Below are positions 1 through 53,138 of a DNA stretch of 53,138 nt, in pieces (the first letter of the stretch is position 1; each line of letters begins with the position of its first letter). The position numbers and the translations under genes are program-made. A model generated the notes under the pieces. The model was not told where the DNA came from. It made no database searches and saw nothing but the letters and a program-made list of their open reading frames with translations. This stretch comes from Myxococcales bacterium (lineage in GTDB: Bacteria > Myxococcota > Myxococcia > Myxococcales > Myxococcaceae), in NCBI GenBank assembly GCA_030681895.1, contig JAUXRI010000115.1:1-53138 (forward strand), written 5' to 3'.

Positions 1-150
1 AGAACGTCTCGACCAGGACGCGCAGAACGTCTCGACCAGGACGCGCAGAACGTCTCGACCAGGACGCGCAGAACGTCTCGACCAGGACGCGCAGAACGTC
101 TCGACGAGCCCCGCAGAACGTCTCGTAGAACGTCTCGACAACCCCCCTGC
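1..150. repeat. Direct tandem repeat array, 23-bp unit
   Basis: Four identical head-to-tail copies of a 23-bp unit beginning AGAACGTCTCGACC occupy 1-23, 24-46, 47-69 and 70-92. They are followed by a 22-bp variant at 93-114, a 12-bp stub at 115-126, a 24-bp variant at 127-150 and a further AGAACGTCTCGACGA start at 151. The array runs off the left window edge, so its full size is unknown. There are no spacers, so it is not a CRISPR. The central copies are identical while the right-hand copies have decayed, which suggests recent slippage expansion at the left. No open reading frame with plausible protein content crosses it. Confidence 0.9.
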
Positions 151-180
151 AGAACGTCTCGACGAACGCCTCGCCGACCC

Positions 181-838
181 CCGCAAGAGTGCTCGTGAAG
201 TCGCAGCCCGCGGCTCTCAGAACGCCCAGAACGCGCGTCTTGCACCTCGAGAGCACGCCGAGGCCGCGCTGCGGCTCTGAGCACGCCAGGACGAGCCGCC
301 GAGGCCGCGCAGAACCGCAGCGATTCGCTAACCGGAGTTCCTGTGGAGAACCGTTGTGAGGACCCACTTGCTGAGCGCGTGCGAGCGGTTTCGCTGTGGA
401 AAACGGCTGTGGGAAACGCCACGACGTTCACGTGATGGACGCAAGTGCGGGCCCCCGAAGCCGGAACTGTCGGCGGCAGGGATGGCGGTGCGTGGATCGG
501 CGTCCTTGCCTGGGACTCGGCTGGGAAGTGGGTGACGCTTCTGCGGAAACAAGTTCACGTCGCCTTTCCGTCACCGGCTCCCTCGCCCCAATCGGTCGGT
601 TGGACCCTGACGAGGGCAGATTCTTCGCGCCCAACCAGCACTCGAGGCTTCGGAGCGCCCTCAAGCCGCCCTCGCGCTCGAGAGCAGCCCCTCCCTGCAC
701 GGTCCGCCCACCCCAACTCGGTGTCGAAACCCGCGCAGGCGTCGGCTTCGAGGAGCCCGCTTGGTCGTCCGACCAGGTCGCAGATGATCAGCCGCAGACT
801 GGTCCTCAGCTGCGCTCCGACGGGGTGAGACACGAGCT
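181..838. other. Non-coding stretch with DnaA-box-like nonamers
   Basis: No convincing gene is seen; the open frames here lack family character and run antisense or into mnmE. A local cluster of three TGTGG-type nonamers lies at 342-350 (TGTGGAGAA), 395-403 (TGTGGAAAA) and 408-416 (TGTGGGAAA). The first two are one mismatch from the inverse DnaA box TGTGGATAA or TGTGGACAA, and the third is two mismatches away. Because mnmE is commonly near the replication origin, these may be DnaA sites, but three degenerate sites can occur by chance and no clear AT-rich unwinding element is present. The usual neighbours of mnmE (mnmG, rsmG, parA, parB) are not found here. Confidence 0.3.
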
Positions 839-2137
839 TCACTTCCCGATGCAGAACCGCGCGAACAACGCATCCAATCTCGCCTGTGAAACATCCAGCC
901 CCATCACCTCTCCCAACGCGCTCAACGCGAGTGAGACTTCACCCGCGACGACCTCCACCGTCGACCCGACGAGCGCGTCCCGTGCTCGCTCCAACGCCTC
1001 CCGAACGCGGATCAGCGCCTCGAGGTGCCGCGCTCCGGCCACCAGGGCCTCACCATCGAACGTGCCGAGCCGCGCGCTGATCAGCGCCAACAAGGCTTCG
1101 ACGCCTGTCCCGTTCAGCCCGCTCACCGCCGGCACGCTTCCAGCCCGGTCGAGCAGGTCCGCTTTTCCCACCACCTCGAGGCGCCGCTCGTCGGGCACCT
1201 CAGCCCGCCAGGTCTCGAGCTCGGCTCCGGCATCCTGAGGACGCAGCAGCACCGCGACATCAGCCTCCTGCAGCACCTGCCGTGTGCGCTCCATGCCCAA
1301 CGCCTCGACCCGGCCCGCGCCCTCCCGCAGGCCCGCGGTGTCGACCAGCGTCACCAACTGGCCACCGACCTCCACCGTCGCCTCGAGCGCGTCGCGCGTC
1401 GTGCCGGGCTCGTCATCGACCAGCGCGCGCGCGGCACCCACCAGCCGATTGAACAGCGTCGACTTCCCCGCGTTCACCGGTCCGTACAACACCACCAGCC
1501 CACCCTGGCGAACCTGCGTGGCGGCGCGCGCGCTGGCCTCGAGCCTTCGAGCGCCTTCGAGACACCGGTTCAGCACCGGCGCACACGAGCCGACGTCTTC
1601 GGCGTCGTCGGGAAAGTCGAGCGTGCCCTCGAGCTCCGCCGACAGCTGCAGGAGCGGTTGGTACAGCTCCTCGAGAACCCGCGCCAACGCGCCCTCGAGC
1701 CGCGCCGCGGCGGACTTCACCTCGGCCTCGGAGCGCGCTTCCACGAGGTCGACGATGGCCTCGGCGCGCGTGAGGTCGACGCGGCCATTCATCAGCGCGC
1801 GCCGCGTGAACTCACCGGGCCCGGCCAGCCGCACCTCGGGCTCCCGCAGCGCCGCCTGCACCACCACGTTCAGGAGCCGGGGCGCTCCGTGCGTGTGCAG
1901 CTCGACCACGTCTTCTCCGGTGAACGACTTCGGCCCCGGGAAGAACAGCACCAGCGCCTGATCAACCACTGCCTCGTCGACGCGCAGCGTGCTCAACGTC
2001 GCCACCCGTGGCACTGGGGAGAGGCCTGGCGCGAGCCGCTGCAGCACTGCCTTCGCGCGAGGCCCCGAGACGCGAATCACACCGATCGCGCCCCGGCCTG
2101 GCGCGGTCGCGATGGCGACGATGGTGGCGTGTTCCAC
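839..2137 (-). CDS. mnmE: tRNA uridine-5-carboxymethylaminomethyl modification GTPase MnmE
   Basis: MnmE (TrmE) works with MnmG to modify the wobble uridine (U34) of several tRNAs in the cytoplasm. The 432-residue product starts with the conserved TIVAIATAPGRGAIGVIR segment of the N-terminal tetrahydrofolate-binding domain. A Ras-like G domain follows with GPVNAGKS (219-226), GTTRD (245-249) and DTAG (266-269), and the protein ends in the diagnostic C-terminal FCIGK with its catalytic-type cysteine. The G4 motif reads GKAD rather than NKxD, which is unusual for the family. I chose the GTG at 2137 because a GGGAG Shine-Dalgarno lies 6 nt upstream and homologues begin here; an in-frame ATG at 2221 would add 28 residues of uncharacteristic sequence. 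A parS site spans the start. Confidence 0.96.
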   Translation of the reverse strand: MEHATIVAIATAPGRGAIGVIRVSGPRAKAVLQRLAPGLSPVPRVATLSTLRVDEAVVDQALVLFFPGPKSFTGEDVVELHTHGAPRLLNVVVQAALREPEVRLAGPGEFTRRALMNGRVDLTRAEAIVDLVEARSEAEVKSAAARLEGALARVLEELYQPLLQLSAELEGTLDFPDDAEDVGSCAPVLNRCLEGARRLEASARAATQVRQGGLVVLYGPVNAGKSTLFNRLVGAARALVDDEPGTTRDALEATVEVGGQLVTLVDTAGLREGAGRVEALGMERTRQVLQEADVAVLLRPQDAGAELETWRAEVPDERRLEVVGKADLLDRAGSVPAVSGLNGTGVEALLALISARLGTFDGEALVAGARHLEALIRVREALERARDALVGSTVEVVAGEVSLALSALGEVMGLDVSQARLDALFARFCIGK

Positions 2138-2145
2138 GTGAAACT
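2130..2145 (+). promoter_or_regulatory. parS centromere site (ParB binding)
   Basis: The 16-mer TGTTCCACGTGAAACT matches the widely conserved chromosomal parS consensus TGTTNCACGTGAAACA at all specified positions except the last. The CACGTG core is at 2135-2140. It overlaps the GTG start and ribosome binding region of mnmE, so the mnmE reading frame there would read FHVEH. Chromosomal parS sites cluster near oriC and recruit ParB for segregation. A second, poor CACGTG match near 429 lacks the flanking bases. Confidence 0.8.
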
Positions 2146-2255
2146 CCCTTTTCTTCAAGTCGACCGCGTCAACGCCTCGCGCACGTACCGCACCCGGGTT
2201 GAGCGCGCTCAATGTTTCCAATGGTCACATCGCGCGGACGGTGCCGTGCAGGTGA

Positions 2256-2736
2256 GAGGCGCGCCGTTCTGACGATGCGTGAAGGCGCCACTGCCGTGTG
2301 AGATCACTTCGAGCCGTACGAGCTGGCAGCGCCGACCGCGGGCAGGAGAGAGCCGCGCCATTCTGACGAGGTGACTGGCGCCAAACGCCGTGTGAGATCA
2401 CTTCGGATCCGGACGACTGCCACCGCCGGCCGCGGGCAGGTGTGCGCCCTTCTGACGATGCGTGAAGGTGACTGGCGCCGACGCCGTGTGAGATCACCTC
2501 GAGGCGTACACTCCACTGAACGCGGGCAGGTGCGCGCCGTTCTGACGACGCGTGTGACTGGCGCCGACGCCGTGTTGAGATCACCTCGAGCCGCACGCTC
2601 CACCGCAGGGTCTGCGATCACGTGACGGCGCGCCGCTCTCACGCTGCGTGAGCCTGACTGGCGTTCGAGCAGACACCGTGCTGGTCGGGGAGGTGAGGGC
2701 GCGCGTTCTGACGCAGCGTGAACGTGACTGGCGCCG
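2256..2736. repeat. Six degenerate ~90-bp intergenic tandem repeats
   Basis: The 650-bp gap between mnmE and the gene at 2786 is filled by imperfect tandem copies. The marker TTCTGACG, or a close variant, recurs at 2267, 2361, 2450, 2540, 2636 and 2706, giving steps of 94, 89, 90, 96 and 70 bp. Most copies carry the order GCGCGCC, TTCTGACG, GCGTGA, GTGACTGGCGCC, then GTGAGATCACYTCGAG. The middle copies (2440-2600) are the best conserved. Indels break every reading frame, and the open frames across it have biased, repetitive composition, so it is judged non-coding. Its function is unknown; it sits directly beside the parS-bearing mnmE start. Confidence 0.85.
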
Positions 2737-2773
2737 AGAACGAACGCGGCGTGCGGTGCGTGGGCGCGGCATG

Positions 2774-2779
2774 CATACT
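2774..2779 (+). promoter_or_regulatory. Putative -10 element for the 2786 gene
   Basis: CATACT lies 6 nt upstream of the ATG at 2786 and agrees with TATAAT at four positions, including the key second A and last T. No Shine-Dalgarno is seen. The spacing would place the transcript start at or next to the start codon. Confidence 0.4.
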
Positions 2780-2785
2780 GGATCC

Positions 2786-3373
2786 ATGCTCCGACCACTC
2801 CTGTCGTGCTTCATCGCCGTGTTCTCGTCGGCGGCGCTCGCAGACGAGTGCGCGCTCGACACGAAGGCCATCACCGCGCAGTTCTCGGCGAAGTTGCCGA
2901 AGGGCGTGAAGGTGTTGTCGACGAAGAAGGAGAAGCGGAAGGTGAAGCAGGTGCTCAAGCTGGCCGATGGCGTCGAGGTGACGGTCGACTTCGGCGGCTG
3001 CGAGCGCGTGCAGTACGCCTTCAGCATCAAGGCGAAGGGGCTCACCACGAAGACGGTTGGCGCCGAGGCGATGGCGGTCGCGCGGCGGGTGTTGCCGGGA
3101 CTGCCGATGTCGAAGGACGCGATGGCGGAGCCGAAGGTGCTCCTGACGGCCATCGACGAAGGCAGCTTCACCTCGCTGCCCGCGACGCTCTCGTGCGGCC
3201 CCGGCTCGTGCCGGTTCGAGCTCGTTCCCCTGCCAGAGAAGAAGAAGCCGGCCGCGAAGAAGCCGCCGCCGAAGAAGGCCGACCCGAAGGACGCGAAGGC
3301 GCCCGACGAAGAGAAGGGCGACGAGGCCGAGCGGCCCGCGACGCTGGTGTTGTCGTACGACGCCGCCATCTGA
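2786..3373 (+). CDS. Secreted protein of unknown function with Lys/Pro-rich tail
   Basis: The 195-residue product has a classical signal peptide (MLRPLLSCFIAVFSSAALA, likely cleaved before DECAL), so it should be exported. Cysteines at about residues 22 and 71 and a CGPGSC pair near 138-143 could form disulfides in the periplasm. The segment from about 153 to 180 is an alternating Lys/Pro/Ala/Asp/Glu linker (KKPAAKKPPPKK), followed by a short TLVLSYDA end. I do not recognise a family. The ATG at 2786 is preferred to the in-frame ATG at 2771 because it begins the signal peptide and has a promoter-like hexamer at the right distance. It stands alone, flanked by repeats upstream and an FkbM methyltransferase downstream. 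Confidence 0.75.
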   Translation: MLRPLLSCFIAVFSSAALADECALDTKAITAQFSAKLPKGVKVLSTKKEKRKVKQVLKLADGVEVTVDFGGCERVQYAFSIKAKGLTTKTVGAEAMAVARRVLPGLPMSKDAMAEPKVLLTAIDEGSFTSLPATLSCGPGSCRFELVPLPEKKKPAAKKPPPKKADPKDAKAPDEEKGDEAERPATLVLSYDAAI

Positions 3374-3499
3374 GCCGCTCCGTTTAGACCCGCCGAGGTC
3401 GACCACCTCGAGCTGGTCAGGTCGCGACGAGCGAGGCGGTCAGGGCACCCGGATGCCTGAAGGGTTGAGCCCCGCCGCGGTGATGCGTAAAGGCTCCCC

Positions 3500-4234
3500 A
3501 TGCTCGCGAACGTGTGGCGCTACATCGTCGGCACCATCCGATTCTTCCTGTTCGAGCTCGGCCCCGGACAGCTGCTGCGCGTGCTCCGAACGAAGACGGC
3601 GACGCTCGAGGTGACGCTGCCAAACGTTCCGCACCCGCTGGTGATCCGTCCGACGAAGCCCGACGTGCTGGTGCTGTGGCAGACGTTCGGGCTGCGGCAG
3701 TGCGCGGTGCCGCTCCGGGCGCCGCCGAAGCTCATCGTCGATGCCGGCGCCAACATCGGCTGCACCGCCGTCTTCCTCGCGAACGCGTACCCCGGCGCGC
3801 ACATCGTCGCCGTCGAGCCCGATGCCGCCAACGCCGCGCTCGCCCGGAAGAACTGCGCCACCTACCCGGGCGTGGAGATCGTCGAAGGCGCCGTGTGGCC
3901 CCGCCCCGTGATGCTGGAGATCGAGAACCCCACCGACGAATCCTGGGCCTTCCGCATGCGCGAGCGCCCCCGCGACTCGAGCCCCGGAGGCATGCGCGGC
4001 CTCACCATCGACGAGCTCTCGAAAGGCGAGCCCATCGACCTGCTGAAGGTCGACATCGAAGGCGGCGAGACGCAGCTCTTCACCCAGGACACCCAGTGGC
4101 TCGGCCGCGTCGGCGCGATGCTCGTCGAGCTCCACGGCGCCGAGTGCACCCGCGCGGTCGCGTCGGCCGCCGCGTCGGCTGGCTTCCTCGCTCGTCCGCC
4201 GCAGGGCGAATACGTCGTCTACGCGCGCGGGTGA
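3500..4234 (+). CDS. FkbM-family SAM-dependent methyltransferase
   Basis: The 244-residue protein has the class I methyltransferase fold as seen in FkbM-type O-methyltransferases. The SAM-binding motif DAGANIG is at 81-87, the acidic motif VEPD at 105-108, and the FkbM signature LKVDIEGGE at 182-190 is followed by VELHG at 209-213. The first 20 residues are hydrophobic and aromatic and may touch the membrane. FkbM enzymes methylate hydroxyls of polyketides, sugars or glycans; no glycan or polyketide genes flank it, so the substrate cannot be inferred. The ATG at 3500 is preceded by TAAAGG ending 6 nt upstream, which could be a weak Shine-Dalgarno or a -10. Confidence 0.88.
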   Translation: MLANVWRYIVGTIRFFLFELGPGQLLRVLRTKTATLEVTLPNVPHPLVIRPTKPDVLVLWQTFGLRQCAVPLRAPPKLIVDAGANIGCTAVFLANAYPGAHIVAVEPDAANAALARKNCATYPGVEIVEGAVWPRPVMLEIENPTDESWAFRMRERPRDSSPGGMRGLTIDELSKGEPIDLLKVDIEGGETQLFTQDTQWLGRVGAMLVELHGAECTRAVASAAASAGFLARPPQGEYVVYARG

Positions 4235-4583
4235 TCAGCCCGCACAAGCGGACGAGGCGCAGACCGGGCGTCAGAGAGACGGCCGGGCAGGTCGAAGAAG
4301 CGCGACGCTCCACCATCGAGGGCCACGAGTGCTGGAGCCACGCGATGCGCTCGTCGCGGTTCGCGGGAACGCTGGAGGCGGGCTCACGCCCAGAACCGGA
4401 TGCGCACGGTGCGGAACGCTCCAGATCTCTTTGAAGTTGGAGAAGCCGACCTGCGACGAGATGATCGAGCCAACTCCGGTTCACCGCTCTCTCGCCTCGG
4501 AGCTCGGTCGTGCACTCGGAGGCGCCGCCACCTCACCTCGCCGCGCCTTTGACGCGGCAGCGCGCCGCTGACTTGATGCGCCC
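4235..4583. other. Gap with no supported gene
   Basis: About 350 bp without a convincing reading frame. Overlapping minus-strand frames contain short protein-like stretches in different phases, so a decayed gene is possible, but no family signature is visible and it is left unassigned. Confidence 0.5.
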
Positions 4584-6293
4584 ATGCGACCTGCGTGGAC
4601 CCTGTCCCTGGCAGCAGCACTGGCCGCGGCGCCTGCGTGGGCCCTGAAGGACGAGCTCGAGCTGGAGCTCCCTGACGTCGCCACCTGGGTCACCGGCAAC
4701 GGCGCGACCAGGAGCGTGGCGTGGCCCGACGGGTCGGCTGCCCTGACCTCACGGTGGGTCGTCGGCCTCGCGAGCGTGCGCTTTGCGTGCTCCGACGGCG
4801 TCGCCACCTCGCTGCGGCTGTCCGCAGACCGCGGCCCGAACCAGAGACCGCACACCATCGACCTGACGTCGCAGCGCGCCCACGGCGGAGCGCGCGAGGT
4901 CGAGCTCTTCCTCTGGCCCATCGACGAGGTGAAGGCGGCGTGCCGCGCCGACGGGAGCGTCAAGGTGCCCTCGGTCACCATGTCGCTCGAGCTCTCGTGT
5001 CCGAAGGGCGTGTTCCGGAAGAAGCAGACCGCATCGCTCGACGTCGACTGCCGGGTCTCCAGGCCCTCGGACGAAGCAGAGAACGGGCTGCTGGGCACGA
5101 AGAGCTCGAGGCAGCTGGGCCCCAATTCCTTCACCAGCGTGATGCGGTTCGGCGGCACGGACTCCGGCGCCAGCCCGCCGACCTTCACCGCGGGCGTGAA
5201 GCAGCGCATCGAGTTCTTCCCGTTCCTGCTCCGGGTCTGGAAGCCCACCTTCCGTCAACTCAGGCCGGTGCGTGTCGATGCCTCGGGAAAGGTCGTCGAG
5301 CGCTTCGCGCCGTGCGTGTTCGAGCCCCGTGACGACCCCCGGTGCAGCCCCTCGGTGGAGCTGACCGTGAAGGAGCCGGGGCCCGTGCGGCTCGCCCTCG
5401 AGGCCGAGTACGAGGATGACACCCGCCTGCTCAGCAAGGTCTCCGAGCTGCGCGCCCTCAGCACCGCGCAACAGGCCGAGGCGGAGCGGTCCGAGCTGCC
5501 GTTCGAGTCGCAGTCCGCGGCGACCGAGGCGTTCTCTGTCTACGTGAGGAGCCTCACCGACCCCCAACCCCTCGCGGTGAAGAAGGCGGTCGCCGACTTC
5601 GTCGCGTCGCACCCGGCCTTCATCGGCGCCGGGTACAACGGCCACAACTTCTGGGCGAACCTGAAAGGCGGCGTGCCGCTGATGGTGATTCACCAGATTC
5701 CGTGGAAGCCGAGCTTCGACGTGAAGAGCCCGCCGGCCTGGCTCGAGCAGATGAAGGCCGGGTGGGAGGCGATGAACCGGGGCGACGGCAAGGCCGCGAG
5801 CGCGGCGTACCAGAAGGCGCTCGCCGAGGCCGAGAAGCTGGGGGCGAACGATGTCCACGTCGCCGCGACGCTGAACCAACTGGCGCTCTCGGTGCGCCGC
5901 CACGGCCAGCTCGAGTCGAGCATTCCCCTGTACCGCCGCGCGCTGGCCATCGAGGAGCAGGTGCTGACGGTGAACCACCCGAAGGTCATCTCGACGATGC
6001 TCGACCTCGCGCTGATGCTCAGGCGCAACGACCCCAGGGATGAGGAGCGGCTCCTGACTGACGCCCTCGCGCGCGCTGAGGCGCTGTCGCCACCGCGACC
6101 CGAGGCGCAGCGCAGGGTGCTGGCCTCGCTCGCAGACACCCGCCGACGCCAGGGGAGGGTGGCGGAGGCCCGTGAGCTCAACCGGCGGGCCGATGCGCTC
6201 CCCACCCCGGACTCCCTGGAGTACGAGCTCGTCCAGCCGGATGTCGTCAGCTATCTCGAGACGGTGGCGCTGCCGCCCAGCCGTCACTTCTGA
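4584..6293 (+). CDS. Secreted protein with C-terminal TPR repeats
   Basis: The 569-residue product opens with a signal peptide (MRPAWTLSLAAALAAAPAWA). The first ~380 residues are a mixed alpha/beta region with several cysteines that I do not recognise. From about residue 389 to 536 there are tetratricopeptide-like helical repeats, including the segments WEAMNRGDGKAASAAYQKAL, VAATLNQLALSVRRHGQLE and SIPLYRRALAIEEQVLTVNH. The last two resemble the TPR_10/TPR_12 (kinesin light chain-like) class used for protein-protein binding. It is probably a periplasmic or surface scaffold. It is the first gene upstream of the Ser/Thr kinase but is separated by 206 bp and a hairpin, so co-transcription is doubtful. 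Confidence 0.8.
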   Translation: MRPAWTLSLAAALAAAPAWALKDELELELPDVATWVTGNGATRSVAWPDGSAALTSRWVVGLASVRFACSDGVATSLRLSADRGPNQRPHTIDLTSQRAHGGAREVELFLWPIDEVKAACRADGSVKVPSVTMSLELSCPKGVFRKKQTASLDVDCRVSRPSDEAENGLLGTKSSRQLGPNSFTSVMRFGGTDSGASPPTFTAGVKQRIEFFPFLLRVWKPTFRQLRPVRVDASGKVVERFAPCVFEPRDDPRCSPSVELTVKEPGPVRLALEAEYEDDTRLLSKVSELRALSTAQQAEAERSELPFESQSAATEAFSVYVRSLTDPQPLAVKKAVADFVASHPAFIGAGYNGHNFWANLKGGVPLMVIHQIPWKPSFDVKSPPAWLEQMKAGWEAMNRGDGKAASAAYQKALAEAEKLGANDVHVAATLNQLALSVRRHGQLESSIPLYRRALAIEEQVLTVNHPKVISTMLDLALMLRRNDPRDEERLLTDALARAEALSPPRPEAQRRVLASLADTRRRQGRVAEARELNRRADALPTPDSLEYELVQPDVVSYLETVALPPSRHF

Positions 6294-6362
6294 TGGCCGC
6301 CGGCATCGGTGCGACGCACGGTTTCTTCAGCCGCTGCATCTCCCTCGGGTCGTGCGTCGAAA

Positions 6363-6379
6363 CCCTGCCTTCCGCAGGG
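6363..6379 (+). terminator. Hairpin downstream of the TPR gene
   Basis: CCCTGC at 6363-6368 pairs perfectly with GCAGGG at 6374-6379 across a 5-nt loop. It lies 70 bp after the TPR gene stop and has no T-tract, so it may act in termination or RNA stability only weakly. Confidence 0.35.
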
Positions 6380-6499
6380 CCCGGAGGCATGCGTGCACCT
6401 CACCAGCCCAGGCCCGCCGACTGATCATCGACACACGTCACTCCAGGCAGGTCGAGACGTTCGCCGCGGCCCGGAAGGCGAGATAGCGTCGGAGGCTCG

Positions 6500-8245
6500 A
6501 TGAGCGGGGCCTCACCAGAGCACGACGACTCGACGCGAATTCGCGACCCGTTGCTGGGCGCGAAGCTCGACGACTACCTGGTGGTCGGCCCGCTCGGCGA
6601 AGGCGGCATGGGCGTCGTGTACGAGGGCCTTCACACCGTCATCAACAAGCGCGTCGCCATCAAGGTCATCAAGGCGGAGTTCGCAGGTGACGAGGTGCTG
6701 GTGCGCCGCGTGCTGGCCGAAGCGCAGGCCGTCAACGCCGTTCGCCATCGCGGCATCGTCGACATCCACGCGCACGGGCGTACGCCCGATGGCCGGCCCT
6801 ACCTCGTCATGGAGATGCTCCACGGCGAGACGCTGCACGAGCTGCTCACCCGACAGGGCCGGCTCTCGCATCACGAGGCCGTGAAGGTGCTGCTCGAGGC
6901 GACCGGGCCGCTGTTCGCCGCGCACAAGGCGGGCATCGTTCACCGCGACCTCAAGCCGTCGAACCTCTTCCTCTGCGTCGACGACGATGGAGAGCGCTTC
7001 CTCAAGCTCCTCGACTTCGGGCTCGCCAAGCGCACCACGCCCGGCGTGACGTCGTCGACGATGACCTCGGCGTCGCTCATCGTCGGCACGCCCGACTACA
7101 TGGCGCCGGAGCAGGCGCGCGCGCAGCCGACCGACGCGCGAACCGACATCTATGCGCTCGGCGTGCTCGCGTTTCAGCTCCTCGCGGGCCAGCTCCCCTT
7201 CACCGCGAACTCGTCGGTCGACCTGGTGATGAAGCACCTGTCGGCGCCCGTGCCCCGCCTCGCCGACCTCGACCCGGCGATTCCGACGGAGCTGTCGGAC
7301 CTCGTCGAGCAGATGATGGCGAAGGAGCCGGCGCAGCGGCCGCAGTCGCTCGAGCCGATTCGCGCCGTACTCAAGGCCCAGAGCGTCACGCACCCGAACG
7401 GGTTTCCGACGGCGCCGATGCCGGCCCAGCTCAAGGCAACGCCTGCGTACCTCACGCCCGTCTCGGCTCCAGCTGGCAGCGGTGAGACGGATGATCAGCT
7501 CGAGCCCGTTCCGAAGGCCGACCGCACGGTCATCGCCGAGGTGCCGAGCGAGCCAGGAGCCGACCAGGGTACTGCCGACACCGCGATGTCGCTCAAGCAG
7601 GTCGCCGCGCCGCCGCGCACCACCTCGGGCCACAAGCGGCGGGAGCACAAGCCTGACTCCGTGAGCAAAGACCAGACGGCCCTCAACGCGGCGGTCGTTC
7701 GTCAGACCTCACTCGAGGCCGATGCGATCGCAGAGGACTCGGTTCGTCCCGTCTCGTCTTCTCGGCTGCCGCTCGTCATCGGTGGCGTACTCGTCGTGGT
7801 GATTGTCGTCAGCCTCGGCGTCGTCTTCTCTGGCGGCACGAAGACCGTCGTCATCGAGCCCCCCGTCGAGCCCCTTGCGGCGAAGCCCGACGCGCCGGTC
7901 CGGCCCGAGGTGCCAACGCTCCCCACCGTCGAGACGAAGCCGGCGGACGTGAAACCGGCCGACGTGAAACCGGCGGACGTGAAACCGGCCGACGTGAAAC
8001 CGACGGACGTGAAACCGACGGACGTGAAACCGAAGCCGACTCCGAAGGCGCGGAAGGTCCCGACGGTTGCTGACCTGAAAGGCCGGCTCGACCGGCTGGC
8101 GCCCAGAGTCGATGCGGCCAGCAAGACGGACCGCACGGTCAAGCTGCTCCATGAGCGCTTTCGCAAGAGGCTCGCAGAGAGTCGGAGCGACGAGGATCGC
8201 CTCGAGCTGGCCAGAGATATCGACGAATTCGCCAGCAAGCTGTAG
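6500..8245 (+). CDS. Transmembrane Hanks-type serine/threonine protein kinase
   Basis: The 581-residue protein is a eukaryote-like kinase, as abundant in myxobacteria. The kinase domain spans about 26-290 with all catalytic elements present: glycine loop GEGGMGVV (33-40), Lys55, alphaC Glu74, HRDLKPSN (148-155), DFG (172-174) and APE (202-204). A cytoplasmic linker leads to one membrane helix (LPLVIGGVLVVVIVVSLGVVF, about 427-447). The outside part starts with a PADVK/PTDVK repeat and ends in a charged alpha-helical domain of about 65 residues. There are no PASTA repeats. The ligand or partner would bind the short extracellular domain. The start ATG has GGAGG 4 nt upstream and a TAGCGT hexamer 10 nt upstream. 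The gene at 8279 follows after 33 nt and may be a functional partner. Confidence 0.95.
   Translation: MSGASPEHDDSTRIRDPLLGAKLDDYLVVGPLGEGGMGVVYEGLHTVINKRVAIKVIKAEFAGDEVLVRRVLAEAQAVNAVRHRGIVDIHAHGRTPDGRPYLVMEMLHGETLHELLTRQGRLSHHEAVKVLLEATGPLFAAHKAGIVHRDLKPSNLFLCVDDDGERFLKLLDFGLAKRTTPGVTSSTMTSASLIVGTPDYMAPEQARAQPTDARTDIYALGVLAFQLLAGQLPFTANSSVDLVMKHLSAPVPRLADLDPAIPTELSDLVEQMMAKEPAQRPQSLEPIRAVLKAQSVTHPNGFPTAPMPAQLKATPAYLTPVSAPAGSGETDDQLEPVPKADRTVIAEVPSEPGADQGTADTAMSLKQVAAPPRTTSGHKRREHKPDSVSKDQTALNAAVVRQTSLEADAIAEDSVRPVSSSRLPLVIGGVLVVVIVVSLGVVFSGGTKTVVIEPPVEPLAAKPDAPVRPEVPTLPTVETKPADVKPADVKPADVKPADVKPTDVKPTDVKPKPTPKARKVPTVADLKGRLDRLAPRVDAASKTDRTVKLLHERFRKRLAESRSDEDRLELARDIDEFASKL
7938..8035 (+). 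repeat. In-frame 15-bp repeat in the kinase gene (PADVK)
   Basis: Six head-to-tail 15-bp units of the type GACGTGAAACCGGCC encode four PADVK and two PTDVK pentapeptides just outside the predicted membrane helix. Such Pro/Lys-rich repeats usually span the cell wall or periplasm as a stiff spacer. Copy number could vary between strains. Confidence 0.9.
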
Positions 8246-8278
8246 CGCGGCATCGCTCCATGGCATCCTCCGCGCCCG

Positions 8279-9052
8279 ATGCTGGTCTTCGCGTCCCTCC
8301 TGAGCGTGTTGTCCGCCGACCCGACCGCGGTGATGGTGCAGAGCCGTTCGGGCATGCCGCCTGAGGAGCTGAAGAAGGCGCTCACCACCCTCGACCTCGA
8401 GCTCGCTCGCCTGCCGGGCGCGTGGTCGCTCGACGAGACGCAGAAGCGCCTGAAGGCCGTTCCCGCTGACACGTCTTCCTGTGCGGGGAAGCTCCCCTGC
8501 CTGCTCGACCTCGCGACGAAGGTGAAGGCGCGCTGGTTGGTGACGGTGTCGGTCTCGAAGATTGGCCGAGACCGCGCCTGGGCCCTCGCCGCCGTCGAGA
8601 GCGTGTCGGGCACTCAGCTCACCGTCGAAGAGTGGCTCGACGAGACCAACGCCGACGTCAGCGCGCAGGTGTCGAGCTTCGTGAAGCGCCTGACGCCGAT
8701 GCTGGTCGTGAAGGACGCGCCCGTCGCCGTGAAGCTCGACCCCACGCCGCCGCCTCCTCCTCCCGAGCCCAACCCCGCGGTCGTCGCCGAGGCCTCACGT
8801 CCGCTCCCGAAGGTGCTGTTGATCAGCGGCGCCGTCGTCGCCGCCGTCGCGGAGGGCCTCGCCGTCGGTGCCACCATCACCGCTGCGCCGCTCAACCAGG
8901 TCACCACGACGCCCGAAGGGCTCAGGCTCTCGTCGTTGAGTCAGGCCGAGGCCACGCAACGCCGCGACACCGCGAACACGCTCACCGGAGCTGCCGTCGC
9001 TGCCGGAGTCGTTGCTGCAGGCCTCGGGGTCGGCGCGGTCTTGACCTGGTGA
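8279..9052 (+). CDS. Membrane protein with TolB/FlgO-like N-terminal domain and two C-terminal helices
   Basis: The 257-residue product has a short hydrophobic N terminus (MLVFASLLSVLSA), likely a signal peptide. A domain of about 120 residues follows with the pair of cysteines in SSCAGKLPCLLDLATKVKA and the strand WLVTVSVSKIG, reminiscent of TolB-N/FlgO-type periplasmic domains. A proline run (PPPPPPEPNP) links to two membrane segments near the C terminus. The layout matches the gene at 31635, which suggests a paralogous pair. It follows the Ser/Thr kinase by 33 nt. It could serve as a kinase target or sensor partner, but this is inference. CATCCT lies 9 nt before the start and no Shine-Dalgarno is evident. 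Confidence 0.65.
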   Translation: MLVFASLLSVLSADPTAVMVQSRSGMPPEELKKALTTLDLELARLPGAWSLDETQKRLKAVPADTSSCAGKLPCLLDLATKVKARWLVTVSVSKIGRDRAWALAAVESVSGTQLTVEEWLDETNADVSAQVSSFVKRLTPMLVVKDAPVAVKLDPTPPPPPPEPNPAVVAEASRPLPKVLLISGAVVAAVAEGLAVGATITAAPLNQVTTTPEGLRLSSLSQAEATQRRDTANTLTGAAVAAGVVAAGLGVGAVLTW

Positions 9053-9059
9053 CGCGTCG

Positions 9060-10811
9060 TCAGACGTCGCCGTTCGAGAACCGCTGATCCATCTCGTTCT
9101 TCACGAAGCGCTCGATCTCCTCCGCCGTCGAGAACTGCATCGCCTTGTCGAGCAACTGCTTCGCTTCGCTCATCGACACGCTGCGGACGATGCGCTTGAC
9201 GACGGCAATCTGGCCGCTGGTCATCGAGAACTCCTCGAGGCCGAGCGCGAGCAGCACCAGCGTCAGCGACGAGTCACCGGCCATCTCGCCGCACATCGAC
9301 ACGGGAATGCCCGCGGCCTTCCCGGCGTCGACGATGTGCCGCACCATTCTCAAGATGCTCAGGTGGAGCGGCCGATAGAGATACGCGACGTCGCGGTTCT
9401 GCCGGTCGATGGCCAACGAGTACTGAATCAAGTCGTTGGTGCCGATGCTGAAGAACTCGGCCTCTTGCGCGAGGCGGTCGGCGATCCACGCGGCGCTCGG
9501 CGTCTCGACCATGATGCCCACGGGAAAGCGGCGGCCCATCGGCACGCCCTGACGTGACAGCTCGGAGCGGCACGCCTCGAGCTCGCTGCGCGCCTCCCGC
9601 AGCTCCGACACGCCCGACACCATCGGGAACATCACCTTCAGGTTGCCGAACACGCTCGCCCGCAACAGCGCCCGCAGCTGCGCGCGAAACAGCTCACGGT
9701 GCTGCAGGCAGTACCGAATCGCGCGAAGGCCCAGCGCGGGGTTGATCTCCTTCTCCCACTTCTTCCCCGGAATCTTGTCGCCGCCGAGGTCGAGCGTGCG
9801 AATCGTCACCGGCCGATCGCCCATCGCGAGGAGCACGGCCTTGTACGCTTCGAAGTGCTCCTCTTCGGTCGGCGGGGCAGGGCGGTCGAGGAAGAGGAAC
9901 TCGGTGCGGTACAGCCCGATGCCCTCGGCGCCGTGTGCGAGCAACGAGGGGATTTCGTCGACGAACTCGATGTTGCCGTTGAGCCGCACCCGCTGGCCGT
10001 CGATGGTGATGGACGGCAGCTCGGCGGTCTTGAGCGCGATGGCCTCGCTCGCCAGCTGGCGCCGCATCGTCTCGCGGAAGAGCGCGAGCTGCTCCTCGGA
10101 CGGGTTGACCAGCACCAGGCCGCGCCGGCCATCGACCGCGACCGTGTCTCCAGAACGAATCGCGTCGGCGGCCTTGCCGAGGCCGAGCACCGCCGGCACG
10201 TCACGCGCGCGCGCGACGATGGCCATGTGGCTGGTGTGGCCGCCGAGGTCGGTGACGAACGCGCCCACCTTGCCCGTCTTCACCAGCATCGCGGCGTCGG
10301 CAGGGCTGATGTCGTGCGCGACGACGATGGAGCCCACCGGCACGTCGAGCTCCTGGTCGACGACCTCGCCCATCAGGTTGCGCACGATGCGGTCGGCGAC
10401 GAACTCGATGTCGCTCTTGCGCTCGCGGAAGTACTCGTCTTCGAGGTTGTCGAACTGGTGACGCAGCCGGCGGCACACGCGCCGCACCGCCCACTCGGCG
10501 TTGATGGTCTCTTCTTTGATGAGCCGGGTGACCTCCACGATGAACATGGGGTCGTGCAGCATCATGCGGTGCGCTTCGAGGATGAGGCCGTGCTCGTTCT
10601 CGGCGCCCGTCGCCAGCTTCACCTTCAGGTCCTCGAGCTGCACGTCGGACAGCGTGATGGCCGTCTTGAAGCGCATCACCTCGGTGTCGGCTTCTTCCGG
10701 CTTGAGCTTCACCTTCGGCGTGCGCACCTTTCGCGCATCGAGGACGAAGGCATGGCCGACGGCGACGCCGGGACTGGCTCCGATACCCTGGAACGACACC
10801 GGTGCGGTCAC
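9060..10811 (-). CDS. ptsI: Phosphoenolpyruvate-protein phosphotransferase (PTS Enzyme I)
   Basis: Enzyme I transfers phosphate from PEP to HPr in the cytoplasm. The 583-residue protein has the family's normal length and order: GIGASPGVAVGHA at the N terminus, the phosphohistidine site GGHTSHMAIVAR (His192), the PEP-binding LYRTEFLFLDR region, GTNDLIQYSLAIDR, and the active-site cysteine in SMCGEMAGD. There is no N-terminal GAF domain, so it is PtsI rather than PtsP. The GTG at 10811 is chosen because the frame upstream lacks family sequence and because TACGGT ends exactly 6 nt before it with no Shine-Dalgarno. No PTS permease is in the window, so the role is likely regulatory. Its partner ptsH is at 26103. 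It converges on the 8279 gene with a 7-bp gap. Confidence 0.95.
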   Translation of the reverse strand: MTAPVSFQGIGASPGVAVGHAFVLDARKVRTPKVKLKPEEADTEVMRFKTAITLSDVQLEDLKVKLATGAENEHGLILEAHRMMLHDPMFIVEVTRLIKEETINAEWAVRRVCRRLRHQFDNLEDEYFRERKSDIEFVADRIVRNLMGEVVDQELDVPVGSIVVAHDISPADAAMLVKTGKVGAFVTDLGGHTSHMAIVARARDVPAVLGLGKAADAIRSGDTVAVDGRRGLVLVNPSEEQLALFRETMRRQLASEAIALKTAELPSITIDGQRVRLNGNIEFVDEIPSLLAHGAEGIGLYRTEFLFLDRPAPPTEEEHFEAYKAVLLAMGDRPVTIRTLDLGGDKIPGKKWEKEINPALGLRAIRYCLQHRELFRAQLRALLRASVFGNLKVMFPMVSGVSELREARSELEACRSELSRQGVPMGRRFPVGIMVETPSAAWIADRLAQEAEFFSIGTNDLIQYSLAIDRQNRDVAYLYRPLHLSILRMVRHIVDAGKAAGIPVSMCGEMAGDSSLTLVLLALGLEEFSMTSGQIAVVKRIVRSVSMSEAKQLLDKAMQFSTAEEIERFVKNEMDQRFSNGDV

Positions 10812-10817
10812 GAGGGC

Positions 10818-10823
10818 ACCGTA
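10818..10823 (-). promoter_or_regulatory. Putative -10 of ptsI
   Basis: On the minus strand TACGGT (TAnnnT) is followed by 6 nt and then the GTG start of ptsI, with no ribosome binding site between. This is the spacing expected for a leaderless mRNA. Confidence 0.45.
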
Positions 10824-10915
10824 GCGCGCGAAGGCCAGGCGGTGCACCACAGTTCCCACGGCCCGGGCGTTCGGAGGACTGCGCAACGGATCACCACGAC
10901 GGGCCTTCGCGCAGG

Positions 10916-10921
10916 TAGACT
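10916..10921 (+). promoter_or_regulatory. Putative -10 of the 10933 gene
   Basis: TAGACT lies 11 nt before the ATG at 10933. The identical hexamer precedes ptsH at 10 nt. The 121-bp region between the divergent ptsI and 10933 genes therefore probably holds both promoters. Confidence 0.4.
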
Positions 10922-10932
10922 CGTGCGCCGCG

Positions 10933-11694
10933 ATGAAAGCCGTCTGTCCAAGCTGCGAGCGCATGATTGACGTCACGGCCGTGAAGGTCGTCGGTGCCGA
11001 TGCCTTCGTCGGCTGCCCGAAGTGCGGCGTCGAGTCGTCGCTGCCCATCACGACTGGCGAGCTCCCGGCGCTCACCGAGACGCCGAAGGCCGCGCCGCCG
11101 CTCCCGATGAACTCGCGCAAGACGCCGGGCCCGCGCGCCCTGGTGCTCGCGTCGTCTGCCGAAGCCAGCAACGTGGTGATGCTGCGCGCGCCGACCGCTG
11201 CCGCCGTCGAGTCGGCCCGCCTCTTCGCCGAACGGGAGCCCTTCGAGGTGCCCGAGGGGCTGTGTCCCAAGTGCATCTCGAAACGAGATGAGACCGCGCT
11301 CGCGTGCCACACCTGTGGGCTCATCTTCGCAAACACCTCCGACGAGGTGCTGCAGCCGCCCGCAGACCTCGCGGCGATGTGGCGGGAGCTGCTGCGGGAC
11401 TGGGGCGACGAGAGCCGGCACGCGGCGATTCGCAGGCTCTGCATCGAGCGCAACCAACTGCCCGCGCTCGCCAGGCTCTACCGGCTGAGGCTGGCCGCGA
11501 TGCCCGAAGACCCGCTCGCGCAGCGCGGTCGCGACGAGGTGTTCGCGGCAGCGTCGTCCGTCATGCTGGTGCCGCGGCCAGGCGCTGGCGAGCCCGCGCG
11601 CGCGCCCATCGCCGTGCAGGTCTTCGTCGGCGGCGTCGCGCTGCTCAACACCGTCGCGGCCGCCGCGATGCTCCTGCGGTTGTTGGCGCAGTAG
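10933..11694 (+). CDS. Zinc-ribbon protein with C-terminal membrane helix
   Basis: The 253-residue product starts with a four-cysteine zinc ribbon (MKAVCPSCERM, then GCPKCGVES, Cys5/8/28/31). A second zinc ribbon lies in the middle (GLCPKCISKRDETALACHTCGLIF). A helical segment follows, with LRRW-like repeats of a small bundle (MWRELLRDWGDESRHAAIRRL), and a single hydrophobic helix (VFVGGVALLNTVAAAAMLLRLL) at the C terminus. It resembles the many myxobacterial membrane proteins with an N-terminal MJ0042-type zinc finger, possibly tail-anchored with its zinc domains in the cytoplasm. The helicase gene follows by 21 nt, so the two are probably co-transcribed. Its function is unknown. Confidence 0.75.
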   Translation: MKAVCPSCERMIDVTAVKVVGADAFVGCPKCGVESSLPITTGELPALTETPKAAPPLPMNSRKTPGPRALVLASSAEASNVVMLRAPTAAAVESARLFAEREPFEVPEGLCPKCISKRDETALACHTCGLIFANTSDEVLQPPADLAAMWRELLRDWGDESRHAAIRRLCIERNQLPALARLYRLRLAAMPEDPLAQRGRDEVFAAASSVMLVPRPGAGEPARAPIAVQVFVGGVALLNTVAAAAMLLRLLAQ

Positions 11695-11715
11695 CTCGAA
11701 GGGAACGCCGACACC

Positions 11716-13704
11716 GTGACGGGCCCCTCGAGGAAACGCGAACTCCACCAGGCCACCATCGATGGCGTGCTGGGGCCCAACGGAGCGCTGTCGGCCGTGC
11801 TCTCGGGTTACGAGCACCGGCCCGCGCAGCTTCAGATGGCGAAGGCCGTCGAGCTTGCCCTCGAGACTGGCAGCCCGCTGCTCGCCGAGGCCGGCACCGG
11901 CACGGGCAAGACGCTCGGCTACCTGGTGCCCGCCGTGTTGTCGGGGAAACGTGTCGTCGTCTCGACCGCCACGCGCACGCTGCAGGACCAGGTCTTCGAG
12001 AAAGACATTCCGCTCCTCCGCGATGTCGTCGGGCTTCCGTTCGAGGCCGCGCTGCTCAAGGGCCGCTCGAACTACCTGTGCGCGCAGCGCTTCGAGGCCT
12101 TCGACCAATCTCCGACGTTCGCGACTCAGGACGATGCCGCGCACTGGCCCGAGTTCCGCAAGTGGGCGTTCGCGACGCAGACGGGCGACCGCGGTGAGAC
12201 GCGCGTGCCAGAGAACTGGAGCGGCTGGCCTCAAGTCTCGACGACCAGCGAAGCGTGCCTGGGCAGCAAGTGCCCGCTCTACGAGTCGTGCTTCGTGACG
12301 CGCGGCCGTCGCGCCGCGGCCGAGTGTGACGTCATCGTCGTCAACCACGCGCTGTTCTTCTCGGACCTCTCGCTGCGCGCGAGGGGAGGGGAGGAGAAGC
12401 TGGGCATTCTCCCCGCGTACGACGTGGTGGTGTTCGACGAGGCGCACGCGCTCGAAGACGTCGCGACGGAGCACTTCGGCGTCTCCGTGTCCTCGGGCCG
12501 CCTCACGAGCCTCGCGCAGGACCTGCTCGGCGTGCTGCCCGTCACCGATGGGCGCGCCAGCCACCTCGGCGCGCTCTCCATCACCTTGCGCAGCCGTGGC
12601 GAGGTGCTCTTCCGCGAGCTGTCGCTGGCCTTCCCCGTCGAGGCGCTCGACACCCGGCGCGGCAACGACTTCACGCTGACGCCCGAGGTAGTGGACTTGC
12701 TGCGCCCGCCTGCCGCCGCGGTGCTCGAGACGCTGGCCGCCATCGTGGCCATCACCGGCGACGACGACCCCGACCTCGGCGCCCTCAACCGCCGCGCGGT
12801 CGAGACGGCGGCGGCGCTCGAGCACGTGGTGCAGGCCGACGACACGCGGCAGGTGTATTGGGCCGAGACCCGAGGTCGCTCCCTCGCGCTGCGCGCCGCG
12901 CCCATCGACGTCGGCGAGAGCCTGGGCCGTTTCCTCTATGAAGACGTCGGCGCCGTCATCTTCACCTCGGCCACGCTCACCTCTCCGACAGGCCGGCAGC
13001 AGCGCTCCTTCGAGTACGTCGCGCGCCGCTTCGGCCTCGACCCGAAGGCCACCGCCAGCGTGTCGGTCGACTCGCCGTTCGACTTCCCGACGCAGGCCGC
13101 GTTCTACGTGCCCGCGCACCTGCCCGAGCCCAACGCGCCGACCTTCACGCTCGAGTTCTCCCGCGAGGTGCTCCGGCTCATTCGCCTCACGGGCGGGCGG
13201 GCCTTCGTGTTGTGCACCAGCCTGCGCCACCTCGACGAGGTGCACGCGCTCGTCTCGCCGCACATCGACGTGCCGGTGCTCAAGCAGGGTGAGGCCCCGA
13301 AGGGCGTGCTGCTCGAGCAGTTCCGCGAGCGCCCGTCGGTGTTGTTCGCGTCGGCGTCGTTCTGGGAAGGCGTCGACGTGCCCGGCGACGCGCTGTCGCT
13401 GGTGGTGATGGACAAGGTGCCCTTCGCGCCTCCCAACGAGCCGCTGCAGGCCGCGCGCATCGAGGCCATTCGCGCCAGTGGCGGCAACCCCTTCGACGAG
13501 TACCAGGTGCCGCAGGCCGCGCTCTCACTGCGTCAGGGCTTCGGCCGCCTCATTCGTACGCGCACCGACCGCGGCATCGTCGCCCTCGGAGACACCCGCG
13601 TGTTGACCAAGCGGTACGGCAAACAGCTCGTCGCCAGCCTGCCGCCGGCCCAACGCTTCACGCGGCTCGACGACGTGAAGCGCTGGTGGGCGTCGTCGAG
13701 CTGA
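11716..13704 (+). CDS. DinG/XPD-like ATP-dependent DNA helicase with Fe-S cysteines
   Basis: The 662-residue protein is a superfamily 2 5'-3' helicase of the DinG/YoaA group, acting in DNA repair and in resolving R-loops or G-quadruplexes. Walker A is AEAGTGTGKT (57-66). The four Fe-S cysteines are Cys122 in SNYLCAQR and Cys181, Cys186 and Cys192 in the EACLGSKCPLYESC stretch. The DEAH box is at 241-244. Domain 2 has FTSATLTS, ASASFWEGVDVPG and the arginine-finger region LRQGFGRLIRTRTDRG. All key residues are intact. It starts with GTG at 11716, with AAGGGA about 11 nt upstream. I do not assign a symbol because DinG and YoaA are hard to separate by eye. Confidence 0.93.
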   Translation: MTGPSRKRELHQATIDGVLGPNGALSAVLSGYEHRPAQLQMAKAVELALETGSPLLAEAGTGTGKTLGYLVPAVLSGKRVVVSTATRTLQDQVFEKDIPLLRDVVGLPFEAALLKGRSNYLCAQRFEAFDQSPTFATQDDAAHWPEFRKWAFATQTGDRGETRVPENWSGWPQVSTTSEACLGSKCPLYESCFVTRGRRAAAECDVIVVNHALFFSDLSLRARGGEEKLGILPAYDVVVFDEAHALEDVATEHFGVSVSSGRLTSLAQDLLGVLPVTDGRASHLGALSITLRSRGEVLFRELSLAFPVEALDTRRGNDFTLTPEVVDLLRPPAAAVLETLAAIVAITGDDDPDLGALNRRAVETAAALEHVVQADDTRQVYWAETRGRSLALRAAPIDVGESLGRFLYEDVGAVIFTSATLTSPTGRQQRSFEYVARRFGLDPKATASVSVDSPFDFPTQAAFYVPAHLPEPNAPTFTLEFSREVLRLIRLTGGRAFVLCTSLRHLDEVHALVSPHIDVPVLKQGEAPKGVLLEQFRERPSVLFASASFWEGVDVPGDALSLVVMDKVPFAPPNEPLQAARIEAIRASGGNPFDEYQVPQAALSLRQGFGRLIRTRTDRGIVALGDTRVLTKRYGKQLVASLPPAQRFTRLDDVKRWWASSS

Positions 13705-13790
13705 TCCGAAAGACACCCACACTGTACGAAGCTGGCCACTTCGTTGCGGAGCGCGCCCAGTGGCATACTCTTCGCTCCCGGTCCCCACTC

Positions 13791-14240
13791 ATGAACTCCC
13801 GAACTCTCGGCGTCGCGGCTGTCGTGCTGGCCGCCGTCGCCATCGCCACCGTCCTCATCGTCCAGCGCCGCCCGAAGCCGGCGGAGTCCGCGGTCAGCGC
13901 TGGCGAGGCCATCGACAAGCTCGTCATCGACTACGCGTACCAGTCGATGGAGTCGCTCTCGAAGACCGCCGTCACCCGCTGCGGCGTCGAGCTCGGAGGC
14001 CAGGAAGCCGACGTCACTGCGAGGGTGAACGTGCAGAATCAGGTCATCACCTTGTCGAAGGTTCACTTCACGCAGAGCGCCTGGACGCAGCAGATGATGG
14101 AGTGCGTGACCCAGGCCTTCGAAGGCCAACAACGCAGCCCGACGGCCGACGGCGTAGTGACGAAATTTCCCGAAGGCAGCGAGTACGAGCTCGATGCACA
14201 CCTCGCCTTCGTCGCTCCCACCCTTCAGTACAACCAGTGA
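13791..14240 (+). CDS. Membrane-anchored protein of unknown function
   Basis: The 149-residue product has a single N-terminal membrane helix (LGVAAVVLAAVAIATVLIV, about 6-24) followed by RRPKP, so the rest is probably outside the inner membrane. The soluble part carries two cysteines (in TRCGVEL and MMECVTQAF) and ends in a beta-rich segment. The spacing of the second cysteine and the PEGSEYELDAHLAF strand loosely recalls the C-terminal domain of AgmX/PglI-type gliding proteins, but this is weak. CATACT lies 21 nt before the ATG. It precedes the pilY1 operon by 128 bp with a hairpin between, so a link to the pilus is possible but unproven. Confidence 0.6.
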   Translation: MNSRTLGVAAVVLAAVAIATVLIVQRRPKPAESAVSAGEAIDKLVIDYAYQSMESLSKTAVTRCGVELGGQEADVTARVNVQNQVITLSKVHFTQSAWTQQMMECVTQAFEGQQRSPTADGVVTKFPEGSEYELDAHLAFVAPTLQYNQ

Positions 14241-14272
14241 CCTGCACACCCTGAAAGCTTTGCGGGCTGCAG

Positions 14273-14290
14273 ATCGCAAGAAGTTGCGAT
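14273..14290. promoter_or_regulatory. Perfect inverted repeat upstream of pilY1
   Basis: ATCGCAA (14273-14279) and TTGCGAT (14284-14290) form a perfect 7-bp dyad around GAAG, 79 bp before the pilY1 start. It could be an operator for a dimeric regulator or an RNA hairpin ending the upstream transcript; no T-tract follows, which favours an operator. Confidence 0.45.
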
Positions 14291-14368
14291 GTGGCGCAAC
14301 CCGCTGACATCACGACCTGCCTGACCGGTACGAAACTTGCGCCTGATCGCCAATCCGAGGGCTCTACC

Positions 14369-17300
14369 ATGAACGTTTCCCGCTTCCTGATCGCCGCCGT
14401 TCTCTTCAGCGCTGCATTCGCCAGCGCCGATCCACCGAAGCCGCGCGTGATGGTGATTCTCGACACCTCGCGCTCGATGCTCGAGCCCACCAACAGCGAC
14501 TTGACGGTGACGCAGATGTCCGAGGCCGGCGGCGACTGGGACACGAACACGAACCCGGTCTGCGCCAACAAGTTCTGTACGGCCAAGAAGGTCGTCGACA
14601 CGGTGATTCCGCAGTTCACCGCCGACGCTCGAATCGGTCTGACCACGTATTACCAGTTCCTGCTGACGGCCCAGAAGGCCGACAACCAGCAGACCCAGTG
14701 CATCTACGACGTGCTCGCGCCGGCCGGCCAGCTGCGCCGCTTCACGAGCCCCATCGACCTCACCGGCAGCGGCAACACCGTCTGCCCGACGACTGGCCCC
14801 GTGGGCGGCGCAAATGACGCCACCTGCGTCGGCGCCGTGCGTCGGTTGAACTTCCCCGACCGAGGAGGCAGTGGCACCGGCGCCGGCATGGATGGCATCT
14901 GCAAGTCCGGCGGCGTCACCAATACGTACGCTCCCCCGGCGACCTTGCCCAACGCGATGCCGCCGCCGTGTGCCGGGGTTGGCTGCTACCTCTTGACGAA
15001 GACCCTCGCGACCCCGGCGATGCCGGTGATCTGCTCGCTCTACAACGACTCGACCATCACCCCGCCGCAGACGTACTCGACGCCCACCTGCTCCACGAAC
15101 GGTGTGTATTCGAGCATCGCCGCAAAGACTGTCATTCGGCCGGGCGCGGCTGCGATTCGGAAGTACCAGGCGGCCGGCGCCACCATGTGCTCAGGCGCCG
15201 CGGCGCTCGTCCCGGTGCCAGGTGGCGTGCTGGCGACGAACTACGCGCCGGCAGGCGCGGCTGAATCCCTGAACGCCAACCCGACCATCGGGCTTGCCGC
15301 AGGCAACTGGGACAACTTTGGTCCGCTGTGGGGCAAATGTTCCGGCGTGGCGCCATGCGCCTTGTACCGGAGCAGCGACCCCATCTCGAGCACGACGGGC
15401 CGCGCCTGGTACGGCTTCTTCAACCCCGTGACGGCGCCGGTCATCAACTCCGTGAGCCTTCCTGGCTCGGCCGTCACCAGCCCTGCCTGGACCGTTCCCA
15501 GCAGCTACGCCTTCAGCACGTCGGTGGGTCCCGGCTCCGGCTACCAGCCCATCATCGCCGGCCTGACTGGCACGCGTTCCATCCCCACGGCGACGGCCTG
15601 TTTCGCGACGAATCGCTACGGAGGCGGCCAGACCCTTGGAGGCACGTTCGGCATCGCTGGCGCGCGCGCGACCGCTGCAACCAACATGAGCACCGCCCTG
15701 GGCGGCCGTGCCGACGAGACGCCAACCACGAGCGGTGCCGAGACCAACTGCACCGGCGCATGGCCGTGCGACGTCACCCTCGTGAGCGATGTCGCGGACA
15801 TCGTGGGCTGGTCGCCCAGCACGACCCTCTACAACCCCGGCCTCCTCATGCCGCCCAACCAGCGGTTCCGGGCACCCGCGACGGCAGTCACCCCGACGTC
15901 GTCGCCGACCTACAGGCTGCGCATCATCGACCCGGCGTTGATGGCGTGCCCCGCCATTGGCACGACGTCGGCCAACCCGGTGCTCGCGCTGCCCTCCATC
16001 GCCTGGACGAGCGGCACGCCCGGAGGCTGTAACGTGAACGGGCCCTGTACGTTCTCGGCGCCCGTCGTCGGCATGCCTGCCACCGCTTCCGGTGGCCACT
16101 GCAACTCACCGCTGTCGCGCTTCAACTCGGCGACTCCGGACGCGGCGAGTGGCTCGTCGATCATCGCGGGTGGCATCTGCTCGTTCAACGGCAAGACGTA
16201 CACCAGCACGACCTTCGTCAACGACGCGATGAGCAACCCCTACCGCGCGACGAAGAACATCCCGGCGACCGACATGTGCACCACGGGCACCTTCTCCGTC
16301 AACGACATGAGCGGCTACATCAACTCGAACATCAGCGCGAGCGCCGCTCCCAATCACGCGATGCTGACGTACCTGAGCGAGAGCGCGGGTCCGCCGCAGA
16401 GCTCGGACACCATGCCGCCGCGTGTCAACGCGCTCATCCCCGAGCCGGGCTACATGAACCCGCCCGCGACCGACCTCCCCCGCGGAGGTTCGACCCAGTT
16501 GCCCAACCCCCTCATCGGCGCCCCGAGCGACCCGAGCGGTGGCTGTCTGGGCCCGGTGGGCACGTCGGTGCAGTCGAACAACAACACCCTCTGTGCCGGC
16601 ACCACCCCCTGCACGCTGACGGTGCTCGGGCCCGTGCAGGTCAGCTCCATCTGCGGTCTCTCGGAGCGCAACAAGCCCTGCTTCGTCTGCCAATACCAGC
16701 CGCGTCAGTACACCTGGCAGCGCCCGACGAAGAACTGCTTGTACTCGTCGACGCGCACCGAGTGGACGGTCGATCGCACGGCGCAGACCTGCGAGTACAC
16801 CCGGCCTCAGTGGGAGACCGAGGTGCAGGACCCGACGACCCACACCTGTACCTATCGGGTCGGCGCTGCGCGGTATGACTTCAACCAGCCCAACGTGACC
16901 TGGTGCGAGTACTTCGCCATTCGTACCGACTTCGAGTCGCCGCGCACGCTCTACACCTACGAGTACCTCACCAAGGGCAATGAGCCGATCGGCCGCGCCG
17001 TGTCGGCCAACACCGCGGGCAACCTGTGCACCTCACCGTGGGTTGCCGGGAACAGCTTTGAAACGGCGTGTCCTGAGACGGTCGCCGGGTGCGGCGGCTT
17101 GACCTCGCTGACGATGGCCGCGACGCCCCACCTCGGCTCCAGCACCTGCCGTCTGAAGGTCGGCGGTTCGACCAGCAACCTCAGCAGCGGCATGGCCCAC
17201 CCCGACCTCGGACCCTACGCCCTTCGCCTCATGGGTCAGAACGACGGGCGCTTCTCCAACTTCACCAGCGGCAGCCGGCCCTTCGGTGGCGCCCTTGGCG

Positions 17301-20300
17301 CTGCGGTCGACCCGTCGCACCGCTCCTGTGAAGCAGCACTTCCGCCGGCCGACCCCGACACGTACAAGAGTGAGTCGGTGGCGCCGCTCGGCTTCTGCGC
17401 GAAGAAGGGCGCGGGGCCCATCACCGAGCGCAAGCTCATCTCGGACTACTACGCCGACGCGCCCTTCGTCGACGTGAACGGCGCCACCATGACCAACGTG
17501 AACACCATGGGCGCCACCTACGCGGCCGCCTACCCGGCGATCTCGGGCTGGACCGTCACCACCACCAACACGCCGTACAAGGCGCAGGGCTTCAGCGCGA
17601 ACATCGACGCTGGCGCCACCCTCGGAACCGGCGACATGTCGGCGCGCACCCTGTTCGTTCCGATTCCGAATGACGCGACGTACGTGCCGGCCGACCAGCG
17701 GGCCGCGATTCGCCGCGCGATGCGGGCCTGCGTGCCGCCGTCGGTGAGCGCCCCGGGTCCCGATGGCATGCTCGACGGTGGTGCGTGTGTGGCCGACGAG
17801 CGCGTGCGTGAACCGGCGCCGTGCGTCGACAACAACATCACCGGCCGCAACTGCGGCCCCACGGGTGACTTCACGCCGCTGTATGGCTCGCTGCGAAACA
17901 CCTACGACTACCTCGACGAGCGCTGGCGCCTCGACGAGACCGACCAGCAGTGCCGTGAGTACTTCATCGTGCTCGCGACGGACGGTCTCGAGAACACGCC
18001 CAAGGGCTACACGGTCGGTGGCGTCAGCCCGGCCACCAGCGTGCAGGGCCTCGTCGGCAGCTTCCGCAACAACGTGCCCATGAAGACGCGCCCCGACGTG
18101 AAGACCTTCGTCATCGCGCTCGGCACGGGAGCCGCCGGTGAGCCCGCGCTCAACGCCGTCGCGAACGCCGGTGGTACCACGCAGGCCTTCAACGCGACCA
18201 ACCTGGCCGAGCTCGAAGCGGCGCTGCAGGCCGTCTTCACCGTCATCACCCAGGGCGTCTTCTCGAGGTCTCGCCCGGCCATCGGCAGCGACGGCGCGCG
18301 CCTGTACGCGGCGCAGTTCGTCAGGCCGAACGACGCTGGCGTGAGCACGGGCCCCGACCAGTTCGGTCTGCTCACCGCCTACAAGGTGAACCCGACCGAC
18401 GGCACCTTCTCCATCGCGTGGGAGCACGGCGGCAAGCTGAACCACGCCTCGCACCCGGCTCGAAACATCGTCGTCGGTCTGCGCGACAACGACTCGCCGT
18501 ACGACAAGATGCTCGTTCCCTTCAGCGCGGGCAACGCCGAGCTGGTGGACCAGCTCGACGACAACCCGAACTTCGGTGCGGCGGCCGACGCTGGCGTCAC
18601 GCCCGCGAACGTCATCTCGTTCCTCACCAACAAGGGAGAGGCGTACACGGGCGTCGGAATTCGCTCGAGCAAACTCGGCCCCATCTCGCACTCGGCGCCG
18701 GTCGTCGTCGGCAAGTCGCCGTTCGACTCCGACTACGGCGGGTTGACGGCCGGTGAGAAGTCGGGGTTCGCCACCTTCCGCACGTTCACCGACACGCGCC
18801 CGACGCGAGTGCTCGTCGAGGCCGCCGACGGCATGCTCCACTCGGTCATCGAGGCTGACACCGCGCCCACGTGCACGGTGCCTGGCGAAGCCGACCCGAG
18901 CTGCCCGAGCGGCCGCGAGGGCTGGTCCTTCATTCCGGGCAGCCTGTACCTTGGCTCGAACGGCGAATACGAGTCGCTGGTTCAGTCGCTCTTCAAGCTC
19001 AAGCAGGGTGGCTGGGGTGCGCTCTACCTGAACAACACCGCGTCAGTCGTCGACGTGTGCGGCAATGGAGTGGACCGGCTGGCCATCAACTGCGCCTCTG
19101 GCGATTGGAGAACCATCGCCATCATCTCGCAGCGCGAAGGTGGACGAGGTCTCGCGGCGGTCGACGTGACGAACCCGGCGTTGGCGCCGAACCTCTCTCG
19201 TTTCCTCTGGGACTTCTGGGACGGCGACCTCGGCTTCACCTTCAGCGCGCCGGCGGTCGGTCGTGTCTCGAACGATGACGGCGACGACGAGTTCATCGCC
19301 ATCTTCGGCGGTGGCTTCGACGACCCCGGCACCACCGGCGGTGGCGAGTTCGAAGGCCGCTCGGTCTTCATCGTCAACGCGCTCACCGGTAACCTCATCA
19401 AGAAGTTCAGGAAGTTCGACCGCGGCTCGAGCGTGGACATCGACCTGATGACCGAAGTCGTCGCCCGCCCCGCCATCCATCGTCGACCGGGCGCGAACTT
19501 CACCTACCTCAGCAGCGCCTTCGTTTCGGCTGGTGAGACGCTGTTCGCCCTTCGTTTCGCCGACACCGCGGGCGTGCAGAAGGCCGACGATGGCAAGTGG
19601 AAGCCCGACGAGGTGTTCGACCCGACCTCGGCCCGAAACACCGACCGAGCCACCTGCGGCACGCCGCCGTGTAGCGTCGTGCAGGTTCGCAGCGTGTTCG
19701 AGCAGACCCCTGGCGACCCGTTGGCGATGCCGACGCCGATTCCGCCAGTCTATGCGCTGCAGAATGCGTCGGTGGGGACGTCTCCTGGCGGCGTGCTGCC
19801 GTTGCTCAACGCGCCGCCCATCTTCAACCGGCCCCGCATCGCGCCGCTGCTCGTCCCGAGCGGTGCCCAGGCCGACCTGCTGGTGGGTACTGGCGACGTC
19901 CGCGACCCCAACCAGCCGAACCTGGCGCTCTTCCGCACCAACTACTTCTACGCCATTCACGACTTCAACCAGCAGCTCAGCGGCCCGAACAACGACGGTC
20001 GCGCGCTGTGGATCAACCAGTTCCCAGAGGTGGGCGTCAACCGGCCCGAGCAGGTCGTCAGCGAGCCGGCCGTCATCACGGGCTGCGTCGTCGTCGCCAC
20101 CTACACGCTTCCCCTGGCAGGAGCCGGCTGCAACCGCGAGGGTGACACCACCCTGTACGGCTTCGACCCGCTCTCTGGCGACCTGAAGAAGTGCCTCGTC
20201 TACTCCGCGCCGAGCCCCTACGCAGGCCAGACGACGTCGGTGCTCAAGATGCCGGGCGTCGGCATTCCGTCCGACCTGGTCGTCATCAACGACAATATCT

Positions 20301-20392
20301 ACCTGTCGACGAGCCGAGACGGCCTCATGAAGGCTCCAGTGAGTGTGCCGCCGAGGCCGGGCGCCGTTCGCAGCTACCGGAGAATCAAGTGA
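14369..20392 (+). CDS. PilY1-like type IV pilus tip adhesin with split VWA domain
   Basis: The 2007-residue secreted protein (signal peptide MNVSRFLIAAVLFSAAFASA) begins a minor-pilin operon. Its C-terminal third (about 1,280-2,007) is the PilY1/PilC beta-propeller, with GWGALYLNNTA, RGLAAVDVTNP, WDFWDGDLGFTFSAPAVGRV and an acidic SNDDGDDEF loop near the position of the PilY1 calcium site. A VWA domain starts at residue 27 with the MIDAS motif DTSRS (32-36) and resumes only near residue 1,190 (REYFIVLATDGLEN). About 1,080 Cys-, Pro- and Thr-rich residues lie between. PilY1 sits at the pilus tip with the minor pilins and primes assembly and adhesion. I chose the ATG at 14369 because it begins the signal peptide and has GAGGG 8 nt upstream. 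Confidence 0.92.
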   Translation: MNVSRFLIAAVLFSAAFASADPPKPRVMVILDTSRSMLEPTNSDLTVTQMSEAGGDWDTNTNPVCANKFCTAKKVVDTVIPQFTADARIGLTTYYQFLLTAQKADNQQTQCIYDVLAPAGQLRRFTSPIDLTGSGNTVCPTTGPVGGANDATCVGAVRRLNFPDRGGSGTGAGMDGICKSGGVTNTYAPPATLPNAMPPPCAGVGCYLLTKTLATPAMPVICSLYNDSTITPPQTYSTPTCSTNGVYSSIAAKTVIRPGAAAIRKYQAAGATMCSGAAALVPVPGGVLATNYAPAGAAESLNANPTIGLAAGNWDNFGPLWGKCSGVAPCALYRSSDPISSTTGRAWYGFFNPVTAPVINSVSLPGSAVTSPAWTVPSSYAFSTSVGPGSGYQPIIAGLTGTRSIPTATACFATNRYGGGQTLGGTFGIAGARATAATNMSTALGGRADETPTTSGAETNCTGAWPCDVTLVSDVADIVGWSPSTTLYNPGLLMPPNQRFRAPATAVTPTSSPTYRLRIIDPALMACPAIGTTSANPVLALPSIAWTSGTPGGCNVNGPCTFSAPVVGMPATASGGHCNSPLSRFNSATPDAASGSSIIAGGICSFNGKTYTSTTFVNDAMSNPYRATKNIPATDMCTTGTFSVNDMSGYINSNISASAAPNHAMLTYLSESAGPPQSSDTMPPRVNALIPEPGYMNPPATDLPRGGSTQLPNPLIGAPSDPSGGCLGPVGTSVQSNNNTLCAGTTPCTLTVLGPVQVSSICGLSERNKPCFVCQYQPRQYTWQRPTKNCLYSSTRTEWTVDRTAQTCEYTRPQWETEVQDPTTHTCTYRVGAARYDFNQPNVTWCEYFAIRTDFESPRTLYTYEYLTKGNEPIGRAVSANTAGNLCTSPWVAGNSFETACPETVAGCGGLTSLTMAATPHLGSSTCRLKVGGSTSNLSSGMAHPDLGPYALRLMGQNDGRFSNFTSGSRPFGGALGAAVDPSHRSCEAALPPADPDTYKSESVAPLGFCAKKGAGPITERKLISDYYADAPFVDVNGATMTNVNTMGATYAAAYPAISGWTVTTTNTPYKAQGFSANIDAGATLGTGDMSARTLFVPIPNDATYVPADQRAAIRRAMRACVPPSVSAPGPDGMLDGGACVADERVREPAPCVDNNITGRNCGPTGDFTPLYGSLRNTYDYLDERWRLDETDQQCREYFIVLATDGLENTPKGYTVGGVSPATSVQGLVGSFRNNVPMKTRPDVKTFVIALGTGAAGEPALNAVANAGGTTQAFNATNLAELEAALQAVFTVITQGVFSRSRPAIGSDGARLYAAQFVRPNDAGVSTGPDQFGLLTAYKVNPTDGTFSIAWEHGGKLNHASHPARNIVVGLRDNDSPYDKMLVPFSAGNAELVDQLDDNPNFGAAADAGVTPANVISFLTNKGEAYTGVGIRSSKLGPISHSAPVVVGKSPFDSDYGGLTAGEKSGFATFRTFTDTRPTRVLVEAADGMLHSVIEADTAPTCTVPGEADPSCPSGREGWSFIPGSLYLGSNGEYESLVQSLFKLKQGGWGALYLNNTASVVDVCGNGVDRLAINCASGDWRTIAIISQREGGRGLAAVDVTNPALAPNLSRFLWDFWDGDLGFTFSAPAVGRVSNDDGDDEFIAIFGGGFDDPGTTGGGEFEGRSVFIVNALTGNLIKKFRKFDRGSSVDIDLMTEVVARPAIHRRPGANFTYLSSAFVSAGETLFALRFADTAGVQKADDGKWKPDEVFDPTSARNTDRATCGTPPCSVVQVRSVFEQTPGDPLAMPTPIPPVYALQNASVGTSPGGVLPLLNAPPIFNRPRIAPLLVPSGAQADLLVGTGDVRDPNQPNLALFRTNYFYAIHDFNQQLSGPNNDGRALWINQFPEVGVNRPEQVVSEPAVITGCVVVATYTLPLAGAGCNREGDTTLYGFDPLSGDLKKCLVYSAPSPYAGQTTSVLKMPGVGIPSDLVVINDNIYLSTSRDGLMKAPVSVPPRPGAVRSYRRIK

Positions 20393-21027
20393 GTCGAAGA
20401 GGCTTCACGCTCATCGAGTTGATGGTGGTGGTGGCCATCGTCGGCATCATCGCTGCGATGGGGGCGTACAGCCTGTCGGCGGTGAATGAGATTGGCCGGG
20501 TGAACGGAGCTGCGCAGAGCATCGCCAACATCCTCCGCAGCGCGCGCGCCCGGGCCATCACCGAGCGCTGCACGTACTACGTCCAGTTCAACGGCCCTCG
20601 CTACGCGCCCCTCGCGGCGCCACTCGAGGTGCCGCGCTCGGCCAACACCATCATCGTGTGGCGCAAGAACAACTGCCGCTCGAACGTCGGCGCCTACGAG
20701 ACGGGCTTCCCCGTGAACCAGCGTGACCGGCGGGTGAACGACTACTCGATGACCGAGTTCGTCACCGAGATCGACTTCTCGCCAGGCATCGTCGCGGGCA
20801 ATCTGCTCACGACGCAGTCTGTCTCCATAGGCTGGCAGGGCGACGGCACGCGCATGGTGTGGGCCGACACCGACGCCGACGGCGACTGGGACGACACGGG
20901 CATCGCGGCAGGTGGCCTGGTGGCGCTCACGCTCGAGGGGTTGGGCGACAGCGTTCTCGCTGGAGGCGATGCCCTGCCCAGCCGCATCGTGAGCGTTCCG
21001 GCCAACGGCCCCGCGGTGGCGCCGTGA
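20389..21027 (+). CDS. Minor pilin, FimU/GspH-like
   Basis: The 212-residue protein has a type III prepilin leader VSRRG cleaved before FTLIELMVVVAIVGIIAAMGAY, with the conserved Glu5. A GspH/FimT-like globular domain follows (the GAAQSIANILRSARARAITE helix, then beta strands with two cysteines). It is inserted in the inner membrane, processed and methylated by PilD, and helps prime type IVa pilus assembly. The GTG start overlaps the pilY1 stop (GTGA), so the two are translationally coupled. An Asp-rich loop DTDADGDWDDTG (about 165-176) looks like a calcium-binding loop, as in some pseudopilins. The position second in the operon and the order FimU-PilV-PilW-PilX support the call. Confidence 0.9.
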   Translation: MSRRGFTLIELMVVVAIVGIIAAMGAYSLSAVNEIGRVNGAAQSIANILRSARARAITERCTYYVQFNGPRYAPLAAPLEVPRSANTIIVWRKNNCRSNVGAYETGFPVNQRDRRVNDYSMTEFVTEIDFSPGIVAGNLLTTQSVSIGWQGDGTRMVWADTDADGDWDDTGIAAGGLVALTLEGLGDSVLAGGDALPSRIVSVPANGPAVAP

Positions 21028-21431
21028 CGAGGCGACGCGGGTCGACCCTGCTCGAGACGATGATTGCGGGCGCCGTGCTGCTGCTGGGCATGGTGGGCAT
21101 CGTCCAGTTGCTCATCTCGGGCATGACGCAGTTCGGAATCTCGAGCGCCCGGGCGACGGGACAAGACATGTCGTCTGCCGGTGTCGCCGAGGCCATGTCG
21201 CTGCACTTCGACGCCGTGCCGGCTGGGGTCTCCGACGCGGGCATCTTGTTCGACGGCGACAATCGACGCTTCGGGCGCACCCGGACCGTCACGGAGATCG
21301 GCGACGGTGGAGTCAGGGCCCGTCAGGTCGTCGTGGAGACCGAGTGGCGCGACCTCATCGGCCCCCTTTCGCTGCTCCGCACCGCGCGTTCCACCGTCAT
21401 CATCTCCGAGTTCCCCGATGCGAACTTCTGA
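21024..21431 (+). CDS. Minor pilin PilV-like
   Basis: The 135-residue protein has a short leader VTRRRG and a mature N terminus STLLETMIAGAVLLLGMVGIVQLLI with Glu5, the prepilin signature. The small globular part has no cysteines and is the shortest of the set, as is usual for PilV/GspI-class minor pilins. The GTG start overlaps the stop codon of the FimU-like gene (GTGA), and its own stop overlaps the PilW-like start by 14 nt. It should form part of the PilVWX-FimU complex that docks PilY1 and starts pilus assembly in the inner membrane. Confidence 0.85.
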   Translation: MTRRRGSTLLETMIAGAVLLLGMVGIVQLLISGMTQFGISSARATGQDMSSAGVAEAMSLHFDAVPAGVSDAGILFDGDNRRFGRTRTVTEIGDGGVRARQVVVETEWRDLIGPLSLLRTARSTVIISEFPDANF

Positions 21432-22620
21432 CGCACGACGTGGTGTGACGCTGATTGAGCTGATGGTCTCGGTGGCCATCATCTCGGTGATTCTCACCGC
21501 GGTGACCTCGGTCGTGGTGTCCATCTCGAGGCAGCGTCGAGAGACCTCCAACCTCGTCGACGTTCGAACCAATGGGCGCCTGGCGTTGTCGATGATGCAG
21601 TTCGACGCCGCGAACGCGGGCTTCCGCTTCGGCGCGCCCCCCTTCGCCGTACGGGTGCTCCAGAACGTCACGGGTGGCGAGGTCGAGCTGACGGGCGCTG
21701 CCCCCTGCGGTGGCCAGGCCGGGTGGACGGTCATGCCGGAAACCGACGTCATCGAGTTCCGCGAGGGGCTCGCCAATTCGCTCGCGCCTGGCAGGGTGCC
21801 GACGGGCCTGACGGGCTGCGCCAGCGGGCTGTGCTCGAGCATGTCCATCAACTTCGGGGCCTACCCGAACCCCTTCGAGTTGCCCGGCGATGGGCTCAAC
21901 AGAGTCGTGTTCTTCAGCAACGCGACGGCCAGCTGCGCCGGGAAACTGGCCGGCGCCCTCATGGCGGGTCCCAACGTTCAGCTGCTCAGGCAAGACCTTC
22001 GCACCAACGCTCCCGCCGGAACCTACGTCACCGGGACCGGCCCTGGCGCGTGCCCGGTGGGCGACATGGCAGTGACGGCGCTCGGACGAGCGACGCGCTA
22101 CCTGGTGTGCCAGCCGCCCGCGAACAGCCCGCTGCTGCGCCCTGGCCTCTTCCGCCAGGTCTTCGATGGAACGATGACCCCAGTGGCAGGGGGCTATGTG
22201 CAGGTGCAGGAAGCGGTTGAGGACCTGCAGGTGGTGACGATTCTCGACAACCGGAACGGCGACGTCAGCGGCACGGGCTGCACCGGCACAGGGCTCACCC
22301 GGACCTGCGCGTGCGACCTGACGGCGGCCAACTGCACCAACTACAACCCCGACGCGACGGCCACGGGCATCTTGAACAGCGCCGGCACCATCCCACAGCG
22401 CACGGCCTTCTCGCAGCGCGCCTATCGGGTCGCCGTCACCACCATCTCGCCTCGCGCTCGAGGCTTCTCCGACCAGCAGACCCTGGTGCGCCCGGCGCTC
22501 TTCGACCACCCGGTCGGGGCCATCGACACCAGCCCTACCTCGTCGACGTCGAGCGCGAACCAGCGGGTCGTCGTCGAGTCGATGATCATTCCCCAGAACA
22601 TCGTGATGGTGACGCCATGA
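21418..22620 (+). CDS. Minor pilin PilW-like
   Basis: The 400-residue protein has the prepilin leader MRTSDARRG and mature N terminus VTLIELMVSVAIISVILTAVTSVV with Glu5. The large beta-rich globular domain contains several cysteine pairs (for example TGCASGLCSS and the TGCTGTGLTRTCACDLTAANC stretch), probably disulfides in the periplasm. The segment QEAVEDLQVVTILD matches the PilW/GspJ-type region that describes the computed strand before the C-terminal part. It starts inside the end of the PilV-like gene and ends in an ATGA overlap with the PilX-like gene. Size and position fit PilW, the largest minor pilin. Confidence 0.87.
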   Translation: MRTSDARRGVTLIELMVSVAIISVILTAVTSVVVSISRQRRETSNLVDVRTNGRLALSMMQFDAANAGFRFGAPPFAVRVLQNVTGGEVELTGAAPCGGQAGWTVMPETDVIEFREGLANSLAPGRVPTGLTGCASGLCSSMSINFGAYPNPFELPGDGLNRVVFFSNATASCAGKLAGALMAGPNVQLLRQDLRTNAPAGTYVTGTGPGACPVGDMAVTALGRATRYLVCQPPANSPLLRPGLFRQVFDGTMTPVAGGYVQVQEAVEDLQVVTILDNRNGDVSGTGCTGTGLTRTCACDLTAANCTNYNPDATATGILNSAGTIPQRTAFSQRAYRVAVTTISPRARGFSDQQTLVRPALFDHPVGAIDTSPTSSTSSANQRVVVESMIIPQNIVMVTP

Positions 22621-23159
22621 AGACGCGACTGAAGCCCCGGCGTGGTGTGGCCATGGTGGCCGTGCTGATTGCGCTGTTGCTGCTGACCACGCTCGCGTCG
22701 GGGTTCTTCCTCCAGGCCCGCGACTCGGGAAGCCTCAACGACATCTCGATGGGGCAGTCGGTCGCCGTGACGAATGCCGAGATGGGCATGCAAGAGGCCA
22801 TCAGGCGGGTGCGGAGCGCGCAGTTCGACACGGCCCTCATCACCCCGTGCCTGCAGATGGATGTGGACAACAACACCTGCGGCAGCCTGTCGTCAGGCAT
22901 CATCTCGGGCCCGAACAACAACCCGCTCACGGGCGGTGGCCTCCTCTATCAGTTCATGATCTACCGCCGCGCCGAAGCCGACCCGTCGACTGCAGCAGCG
23001 GGGGCTTCCCCCACCGTGCGTTACGTCGTTCGAACGACCGGGTACTACGGCCGTACGCTCGGCTCTGCGTCCCTCGTCACCAGCGTGCTGGAGGCTGAGG
23101 TCGAGATGGGCAGCGGCAACAAGACGACGTGCCGGGGCAGTTACGGAGATTGCTTCTGA
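22617..23159 (+). CDS. Minor pilin PilX-like (GspK class)
   Basis: The 180-residue protein has the leader MKTRLKPRRG and a mature N terminus VAMVAVLIALLLLTTLASGFFLQA that lacks Glu5 (Ala instead), as is typical of PilX/GspK proteins that sit at the very tip. A soluble domain with four cysteines follows and ends in CRGSYGDCF. Its ATG overlaps the stop of the PilW-like gene (ATGA). It should complete the tip subcomplex under PilY1. The downstream lipoprotein gene starts within its last codons, so the operon continues. Confidence 0.85.
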   Translation: MKTRLKPRRGVAMVAVLIALLLLTTLASGFFLQARDSGSLNDISMGQSVAVTNAEMGMQEAIRRVRSAQFDTALITPCLQMDVDNNTCGSLSSGIISGPNNNPLTGGGLLYQFMIYRRAEADPSTAAAGASPTVRYVVRTTGYYGRTLGSASLVTSVLEAEVEMGSGNKTTCRGSYGDCF

Positions 23160-24250
23160 CGAGAGTCTTCGTCTGCCTCATCGTCGCTGTGGTGACGGGG
23201 TGTGGGAGCTGTCGTGAGCCGAAGGCTCCGACGCCTGCCCCGGTCTTGACGGAGCGCGACACCGAAACGCACGACGGCGGGCTCTCTGCCGACGGGTGGG
23301 CGCTGCCCCTCGACGCGCGTTGGCTCAGCGTGAAGGCCGGCACGCGTCTTCGGCTCAAGCCCTCGGCGCAGGGCTGGGCCGTCGACCCCGATGGGCCCGT
23401 GCAGCTCACCGTGGAGTGCAAGACGACGTCAGAGGGTGCCGAGCCCAGCCTGCGCGCCGAGCTCGAGCGCTCTCGGGCCAGTCAGGTGCTGCAGGACGTG
23501 TCGCTCGCGCGACTCGAAGGGCCGTGGCTCGACGGGGCGCTCGCGCAGTGGGCGACGTCAGAAGCGCAGCACGCGCAGGGGCGTTTTCGGGTGGTGGCGT
23601 CTCGATGCGACGTGCACGCCTGGGGGCCGAAGCAGGGCGCAGGGCTCGCTCAACGGCTGCGTGAGACGGTGCTCTCCTTCGCGGGGTCTCGGCCGAAGGT
23701 GATGGCCGAGCTGACGGCGCTCACGGCGCTGCTGCGGGAGAACGCCGCGGCCCAGGCCCGGCTCGCGAGCGCGCACGATGGCGGGTACGCCGAGCTCGCC
23801 GGCTTCGTCTTGATGGAGAAGGCGTTGGTGAGGCTCCCGCCCGACCTCCTCGCCGAGCGGTTCACCCTGCGCCTGCGCCTGCTCGACGCGCTCACGCCGT
23901 CCGACTGTGCGGCGCTGGTGCGTCATCGCGTCGACGAGTCTTCGCGCATCCTCGAGCTGGTGCCCGAGGCCGAGGCCGCGCGGTGGGTCGAGCTGACGCG
24001 CATCGCGTTGTCGCTCGGCTTGAGCGCCGATGGCCCGCCAGTGCTGCCCACCAAAGAAGAGGTCGACGCCGCCATCGCGCAGTTGGTGGGGAACGACGAG
24101 GCGATGGTGGCGACCATCGACCTGCTTCGTCAGGCCGACAGCGCTCCGGACGACGCGGTCTGCGACGCGGAGCGGCTGCGGCTGCGGAAGATCCTCGAGC
24201 TCCCCGTCGAGCGTCGAACGCTGCTGCTGAGGAGCCTGGTCGAGAAATGA
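23129..24250 (+). CDS. Lipoprotein at the end of the pilus tip operon
   Basis: The 373-residue product has a lipoprotein signal with lipobox VVTGC followed by GSC. The GTG at 23129 lies inside pilX; a TTG at 23150 with GGAG just upstream is an alternative that gives the shorter leader LLLTRVFVCLIVAVVTGC. The mature part is helix-rich and Ala/Leu/Arg-rich, without a recognised domain. There is no CxxCH motif, so it is not the TfcP-type cytochrome described with one Myxococcus pilus cluster. The overlap of up to 31 nt with pilX indicates translational coupling, so it may be a pilus-tip or outer-membrane accessory factor. Function unknown. Confidence 0.75.
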   Translation: MPGQLRRLLLTRVFVCLIVAVVTGCGSCREPKAPTPAPVLTERDTETHDGGLSADGWALPLDARWLSVKAGTRLRLKPSAQGWAVDPDGPVQLTVECKTTSEGAEPSLRAELERSRASQVLQDVSLARLEGPWLDGALAQWATSEAQHAQGRFRVVASRCDVHAWGPKQGAGLAQRLRETVLSFAGSRPKVMAELTALTALLRENAAAQARLASAHDGGYAELAGFVLMEKALVRLPPDLLAERFTLRLRLLDALTPSDCAALVRHRVDESSRILELVPEAEAARWVELTRIALSLGLSADGPPVLPTKEEVDAAIAQLVGNDEAMVATIDLLRQADSAPDDAVCDAERLRLRKILELPVERRTLLLRSLVEK

Positions 24251-24439
24251 CGCGGGTGTGGCGGGAGCTCGCGGGTGCGCCCCGAACTTCCCCCGGCCAT
24301 CGACGCGGTCTGCGGTGAGCGCGACGTCCAGCCCCGGGCAGTGACGGCAGCACGACGGTCGCGTGAGTCGGTTCGAGTCGAGGGCGCGAGGGGCACGAGC
24401 GGGCGGTCGCTCGCGCTCTTCCGGTCACGTTCGAAGCCG

Positions 24440-26053
24440 TCAGGGCTTGATGACGAGCTCGACGGGGAACGTGAAGTCGATGGAGATGGTGCCGGCGTCG
24501 AAGTCCGACGGCGGGCCCTCGACGAACGGGAAGGTGACGGCCGGGCCGCCCGCGTCGACCGGACCCGCGTCTCTGCCACCATCGGCTGCGCCGCCATCGG
24601 CTGCGCCGCCATCGATGCCGCCGTCGACGCCGCCGTCGCTCATGACGGGTCGGGTGAAGGCGAACGCGCGGAAGCCGAGCTGCGGCCCGAGCGAGGGGTA
24701 GAGCACCGCGTCTCGTCGGCCGAAGAGCACCCCGTCGAGACACCCCAGGCCCTGCGGGAAGGTCTCCGGCAGGGGAAGCTCGGAGAACTCGCCGCCGACG
24801 GTGATGGTGGCCAGGTTGCACTTCGCGACGTCCGGGTCGAAGGACAGCAGCTCGAACCCGGTGACCGTCGAGCGCGCGGAGCGGGAGAAGAGCCGAGGCC
24901 GGGTGATGAGCGCGTTCAGCGGCGACGCGCTCAGCAGGTACATGCCGCCATCGGTGGTGCCGCCGAGCACCGTGTCGTTGTTGGCGGCCAGCGGCGTGAT
25001 GCGCGGCGGTGGTTCGAACGACGTCACTCCCTTGAAGTACCGGCTCACGCCAGCGGTGGACGAGAGGCCGCAGCCCACCCACAGGCTGCCGGCCGGCGTG
25101 GGGAGCAGCGCCACCACGACGCCAGCGTCTGGTTCTCCGAGGCGGCCGCGGCAGTTGAACACCACCGGGTCATTGCGCTCCGGCCCGAAGAGCGGGAACG
25201 CGCCGAACCTGTTCTCGACGCCGCCATCGGCCCCTGCGTCGGGAGCGCCAGCATCGACGCCCGCGTCGGGCTCCCCGGCGTCCACCGCACCTGCATCGGC
25301 CTCACCTGCGTCGAGTTCGCCTGCATCGACGACACCGGCATCAGGCACGCCCGCATCGACCGGCACAGGCGGCCCGCCGTCGACAAAGTCCTCGCTCCAC
25401 ACGAACGCGACGCCATCGCGGACGTAGACGAGCCGGTCGTTGATGAGCGCGGGGTGCTCCGGCATGCGGTCGAAGCCCAGCAGCACCGTGCCCGGCGACG
25501 AGAACGGCGTGAAGCCGATGGTGCGTGGCTCGCCGAGCCGGCCGAAGACGAACGCGTCTCCGAACCCGGTGAGCGGTGTCCCCAGGACGACGACCCCCGA
25601 GTCCGTCTGGCCGGCATCGACCACGCCTGCGTCCACGCCCGCGTCTCGTCCTGCGTCCACCCCGGCGTCGACGCGGCCACCGTCATTCGGGGGCGGGTCC
25701 GTCAGCCTCACGGTGACGGTCTGGGTGAGCGCGCCGCTCGGGCTCGTCCAGCGCGCCGTCACCTCGAGGCTCCCGTTGGCCGCACAGCCGGGCGTCGCGC
25801 GAGGGCAGCGCAGCTTCGTGCGCCCCGAGCCCTCCGTCAGCGCGAGCGACGTCGAGTCCAGCATGCCGAGGGTGTTCGACAGCGCGACGGTGCCGGTCCC
25901 GGGCGTCATGTCGCCGTTGGTGGCCGTGACGGTGACGGTGGCCTCGCCGTCGACGCGCAGGGTGCTGACGCTGAGCTCGAGCACCGGCGCCGGAGGTTGG
26001 CAGGACACCAGGAGGACGAGCCACAGCTGACGCGCGAAGGGGAAACGCTTCAT
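24440..26053 (-). CDS. Lipoprotein with VDAG repeat linkers
   Basis: The 537-residue product has the lipobox LLVSC (Cys18). The first folded part (25-130) is an immunoglobulin-like beta domain with cadherin or bacterial Ig-like features (STLRVDGEATVTVTATNGD). Two low-complexity linkers rich in VDAG/DAG repeats lie at about residues 126-150 and 225-280, and a Gly/Ala/Asp linker near the C terminus. Between them lie beta-propeller-like segments (DRLVYVRDGVAFVW, NDTVLGGTTDGGMYLL). DAG-rich linkers are a hallmark of myxobacterial surface lipoproteins. The ATG at 26053 has GAGGT 8 nt upstream; the longer frame to 26176 lacks a signal. Function unknown; probably on the outer membrane. Confidence 0.8.
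   Translation of the reverse strand: MKRFPFARQLWLVLLVSCQPPAPVLELSVSTLRVDGEATVTVTATNGDMTPGTGTVALSNTLGMLDSTSLALTEGSGRTKLRCPRATPGCAANGSLEVTARWTSPSGALTQTVTVRLTDPPPNDGGRVDAGVDAGRDAGVDAGVVDAGQTDSGVVVLGTPLTGFGDAFVFGRLGEPRTIGFTPFSSPGTVLLGFDRMPEHPALINDRLVYVRDGVAFVWSEDFVDGGPPVPVDAGVPDAGVVDAGELDAGEADAGAVDAGEPDAGVDAGAPDAGADGGVENRFGAFPLFGPERNDPVVFNCRGRLGEPDAGVVVALLPTPAGSLWVGCGLSSTAGVSRYFKGVTSFEPPPRITPLAANNDTVLGGTTDGGMYLLSASPLNALITRPRLFSRSARSTVTGFELLSFDPDVAKCNLATITVGGEFSELPLPETFPQGLGCLDGVLFGRRDAVLYPSLGPQLGFRAFAFTRPVMSDGGVDGGIDGGAADGGAADGGRDAGPVDAGGPAVTFPFVEGPPSDFDAGTISIDFTFPVELVIKP
25220..25375 (-). repeat. DAG-encoding trinucleotide-phased repeat
   Basis: A run of near-repeats of the type GTCGACGCCGGC and variants encodes about 15 DAG tripeptides in the lipoprotein. 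A second, shorter block is at 25605-25680. Variation of copy number is likely. Confidence 0.8.
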
Positions 26054-26102
26054 GGAAGTCACCTCGTCAACCCACTGCGTCCAACAGCCTCGACGACGCC
26101 CG

Positions 26103-26384
26103 TCACCGCGGCTCGCCGAACTTGCCCGCGATGAGCGCGCTGATTTCACCCTGACAGGCCTCGGCGCCTTCGCCACGGCACGAGACCTTCACCACCATGC
26201 CCTGCGCGGCGGCGAGCATCAGCACGCCCATGATGGACTTGCCGTTGACGCTCTGGCCTTCGCACTCGACGTCGACTTCGCACGAGTACCGGTTCGCCAC
26301 CTTCACCAACTGCGCGGCGGCGCGGGCGTGCAGGCCCAGCGCGTTGGGAATCGTGTAACTGGCTTCAGAGAACGGGCTGCTCAC
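26103..26384 (-). CDS. ptsH: Phosphocarrier protein HPr
   Basis: The 93-residue cytoplasmic protein receives phosphate from Enzyme I on His19 in NALGLHARAAAQ; the canonical Pro of GLHARPA is Ala here. The regulatory serine region is QSVNGKSIMGVLML (Ser50, equivalent to Ser46), which suggests control by an HPr kinase. The length is slightly above the usual 85-90. The start is GTG at 26384; TAGACT lies 10 nt upstream on the minus strand (26395-26400), the same hexamer as before the 10933 gene. It lies 15 kb from ptsI and has no permease nearby, so the pair probably serves a regulatory PTS. Only 49 bp separate it from the downstream lipoprotein gene. Confidence 0.95.
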   Translation of the reverse strand: MSSPFSEASYTIPNALGLHARAAAQLVKVANRYSCEVDVECEGQSVNGKSIMGVLMLAAAQGMVVKVSCRGEGAEACQGEISALIAGKFGEPR

Positions 26385-26438
26385 GTGGGGCCACAGTCTA
26401 CGCAGGTGCAGGGGCCGTCGCGACTTTCCTGGGCACCT

Positions 26439-26768
26439 TCACCCGTCGAGCATGGCCAGCGTGATGGCTACCGCCACGATGACGAGCGGGGCTCCCACCG
26501 CGACCGGCCAGGCCCACGGGACGTCGAAACGTCTGCGGAGCTTCACGGTGACGACGACGAGCGCCACGCCGCTGACGAGCGAGGCCCCCGCGCCGACGAG
26601 CAGAATCAACGCCGCGAGCCCTGCGGCGCCCTGGCCATCACGGCTGCCGAAGGCGTGGGGCTTCATGAAGACTGTGGTGATGAAGCTGGTGACGAAGAGG
26701 CTCGCGCACGTCGCCGCGAGGGCCAGCCCGGAGCCCAGCCACCACCCAACCGAAGGACGTTCAGTCAC
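26439..26768 (-). CDS. Small membrane protein, three predicted helices
   Basis: The 109-residue product has three hydrophobic segments: WLGSGLALAATCASLFVTSF, AAGLAALILLVGAGASLVSGVALVVV and PWAWPVAVGAPLVIVAVAITLAML. A KLRRRFD basic loop suggests a cytoplasmic side. No family is recognised. It starts with GTG at 26768. A frame of equal length on the other strand has no membrane or family character and was discarded. It is 54 bp upstream of ptsH and could share its transcript, although ptsH has its own promoter-like hexamer. Confidence 0.55.
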   Translation of the reverse strand: MTERPSVGWWLGSGLALAATCASLFVTSFITTVFMKPHAFGSRDGQGAAGLAALILLVGAGASLVSGVALVVVTVKLRRRFDVPWAWPVAVGAPLVIVAVAITLAMLDG

Positions 26769-26845
26769 CCGCGCAGTGTGACCGAACCCGCGATTGGAAC
26801 AAACACACGAGCGCGCAGGGCGCCACGTAGTAGGGAGCCGCCCCC

Positions 26846-27583
26846 ATGAGTGCAGACCGGGTGCGTGGTGCCGTGGTGGTGGTTCGCGCGAAGTCGCCAG
26901 ACGAGGTGCCGTCGTGGCTGAGCGACGACGGCGAGGTCGAGCGCCTGCGCGACGGCAGCTACGTGGTGCCCGCGGGGCTGCATCGCATCGGTGACCTGCA
27001 CCACGCCGTGAAGTCCATCGCCGAGGCGATTCCGCACGACCTCTCCTTCCACGACGACGCGCGCGGCCTGCGGTGGACCCGGTTCGGCCCCATCGCCAGC
27101 AAGCCCGTCATCAAGCGAGGCGGGAAGGCGTCGTACGACCTCGACTACGAGACGTGCGTGAGCGCCGTCGGCCTGTGGGTGCCGGTGGCGAAGGTGACGC
27201 AGCGCCAGGCCGTGCAGGCGATGGAGGGCGCGCTCAAGCAGCAGCGGCCCGTCGAGAAGGCGCCGGTGGTCGAGCCCGACGAGGATGACGAGGCCGACGC
27301 CGGCCCGCAGCACCGCAACGTCGTCGTGGTGCGCGGCGCTCCCAAGGCGCTGCCGAAAGAGTTCGTGGTGCTGATGCGCCTGCAGGACGGCACGGTGCTG
27401 GGCGTGGGCCCGCGCAACCGGGTCTGGGTCGACTGGCTCAAGAAGAACGTGCCGCTCGAGAACCTGCGGCTGCTGCGCGGGCCGGTGAGCGACGCGCTCC
27501 TCAAGGAGATGCTGAGCTTCGACATGCTCGACGCCGCGTGCCGGCTCCAGGGCCAGCCGCTGCTGGTGATGAAGCCGTCGTAG
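26846..27583 (+). CDS. Hypothetical protein with acidic linker
   Basis: The 245-residue soluble protein has no signal or membrane segment. An N-terminal half of about 130 residues (VVVVRAKSPDEVPSWL and later SYDLDYETCVSAVGLWVPVAKV) is joined by an acidic linker (EPDEDDEADAGPQ, about 144-156) to a C-terminal domain (LPKEFVVLMRLQDGTVLGVG and VWVDWLKKNVPLENLRLLRG). I do not recognise it. Its last 23 codons (LSFDMLDAACRLQGQ and on) are the source of a decayed tandem duplication that fills the downstream gap. The ATG at 26846 follows GGGAG at 11 nt. Confidence 0.6.
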   Translation: MSADRVRGAVVVVRAKSPDEVPSWLSDDGEVERLRDGSYVVPAGLHRIGDLHHAVKSIAEAIPHDLSFHDDARGLRWTRFGPIASKPVIKRGGKASYDLDYETCVSAVGLWVPVAKVTQRQAVQAMEGALKQQRPVEKAPVVEPDEDDEADAGPQHRNVVVVRGAPKALPKEFVVLMRLQDGTVLGVGPRNRVWVDWLKKNVPLENLRLLRGPVSDALLKEMLSFDMLDAACRLQGQPLLVMKPS

Positions 27584-27820
27584 CTCTCGCAGCGCTGCTC
27601 AGCTTCGACAGTCTGAACGCCGCGTGCCGCTCCAGGTCTGGCTGCTGGTGGTGAATTCGTCGGAGCTCTCGCAGCGCTACTCAGCTTCGACAGACTGAAC
27701 GCCGCGTGCCGCTCCAGGGCCGGCTGCTGGTGACGAATTCGTCGGAGCGCGTGGCAGAGACGCTCAGCGCGGCGTGCCGGCTCCACGGCTGTCGCTGCTC
27801 GTGATGAAGCCGTCGGAGCT
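27514..27820 (+). repeat. Tandemly reiterated 3' end of the 26846 gene
   Basis: The last ~70 bp of the 26846 gene recur three more times after its stop codon. The marker CGCCGCGTG(CC) is at 27532, 27618, 27700 and, with one change, 27768, giving steps of 86, 82 and 68 bp. Each copy also carries AGCTTCGACA or a relic, CTCCAGG and GCTGCTGGTG. GTGATGAAGCCGTCG from the gene end recurs at 27801-27815, directly before the next gene. Single-base indels put the copies in different frames, so they are non-coding relics. Confidence 0.88.
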
Positions 27821-27836
27821 GTGGCAGCATACCGAG

Positions 27837-29171
27837 ATGCTCCGACTCGTCGTGCTTGCGCTGGTGGGCTCCGGCTGTTCGCAGATGATGATGACGGTCG
27901 ACGGCGGCGCTGGTGGTGGCCGGGGTGGTGGCGGGGCCGGCGGCGGTGCTGCGGCTGCCTTCACCATCGTCGAGCTCGACGCGAACTCGCGCGGCCTCTT
28001 CTCGCTCGCGATGGCGGTCGACCCTGCTGATGGGCGCGTCGTCGTGGCCTACTTCACACCGCGCAACACGCAGACCGTCGTGGGCACCGACGACTTGAAC
28101 CTGAACGTCGTCGAGTGGCGCAACGGCGTGACGACGCCGCCACAGACGATTCGGTTCATGCAGCGCGCCCCCGGCGTCGCCATCGCGCTGCACCCGATGA
28201 CGAAGGAGCCCACCGTCGCCTTCATGGGCGGCCCCGACCGCTTCATTCCCACGGGCCCGTCGGTGTTCTGGTTTCAGCACGACGCCTCGCTCGCGACCCG
28301 CTCCGGCACCACGTGGACCGAGGTCGCCGCCCGCACCGATGGAGACGTCTGCACCAACGCGGGCGCGCCGGCGAACGGCTCCATCGTCGGGCTGTGGCCA
28401 GCGCTGCGCTTCGACGCCATGGGCCGCGTGGTGTTCGCGTACCGCGACATTCGTTTCGCCCAGAACACCACCGACTACACGGGCAGTGACCTCGAGTCCG
28501 TCGAGGGTCCGCTGAGCGCGTTGACGCCGCGGTGCGTGTTCGAGGGCTTCAACACCAAGCCCGGCATCGGCGGGCGCCTGATGATGGTGGCGGGGCCGAA
28601 TGACGAGACGGTGCTGGTGGCTGATCAGAACGTGACTGGCGCTGACACCGTCGGGCAAGACGTGGTGCTGATGCGGCGCACCGCGACGGGGTGGACGCCT
28701 CCAACCGTCGTGCTCTCGAGCGGTGACACGCAGACGGGCCCGCAGGTCGCGTGGGACCCGATGCTCGGCTACACGGTGGCCGTCGTTCGCGGCAGCATTC
28801 TCGCCTACCGCCAGTCGGCCAACGCCAGCACCTGGGAGAACGAAGAGACCGTCGTCTCGGAGGGCTCGGGAGGCTGGTACCCGTCGCTCGCCATCGACCC
28901 CGTGTCGCACGAGCCGTCGCTCGCCTACTACGCGTGCAGCCGCTCGAGCGGCGTCGCGGTGACCGGCTGTCAGACGTCGCAAGACGCGTTGCGTGTCGTG
29001 TCTCGCGGTGGTGGGCGATGGCAGACACCGGTGACGGTCGATGAAGAAGGTGGCTGGAGCCCGAAGCTCGGCTTCTTCGCGACCGGCAAGCGCGTCATCG
29101 CGTACCGGGTGGCGAACACCGCTGATGGGTCCGCGCGGGCGGGCGTGCTCAAGCTGGCCATCGAGAACTGA
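27837..29171 (+). CDS. Lipoprotein with Gly-rich linker and beta-propeller-like body
   Basis: The 444-residue product has the lipobox VGSGC (Cys14) and then a glycine/alanine linker (GGAGGGRGGGGAGGGAAAA, about 23-41). The body is made of repeated beta segments typical of sialidase-like or BNR-type propellers: LAMAVDPADGRVVVAYF, FDAMGRVVFAYRD, VAWDPMLGYTVAVV and LAIDPVSHEPSLAYY. Four or more cysteines may form disulfides. It is probably an outer-membrane surface protein; ligand unknown. The ATG at 27837 starts the lipoprotein signal, and the upstream in-frame ATG at 27804 lies inside the relic repeat. Confidence 0.75.
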   Translation: MLRLVVLALVGSGCSQMMMTVDGGAGGGRGGGGAGGGAAAAFTIVELDANSRGLFSLAMAVDPADGRVVVAYFTPRNTQTVVGTDDLNLNVVEWRNGVTTPPQTIRFMQRAPGVAIALHPMTKEPTVAFMGGPDRFIPTGPSVFWFQHDASLATRSGTTWTEVAARTDGDVCTNAGAPANGSIVGLWPALRFDAMGRVVFAYRDIRFAQNTTDYTGSDLESVEGPLSALTPRCVFEGFNTKPGIGGRLMMVAGPNDETVLVADQNVTGADTVGQDVVLMRRTATGWTPPTVVLSSGDTQTGPQVAWDPMLGYTVAVVRGSILAYRQSANASTWENEETVVSEGSGGWYPSLAIDPVSHEPSLAYYACSRSSGVAVTGCQTSQDALRVVSRGGGRWQTPVTVDEEGGWSPKLGFFATGKRVIAYRVANTADGSARAGVLKLAIEN

Positions 29172-29273
29172 GCGCAGGAGCCCGCCGTTTGGGTTGGCAT
29201 TTGACCTCCTCGACATGAAGACGACGCGCGCGGTGGTACATGGCGCCACTCGTCTCGGTGGGAGGGCGTGTCG

Positions 29274-30161
29274 ATGATTGTCCGGAAGAACCTCAAGCTC
29301 TCCGTCGTCGCGCGCGTCTCTGGGCCCCGCGTCGCGTTCTCGACGGCCTGGGCCCTGGCGCTGGTGTTCGCCTACAAGAACGGCGCGACGTTCCTCGCGG
29401 TGCCGAACGCGGCGGTGGGCCCGATGGCCGCCGCGCTGGCCATCTTCCTCGCCTTCCACAACAACGGCTCGTACGACCGCTGGTGGGAAGCGCGGAAGCA
29501 GTGGGGGCAGCTCGTCAACTCGAGCCGAACGTTCGCGCGGCAGGTGAAGGGCTTCATCGACACGGCCGCCGCGCACGGCGAGCTGATTCACCGGCACATC
29601 GCCTTCGTGCACGCGCTGCGGCTGCACCTGCGGAAACAACCCGAGCAGCTGCACGAACTGGCGCCGCTCCTTCCACACGGAGAGCTCGACGTCGTGCGCA
29701 AGTCGAGCAACGTGCCGCTCGCGTTGATGCAGCGGCAGGCCGACCGGCTGAAGGAGCTGCGCGCCGCCGGCGCCATCGGTGAGTTCCGCGCCATTCAGCT
29801 CGACCAGACGCTCACCGACCTCGCCAACGTGCAGGGCGCGTGTGAGCGCATCAAGAACACGCCGCTCCCGCGCCAGTACGAGTACTTCACGCGCCTCTTC
29901 GTCTATTTCTTCGTCCTCATCCTCCCGACGACGAACCTCGAGGCGCTCGGCTGGGCGACGCCGTTCTTCACCGTGCCCACGAGCTTCCTGTTCTTCGCGC
30001 TCGAAGGTGTCGCGTCGGTGAACGAAGACCCGTTCGAGAACCGCCTGCAGGACACGCCGATGACGGCGCTGTGCCGCACCATCGAGATCAACCTGCGCGA
30101 GCTCAACGGAGAGAAGGACGTGCCGCCGCCGATGCTGCCCGTCGACGGCTACCTCATGTAG
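29274..30161 (+). CDS. Bestrophin-family anion channel
   Basis: The 295-residue protein belongs to the bestrophin/RFP-TM (UPF0187, YneE-like) family, pentameric inner-membrane channels for chloride, bicarbonate and related anions. Diagnostic features are the helix ALAIFLAFHNNGSYDRWWEARKQW, with the family's N-x-x-YDRWWEAR segment (about 63-75), and the late segment NEDPFEN, matching the conserved D-P-F-x-N motif near the second half. Hydrophobic helices lie near 20-60 and 205-245 (LFVYFFVLILPTTNLEALGW). The ATG at 29274 has GGGAGGG 7 nt upstream; a GTG two codons earlier is possible. It is followed after 17 nt by the rhodanese/carbonic-anhydrase-like gene, so the two form an operon. Confidence 0.92.
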   Translation: MIVRKNLKLSVVARVSGPRVAFSTAWALALVFAYKNGATFLAVPNAAVGPMAAALAIFLAFHNNGSYDRWWEARKQWGQLVNSSRTFARQVKGFIDTAAAHGELIHRHIAFVHALRLHLRKQPEQLHELAPLLPHGELDVVRKSSNVPLALMQRQADRLKELRAAGAIGEFRAIQLDQTLTDLANVQGACERIKNTPLPRQYEYFTRLFVYFFVLILPTTNLEALGWATPFFTVPTSFLFFALEGVASVNEDPFENRLQDTPMTALCRTIEINLRELNGEKDVPPPMLPVDGYLM

Positions 30162-30178
30162 CGCCTGGAGCGTTCCCC

Positions 30179-31579
30179 ATGACCCCCGAAGCCCCCCTCG
30201 CCGAGCGCCTGGTGCGCGTGAACTTCACCGAGCGCTGCAACCGCAACGCCGCCGGTGTGCCTGTGGTGCCGCCCGAGTACGCCGCCGACACCGGCAAACG
30301 CGTCGCGCTCATCGACGTGCGTGACGAGGCCGACCTCACCGGGCCGCTCGGTCACATTCCCGGCGTGGTGCACGTGCCGCTCGCCGACATCGCGCGCATT
30401 CCCCAGGTGCTCGGGCACGAGCAGGTGACGGTGCTCATCTCGAACCACACCGACCGCGCGGGCCGGGCCGCGATGTTCCTCGAGGCGCTGGGCATGAAGT
30501 ACGTCGCCGCGATGGAGGGCGGCATGTCGGTCTGGAAGGCGATGGGGCTCTCGACGTCGCGCCTGACGCTCTACAAGGGCCGGCCGCTGAAGAAGCTCGA
30601 GGCGCCACCGCCGCCGCCGGCTGATGGGCTGCTGACGAAAGAGATGATTGCGACGCACGTCGGCCGGCGCGGCAGCGTGAAGTGGATGACGCTCGCGGCG
30701 TTCCTGATGCGGGGCCGGCGCAGCTGCATCGACGGGCGCGACGACCACGGCGTCATCGGCACGCCGGGCGGAGACACCGGAGAGCTCGCCCTGGCGCTCG
30801 GCGCCTACGAGGCCACCACGGGTGTCGAGCTCGAGCAGCACCACATCGACGCGCTCGTGCAGGCGTGGGTCGACACCTTCGGCCGTTTCTATCTGCACAA
30901 CGACACGCCAACCATCAACGCGCTGATTCCACAGCTGCGCGCGGACCCACGGCTGACGAAGCTGCTCGAGCCGTTGTCGCAGCCGATGCAGTGGCGAACC
31001 TTCCTCAAGTCGCCGCCGGCCGAAGCGCAGGAAGCGCTGCTCGACTGGTACACGAAGCCCGCTGCGATGGGCTGCGGGCACCTGCGCCTGATGACGCAAC
31101 ACCCGGAGCGCTACGGCGTTCGAGGCACGCTGGTGCCGCAGGTGATGCGCGCGTTCTGGACGACGCGGTGGAAGGGCGCTCCAGAGCCCGAGTACGTGGT
31201 GCTCGGCGGCAGCCACGGTGAAGGCGCCGTGGTGAACGTGACGCTCGACGAGGCGTTGTGGACGTTCAGCAAGGTGCCGCTGTTGTCACCGAGCGTCGAC
31301 GGGCTGCAGATGTTCGTGAACCACCCGCAGGTGGCCAAGGAGCTGCGCTCGCACGTGGCCGAGTTCCTGCTGCGCGTGGAGTCGTTGCTCCCGGCCGTGC
31401 CGAGACAGCGCAGCGCGCTCGTCGACACGGTGTACGAGATGGGCCAGCAGCACCTCGGGGCGACGGTGGGCGCGCTCGCCGCCGGCCTGCCCATCTTCGA
31501 GGTGCAGTTCCACGCCGGTGAGGAGTTCACCGTCACCGAGCTGCAGCAGGCCGACCTCTCGAAGCGCGCGAAGCACTGA
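30179..31579 (+). CDS. Rhodanese-like domain fused to a cadmium (zeta) carbonic anhydrase-like domain
   Basis: The 466-residue soluble protein has a rhodanese fold at about 15-125 (LIDVRDEADLTG, HIPGVVHVPLAD, MEGGMSVWKAMG). Its active-site loop reads SNHTDRAGR (88-96) with no cysteine, so it cannot be a sulfurtransferase. After a proline linker (142-148) the second domain has CIDGR (183-187), TPGGDTGE (195-202), HND (240-242), GCGHLRLM (298-305) and GSHGEGAVVNV (344-354). These match, in order, the metal-site motifs I recall from diatom CDCA1 (CVDGR, MPGG, HGD, GCGFFKLW, GSHEEKVVYIN), where Cys, His and Cys bind Cd or Zn. Cys183, His240 and Cys299 are the predicted ligands. The His-Cys spacing is 59 rather than about 10 residues, so an insertion is present. 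It is co-transcribed with the bestrophin gene. Confidence 0.7.
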   Translation: MTPEAPLAERLVRVNFTERCNRNAAGVPVVPPEYAADTGKRVALIDVRDEADLTGPLGHIPGVVHVPLADIARIPQVLGHEQVTVLISNHTDRAGRAAMFLEALGMKYVAAMEGGMSVWKAMGLSTSRLTLYKGRPLKKLEAPPPPPADGLLTKEMIATHVGRRGSVKWMTLAAFLMRGRRSCIDGRDDHGVIGTPGGDTGELALALGAYEATTGVELEQHHIDALVQAWVDTFGRFYLHNDTPTINALIPQLRADPRLTKLLEPLSQPMQWRTFLKSPPAEAQEALLDWYTKPAAMGCGHLRLMTQHPERYGVRGTLVPQVMRAFWTTRWKGAPEPEYVVLGGSHGEGAVVNVTLDEALWTFSKVPLLSPSVDGLQMFVNHPQVAKELRSHVAEFLLRVESLLPAVPRQRSALVDTVYEMGQQHLGATVGALAAGLPIFEVQFHAGEEFTVTELQQADLSKRAKH

Positions 31580-31622
31580 GCGTAACGCCGATGAATGGAG
31601 CGCGGAGGGGTGACGCGAGGTG

Positions 31623-31628
31623 TAGCGT
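31623..31628 (+). promoter_or_regulatory. Putative -10 of the 31635 gene
   Basis: TAGCGT is followed by exactly 6 nt (GACGAG) and the ATG at 31635, with no Shine-Dalgarno. The same hexamer occurs 10 nt before the kinase gene start at 6500. Confidence 0.45.
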
Positions 31629-31634
31629 GACGAG

Positions 31635-32417
31635 ATGCTCTCGCTGACGCTCGCGCTCCTCCTGAGCCAGACGCCGAAACTCGCCGCGCCGTCGTGGAAC
31701 GCCGTCGAGGTGAGCCCCGAGAAGGCACAGTTCTTCGCGCTCCACCTCTCGTCGGCGCTGCGCGACCGCGGGCTGTCAGTCATCTCCTCGCAAGACATTG
31801 CGACGCTGCTCGGGGTGGAGCGGCAGAAGCAGCTGCTCGGCTGCGGTGAAGACAGCTCCAACTGCATGGTCGAGCTGGCCAGCGCGCTCGGGGCGCAGTT
31901 GGTGTTGAGCGGCTCCATCGCGAAGCTCGAGACGACGTACCGGGTGAACCTGCGCGTCCTGCAGAGCAGCGATGGGAAGGTGGTCGCCCAGCAGGCGGTG
32001 GGGGCGGAGTCGCAAGAGCAGCTGCTCGTCGCACTCGATGACGCGGCGGCCTCGTTGGCGGCTCAGCTTCAGCCCGGAGCACCTCGAGCGAGCGCGCGCG
32101 TCCGCTCGTTCGCGTGGATTCCCGCCGCCGGCGCTGGCGCTTTTGTGGTGGTCGGTGGCGTCTTCCTCGGCCTCGCGAGTGCGAGCTCGGCCGAACTCGA
32201 CCGCAAGCTGGAGCCAGGCGTGATGAGGGACAGCCTCGGCGCCACCGTGCAGCAGGGAGAGTCGAGGGAGCGGCTCGCCTGGGCTGCCTTCGCCGTCGCG
32301 GGCGCCGCGGGCGTCACGGCGGTGCTGATGTTCCTGCTCGGCGCGCCTCCGCCAGCCACGGTGTCCGTCGCTCCAGTGAGCGGCGGCGCGGTCGCCGGCG
32401 TCGGAGGTGTCTTTTGA
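31635..32417 (+). CDS. Membrane protein with TolB-N/FlgO-like domain
   Basis: The 260-residue product has a short signal-like start (MLSLTLALLLSQT). An N-terminal domain follows with VSPEKAQFFALHLSSALRDRG, VISSQDIATLLGVERQK and ELASALGAQLVLSGSIAKLE followed by RVNLRVLQSSDGKVV. This is the pattern of TolB N-terminal/FlgO-type periplasmic domains. A GCGEDSSNC cysteine pair sits before the helix. Two membrane helices (AWIPAAGAGAFVVVGGVFLG and LAWAAFAVAGAAGVTAVLMF) follow. The architecture parallels the gene at 8279. It shares a TTGA overlap with the lipoprotein gene at 32414, so the two form an operon. Confidence 0.7.
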   Translation: MLSLTLALLLSQTPKLAAPSWNAVEVSPEKAQFFALHLSSALRDRGLSVISSQDIATLLGVERQKQLLGCGEDSSNCMVELASALGAQLVLSGSIAKLETTYRVNLRVLQSSDGKVVAQQAVGAESQEQLLVALDDAAASLAAQLQPGAPRASARVRSFAWIPAAGAGAFVVVGGVFLGLASASSAELDRKLEPGVMRDSLGATVQQGESRERLAWAAFAVAGAAGVTAVLMFLLGAPPPATVSVAPVSGGAVAGVGGVF

Positions 32418-34231
32418 AGCGCGCGTCGCTGCTGGTGCTGGTGTTCGCGTCGGGCTGCTTCGACTTTCAGCGCCGCGTCGACGACTGCTTCGACGGTGGG
32501 CGGTGCGTTCAGCCTTCCGATGGTGGCGCGGACGGCGGTGCGGAGGCAGACGCGGGCCTCTTCGTTCCGCTCGACGCCGGCTTTTTCTGCGCGAGCGAGT
32601 GGTGCTGGGAATCACCATTTCCACACGGCACGAAGCTCAACGCGGTTGCGGCGTTCGGAGACGATGTGCTGGTGGCAGGTGAAGAAGGCATGCTCGCTGA
32701 GTTCCAGGCTGGCGTCTGGCGTTCGGTTCAGGAGCAGACGCCTCGCGTCCAATGGGCCCGGCTGTGGGGGCGGTCGTTCGACGACGCCTACGCTGCGGGT
32801 GCGTTTCAGCCCTGGGTTCGCTCCGATGGTGGGTGGCGCGGCGTCGGGCAACCTGCCGACCAGCCGTACGACGCCGTCACGGGAGACGAGACGCGGACCT
32901 TCTTCGGCAACGCCGGTTCCATCACGCGCTTCGATGGTCAGCAGCACGTGGGCCATGCGGTCCTGGATTCGGCGCTTGGCGACGTGACGGACCTGACGAT
33001 GGCGCGGGGCCGGCTGTTCGCCGTGAGCGTCACGTCCCAACCAGCGAGCTTCTTCGTCGATGTCGACGCGGGCGTCGCGACCACGGTGGATCGAGTCAGG
33101 TCTCTCTTCGCGACGGACGCGGGCTTTTGGGTGACGGGAGAGACGAGCTTCTTCAGCCCTGCGACCCCCATCGCCTTCGAGCAGATGATGCCGGCCCTCC
33201 GCGCGGGAACGGCCGGGTTGGTGCCGCTCGGTGCGACCGTCGATTCGGTTGGCGTGCTCGATGGGGGGCGCTTCACCTTCGAGTATCGCGTGAGTGGGGT
33301 GACTGCGATGGCCCAGGATGGCACGAGTGCCTGGGCCGTCGGAGAAGGCGGGCTGGTGCTCCGTCGTCGCGGTGGCACCTGGACCGACCTGACCGGGTTA
33401 CCCACGCGCAGCACCGTGCAGGCCATCTTCCCCTATGGCGACTCACTCGTGGCCGTGACTGGCGCTGGCGAGCTGCTCGAGCGAAGGGCTTCCGCCTGGG
33501 AGGTCAAGTCGCGTCAAGCCCTCGCGGTGGTCGATGCGGTGCGCGATGGCTCGCAGTTCGTGGTGCTCTCGGAAGATGGCCGCGTCGTGTGGTTCGACGC
33601 CCAGTTTCGTCAGACCCAGATGCGGACGCTCAACCAGGGCACCGAGGCCTACAGGCTCTGGCGCTCACCGTCGGGGACCATCGTGGCGACCTCGAACGCG
33701 GGGGCGTTCTTCAAGCGGCCCGCAGAGACGGCCTTCACTCCCATCGCCGGGGTGGGCCGCGCAAGGGGCGTGTCTGGCCGGGGCGAGATTGCGCGCCTGT
33801 GCGGCGTGGGCGTCGCCGAATCGACGGTCGTCGACGTCGACCTCTCGGCTCCCTCGCCCACCGCGACGGTGCTCTCAGGCCTCGAGGCACGAGAGTGTCG
33901 TGCCATCCTGGCGCTCCCTGATGGCTGGGCGATCGGCGGTCGCGCGGCGGCTGGCGAGGCCTTCGTGACGCTCATTCGAGATGGCGTGGCGCCGACGACG
34001 GTGGCGTTCGCGAGGGAGCAGACCTGGCCCTCGGCGTTCGCGCTCACCCCGGGCGGCCTCGCGGTGGCGCTCAACGGCATCGGCCTGATTCCACTGTCGA
34101 GCCCGCCCCCGACGCTCGACGTGACGGAGAGCCGAATCGGCAACTCGCTCTTCGCGCTCACGGTCTGGAAGGGCCGGTTGTTCGCCGGCGGCGGAGACGG
34201 CGCCATCGTGCAGCGCGCCCTGCCTCAGTGA
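32414..34231 (+). CDS. Beta-propeller lipoprotein
   Basis: The 605-residue product starts with TTG, overlapping the stop of the previous gene (TTGA), with GGAGGT 5 nt upstream; translational coupling is clear. The lipobox is VFASGC (Cys15). A cysteine- and DAG-type spacer (SDGGADGGAEADAG) leads to a long series of beta-propeller repeats such as VAAFGDDVLVAGEEGMLAEF, AMAQDGTSAWAVGEGGLVLR, IFPYGDSLVAVTGAGELLER and LPDGWAIGGRAAAGEAF. It resembles other myxobacterial propeller lipoproteins and is likely exposed on the outer membrane. The partner membrane protein encoded upstream may help its function. Ligand unknown. Confidence 0.78.
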   Translation: MKRASLLVLVFASGCFDFQRRVDDCFDGGRCVQPSDGGADGGAEADAGLFVPLDAGFFCASEWCWESPFPHGTKLNAVAAFGDDVLVAGEEGMLAEFQAGVWRSVQEQTPRVQWARLWGRSFDDAYAAGAFQPWVRSDGGWRGVGQPADQPYDAVTGDETRTFFGNAGSITRFDGQQHVGHAVLDSALGDVTDLTMARGRLFAVSVTSQPASFFVDVDAGVATTVDRVRSLFATDAGFWVTGETSFFSPATPIAFEQMMPALRAGTAGLVPLGATVDSVGVLDGGRFTFEYRVSGVTAMAQDGTSAWAVGEGGLVLRRRGGTWTDLTGLPTRSTVQAIFPYGDSLVAVTGAGELLERRASAWEVKSRQALAVVDAVRDGSQFVVLSEDGRVVWFDAQFRQTQMRTLNQGTEAYRLWRSPSGTIVATSNAGAFFKRPAETAFTPIAGVGRARGVSGRGEIARLCGVGVAESTVVDVDLSAPSPTATVLSGLEARECRAILALPDGWAIGGRAAAGEAFVTLIRDGVAPTTVAFAREQTWPSAFALTPGGLAVALNGIGLIPLSSPPPTLDVTESRIGNSLFALTVWKGRLFAGGGDGAIVQRALPQ

Positions 34232-34239
34232 CCGGGCCA

Positions 34240-35916
34240 TCACTTCGCCGACAGCGCGGGCCTCGGCAGCGCGGGCGGCTTGCCGTAGTCGTCACGCGCA
34301 CGGTTGAGCTCGAGCAGCTTCACCAGCACCGACGGCGCGACCGACGAGACGTTCTGGCCGAACTGCTCGGTGTTGAGGGCCGTCGGATCATCTCCCATGC
34401 CGACGATGTCTTTGAGCACGCGCTGTGAGGTGGGCTTGAACCCGTAGCCGCGCACCAGCTCTTCACGGCCGTCGGCGTAGATGCGGTGCACGAGCAGCGG
34501 CAGGTTGGGCAGCGTCACCGTGGAGCCGTTGGGGCGGTCGTTCAGGTTCTGCGGCAACACCGACACCATCAGGCCGAAGTCGCTGTCCTCTTCCTTCGCG
34601 AGCTCGACGAGCTGCTTCTTCAGCGCCGCGAGCGTCTGCGGCTTCGACGTCGTCACGAAGAGGTTGCCCGTCGACGCCTGGCTGCCGCGCGCGTGGCCGT
34701 TGGAGGCGGCGAACGGCTTGGTGGGGATGCGCGACATGAAGAAGCTCTGCAACACGCCTTCTTTCACGAGCGTGATGGCCTTCGGCGTCACGCCGTCATC
34801 GTCGACCGGGTAGTGGCCGAAGAGCGGCACCACGACGCCGGTGGGCGACGTCCACGTGCGCTGCGTCGGGTCGTCGATGGCGCCGAGCTGCGTGATGGAG
34901 ACGTGTTTGCCGAGTCGCTCGGTGAGGCGCCCCTGCTGGCGCTGGCCGAGGTTCTCACGCGGAAAGCTGAGCGGGCCTGCGAGGGTCGCGAGGAAAAACG
35001 TCGGCGCGGCGGCGCCCGTGAAGAGCACCGGGCCCACGTAGTCCTCGACGGCCGAAGGCGCGGCGAGCTTCTTCTCGAGCATCGTGGCGGTCTCCTTCAC
35101 GGCGGCGAGGAGCCCGGCCTCATCCGGCAAGTCGCTCTCGGAGCGCCCCTGCGTCTTCCACTCCGCGCCCACCGGCATGCCGTCAGCGGCCTGGCCACTG
35201 GCGCTCACCTTGAGCTCGAGCTTGGTCTCACAGAAGCGGTGCTTCGCGCCGTCCGAGGCCACGAAGCGCTGGCACATGTGGCGGCTGCGGAACGCGACGG
35301 TGCACGAGTGCGCCTGCTTCGAGGCCCGGCACGCGGCTGAGGCCTTCTTCACGCGCGCGGCCCACCCATCAGCGTCGAGCGCTGGCGGCTCTTCGCGGGT
35401 TTGCATGACGACCTCGGGCTTCACGGTGCTCCAGTCGGGGATGACGTCTTTCACCTGGTTGGCCTGGAGGAAGGCGCGTTTGCGGGCGATGGCCTCGACG
35501 GCGGCTTTGTAGTTGCCGTCGAAGCTCAACCAGAGCGAGCGGCGAATCGCGTCGAGGTCCTCTTCGGCGGGGAAGCGGCCGCGGCCTCCGAAGCCGAAGC
35601 CGTAGCCGCCAGACGAGAAGTTGGTGTTGTCGAACTTCTCGCTGCCGACGCGCACCGTCGTCTCGACCGACAAGGAGCGCCCACCACCGGGCGGGTAGAG
35701 CGCGCCGAAGTTCGCCGACACGCCGAACTCGTCTTCCACCGTGACGTAGCTGCGCGCGTAGTAGATCTTCTCGGGCTTCGACTCGGGCGTGGCTGGCATC
35801 GAGAGCGTCATCGCCCGCTTCAGCTCGGCCTCCATCACGTCCATCACCGGGTCGACGGTCTTCGTGTCCTTCGACACGGGCGCGGCGGCCAGCACCAGCA
35901 GCAGGAGCGCGTTCAT
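34240..35916 (-). CDS. Secreted TldE/PmbA-like subunit (inactive protease half)
   Basis: The 558-residue product has a signal peptide (MNALLLLVLAAAPVS) and the overall TldD/PmbA fold. The segments FFMSRIPTKPFAASNGHARG, TGNLFVTTSKPQT and IYADGREELVRGYG align with its neighbour at 35913. At the place of the HExxxH zinc motif it reads FFLATLAGPLSF, so it lacks the metal ligands, as does TldE/PmbA in the TldD/TldE heterodimer. A Gly/Phe-rich loop (SGGYGFGFGGRG, about 102-113) is shared in position with the neighbour. Its ATG overlaps the upstream stop (ATGA at 35913-35916), so the two subunits are translationally coupled and probably act together outside the cytoplasm. Confidence 0.85.
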   Translation of the reverse strand: MNALLLLVLAAAPVSKDTKTVDPVMDVMEAELKRAMTLSMPATPESKPEKIYYARSYVTVEDEFGVSANFGALYPPGGGRSLSVETTVRVGSEKFDNTNFSSGGYGFGFGGRGRFPAEEDLDAIRRSLWLSFDGNYKAAVEAIARKRAFLQANQVKDVIPDWSTVKPEVVMQTREEPPALDADGWAARVKKASAACRASKQAHSCTVAFRSRHMCQRFVASDGAKHRFCETKLELKVSASGQAADGMPVGAEWKTQGRSESDLPDEAGLLAAVKETATMLEKKLAAPSAVEDYVGPVLFTGAAAPTFFLATLAGPLSFPRENLGQRQQGRLTERLGKHVSITQLGAIDDPTQRTWTSPTGVVVPLFGHYPVDDDGVTPKAITLVKEGVLQSFFMSRIPTKPFAASNGHARGSQASTGNLFVTTSKPQTLAALKKQLVELAKEEDSDFGLMVSVLPQNLNDRPNGSTVTLPNLPLLVHRIYADGREELVRGYGFKPTSQRVLKDIVGMGDDPTALNTEQFGQNVSSVAPSVLVKLLELNRARDDYGKPPALPRPALSAK

Positions 35917-37640
35917 TTCGCACCGCCCTTCGAGGCCTTCGTTTCGCTGAGCGGTGGAGGCGCCAGGAGCGGCGCGCGCTCGTGGCCCTTGGCCTTTCGC
36001 TCCACCTCGAGGTCGCTGATCAACAGGCTCGGCGCGATGGCCGACACCGGCACCCAGCCCGACTCGGCGCCGCAGAAGCCGTTGAAGACTTTTGCGTCGT
36101 CACCGGTGGCGAGAATGCGCTCGAACGAGGCGATGGGCGTGCCCACGAGGTCGACGCCGCGCACCAGCTCGTCGGGGCGGCCGTCGGCGTAGACGCGGTA
36201 GACGATTTGCGGAATCACCTTGAAGGCCTGCGGGGCTCCACCGGCGCGGGTGTTGGTGAAGCCGCCCGAGATTTCTTCGAAGACGAGGCCGTACGGCTTG
36301 CCGCGCCGCTTCACCTCCTCGAGCAGGGTGGCGCGCAGCTGGTCGGGCGGGAGCTGCTTCGTCGAGTCGATGATGAGGTTGCCCTGACGCGCGACGGGCG
36401 CGAGGCCAGGCTGCGCGCGGCCGTGACCGTTGGACGCGGCAAAGCCCTTGATGGGTGAGCGGCCCTGGAGGAACGAGCGGAGCACGCCCTTCTCGACGAG
36501 GTTCACCTTCTGCGCGGGCTGGCCCTCTTCGTCGAAGAGGTAGAAGCCGTTGAGCGGCAGGTCTCCCCAGCGTGCGCGCGTCGGGTCGTCGGTGACGCTG
36601 ATGAACTCGGGCACGATGCGCTGGCCCACCTTGCGGGTGAACGTCTTGCCTTCGTCGGCGTCCTTCTGGCGGTGGCCCTCGATGCGGTGGCCGAAGATTT
36701 CGTGGAAGAACACGCCAGCGGCGCGGTGCGTGATGATGGCGGGGCCGACGTACGGCTCGATGGCGGGCGCGGCGCGGAGGGCCTCGAGCTTCTCGATGGC
36801 GCGGGTGACGCGCTTCTCGAACTCGGCCTCGGTGGGGAGCGCGTCGGGCGAGGTGGCCTCGATGGCGTCGTAGAAGTCGAGCTCCATGCCGTCGTCGGCG
36901 CGAACGCTGCCCCACACGCCGAGGCGAGCGAAGAAGCGGGGCTCACGCAGCTTCGCGCCCTCGGAGTCGACGAAGTAGTGCGTCATCGACGAGACCTGCA
37001 TCGACACCGACGAGCGCAGGATGAGCGGGTGCGTCTTGAAGGGCACCGACAGGCGCTTGAGGCGCGCTTCCCACTCGTCGCGGTTGAGCACGGTGTCGAG
37101 CGGCTTGTTCTTGCCCTCGAGGCGAACGGTGGGCTTATCGGTGGAGAAGTCGGGGGCCTTGTCCTCCTCCGCGGCCTTCACGGCGACGTTGGCGCGGACC
37201 TTGAGCAGGTCCTTCGTCGCGTCGCGCACGGCGTCGTCGGTGGCCTTCCAGAGTGAGACCTCGAGGGCGCCCTTGTCGTCTTCGACGGGCAGCGAGCGGC
37301 CGCCACCACCGAAGTCGAAGTCGAAGCCGCCGCGGACCTTGTGGGTGTTGTCGAGCTCGCGCGAGCCGACGCGGGCCGAGATGTCGAGCAGGCGCACGCG
37401 GCCGGTCAGCTTGCCGCCGCGCGCGGCCTGGCCTTCGAGGGCGCCGAAGGTGGCGGAGGTGCTCCACGCCTCGCCGTCGGTGACGCGGTACGAGAGGTAG
37501 TAGAGCGGCGCGTCTTTTTCTCCGGGCAGGCCCTTCTTGCTGCGGGCGAGCTCACTGGAGAGCGCATCGAGGAGGACATCGTTTTCAGCGGGAGCGGCGG
37601 TCGGCGCGGCGAGAGCCAGCGCGAGGAGGGTCGAAAGCAT
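35913..37640 (-). CDS. Secreted TldD-like metalloprotease
   Basis: The 575-residue protein carries the TldD signature VFFHEIFGHRIEGHR, with HExxxH at 313-318, and a late cysteine in NGFCGAESGWVPVS, the usual third part of the metal site. Known TldD/TldE complexes are cytoplasmic proteases that trim peptides such as microcin B17 precursor. Here a signal peptide (MLSTLLALALAAPTAAPA) indicates export, which is unusual. Gly-rich FDFDFGGGGRSL lies near 106-117. The start ATG at 37640 has no Shine-Dalgarno, but TACAGT lies 11 nt upstream. The frame extends 11 codons further upstream without improving the signal. It forms a two-gene operon with the TldE-like gene downstream. Confidence 0.88.
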   Translation of the reverse strand: MLSTLLALALAAPTAAPAENDVLLDALSSELARSKKGLPGEKDAPLYYLSYRVTDGEAWSTSATFGALEGQAARGGKLTGRVRLLDISARVGSRELDNTHKVRGGFDFDFGGGGRSLPVEDDKGALEVSLWKATDDAVRDATKDLLKVRANVAVKAAEEDKAPDFSTDKPTVRLEGKNKPLDTVLNRDEWEARLKRLSVPFKTHPLILRSSVSMQVSSMTHYFVDSEGAKLREPRFFARLGVWGSVRADDGMELDFYDAIEATSPDALPTEAEFEKRVTRAIEKLEALRAAPAIEPYVGPAIITHRAAGVFFHEIFGHRIEGHRQKDADEGKTFTRKVGQRIVPEFISVTDDPTRARWGDLPLNGFYLFDEEGQPAQKVNLVEKGVLRSFLQGRSPIKGFAASNGHGRAQPGLAPVARQGNLIIDSTKQLPPDQLRATLLEEVKRRGKPYGLVFEEISGGFTNTRAGGAPQAFKVIPQIVYRVYADGRPDELVRGVDLVGTPIASFERILATGDDAKVFNGFCGAESGWVPVSAIAPSLLISDLEVERKAKGHERAPLLAPPPLSETKASKGGAK

Positions 37641-37804
37641 GTGCGGCGCGCACTGTAACCGGCAGTGCGGCATGCACGAGGGAAAGACACCCGCCCGGAT
37701 GGTCCAGCGTCAGCCGCTCATCCACTGCACCTGCGCGACTCGTCTTCCAGCCAGTGCCCTCGACTCGGAGGTCGCGCGCTCGAAGTTCCCGGGCGCGAGT
37801 GCAA

Positions 37805-38011
37805 TCAGGAGGCAGGCGCGACGTGCTCGGTGTACCCGGGGTCGCGGTGGTTGAAGTCGGGGTTGTGCGCGTCCCAGCACTCGTGGCTGCAGAAGATCAG
37901 CTGCAGGCGCTTGCGGTTGCAGGTCGAGACCGTGCACTTCACGTACGCGCCACTGAATGGAATGGGTTTCTTGCAGATGTTGCATTTGCTCCACACGTCG
38001 TCGGCGCTCAT
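37805..38011 (-). CDS. Zinc-binding miniprotein
   Basis: The 68-residue protein has three cysteine pairs in zinc-ribbon order: CNICKKPI, then CTVSTC with NRKR, then FCSHECWDAHNPDFNHR with extra histidines. This is enough for one or two zinc sites, as in HIT- or FCS-type fingers. It is probably cytoplasmic, binding nucleic acid or protein. I chose the ATG at 38011 because TATGGT lies 7 nt upstream on the minus strand; an ATG at 38023 would add four residues. Composition and dense Cys/His conservation argue that it is real rather than a shadow. It stands between the tldD-like gene and the EamA transporter, which read in the same direction. Confidence 0.72.
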   Translation of the reverse strand: MSADDVWSKCNICKKPIPFSGAYVKCTVSTCNRKRLQLIFCSHECWDAHNPDFNHRDPGYTEHVAPAS

Positions 38012-38071
38012 GACGAACACCATAGCGGAGATGGTCGGGTCCGCTCTTGGCCCACCGCCCGTGCGCCCCGC

Positions 38072-38947
38072 TCAGCGGCTGCGGCTCGTCCACTGCACCC
38101 AGGCGACGGCGCTGACGGTGATGCCGGCGCCGAGGAGCGTGCGCATCGTCAGCGGCTCGTTCAGCACCACGACGCCGAGCAGCACGGCGACGACGGGATT
38201 GACGACGGTGAAGCTGCCGGCGCGCGCGGGCGGCCAGTCACGGAGCACGATGGCGTAGGCGGCGAAGCCACCGACCGAGGCGACGAGGGTGAGCGTCGTG
38301 ATGGCGCCGAGGGACGTCGCGGTCAGCGGCGCGTGGAGGACTCCGAAGAAGACGCTGAGCACGAGCGCGAGGGACGCGCCGCCGGCCATCTGCACGGCGA
38401 GTTGGCCGAACAGGCCGGTCTGATGGAGCGCCTGGGTTCGCCGCTGCAACACGCTGGCGCCGGCGAAGATCAGCGTAGCGGTGAGGAGCGCGAGCACGCC
38501 CATCGTCTCTGCGCGGGCCTGTCCGTCTCGCGGCCACAGCATGACTGCGACGCCGACCACGCCGAAGAACACGCCGACCCACGTGCGGGCGGGTGTCTTC
38601 ACCGAAGGTCCGAAGGCGCCGAGGCTCGCGAGGCCGGCGAGCCAGATGGAGCTCATCGAGTGCACGACGCCCGCGATGCCTGACGAGACCGTTTGCTGCG
38701 CCCAGGCGGTGAGCGCGTTGCTCCCGCTCATCATGAGGAGGCCGACGGCGGCGAAGCGGAGCGCGACGATGCCGCGGGGAAAGGTCTCGCCGCGCAGCCG
38801 AGCGATGATGGCGCAGAGGATGGCGGCGATGCCGAAGCGGGTGGCGACGAGACCAACCGGCGTGAAGCTCGTCACTGCGAGGCGGATGAAGAGGTACGAC
38901 GAGCCCCAGGCGCCGATGACGGTGAAGAAGGCCAGCCAGGTGCGCAT
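38072..38947 (-). CDS. EamA/DMT-family transporter
   Basis: The 291-residue membrane protein shows the two-fold EamA (RhaT, DMT superfamily) pattern with about ten hydrophobic helices. Characteristic segments are GSSYLFIRLAVTSFTPVGLVATRF near the start, AGVVHSMSSIWLAGLASLGAF in the first half, and the second repeat ending VVNPVVAVLLGVVVLNEPL, the family's PxxxxLLGxxxLxEPL signature. It is an inner-membrane metabolite or drug exporter; the substrate is not predictable. The ATG at 38947 begins a typical first helix, and the longer frame to 39247 adds uncharacteristic sequence. It ends 60 nt before the zinc miniprotein start. Confidence 0.9.
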   Translation of the reverse strand: MRTWLAFFTVIGAWGSSYLFIRLAVTSFTPVGLVATRFGIAAILCAIIARLRGETFPRGIVALRFAAVGLLMMSGSNALTAWAQQTVSSGIAGVVHSMSSIWLAGLASLGAFGPSVKTPARTWVGVFFGVVGVAVMLWPRDGQARAETMGVLALLTATLIFAGASVLQRRTQALHQTGLFGQLAVQMAGGASLALVLSVFFGVLHAPLTATSLGAITTLTLVASVGGFAAYAIVLRDWPPARAGSFTVVNPVVAVLLGVVVLNEPLTMRTLLGAGITVSAVAWVQWTSRSR

Positions 38948-39297
38948 CGCGGCGCAGGGCCTTCTCAGACAGCCGACTCGGGCGGAAGCGAAACGATGCA
39001 CCGGTGCGCCGCCGTGATGCGACGGAGCACGCGGGCCTTCAGCGCGGGTGCGTGGACGACGCTCGCCGAACTGCGGCTCTTGATGAGGGCAGTGGCGATG
39101 GCGCCTTCGAAGCATCGAGAGGCGAGGGCCGGTTGGAATCGGCATCGCGCGTGGACAAACGAGCACCGCGAAGAGGGTTGGGATGCCGCTGCCGCGCAGC
39201 CGAGTGAGGTCGCGCTCGCCTTGATGGTGGCCAGCACGAGCTACCAACCGGTCAGGAAGAGCTGTTCGCGCTCTTCATTCAGTGGGTGGAAGCGCAG
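38948..39297. other. Gap with no supported gene
   Basis: About 350 bp upstream of the EamA gene. A minus-strand frame of 90 codons at 38965-39237 is Ala/Ser/Arg-rich with no family character. The region probably holds the EamA promoter, but no clear element is visible. Confidence 0.5.
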
Positions 39298-39317
39298 CTC
39301 GTCTGACGTCAGACGAG
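39298..39317. terminator. 20-bp perfect palindrome at the SUFU gene stop
   Basis: CTCGTCTGAC is followed directly by its exact reverse complement GTCAGACGAG. The minus-strand stop codon of the SUFU gene (39309-39311) lies within it. In RNA it would form a strong hairpin with a small loop at the very end of the transcript; no T-tract follows, so it may terminate, stabilise the 3' end or serve as a protein site. Confidence 0.5.
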
Positions 39318-40409
39318 GACGACGGCACGCTCGCCGCCGCGCAGGGCCATGACGAGTCCGATGGCCGCTCCCGTCGAGAGGTCGCCACCGAGCACGAGCC
39401 CCTGTCGCGTCGGCTGCACGCCCGTCGCCGAGGGCTCGAACAGAATCGGCGGGCTGCGCATCGAGATGGCGGCGAGCCGTCGACCGAAGCCCACGCGCCC
39501 TGTGATGCCGTCGAGCAACCGCTTCGCAGCCTGGCCCTGCGGCAGCTCCACTCGAACTCGTCCAGCGTCGTCGACCGTCCACGCCACGTCGAAGAGCGCC
39601 GCGTCCATGCTCGAGCCTTCGTCCGCCGCGCGCGCGTTCACCGCCGCCGCGAACGCCGGGTTCTTCATGAAGCTCGTTCGGCCGATGTCCGAGAGCAGCA
39701 GCGGGTTCACCGTCTTGAACGCTTCGATGAGGCCGGCGGGGCTCCAGGTCTCGGCGCGGTCGAGCTCCAGCCCGTCGATGCCCAGCAACCGGCGAATGAC
39801 GATGGCGCCGTGCGGCGTCTGCACCGTCGGGAGCACCGGGTCTTCCGCGCACAACACGCCGATGAGCTCGCTGTTCGGCATCATCGCGTGGTGCTCTGGC
39901 TGAAACGGCACACGCGTCATCGGCACGCCGCGCAGGGGAATGCAGTCGTTCACCCGGATGTCGGCGCCCTGCGTGAGGATGTAGCGGGTCTGATGCCGAA
40001 GGAACGCGTCGGCCCAGGGCGAAAGCGGAAGGCCCTTCGGCACCGCGAGCGAGTACTCGTGCGTGACGCCCTCGCGGAACGACTCTGGCGAGAGCGCGTG
40101 GCTGAAGCCGTAGGTGACGAGCAGCGTGTACGGCGTGGGGCCTTCGACGTCGACCATGCCGACGCTCCAGACGGGAGGCCCGCCCTGGTCGAAGCTGATC
40201 AGCCGCCGCGGGTCCATCGCGTGCATCACGTTGCCGCCGAGCGTGCCGAGCGCCGCGTCGAGCGCGTCGACGGCGTCGCTGTTCACGGGCCGCGTCGTCT
40301 CGGGAACGTTGAACGACGTGCTCACGGTGGTCGAGCCGTCTGGCCTGCGCGTCACCTGCTGCTCGACGTCGACCGGCTTCTTCTTCGAGAAGAACGGCAG
40401 GAACGCCAT
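39309..40409 (-). CDS. Suppressor-of-fused (SUFU) domain protein
   Basis: The 366-residue protein has a SUFU-like domain in its first 200 residues: PPVWSVGMVDVEGPTPYTLL, VTYGFSHALSPESF, VTHEYSLAVPKGL and HQTRYILTQGADIRVNDCIPL. These resemble the beta-sheet and helix signature of bacterial SUFU proteins (PF05076). The C-terminal 150 residues are not recognised. Bacterial SUFU proteins have been predicted to act as immunity proteins in polymorphic toxin loci; here the upstream operon partners are a 600-aa protein of unknown function and a P-domain lipoprotein. There is no signal peptide. The start ATG at 40409 has GGGAG 8 nt upstream, and it is 28 nt after the lipoprotein gene. Confidence 0.72.
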   Translation of the reverse strand: MAFLPFFSKKKPVDVEQQVTRRPDGSTTVSTSFNVPETTRPVNSDAVDALDAALGTLGGNVMHAMDPRRLISFDQGGPPVWSVGMVDVEGPTPYTLLVTYGFSHALSPESFREGVTHEYSLAVPKGLPLSPWADAFLRHQTRYILTQGADIRVNDCIPLRGVPMTRVPFQPEHHAMMPNSELIGVLCAEDPVLPTVQTPHGAIVIRRLLGIDGLELDRAETWSPAGLIEAFKTVNPLLLSDIGRTSFMKNPAFAAAVNARAADEGSSMDAALFDVAWTVDDAGRVRVELPQGQAAKRLLDGITGRVGFGRRLAAISMRSPPILFEPSATGVQPTRQGLVLGGDLSTGAAIGLVMALRGGERAVVLV

Positions 40410-40437
40410 GGAGGATTCTCCCGTGCTGTGTGGTGTC

Positions 40438-41547
40438 TCAGTCCCAGCGGCTGGTGACCGACAAGCGCACGCCTCGGAGCACTGCGGGCGCGCCTGAGGT
40501 GCCGACGTCCTGCACCTCGACGCTCCACTCGCCGTTGATGGACTCGTCGCCCGGCACCCCGACTGGAATCTGCACGCCGCCGCCGCCCGGCACCAGCGTC
40601 GACGAGGTGGTGCCCGACGGGTTGCTGAGCCGCACGCGCGTATTCGTCGTGGCGCCGTCGATGAACACCTGCAGCCACGCGTCCATCGGCACCGTCGACT
40701 GGCCGGTGACGGGAACGATGAGCCGGTACCACGAGCCATCACGAGGCAACGGCGCCGAGAGCTGACCGGCCTCGGGCATCGAGTACGTGCCGCGCATCCA
40801 CGACGGCTGGCAGAGCCCCTCGGGTCCGTACGCGAGCCCCGCGCAGATGCCGCCAGCGCCACACGCCGCGTCGCTGGAGCACGAGTGGCTGCTGTTCTCG
40901 TAGCGCGGCAGCTTCACGCAGGTGCCCGAGGTGAACGAGCCATCGGCCCGCTCGTACGCGCCCAGGCACAGCGGCGTCGCCGTGCCGCTGCACATCGAGG
41001 GGCCCGGGCCGGGCGTACACGTCGGCCCCACCGTGAGCCCGCACTCGAAGGTCTCACGCGTGAGGTACACCCGAATCGACGTCGGCACCTTCGCCCGGCT
41101 CGGCACGCGCACCACCGAGAGCTCGTTCGGCCTCCACGCCTGGCAGCCTGCGCCGGGCTCGGTCACCGTGGCCCACATCGTCAGCGTCGTGCCGGTCGCG
41201 CTCAGTTGCGCCCGCTTCACCTCGACGCGCGAGCGGGGCGACTTGCCCTCGGGCCGGTACGCGACGAGCCAGTTGCGGCTGAACGTGATGGACGGAAGCG
41301 TCGGCCCGAGCAACGCCTTCGCAGCCGTGGAGCTCGTCAGCACTCGAGCGAGGCGCCCTTCGACGTTCCCCGTCGCGATGTCGATGTTCATCGGCACGAC
41401 GTTCAACACGTCGGCCTTCACGTCTTGCGACGCCTCAGCCGTCGCGTCGGCCTCTTCCACCAACACGCCGTCATCAACGAGCGCCTCGGAGCCAACGCCA
41501 CACCCGACCATCATCACTGCTGCCAACACGAACGTCTGCGTCTTCAT
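40438..41547 (-). CDS. Lipoprotein with C-terminal P-domain
   Basis: The 369-residue product has the lipobox MVGC (Cys16). The middle (about 170-250) is cysteine-rich (CTPGPGPSMCSGTATPLCLG, SCSSDAACGAGGICAG), probably disulfide-bonded. The last ~110 residues look like a proprotein convertase P-type beta-sandwich: GSWYRLIVPVTG, DAWLQVFIDG, GDESINGEWSVEVQDVGTSG and LRGVRLSVTSRW. P-domains are common at the C terminus of secreted bacterial proteases, but no protease domain is present. It is probably a surface lipoprotein. AAGGG lies about 11 nt before the ATG. It is the middle gene of an operon with the 41558 and 39309 genes. Confidence 0.75.
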   Translation of the reverse strand: MKTQTFVLAAVMMVGCGVGSEALVDDGVLVEEADATAEASQDVKADVLNVVPMNIDIATGNVEGRLARVLTSSTAAKALLGPTLPSITFSRNWLVAYRPEGKSPRSRVEVKRAQLSATGTTLTMWATVTEPGAGCQAWRPNELSVVRVPSRAKVPTSIRVYLTRETFECGLTVGPTCTPGPGPSMCSGTATPLCLGAYERADGSFTSGTCVKLPRYENSSHSCSSDAACGAGGICAGLAYGPEGLCQPSWMRGTYSMPEAGQLSAPLPRDGSWYRLIVPVTGQSTVPMDAWLQVFIDGATTNTRVRLSNPSGTTSSTLVPGGGGVQIPVGVPGDESINGEWSVEVQDVGTSGAPAVLRGVRLSVTSRWD

Positions 41548-41557
41548 GGAGAGGCCC

Positions 41558-43360
41558 TTAGTTGAAGTCTTCGAGGCGAACGGCCCCGTCTTTCTGGAAA
41601 GTGACGAACACCGCGTTGTCGCCCCACACGCTCGGGAGCATGAACTGCACGCGGTCCTTCACGGCGTCGAAGCCGACGGCCGAGTCTGCGGGGTCGACCT
41701 GCTGCAGGTCGGCGAAGGAGGCCCAGCGCGTGCGCAACGCGACCTCGAGCCGCGCGGCGTCCGAGATACCGGGGTCGGCCACCATCGTCTCGGCGTGCGT
41801 GCGCGCGAGGCCGAGCGAGAGTTGACGGGCGAGCTCGACGTCGGTCGCGCTGGTGCCGAGGCGCTTCGGCTTCACCTCGGCCGATGCTCCGCCGCTGGCG
41901 ACTTGAATCGTCGAGAGCGTGATGGGACCGCCCGCGACGGGCCGGTGCGCCGCCGCGAAGCCGACGCCGAAGCCGGGAGCCGCACGAACGCTGCCCGAGC
42001 CGAGCACCTGCTGCGGAACGCCGAGCGCGGTGTCGAGGCGGGCGGCGAGGGCCTGCTCTGTCATGCCGAGCGAGGGCAGCGTCAGCCCTTCGATGGTCGC
42101 GTCGGAGCCGTTTCGCGGCACGTTCAACTTCGCGACGATGGCGCCTCCAGTCGGCGGCAGCCACTTCAGGTCGAACTGCGTGCCAGTCGGCGTGGTGCGC
42201 GTGCCAGTCACCTCGACGGGACGGTCGACGCCGAGCAGGGTCTTGATGAGGTCCTTCGGCACGGGGCCAACCACCGGCGCAGGAGCGACCGGCACGTGCA
42301 GCGCCTTCAGCTCGCGGCCCGACGACGACACACCGAACAGCACCACGCCCTTCGCCTTCGGCATCCAGTCGGCGCCCTGCTCGTAGGAGCGGCCTCCGAA
42401 CACCGTGCCCGACGCATCGGCGAGCGCGTCGACGGCGGCCTTCGCTTCGGCGGTGGTGGCTCCAGCCTGCCTGAGCATCGCGTGTGCTTCGCTGCGCGTG
42501 AGCGGCACCACCTGCGAGGGCAACACGCCGAAGGCCTTCTGGGAAAACTGCACCATCGTATTGAGCCGCGGCGGCGCGCCCGTCACACCCACCGTGCCCG
42601 AGGCCAGCGTCGCGCCCGTCTGAAATGCGCTGCCAGTGCCCAGCGGCTTGCTCGAGAAGCGGCTCACCGTGGTGGAGCGCGCGTCGGTGTACAGGTTTGC
42701 CAGTTGCTCCGCGTAGGCGCGCGAGGTGGAGGTCAGCTTCGAGGCAGGGTCGGCGAGCAAACGCAGCAGGCCGGCTTTTTCCCAGCCGTCGACCGACGCG
42801 ATGGTGAGCTCGTTGCCAACGAGGCCCTTCGCTGCGTCTCGGAGCTCTTTCGTCGAGACCGTCGAACCCGACGCCGAGCTGCTGTGCTTCGCGTCGTCGA
42901 TGGCCGTCGCAAACGCCTCGACGGAGGGTGAGACGTCTCGCGGCGCCACCCGCTCCCGCACCGCGCCAGGCGTCGTATCCCACGTGACGTTGCGTTTTCC
43001 CGCGGCGTCGAAGCCCGTGGTGCCGCTCGCCAGGAGCGCGCCCTTTTCGCTGAAGACCTCGAGGAAGCCGTCGTCGCCGTCAGTCGTCGTGTGGAGCGCG
43101 TAGACAGGCTGGCCGTTCGCCGTCGTCTTCAGCAGCCGCACGCTGCCGAGGTCGTTGTCTTCCCACGAGCGATAGAGCGCGTACGCCCGCTGCACCGACT
43201 CAGGGCCCGTCGTCGGCGCCTTCGTGCGCGCGATGTCGAGCCGGCCGACCGCCGAGGTGCTGCCGAAGTTGAAGCCTTCAGCCCAGGTCTTCGCGGCGGT
43301 GGTGACCGACGCGGTGGAGGTCGTCGGAGTCGAAGGAACGCGGCCAATGGGTGCAGGCAT
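41558..43360 (-). CDS. Large protein of unknown function, first gene of the SUFU operon
   Basis: The 600-residue soluble protein has no signal or membrane segment. The N terminus is Thr/Ser/Pro-rich (MPAPIGRVPSTPTTSTASV). A segment at about 50-110 (RAYALYRSWEDNDLGSVRLL, VYALHTTTDGDDGFLEVFSE) looks globular. There are further alpha/beta segments (GVVLFGVSSSGRELKALHVP, DLIKTLLGVDRPVEVTGTRT), and a C-terminal part ends in VWGDNAVFVTFQKDGAVRLED. I do not recognise any domain. The ATG at 43360 lies next to a hairpin and an AT-rich promoter region. It is followed by the P-domain lipoprotein after 10 nt. The SUFU gene at the end of the operon makes an effector-immunity role one possibility, but no toxin motif is visible. 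Confidence 0.6.
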   Translation of the reverse strand: MPAPIGRVPSTPTTSTASVTTAAKTWAEGFNFGSTSAVGRLDIARTKAPTTGPESVQRAYALYRSWEDNDLGSVRLLKTTANGQPVYALHTTTDGDDGFLEVFSEKGALLASGTTGFDAAGKRNVTWDTTPGAVRERVAPRDVSPSVEAFATAIDDAKHSSSASGSTVSTKELRDAAKGLVGNELTIASVDGWEKAGLLRLLADPASKLTSTSRAYAEQLANLYTDARSTTVSRFSSKPLGTGSAFQTGATLASGTVGVTGAPPRLNTMVQFSQKAFGVLPSQVVPLTRSEAHAMLRQAGATTAEAKAAVDALADASGTVFGGRSYEQGADWMPKAKGVVLFGVSSSGRELKALHVPVAPAPVVGPVPKDLIKTLLGVDRPVEVTGTRTTPTGTQFDLKWLPPTGGAIVAKLNVPRNGSDATIEGLTLPSLGMTEQALAARLDTALGVPQQVLGSGSVRAAPGFGVGFAAAHRPVAGGPITLSTIQVASGGASAEVKPKRLGTSATDVELARQLSLGLARTHAETMVADPGISDAARLEVALRTRWASFADLQQVDPADSAVGFDAVKDRVQFMLPSVWGDNAVFVTFQKDGAVRLEDFN

Positions 43361-43511
43361 GCCGGGGTTATCGCCCGGCTGAATCCTACGTTGTGTGATA
43401 AAACCTACACTCTACAAGTATCCGGAACTGCTCTTGTTTTTTTTGCGCGTGACCTTGATCAGGACCTCAACCGGACTGGGCGTGGCGCAACAGAGGAGCT
43501 AGGACAGCGAC
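43361..43511. promoter_or_regulatory. AT-rich divergent promoter region with hairpin
   Basis: This 151-bp region separates the SUFU operon (-) from the diguanylate cyclase (+). GCCGGG at 43361-43366 pairs with CCCGGC at 43374-43379, next to the minus-strand start at 43360, so it would fold in the leader of that mRNA. A T8 tract (43437-43444) follows a weak ACAAG/CTTGT dyad, and the segment 43385-43445 is far more AT-rich than its surroundings. TAGGAC at 43500-43505, 6 nt before the GTG at 43512, is the likely -10 for the cyclase. Confidence 0.5.
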
Positions 43512-45050
43512 GTGCGCCAGGGGACTCCAGCACCGTCTTCCGCGCGCGAGGCGGCGCACTTCAGGGCGCTCGTCGAGGTCACCTCGGACTGGTTGTGGGA
43601 GGTCGACGCCGAAGGGCGCTACACCTTCTCGAACCCGAAGGTGGTCGAGCTGCTCGGCTACGAGGTGCACGAGGTGTTGGGCAAGACGCCCTTCGACTTC
43701 ATGGTGCCTGGCGAGGCGAAGCGCGTGGGCGGAGTGTTCGCATCCATCGTCGCCGACCGCGCCGAGTTCCACGACCTGCTGAACGTCAACCGGCACCGCG
43801 CGGGGCACGAGGTGGTGATGGAGACGAGCGGGGTGCCCATCTTCGGCGATGACGGTGGCTTCCTCGGCTATCGCGGCATCGACCGCGACGTGACGGAGCG
43901 GTCGAACGCCGAGCGCCGCCTGCTCCTCGCCGACGCGGCGGTGAAGGCCTCGGCCGAGGGCATCATCGTCGCCGACACCAGCGGCCACATCACCGCGGTG
44001 AACCCGGCCTGGGCGACGATGTCGGGCTTCCCCGAGTCAGCCCAGCTGGGACGTGAGCCCTCGATGTTGTCAGCCACCGACGGCACGCGCGCGCGTCTGT
44101 GGGAGGTGCTCGACGGAGCGCCGAAGTGGAGCGGCGAAGGCACCTGCCGTCATCGCTCGGGCGAGACGTTCCCCGTGTGGATGACGCTCTCGACGGTGTT
44201 CGACGACGCGCGGGCCGTCACCGGCTACGTCGCGCTCGTCAGCGACATGACCGAGCGCCGCGCCGCCGAGGCCACCGTGCGCTTCCAGGCGAACCACGAC
44301 GCGGTGACCCAGCTCGCCAACCGCAACGCGTTTCTCTCCACGCTCACGCGGGCCATCGCCGACGGCCGGCGCACCCACGAGCGTGTCGCGGTGCTCTTCA
44401 TCGACCTCGACGGCTTCAAGCCGGTGAACGACCAGCACGGGCACGGTGTGGGCGACGTGCTGCTGGCGACGACGGCGCGCCGGCTCGAGCGCTGCGTGCG
44501 GCGCACCGACCTCGTGGCGCGCTTCGGTGGTGACGAGTTCACCATTCTGCTGCGCGGCCTCCTGGATGACGCGGTGCCGCGACGCGTGGCCGAGGCGTGC
44601 GTCAAGGCGCTCGCCGCGCCGTACCGCCTCGAGGGTCTTCAGGTGCGCGTGGGCGCCAGTATCGGCGTCGCGCTCTGCCCGAAGAACGGCACCGCCGACA
44701 CGCTCGTCGCTGCCGCTGATGCGGCGATGTACGAGGCGAAGCGGGCCGGTGGGAGCCAGGTCGTCGTGAGCGGCGCCGGTGCGCGCGTCGTGAAGCCGAA
44801 GACGCTCGCGACACCGACGAAGCGCGGGACATTGAAGAAGCGCGAGACGCCGAAGAAGCGCGTGACACCGAAGCCGCGCGTGACGCCGAAGCCGCGCGTG
44901 ACGCCGAAGCCGCGCGTGACGCCGAAGAAGCGCGTGACACCGAAGCCGCGCGTGACACCGAAGCCGCGCGTGACGCCGAAGCCGCGCGTGACGCCGAAGC
45001 CGCGCGTGACGCCGAAGCCGCGCGTGACGCCGAAGCCGCAGCGACGCTGA
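43512..45050 (+). CDS. PAS-PAS-GGDEF diguanylate cyclase with basic repeat tail
   Basis: The 512-residue cytoplasmic protein has two PAS domains (about 15-130 and 135-260), each ending in a D-[RM]-x-V/M-TERR-type linker, then a GGDEF domain. The active site RFGGDEF (339-343 for GGDEF) is intact, and the inhibitory I-site RRTD (330-333) is at the correct five-residue spacing, so it should make cyclic di-GMP with product inhibition. From about residue 430 the C terminus is a Lys/Arg/Pro/Thr tail with ten RVTP units ([12 protein letters not shown]), a histone H1-like tail that could bind DNA, RNA or acidic partners. The gene starts with GTG at 43512, with TAGGAC 6 nt upstream and no Shine-Dalgarno. 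Confidence 0.95.
44858..45040 (+). repeat. 18-bp in-frame repeat encoding RVTPKP
   Basis: Ten head-to-tail units of the type CGCGTGACGCCGAAGCCG encode RVTPKP or RVTPKK at the C terminus of the diguanylate cyclase. Units are almost identical, varying by ACA/ACG and CCG/AAG, which points to recent slippage. The antisense frame through it is an artefact. Confidence 0.92.
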
Positions 45051-45057
45051 TCACGCT

Positions 45058-45410
45058 CTACAGCGCGCCGACGCCGTCCTTCTGGTGACACACCGTGCAC
45101 GTGAAGGCCGAGCCGGTGACGAACTTCTTGTCGAGCACGGGCTGCTCGCGAGGCTCGACGCGGAAGGCCTCGACGTTCGCGGCGGCGTTGGCGAGCCGTG
45201 ACTCGAGCAGGGCGCGGTACGGCCACTGCGCGTAGGTCGCCGACAGCTTCGCCGCCGGTGTGCGCCGCGATGGACGCGTCGTTACGGGTGCGTGAGGTAC
45301 ACCTGCTTGTGCCTCTCGAGCAGCGGGCCGATGGCGTCGTATTCGCCGGCTGGTCGACGCGAAGGTTGAGCTCGTCGTCATCGGCGGTGTCGAGCGCAAC
45401 CGCAGGGGCT
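45058..45410 (-). pseudogene. Frameshifted remnant with C-terminal haem c motif
   Basis: Minus-strand translation gives protein-like pieces in different frames: DELNLRVDQPA, then GEYDAIGPLLERHKQVYLTHP followed by a stop, then TYAQWPYRALLESRLANAAA and FVTGSAFTCTVCHQKDGVGAL ending in a TAG at 45058. The last piece has a CTVCH haem-binding motif at the end of the protein. The pieces read as one ancestral protein broken by at least two single-base indels. It converges on the diguanylate cyclase and its upstream end abuts the gpmA promoter. No intact start remains visible. Confidence 0.6.
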
Positions 45411-45444
45411 GACGACTTCCACTGCTCTGCTACAACGCCCGGCC

Positions 45445-46197
45445 ATGTCATCGACCCTGTGCATCGTCCGTCACGGCCAGAGCCTCTGGAACGAGAAGAA
45501 CCTCTTCACCGGTTGGGTCGACGTCGACCTGACGGCGCAGGGCGAGAAGGAAGCCCGCAACGCCGGTGAGCTGATGAAGAAGGCCGGCCTGTGGTTCGAC
45601 GTGGGCCACACCTCGCTGCTCTCTCGCGCCGTGCGCACCGCCAACCTCGCGCTCGAGACGCTGGGGCAGGTGTGGTTGCCGGTGGAGCGCTCCTGGCGCC
45701 TCAACGAGCGGCACTACGGAGACCTGCAGGGCAAGGACAAGGTCGAGATGGTGCAGCAGTTCGGCAAGGACCAGGTGCAGCTGTGGCGCCGCAGCTACGA
45801 CGTGCCGCCGCCTCCCGTGAAGCGCGACCACGAGTTCCACCCCTCGAACGACAAGCGCTACCGCTCGCTCGCGCAAGACGCGCTGCCCACCTCGGAGTGC
45901 CTCAAGGACGTCGTCGCCCGCGTGTTGCCGTATTGGTACGACGCCGTGGTGCCGCAGCTGCGCGCCGGGCAGAGCGTCATCGTCGTCGCGCACGGCAACT
46001 CGCTGCGCGCGCTGGTGAAGCACCTCGAGTGCATCTCCGACGGCGACATCGTCGAGCTCAACATTCCCACCGGCATGCCGCGGCTCTATCGCTTCAAGGA
46101 CGACCTCTCGTTCGCCGAGGCGCCGCGCTACCTCGACGAGGCAGCCGCGAAGGCAGGCGCTGCGGCCGTCGCGAATCAAATCGCCTCGAAGCCGTGA
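45445..46197 (+). CDS. gpmA: 2,3-bisphosphoglycerate-dependent phosphoglycerate mutase
   Basis: The 250-residue cytoplasmic enzyme interconverts 3- and 2-phosphoglycerate in glycolysis and gluconeogenesis. The histidine phosphatase motif VRHGQSLWNEKNLFTGWVD holds the phosphohistidine (His10). SRAVRTANLAL, the catalytic glutamate in RLNERHYGDLQG, and the second histidine in VIVVAHGNSLRALVKHLE are all present. The length is normal for dPGM. TACAAC lies 8 nt before the ATG and no clear Shine-Dalgarno is seen. The next gene starts 4 nt after the stop, so they are co-transcribed. Confidence 0.97.
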   Translation: MSSTLCIVRHGQSLWNEKNLFTGWVDVDLTAQGEKEARNAGELMKKAGLWFDVGHTSLLSRAVRTANLALETLGQVWLPVERSWRLNERHYGDLQGKDKVEMVQQFGKDQVQLWRRSYDVPPPPVKRDHEFHPSNDKRYRSLAQDALPTSECLKDVVARVLPYWYDAVVPQLRAGQSVIVVAHGNSLRALVKHLECISDGDIVELNIPTGMPRLYRFKDDLSFAEAPRYLDEAAAKAGAAAVANQIASKP

Positions 46198-46201
46198 CGA
46201 G

Positions 46202-47404
46202 ATGTTGAAGCGGCCGGTCGTCATCCTGCTCGTGGTGTTCGCCATCGCGGGAACGGTGGCGGCCGTGCGCACCCACTTCCGTCGTCGGCAGCTCACCGAG
46301 AGCGCGACGTCGGTCTCACCCGACGTGATGGCGGTGAAGTACCACTTCGGCCCGCCGCCCTGTCTGCGCTACCCGCGCTCGCTCGACGAGGTGCCGCAGG
46401 CCGAGTTCGACGAGACGGCGAAGCGCCTCGACGCGGTGGGCCTCGCGAGTGATCAGCTCGCCGACCTCGTCGGTCACTTCATCACGGAACACACGACGCG
46501 TGAGCTGAGCGCCCACGCGGCGTCGAGCGTCGACGAGTACCTCGAGCAGCTGGAGCAACAACAACGCGAGCCCCTGTCGAAGGTCTCCTTCTGGATGCAG
46601 CGTGAGCTCCTGCGCGCGAAGCTTGCGAAGCTGGTCGACGGTGCCAACGACACGCTCCGCAACCTCGAGACAGAGGGGGCCGTCGTCTGGGCCGCGCTCA
46701 CTCCGGAGCAGCGAACGACACTGCAGGCAATCGATACCGACCAGCCGCTCCACTTCGAGGTCGCCGGGGTGTTGCGAGTCCTCAAGCCCCTCAAGGTGTT
46801 GACGACGCGGCGCCGCGCGAGGGCCATCGTCGAGCTCGCGCGTGAGGCGAAGACGAAGCGCCCCGAGTTCCCCGTTCGCCTGGAGGACCTGTCGTTGCCC
46901 GGGCCGCAGCGCCTCGACGCGTGGGGGAATGAGTTCGTCCTCTCGGCGGCCACCAGCGTCATCGAGGTGCGCTCCGAGGGCGACGATGATCAGCGCGACG
47001 AGGACGACGTCATCGAGACGCTCGACGGTCCGGTCGATCCGGCAGCGGCTCCCCCGCGCTCCGATGAGGCGGCTCCGTGCGAGGCGCCGACGGGAAAGAC
47101 CGTGCTCCTCGAGCGCCGCATCGCCTCGGACGCCGAAGCACTTGTGCGGGGCGTGCGCGTCGTTCCTGCCTTCGCAGATGGGGGCCTGACAGGCTTCAGG
47201 GTCTCTTCCATTCGCAAGGCGTCCGAAGCCGAGAAGCTGGGGCTCTGCAACGGTGACGTCATTCACGCCATCGACGGCATCGCGCTCGCTTCGCCTGAGA
47301 AGGTCCTCGAGCTGCACGTGGCCGCGTTGAAGCGTGGGAGCACGGCGCTCACCATCGCGCGCGGTGGCGTCACCTTCGTGTTGAAGGTCGAGCTCCGCGA
47401 CTGA
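46202..47404 (+). CDS. Membrane-anchored protein with GspG-like and GspC-PDZ-like segments
   Basis: The 400-residue product has one N-terminal membrane helix (VVILLVVFAIAGTVAAV, about 6-22), so the rest is periplasmic. A helical region (55-170) is followed by RPEFPVRLEDLSLPGPQRLD, AWGNEFVL (240-247) and SEGDDDQRDEDDVIE (258-272). This resembles the C-terminal loop of type II secretion major pseudopilins (DPWGNPY and the acidic calcium site). The last ~100 residues (305-398; VSSIRKASEAEKLGLCNGD, VIHAIDGIALASPEKVLEL) look like the PDZ domain of GspC. No prepilin cleavage site is seen. It may be a secretion-system accessory or assembly factor; no other gsp gene is nearby. It is 4 nt after gpmA. 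Confidence 0.65.
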   Translation: MLKRPVVILLVVFAIAGTVAAVRTHFRRRQLTESATSVSPDVMAVKYHFGPPPCLRYPRSLDEVPQAEFDETAKRLDAVGLASDQLADLVGHFITEHTTRELSAHAASSVDEYLEQLEQQQREPLSKVSFWMQRELLRAKLAKLVDGANDTLRNLETEGAVVWAALTPEQRTTLQAIDTDQPLHFEVAGVLRVLKPLKVLTTRRRARAIVELAREAKTKRPEFPVRLEDLSLPGPQRLDAWGNEFVLSAATSVIEVRSEGDDDQRDEDDVIETLDGPVDPAAAPPRSDEAAPCEAPTGKTVLLERRIASDAEALVRGVRVVPAFADGGLTGFRVSSIRKASEAEKLGLCNGDVIHAIDGIALASPEKVLELHVAALKRGSTALTIARGGVTFVLKVELRD

Positions 47405-47790
47405 CCAGCTGACCCACTTCTGAGGCGTTCGACCCGTGAGCTGCGTCGTCGCGCGGTTGGCGTCCAAAGCTCGTACTTCTGGCGCCCAGCGCTGCTTCCG
47501 CTGAACGGCGCGCTGGTACATCTCGCTGCATGAACCTGCCCCTCGACGGCCCGCCTCGTGCGCTGGCGTGCGCATCGCCAGTGTCCTGCCGAGCAGACAG
47601 CCTGGCCTCCGAAGGCCTTGAACGATGAGCGCGCCCACGTGCGACGAGCCGGGGCACATCGGCTGCAATTGATCAGCTGGCCGCAAAAACGGGACGGGCA
47701 GGCCGCTCCCCGCGTCCGTGCAGGGACGACACCACGCCAGCGTTGCCTGCGAGAACCAGGAAGACGTTCACCTCACCACGGGAGTCCATC
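47405..47790. other. Gap with no supported gene
   Basis: About 386 bp. No reading frame has family character, and no hairpin, repeat or promoter stands out except GGGAG at 47780-47784, the Shine-Dalgarno of the next gene. Confidence 0.5.
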
Positions 47791-48870
47791 ATGAAGATCC
47801 AGAACAAGCTCCGTACCGCCAACGCAGTTCGCACCAGAGCAGCGACGCGCGCGAAGAACCTCGAACGCACCGCCGGGACCAGCAAGGCAGAGAAGGTCGA
47901 GAAGAAGCTCGCCGAGAAGGCGTCGAAGGCCCTCGGTGGCGAACGTTTGCGTGATGCCTTCGAGCCCGCGGCGAGCAGCGGCCAGGCGAAGACCGCCGAG
48001 GCCGACAAGGGCTTCGTCACCGAGCTGTACCGCACGATGCTCAAGCGCGAGCCCGACGCGGAAGGGCTGATGAGCCACCTGCGCGGCCTCGAGCGGGGCA
48101 TGAGCCGCGAAGAGATCACGGACGTCTTCACGCGCAGCCCGGAGTTCGCCGAGGTGCAGGCGCGCGGAGCGACGAGTGGAACGGCGAGCGCGACGAGTGG
48201 CACTGCGTCGGCGACGACTGGAACAGCCTCGAAGATCGGCACCGGCGAGCCGCCCGTCTTCACCGGCTTCGACGCGGCCAAGCTGGGCGCCGACCTGGTG
48301 CGGAAGGACGGCGTCGCGCAGTCGGCGAAGTACACCTTCGCGAAGCTGGCCCAGGCGTCTGGCTCCATGCCGACGACCAAGGCCGAGGCGGAGCAGTGGT
48401 TCACCGAGCACATCAAGCCCGGCCTCGAGAAAGAGGGCTTTGGCGTCGACTGGGTGAAAGGCGACAAGGCGCTCGTGCGCACGCGTGAGAACCCGCAAGG
48501 CGAGGTCATCGACTTCGTGCGCGCGGCCGACTCGAAAGACCCCAGCCAGATTGCCCTCGCGTGGCAGTCAGAAGGTGGGAGCGGAACCGGGACCGGAGGC
48601 GTGAGCGGCGTGACGGGGAAGGGCTCCGTCGGTGGCAGTGGTCACGCCGACCGCGACTTCGTGATGTCGGTGCTCTCGAATTACCCGCCGACGAACGACG
48701 GCATTCAGCGCGCCGTGGAGGAGCTCCGCAAACACCCTGGGTACGAGAACGCCGTCATCCTCGAGCACGCGCTCCGCCTCGACAAAATCGACTTCGGCCG
48801 GGGGAATATCGTCGACGTGGTGGTGGGCTCGGGCGGCCCGAACCCGAGCTGGGGCTGGATGCCGGAGTAA
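47791..48870 (+). CDS. DUF4214 domain protein
   Basis: The 359-residue protein starts with a Lys/Arg/Ala-rich helical region (1-65), then a DUF4214-like segment at about 73-118 (KGFVTELYRTMLKREPDAEG, LERGMSREEITDVFTRSPEF). This module is found in many secreted and surface proteins. A Thr/Ser/Gly/Ala linker with TASATSGTASATTGTAS (about 130-146) leads to a second globular domain (155-260) of unknown type, and a Gly-rich spacer (GGSGTGTGGVSGVTGKGSVG) precedes a final ~70-residue domain ending GPNPSWGWMPE. No signal peptide is visible. The ATG at 47791 has GGGAG 8 nt upstream. Confidence 0.72.
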   Translation: MKIQNKLRTANAVRTRAATRAKNLERTAGTSKAEKVEKKLAEKASKALGGERLRDAFEPAASSGQAKTAEADKGFVTELYRTMLKREPDAEGLMSHLRGLERGMSREEITDVFTRSPEFAEVQARGATSGTASATSGTASATTGTASKIGTGEPPVFTGFDAAKLGADLVRKDGVAQSAKYTFAKLAQASGSMPTTKAEAEQWFTEHIKPGLEKEGFGVDWVKGDKALVRTRENPQGEVIDFVRAADSKDPSQIALAWQSEGGSGTGTGGVSGVTGKGSVGGSGHADRDFVMSVLSNYPPTNDGIQRAVEELRKHPGYENAVILEHALRLDKIDFGRGNIVDVVVGSGGPNPSWGWMPE

Positions 48871-49227
48871 CGGCTCCAGGAACGGCGGCCAGAAGTGAGG
48901 TCGTCGTGAAGGTGCGTGCAAAGCCTCGAGACGCGAGGGCCACTCAGAATGGGCGAAGTTCGTCACTCGCGCGCAGGCGGGCGCTTCCCAGAACACGTCT
49001 CCTCCGGGACTCCAGTGAGCACGCGGTTGACGTGAAGACGCGTCAACTTCGAACCGCCACGTGTCGCGCGCGAGACGTGTTCCGGGAAGCGCTTCGACCC
49101 CTCGACCCGACCGGCCGCGCCAGCGCGGCGTGCGAACCTCTCGTCCGCGACCATCGACACTCGGGGCTTCGGAGCGCCGGTTCCGTCTTGCGTCTCTCGT
49201 GCGTTCGCGCTTCGAGCAGCTTCACGC
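48871..49227. other. Gap with no supported gene
   Basis: About 357 bp. Open frames on both strands are Arg/Ser-rich shadows. No repeat or strong hairpin was seen. Confidence 0.5.
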
Positions 49228-50622
49228 ATGCTCTCTGCCAAAGACCTCGACCGGAAGAAGCCTGCCGCGCAGCGCACGACCGTCGAGCAGTGGGTGGCCT
49301 GGCGTCGTGCCGGAGATCCACGCGCCGCCGGGTTCTGGACGGCGGCGAGCGCGGTGCTGTCACTCGAGGTGAAGACTGGCGCCGACGTGCAGGCGCTCTT
49401 TCTCGACGAACTCGTCGCGAGCGCGCGCTTCCTCGGAAGTGATGCCAGACCGCTTGCGCGCGCGCTCGGCGTCATCGTTCGTCGCGGGTCGCTCCAGCAC
49501 CTCGGCGTGACGCTGAAGGTCGTGGAGGCGCTCTTTGGAACGTCGGCGCGCGTCGCATCCGTCGGGCTCCTGCGCGCCGTCGCCGCCCGGCGCGACCTCG
49601 GCGCCTCGGAGCACGCGGCCCTCATCGACACCGTGGCGGCGATCCTCGGGCCGCCTCGAGTCTCGTCTCCCCAGTCGCAGAGCATCAACTTGAGCGTGCT
49701 GCCGAAGCCGCGCTTCACGCGCTCAGGAAAGCTCCACCCCGACGACTACGCGCGGCTCTCGCGCGAGCTTGCCCGAGTGCTCGGGCCCCCGGCACGAAAG
49801 GGGGCGCACGACAAAGACATCCTCGAGCTCGCGCACGTTCTCGTGGAGGAGCGCGGGCACGCGTCCGCCCAGGACGCCGTCGAGCCGGAGGTCGAAGAGC
49901 CGCTCTTCGAGAATCCGCTGGGGCACGACCTGACCGAGAGTGGCTCCGCTCGACTCGAGCGGCTCGAGGACAGACCGGTGCTCGGGTTGATGAAGGTGGT
50001 CGAGACGCTCCGACGAAAGCGCGTCGACGTCTCGTCACTCGACGCTCGCCTGCCGCCGTACGTCGCGCCCCCCGCTCCAGAATCGCTCGCGGCGTTGGCG
50101 AAGAAGGTCGCGTCGAAGGGAGACGCGTTTCAGCTCGACCTGCCGTCGGGACGCCTGTCGATGCACACCTCGGTCGACCCCGACATCGTGACGGAGCGCC
50201 GCTTCGCCCAGCCCGGCCGCCTGGTCGGGCACCGGCTCGATGACGTCGTGCTGCTGTCCCAGAAGCGCGCCGTGCGGTGGTCGACCCCGCAGTCAGATAT
50301 CGCCACCGCGCTCTACGCGGGCGACGCCGAGTGGCTGCTCTCGGTGTACGCCGACTTCGGTAGCGACGTCGCTCAGGCGCTCGTCGGTGATGTCTTCTCC
50401 GACGGCGCGCTCATCTCGTCGGAGCGGCTCGGCAGCGCGACGCCCGGGCCCGACGTGCTCGTGGTGACGTCGTCACAGGAGTACGCGGCGTGGTCGTACG
50501 GCACCGATGCCCGCGGCCGTGTCGTCGCCGTGTTGATTCACGCGCGCGGGCTCTTCACGGGGTGGAAGCATCGCCCGGCTCGCAGAAAGGTGTACCCGGC
50601 TCGACGTCGCGTGCGCGGCTGA
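49228..50622 (+). CDS. Hypothetical protein
   Basis: The 464-residue soluble protein has no signal or membrane helix. The first ~150 residues are helix-rich, with repeat-like alpha-alpha units (FLDELVASARFLGSDARPLA, VEALFGTSARVASVGLLRAV), perhaps a HEAT-like scaffold. A charged middle (185-260) follows, and an alpha/beta C-terminal domain from about 300 (FQLDLPSGRLSMHTSVDPDI, ALYAGDAEWLLSVYADFGSD, VLVVTSSQEYAAWSYGTDAR). The very end is strongly basic (ARRKVYPARRRVRG). I do not recognise a family. No Shine-Dalgarno or promoter hexamer is obvious before the ATG. The N-formylglutamate amidohydrolase-like gene follows after 37 nt, with its own promoter-like hexamer. Confidence 0.65.
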   Translation: MLSAKDLDRKKPAAQRTTVEQWVAWRRAGDPRAAGFWTAASAVLSLEVKTGADVQALFLDELVASARFLGSDARPLARALGVIVRRGSLQHLGVTLKVVEALFGTSARVASVGLLRAVAARRDLGASEHAALIDTVAAILGPPRVSSPQSQSINLSVLPKPRFTRSGKLHPDDYARLSRELARVLGPPARKGAHDKDILELAHVLVEERGHASAQDAVEPEVEEPLFENPLGHDLTESGSARLERLEDRPVLGLMKVVETLRRKRVDVSSLDARLPPYVAPPAPESLAALAKKVASKGDAFQLDLPSGRLSMHTSVDPDIVTERRFAQPGRLVGHRLDDVVLLSQKRAVRWSTPQSDIATALYAGDAEWLLSVYADFGSDVAQALVGDVFSDGALISSERLGSATPGPDVLVVTSSQEYAAWSYGTDARGRVVAVLIHARGLFTGWKHRPARRKVYPARRRVRG

Positions 50623-50659
50623 CGTCGACCTCCAGGGGAAGGGCAGTAAGAAGCGTCTC

Positions 50660-51565
50660 ATGCCCGCTCCGCAGTCCACCTCCAACGTGGTCGACGTGCT
50701 CCGCATCAACGGCGTCTCTGCTGGCGCCACGCCTGACCTGATCATCGAGATTCCCCACGGCGCCACGCGCACCGCCGACTTCACCGCGGTGGAACAGGCG
50801 CTCACCAGTCCGCTCCCCGAGGGGCTCGCCGACTTCTTCCACGTCAACACCGACGCTGGCGCCCCGGAGCTCGCCGTCGCGCTCGCGCACCGCTTCGTCA
50901 CGCTCGAGCCGACGAAGTCGGTCGCGATTCTGCGCTGCCGCATTCCGCGCACGTTCATCGACTGCAATCGCCGCATCGACGCGAACCCCGCCGAGCTCAA
51001 AGAGGGCAAGGTGACGCCGGGCCTGATGCCGTGGGTGACGAGCGCGGCCGACCGCGAGCTGTTGCTCTCGCGCTACCGCGACTACGTGAAGGCCGTCGAC
51101 GACGCGGTGGGCGAGGTGATGCCGAAGGGCGGAGCGATGCTGCTGCTCCACACCTACGCGCCGCGCTCGGTCGGCGTGGAGGTCGACCTCGACATCGTGA
51201 AGTCGCTGCGCGCGGCGTACACGCCAGAGAAGGAGCCCACGTGGCCGCTGCGCCCCGAGGTCGACGTCATTCACAAGACGCTCGAGGGCGTGTCCCTCGC
51301 GCCGCAGAAGGTGGTGTCGACGCTCGAGACCGCGCTGGGCGTCATCGGTGTGCCGCTCGCCGATGGAGAGAGCTACCCGATGCACCCCAGCACCCTCGCG
51401 TATGGCCATGTGACGAGCTGGCCCGGCCGGGTGTTGTGCGTCGAAGTTCGCCGAGACCTGCTGGCCGCGCCGTGGACGCCGTTCGCGCAGATGCGCATCG
51501 GTGACGCCGAGTGCGCGAAGCTCGCTGGCCCGTTCGCAGAGGCCGTGCGCGCGTGGTGGAGCTGA
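50660..51565 (+). CDS. N-formylglutamate amidohydrolase-like protein
   Basis: The 301-residue cytoplasmic protein shows the FGase (PF05013)-type order: an early IIEIPHGATRTADF (the family's PHxG motif), CRIPRTFIDCNRRID (the DxNR motif), a central helix and LLLHTYAPRSVGVEVD where the family has its second histidine site. The enzyme class hydrolyses N-formyl-glutamate or related amides using a metal. The protein is longer than the minimal family, with a C-terminal part (HPSTLAYGHVTSWPGRVLCVEVRRDL) matching the conserved late strand. The ATG at 50660 is preceded by TAAGAA at 7 nt and no Shine-Dalgarno. The exact substrate is uncertain because no histidine-degradation genes are adjacent. Confidence 0.7.
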   Translation: MPAPQSTSNVVDVLRINGVSAGATPDLIIEIPHGATRTADFTAVEQALTSPLPEGLADFFHVNTDAGAPELAVALAHRFVTLEPTKSVAILRCRIPRTFIDCNRRIDANPAELKEGKVTPGLMPWVTSAADRELLLSRYRDYVKAVDDAVGEVMPKGGAMLLLHTYAPRSVGVEVDLDIVKSLRAAYTPEKEPTWPLRPEVDVIHKTLEGVSLAPQKVVSTLETALGVIGVPLADGESYPMHPSTLAYGHVTSWPGRVLCVEVRRDLLAAPWTPFAQMRIGDAECAKLAGPFAEAVRAWWS

Positions 51566-51641
51566 TCAGCGTCGCTGGAGCGCTCCGCGCATTCGGGTCG
51601 AGACGCGCTTCAGCGCGCTCCGTGGCTGCTATGACGCCCCC

Positions 51642-53138
51642 ATGGAGACCCCGATGAAGACCCAGCTCGATTTCATCCAGGACCACGAGGCGCAGCGGCG
51701 CGATGAGCTGTGGATGACCCAGCCCATGGGCGGGGGCCAGCTGAAGACGTACACCTTCGGGCAGGCGCTCGACGAAGCGCGCCGCATGGCCACTCACCTC
51801 CAGTCGCTCGGCCTGCCGCCGGGGACACGCGTCGCCATCTTCTCGAAGAACACCGCGTGGTGGTTGATGGCCGACCTCGCCATCTGGCTCGGCGGCTTCG
51901 TGTCGGTGCCCGTCTACCCGACGCTCACTGCCGCCAGCATCAGGCAGATCCTCGAGCACAGCGAGGCGAAGGTCGTCTTCGTGGGCAAGCTCGACGGCTT
52001 CCCCTCGATGGAGCCGGGGCTGGTGGAGGGCGTGCAGCGCATCGCGCTCCCGTTGGCGCCGCCGGTGCCGGGCGCCACGCGATGGGAGGAGCTGATCACC
52101 AGGCACCTGCCGCTCGCGGGCCGCGTCACCCGGCCGCCCGACGACCTCGCCACCATCATCTATACCTCGGGCAGCACCGGTGAGCCCAAGGGCGTCATGC
52201 ACAGCTTCAGGACCATGGCCTCGGCCTTCCGCTTCGTCGACCTCGCGAAGATGACGCCGGCAGATCGTCTCTTGAGCTACCTGCCGCTCGCGCACGTCGC
52301 CGAGCGCGCGGTGATGGAGACGGGCAACTTCAAGGTTGGCTACCAGCTCTTCTTCGCCGAGGGCCTCGAGACGTTCGTCAAGGACCTGCAGCGCGCGCGG
52401 CCCACGCTCTTCGGCACCGTGCCCCGCCTCTGGCTCAAGTTCCAGGCAGGGGTCTTCGTGAAGATGCCCGAGCAGAAGCTCAACCGGCTGCTGAAGCTGC
52501 CGCTGGTGAACCGGCTGGTGAAGCGCAAGCTGCTCCAGGGACTCGGGCTCGACCAGGTGCGCTGGTCCGTGACGGGCTCGGCGCCGACGCCACGCGAGCT
52601 GCTGGCCTGGTACGCCAACCTCGGCCTGCACATCGGCGAGCTCTACGGCATGACCGAGAACTGGACCATCTCGCACATCGCGCTGCCCGGTGAAGACAAC
52701 GCCGGCACCGTCGGGCGCGTGCACGAGGGCGTCACCTGCCGCATCGCAGACACGGGAGAGATTCAGGTGAAGAGCCCGGGCACCATGCTCGGCTATTACA
52801 AGAACCCGCAGCTGACGGCCGAGACCGTCGACGCCGAGGGCTTCCTCCACACCGGAGACCGCGGAGAGATCGACGCCTCGGGCCGGCTGCGCATCACCGG
52901 CCGGGTGAAGGAGCTCTTCAAGACCAGCAAGGGCAAGTACGTCGCACCCGCGCCAATCGAGAACCGGCTGATGCGCCATCCGAACATCGAGGCGGTGTGC
53001 GTGGCGGGCGCCGGCATGCCGCAGCCCTACGCGCTGGTGATGCTGAGCCTGGACGCGCAGGCGCAGATGGGCAATGCGGCCGCGCGCGCAGGGATGGAGC
53101 GTGAATTGTCCGACCTGCTCGACGAGGTCAACAGCGAG
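51642..53138 (+). CDS. Long-chain fatty-acid-CoA ligase-like AMP-binding enzyme (cut by window end)
   Basis: The open frame continues past the right edge; 499 codons are visible. The protein is an ANL-superfamily adenylate-forming enzyme: the P-loop IIYTSGSTGEPKGVMH (about 172-187), GELYGMTENW, the hinge region GFLHTGDRGEID and GRLRITGRVKELFKTSKGKYVAPAPIE. The FKTSKGKYVAP variant is typical of long-chain acyl-CoA synthetases (FadD15 type), which activate fatty acids with ATP and CoA. The C-terminal lid domain is only partly seen. The ATG at 51642 is preceded by TATGAC at 6 nt and no Shine-Dalgarno; an in-frame ATG four codons later is an alternative. Confidence 0.92.
   Translation, partial: METPMKTQLDFIQDHEAQRRDELWMTQPMGGGQLKTYTFGQALDEARRMATHLQSLGLPPGTRVAIFSKNTAWWLMADLAIWLGGFVSVPVYPTLTAASIRQILEHSEAKVVFVGKLDGFPSMEPGLVEGVQRIALPLAPPVPGATRWEELITRHLPLAGRVTRPPDDLATIIYTSGSTGEPKGVMHSFRTMASAFRFVDLAKMTPADRLLSYLPLAHVAERAVMETGNFKVGYQLFFAEGLETFVKDLQRARPTLFGTVPRLWLKFQAGVFVKMPEQKLNRLLKLPLVNRLVKRKLLQGLGLDQVRWSVTGSAPTPRELLAWYANLGLHIGELYGMTENWTISHIALPGEDNAGTVGRVHEGVTCRIADTGEIQVKSPGTMLGYYKNPQLTAETVDAEGFLHTGDRGEIDASGRLRITGRVKELFKTSKGKYVAPAPIENRLMRHPNIEAVCVAGAGMPQPYALVMLSLDAQAQMGNAAARAGMERELSDLLDEVNSE

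What the first reader, a model, noticed from the sequence alone, without database searches (positions are those of the whole stretch)
29274..31579. Bestrophin channel co-transcribed with a rhodanese/zeta-carbonic-anhydrase-like fusion
Two genes 17 nt apart encode a bestrophin-family anion channel and a protein whose second domain carries, in order, CIDGR, PGG, HND, GCGHLRLM and GSHGEGAVVNV. These match the motifs I recall from the diatom cadmium carbonic anhydrase CDCA1 (CVDGR, PGG, HGD, GCGFFKLW, GSHEEKVVYIN). Bestrophins can conduct bicarbonate, and in algae bestrophin-like proteins feed a carbonic anhydrase. A dedicated bicarbonate channel plus carbonic anhydrase operon in a heterotrophic soil bacterium would be a new CO2/HCO3- handling or pH/CO2-sensing module. 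The spacing between the His and second Cys ligand is much longer than in CDCA1, so it may be a distinct subclass or a non-catalytic sensor.
Basis: partly seen in the sequence, partly recalled or inferred. Interest (0 to 1): 0.93.

Follow-up and report, generated by a model that had tools for sequence, protein, structure and literature searches.

The report
Bacterial zeta-like carbonic anhydrase with bestrophin
A bacterial genome close to myxobacteria carries two neighbouring genes, one for a bestrophin-family membrane channel and one for a protein whose second half is predicted to fold like the cadmium carbonic anhydrase of marine diatoms; relatives keep the same putative metal-binding residues and repeatedly sit beside bestrophin, SulP or DAB transporter genes, so the pair would likely convert carbon dioxide to bicarbonate and move it across the membrane.

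The parts
29274..30161 (+). Bestrophin_2 channel gene, 295 aa; start at ATG 29274 (GTG 29268 possible)
   Evidence: PF25539 E 4.4e-71; 4wd7 E 2.5e-38
29430..29456 (+). codons 53-61, holding the three putative pore-neck positions Ala53, Ile57, Phe61 (KpBest I62, I66, F70; placement inferred from the alignment and the IxxxIxxxF spacing)
   Evidence: alignment; neck residues in PMC8496536
30162..30178 (+). 17-nt intergenic gap with GGAG at 30167-30170, 8 nt before the ATG; co-transcription inferred
   Evidence: read from the sequence
30179..31579 (+). rhodanese / zeta-CA-like fusion gene, 466 aa
30296..30541 (+). rhodanese domain, residues 40-121
30440..30442 (+). Ser88 at the position I read as the rhodanese catalytic Cys: Ser in 86, Cys in 6, Ala in 4 of 96 rows
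30626..31543 (+). zeta-CA-like domain, residues 150-455
   Evidence: fold; sequence
30725..30739 (+). C183-I-D185-G-R187: proposed first metal ligand plus Asp-Arg dyad (CDCA1 CVDGR)
30896..30904 (+). H240-N-D242: proposed His ligand (CDCA1 HGD)
30920..31051 (+). extra, mostly helical segment (residues 248-291 as cut) between His and second Cys, which are 59 residues apart against 10 in CDCA1
31070..31078 (+). G298-C299-G300: proposed second Cys ligand (CDCA1 GCG)
31208..31222 (+). G344-S-H346-G-E348 (CDCA1 GSHEE in repeat 3), proposed active-site region

Best explanation
The second gene encodes a protein whose C-terminal domain is predicted to have the fold of diatom zeta carbonic anhydrase and keeps its Cys-His-Cys and Asp-Arg residues, so it likely interconverts CO2 and bicarbonate, and the bestrophin encoded 17 nt upstream likely passes that bicarbonate across the inner membrane. 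Shown by calls: the gene pair, the predicted fold match, the conserved residues, the missing rhodanese cysteine, and recurrent proximity of the family to bestrophin, SulP or DabA-DabB genes. Inferred: Zn or Cd is held by C183, H240 and C299; metal-hydroxide attack on CO2 as in other carbonic anhydrases; the inactive rhodanese domain serves as a docking module; the membrane potential (inside negative) makes net bicarbonate efflux the simplest direction for a passive anion channel, so the module would vent respiratory CO2 as bicarbonate and adjust cytosolic pH rather than feed Rubisco, which was not detected in the window's genome.
Against: No assay. No coordinates were available, so convergence of C183, H240 and C299 was not measured. 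No PF18484 hit. 40 of 55 carrier genomes show no adjacent bestrophin, including G154, whose protein is 81% identical to the window's; several of those stretches end at contig edges. The window bestrophin neck is A/I/F, and none of the 15 adjacent bestrophins has the anion-type middle Phe. Beta-CAs are present in 23 of 23 genomes checked, so this enzyme is not the only CA. Foldseek gave no match at E 0.001 or below for the domain, and the hhalign probability of the uncut domain is 22%. In G184 the CA-like gene beside a bestrophin is interrupted by stops.
Confidence: 0.68

Rival explanations
1. The enzyme is a carbonic anhydrase but the bestrophin is a Na+ or general ion channel; the two genes share a pH or osmotic stress response without handing bicarbonate from one to the other.
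For: Neck A/I/F in the window; middle neck residue Ile in 11 and Leu in 4 of the 15 adjacent bestrophins (window included), Phe in none; KpBest with I/I/F is a Na+ channel and I66F shifts it to Cl- (passages of PMC8496536). Two partner genes are convergent, so not co-transcribed.
Against: The alternative neighbours of the family are DabA-DabB, an inorganic-carbon system, and SulP (that SulP includes bicarbonate transporters is supported by the title of PMC12596568 in the listing). Other bestrophins sit beside beta-CA genes, one with a SulP::beta-CA fusion.
Confidence: 0.18
2. The domain is a CS2 or COS hydrolase in sulfur metabolism, with rhodanese and SulP as sulfur-handling partners.
For: A reference title in PMC13144422 reports CS2 hydrolase activity of zeta-CAs (the cited paper itself was not held). 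Rhodanese fusion; PF00916 is named a sulfate permease family; L106 has a same-strand upstream PF04143 sulfur-transport ORF about 0.6 kb away.
Against: Putative rhodanese catalytic Cys is Ser in 86 of 96 rows; relatives without the rhodanese keep the enzyme domain and its residues; bestrophin and DAB partners have no known sulfur link.
Confidence: 0.08
3. A non-catalytic CO2 or bicarbonate sensor that gates the bestrophin.
For: Fusion to an inactive rhodanese, a likely protein-binding domain; long insert between two of the ligands; other CAs already present.
Against: All ligand and dyad residues invariant in 58 of 58 rows, and rhodanese-less relatives occur without an adjacent bestrophin.
Confidence: 0.06

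Closest known systems
CDCA1 / zeta carbonic anhydrase (Pfam PF18484)
   Same: Predicted fold over 177-185 residues; C-x-D-G-R, G-G, H-x-D, G-C-G, G-x-H-x-E in the same order
   Different: 17-19% identity, no PF18484 hit, 49 extra residues between His and second Cys, N-terminal inactive rhodanese, one domain instead of CDCA1's three repeats, bacterial gene beside a bestrophin
DAB inorganic-carbon system (DabA PF10070 / DabB PF00361)
   Same: Cytoplasmic Cys2His-zinc protein with an Asp-Arg dyad plus a membrane partner (PMC13144422 passages); one relative of our gene lies directly behind dabA-dabB genes (L004)
   Different: DabA is a different, larger protein; in the window the membrane partner is a bestrophin
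Chlamydomonas BST1-3 with CAH3 in the algal CO2 concentrating mechanism
   Same: Bestrophin-like proteins proposed to deliver bicarbonate to a carbonic anhydrase (PMC6708349 abstract)
   Different: Thylakoid location, a different CA, photosynthetic host with Rubisco
KpBest, bacterial bestrophin
   Same: Same family, E 2.5e-38 to 4wd7; Ile at the middle neck position
   Different: First neck residue Ala rather than Ile; gene neighbour is a CA-like protein
SulP::beta-CA fusion with bestrophin (L127, Nannocystis exedens)
   Same: Bestrophin next to a carbonic anhydrase
   Different: Beta-class CA fused to a SulP transporter, no zeta-like domain
[quoted passage not shown]
   Same: A rhodanese domain without its Cys in an inorganic-carbon setting (PMC13345187 passages)
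   Different: Transmembrane Rubisco-binding protein without a CA domain; an analogy only

Membership tests
zeta carbonic anhydrase (CDCA) | CDCA fold | tested here: met
zeta carbonic anhydrase (CDCA) | Cys, His, Cys ligands and Asp-Arg dyad in order | tested here: met
   ligand role in our protein inferred by alignment
zeta carbonic anhydrase (CDCA) | ligands close together in space | not testable with these tools
   model coordinates are not returned
zeta carbonic anhydrase (CDCA) | match to the PF18484 family model | tested here: not met
   no PF18484 hit in any of 22 members at E up to 10; none in the window's genome (no control genome rang)
zeta carbonic anhydrase (CDCA) | His and second Cys 10 residues apart | tested here: not met
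   59 residues apart here
zeta carbonic anhydrase (CDCA) | CO2 hydration with Zn or Cd | not testable with these tools
   needs purified protein
beta carbonic anhydrase | PF00484 match | tested here: not met
   no PF00484 hit in any of 22 members
beta carbonic anhydrase | beta-CA fold | tested here: inconclusive
Bestrophin | PF25539 match | tested here: met
   240 bits against a cut-off of 27
anion-selective (eukaryotic-type) bestrophin | I/F/F neck | tested here: not met
   A/I/F (positions inferred)
active rhodanese | catalytic Cys | tested here: not met
   Ser88; Ser in 86 of 96 rows (position read by me)
DAB system | DabA and DabB next to each other | tested here: not met
   no such match among the window neighbours scanned; present beside the relative in L004

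The most novel reading that the evidence does not exclude
Bacteria hold their own branch of the zeta carbonic anhydrase lineage, distinct enough to count as a separate class, that works with interchangeable bicarbonate conduits (bestrophin, SulP, DAB). Pairing a bestrophin with a carbonic anhydrase would then be a general bacterial module, present in genomes where no Rubisco was found and using the same logic as the algal CO2 concentrating mechanism.
Probability: 0.45. Interest if true: 0.88.

Novelty: new variant of a known kind. Interest (0 to 1): 0.78.

Why it matters
A 2015 review says CDCA1 homologues had been identified only in diatoms (PMC4413181, passage). An unannotated bacterial family with that fold and those active-site residues would give the class a deep bacterial branch, enlarge the carbonic anhydrase repertoire, and give a ready test of whether bacterial bestrophins carry bicarbonate. 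Proximity to bestrophin, SulP and DAB genes in different relatives makes the inorganic-carbon role directly testable in laboratory strains.

Tried and rejected
Sequence searches of the domain alone found nothing useful: PDB phmmer 0 hits, PDB profile only matches at E 0.41 and above, Pfam nothing for the window and only E 0.1 or worse, one member each, for the 22-row set, NCBIfam rhodanese-related models only. Local hhalign with the first alignments was weak (E 0.0045, 0.026, and 9.2e-4 over 20 columns with a segment cut), and global mode failed. Only the deeper 58-row profile bridged the extra segment, in register, at 22% probability. The better score with the segment cut out (92%) was obtained after its boundaries had been chosen on the motif alignment, so it is partly circular; the uncut result is the fair one.

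A search for canonical CDCA in 195 genomes of the window's phylum found none, without a positive control. PF01062, the older bestrophin model, found nothing in the window's genome and rang in no control; PF25539 is the right model. The first phylum search with the whole protein was swamped by rhodanese hits, 138 of 195 genomes, and was replaced by the domain search (20 of 195).

Neighbours that gave no pattern: amino-acid permease (L008), CitMHS transporter (L009), lipoprotein-like ORF with a sub-threshold VWA match (L010), FtsH on the other strand (L011), histidine kinase 3.4 kb away (L013), HipA and cyclase genes (L114), ketoacyl synthase (L115), spermidine synthase (L118). Not every neighbour of every locus was annotated, and bestrophins in L074-L124 were sought by tblastn with six queries, not with the Pfam model. 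Rubisco was found in 1 of 17 genomes, so a CO2-fixation role was dropped. Rfam and tRNA scans of the window gave 0.

Full report
Observation. Searches place the bestrophin gene at 29274-30161 and the fusion gene at 30179-31579, both on the + strand, 17 nt apart, with a GGAG 8 nt before the second ATG. The first is a clear Bestrophin_2 member (PF25539, E 4.4e-71; 4wd7, E 2.5e-38). The second has a rhodanese domain at residues 40-121 (PF00581, E 9e-11); the rest has no match in Pfam or NCBIfam and none by sequence in the PDB. The gene after the pair (31635-32417, weak FlgO match) and the one before it (27774-29171, no family) suggest no wider operon.

The family. A database search gave 251 proteins at E up to 0.001, of which the best 120 were listed, 116 of them with the rhodanese domain; a second search with the domain alone gave 650, of which 114 of the 120 listed have it. 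The organism names shown in those two lists were myxobacterial or deltaproteobacterial; most rows had no name. In an alignment of 96 rows (A1) the invariant columns include C183, D185, G186, R187, D188, H240, D242, G298, C299, G300, H301, H346 and E348. The position that I read as the rhodanese catalytic Cys is Ser in 86, Cys in 6 and Ala in 4 of 96. In 58 domain rows from loci and the window (56 different), C183, D185, G186, R187, G197, G198, H240, D242, G298, C299, G300, G344, H346, E348 and F379 are 58 of 58; of the other ten positions tabulated, D188 falls to 45, H301 to 57 and Q377 to 44.

Sequence bridge to CDCA1. I recalled the CDCA1 repeat 3 sequence; one search confirmed it against 3uk8. 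It gave 196 homologues, 27 of the 120 listed being aligned (A3). Their invariant columns include C41, D43, G44, R45, G59, G60, H93, D95, G102, C103, G104, G145, H147, E149 and F171. hhalign of the 58-row domain profile against A3 aligns 165 columns at 21% identity: probability 22%, E 9.6e-4 for this single comparison, score 31.4 against a maximum of 26.0 in 60 column-shuffled profiles and 16.3 for the reversed profile. The printed alignment leaps the extra segment with a 49-residue gap and puts C183 on C41, H240 on H93, C299 on C103, H346 on H147 and F379 on F171. With residues 248-291 removed the probability is 92%, E 6.5e-7, again 0 of 60. Numbering 3bob from 223, which I infer from the chain range, makes the ligands C263, H315 and C325. 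The main difference is the spacing: H to C is 10 in CDCA1 and 59 here. PF18484 itself does not match. So I call it a distant homologue with the zeta fold, not a member of PF18484.

Gene neighbourhood. The domain was found in 20 of 195 genomes of the window's phylum and 35 of 377 genomes of the phylum of Nannocystis exedens. Bestrophin (PF25539) is directly adjacent on the same strand in 11 of the 20: upstream in G000, G152, G112, G151, G068, G076, G086, G090, G082 and G184, downstream in G147. In G184 the CA gene has internal stops. G080 ends at a contig edge. G154, G069, G070, G071, G072, G182 and the fragments G143 and G164 have none adjacent; G112's second copy also has none. In the 35 (38 stretches fetched, several cut by contig ends) it is adjacent in four: G198 and G569 upstream on the same strand, G341 and G548 convergent with ORF ends 0-1 bp apart. 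Total 15 of 55. A simple length estimate gives 0.014 of 20 expected within 500 bp. The genomes are related, but on a 58-row tree (quick method; the broken G184 copy is not in it) the same-strand pairing needs 7 changes, 6 of them forced by well-supported branches. Loss, gain and rearrangement all count as changes.

Other partners. In L004 (MAG.451, a genome outside those two sets) the gene directly follows a dabA gene (PF10070, E 3.8e-226) and a dabB-like gene (PF00361, E 1.9e-40), and that genome has no PF25539 match. In four genomes with rhodanese-less relatives (L105, L108, L110, L111) a SulP gene with STAS domain is divergent, 283-358 bp from the domain match; each genome has 3-4 PF00916 match rows (some are two pieces of one gene), and the neighbour is the best scoring in each. 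SulP also lies about 1 kb away at L095 and L099 and 3.8 kb away at L097. The rhodanese-less L107 has a protein kinase gene instead. L106 looks like a lipoprotein form. That SulP includes bicarbonate transporters is recalled, and named in the title of PMC12596568 (listing); the Pfam name says sulfate.

Bestrophins and other CAs. Beta-CA (PF00484) is present in 23 of 23 genomes checked, five matches in the window's own, some weak. Comparing those with the bestrophin lists by eye, three places in 2 of the 23 genomes have both within about 2.5 kb. In G070 a bestrophin (PF25539 E 7.1e-56) is divergent from a beta-CA gene, 85 bp apart (L125). In Nannocystis exedens a partial bestrophin-like ORF (E 1.2e-30) is divergent from a beta-CA gene (L126), and a bestrophin (E 2.7e-63) is followed, after a 152-aa ORF, by one ORF that joins SulP (PF00916 E 1.8e-66) to beta-CA (PF00484 E 2.6e-39) (L127). 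These pairings do not involve our family and argue that bestrophin and CA functions go together in these bacteria.

Against. The bestrophin neck is A/I/F in the window; in the 15 adjacent bestrophins the middle residue is Ile (11) or Leu (4) (positions placed by me on the 4wd7 sequence). The review PMC8496536 (passages) states that KpBest with I/I/F is a Na+ channel and that I66F moves it toward Cl-, but also that human bestrophins pass HCO3- well. So the channel's ion is the weakest step. Most carriers in the second phylum (31 of 35) show no adjacent bestrophin.

Mechanism. CO2 and bicarbonate interconvert on a Cys2His metal site in the cytosol (no signal peptide visible in the window protein, by eye); the inactive rhodanese would dock the enzyme; the channel would let bicarbonate follow its gradient. 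With an inside-negative membrane and no Rubisco match in the window's genome (1 of 17 genomes has one; the window's genome is 88% complete), efflux and pH control are more likely than CO2 fixation. All of this paragraph except the Rubisco search is inference.

Literature. I read listings, passages of PMC8496536, PMC13144422, PMC4413181 and PMC13345187, and the abstract and first paragraphs of PMC6708349. Subscription papers are mostly not held, so earlier work may exist.

Noticed in passing
L125 (3819-5475), L126 (4576-6263), L127 (4654-8354): Other bestrophin genes lie beside beta-carbonic anhydrase genes in G070 and Nannocystis exedens; L127 has bestrophin, a 152-aa ORF, then a SulP::beta-CA fusion ORF.
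   Followed up: partly
L106, 2847-3857, - strand: A rhodanese-less relative begins with a lipoprotein-like signal (LLAGC), suggesting a secreted or periplasmic form.
   Followed up: no
P0289, P0292: Canonical PF18484 (CDCA-type) proteins on contigs of 5.29 Mb and 0.43 Mb, so possibly prokaryotic, though a 2015 review says diatoms only; host not identified.
   Followed up: no
window 34240-37673, - strand: Two overlapping PmbA/TldD-type genes in tandem (558 and 586 aa).
   Followed up: no
window 14291-20392, + strand: 2033-aa ORF with a PilY1 beta-propeller domain at residues 1462-1706.
   Followed up: no
L012 / L029 (G184): CA-like gene beside a bestrophin is interrupted by stop codons: decayed gene or assembly error.
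   Followed up: no
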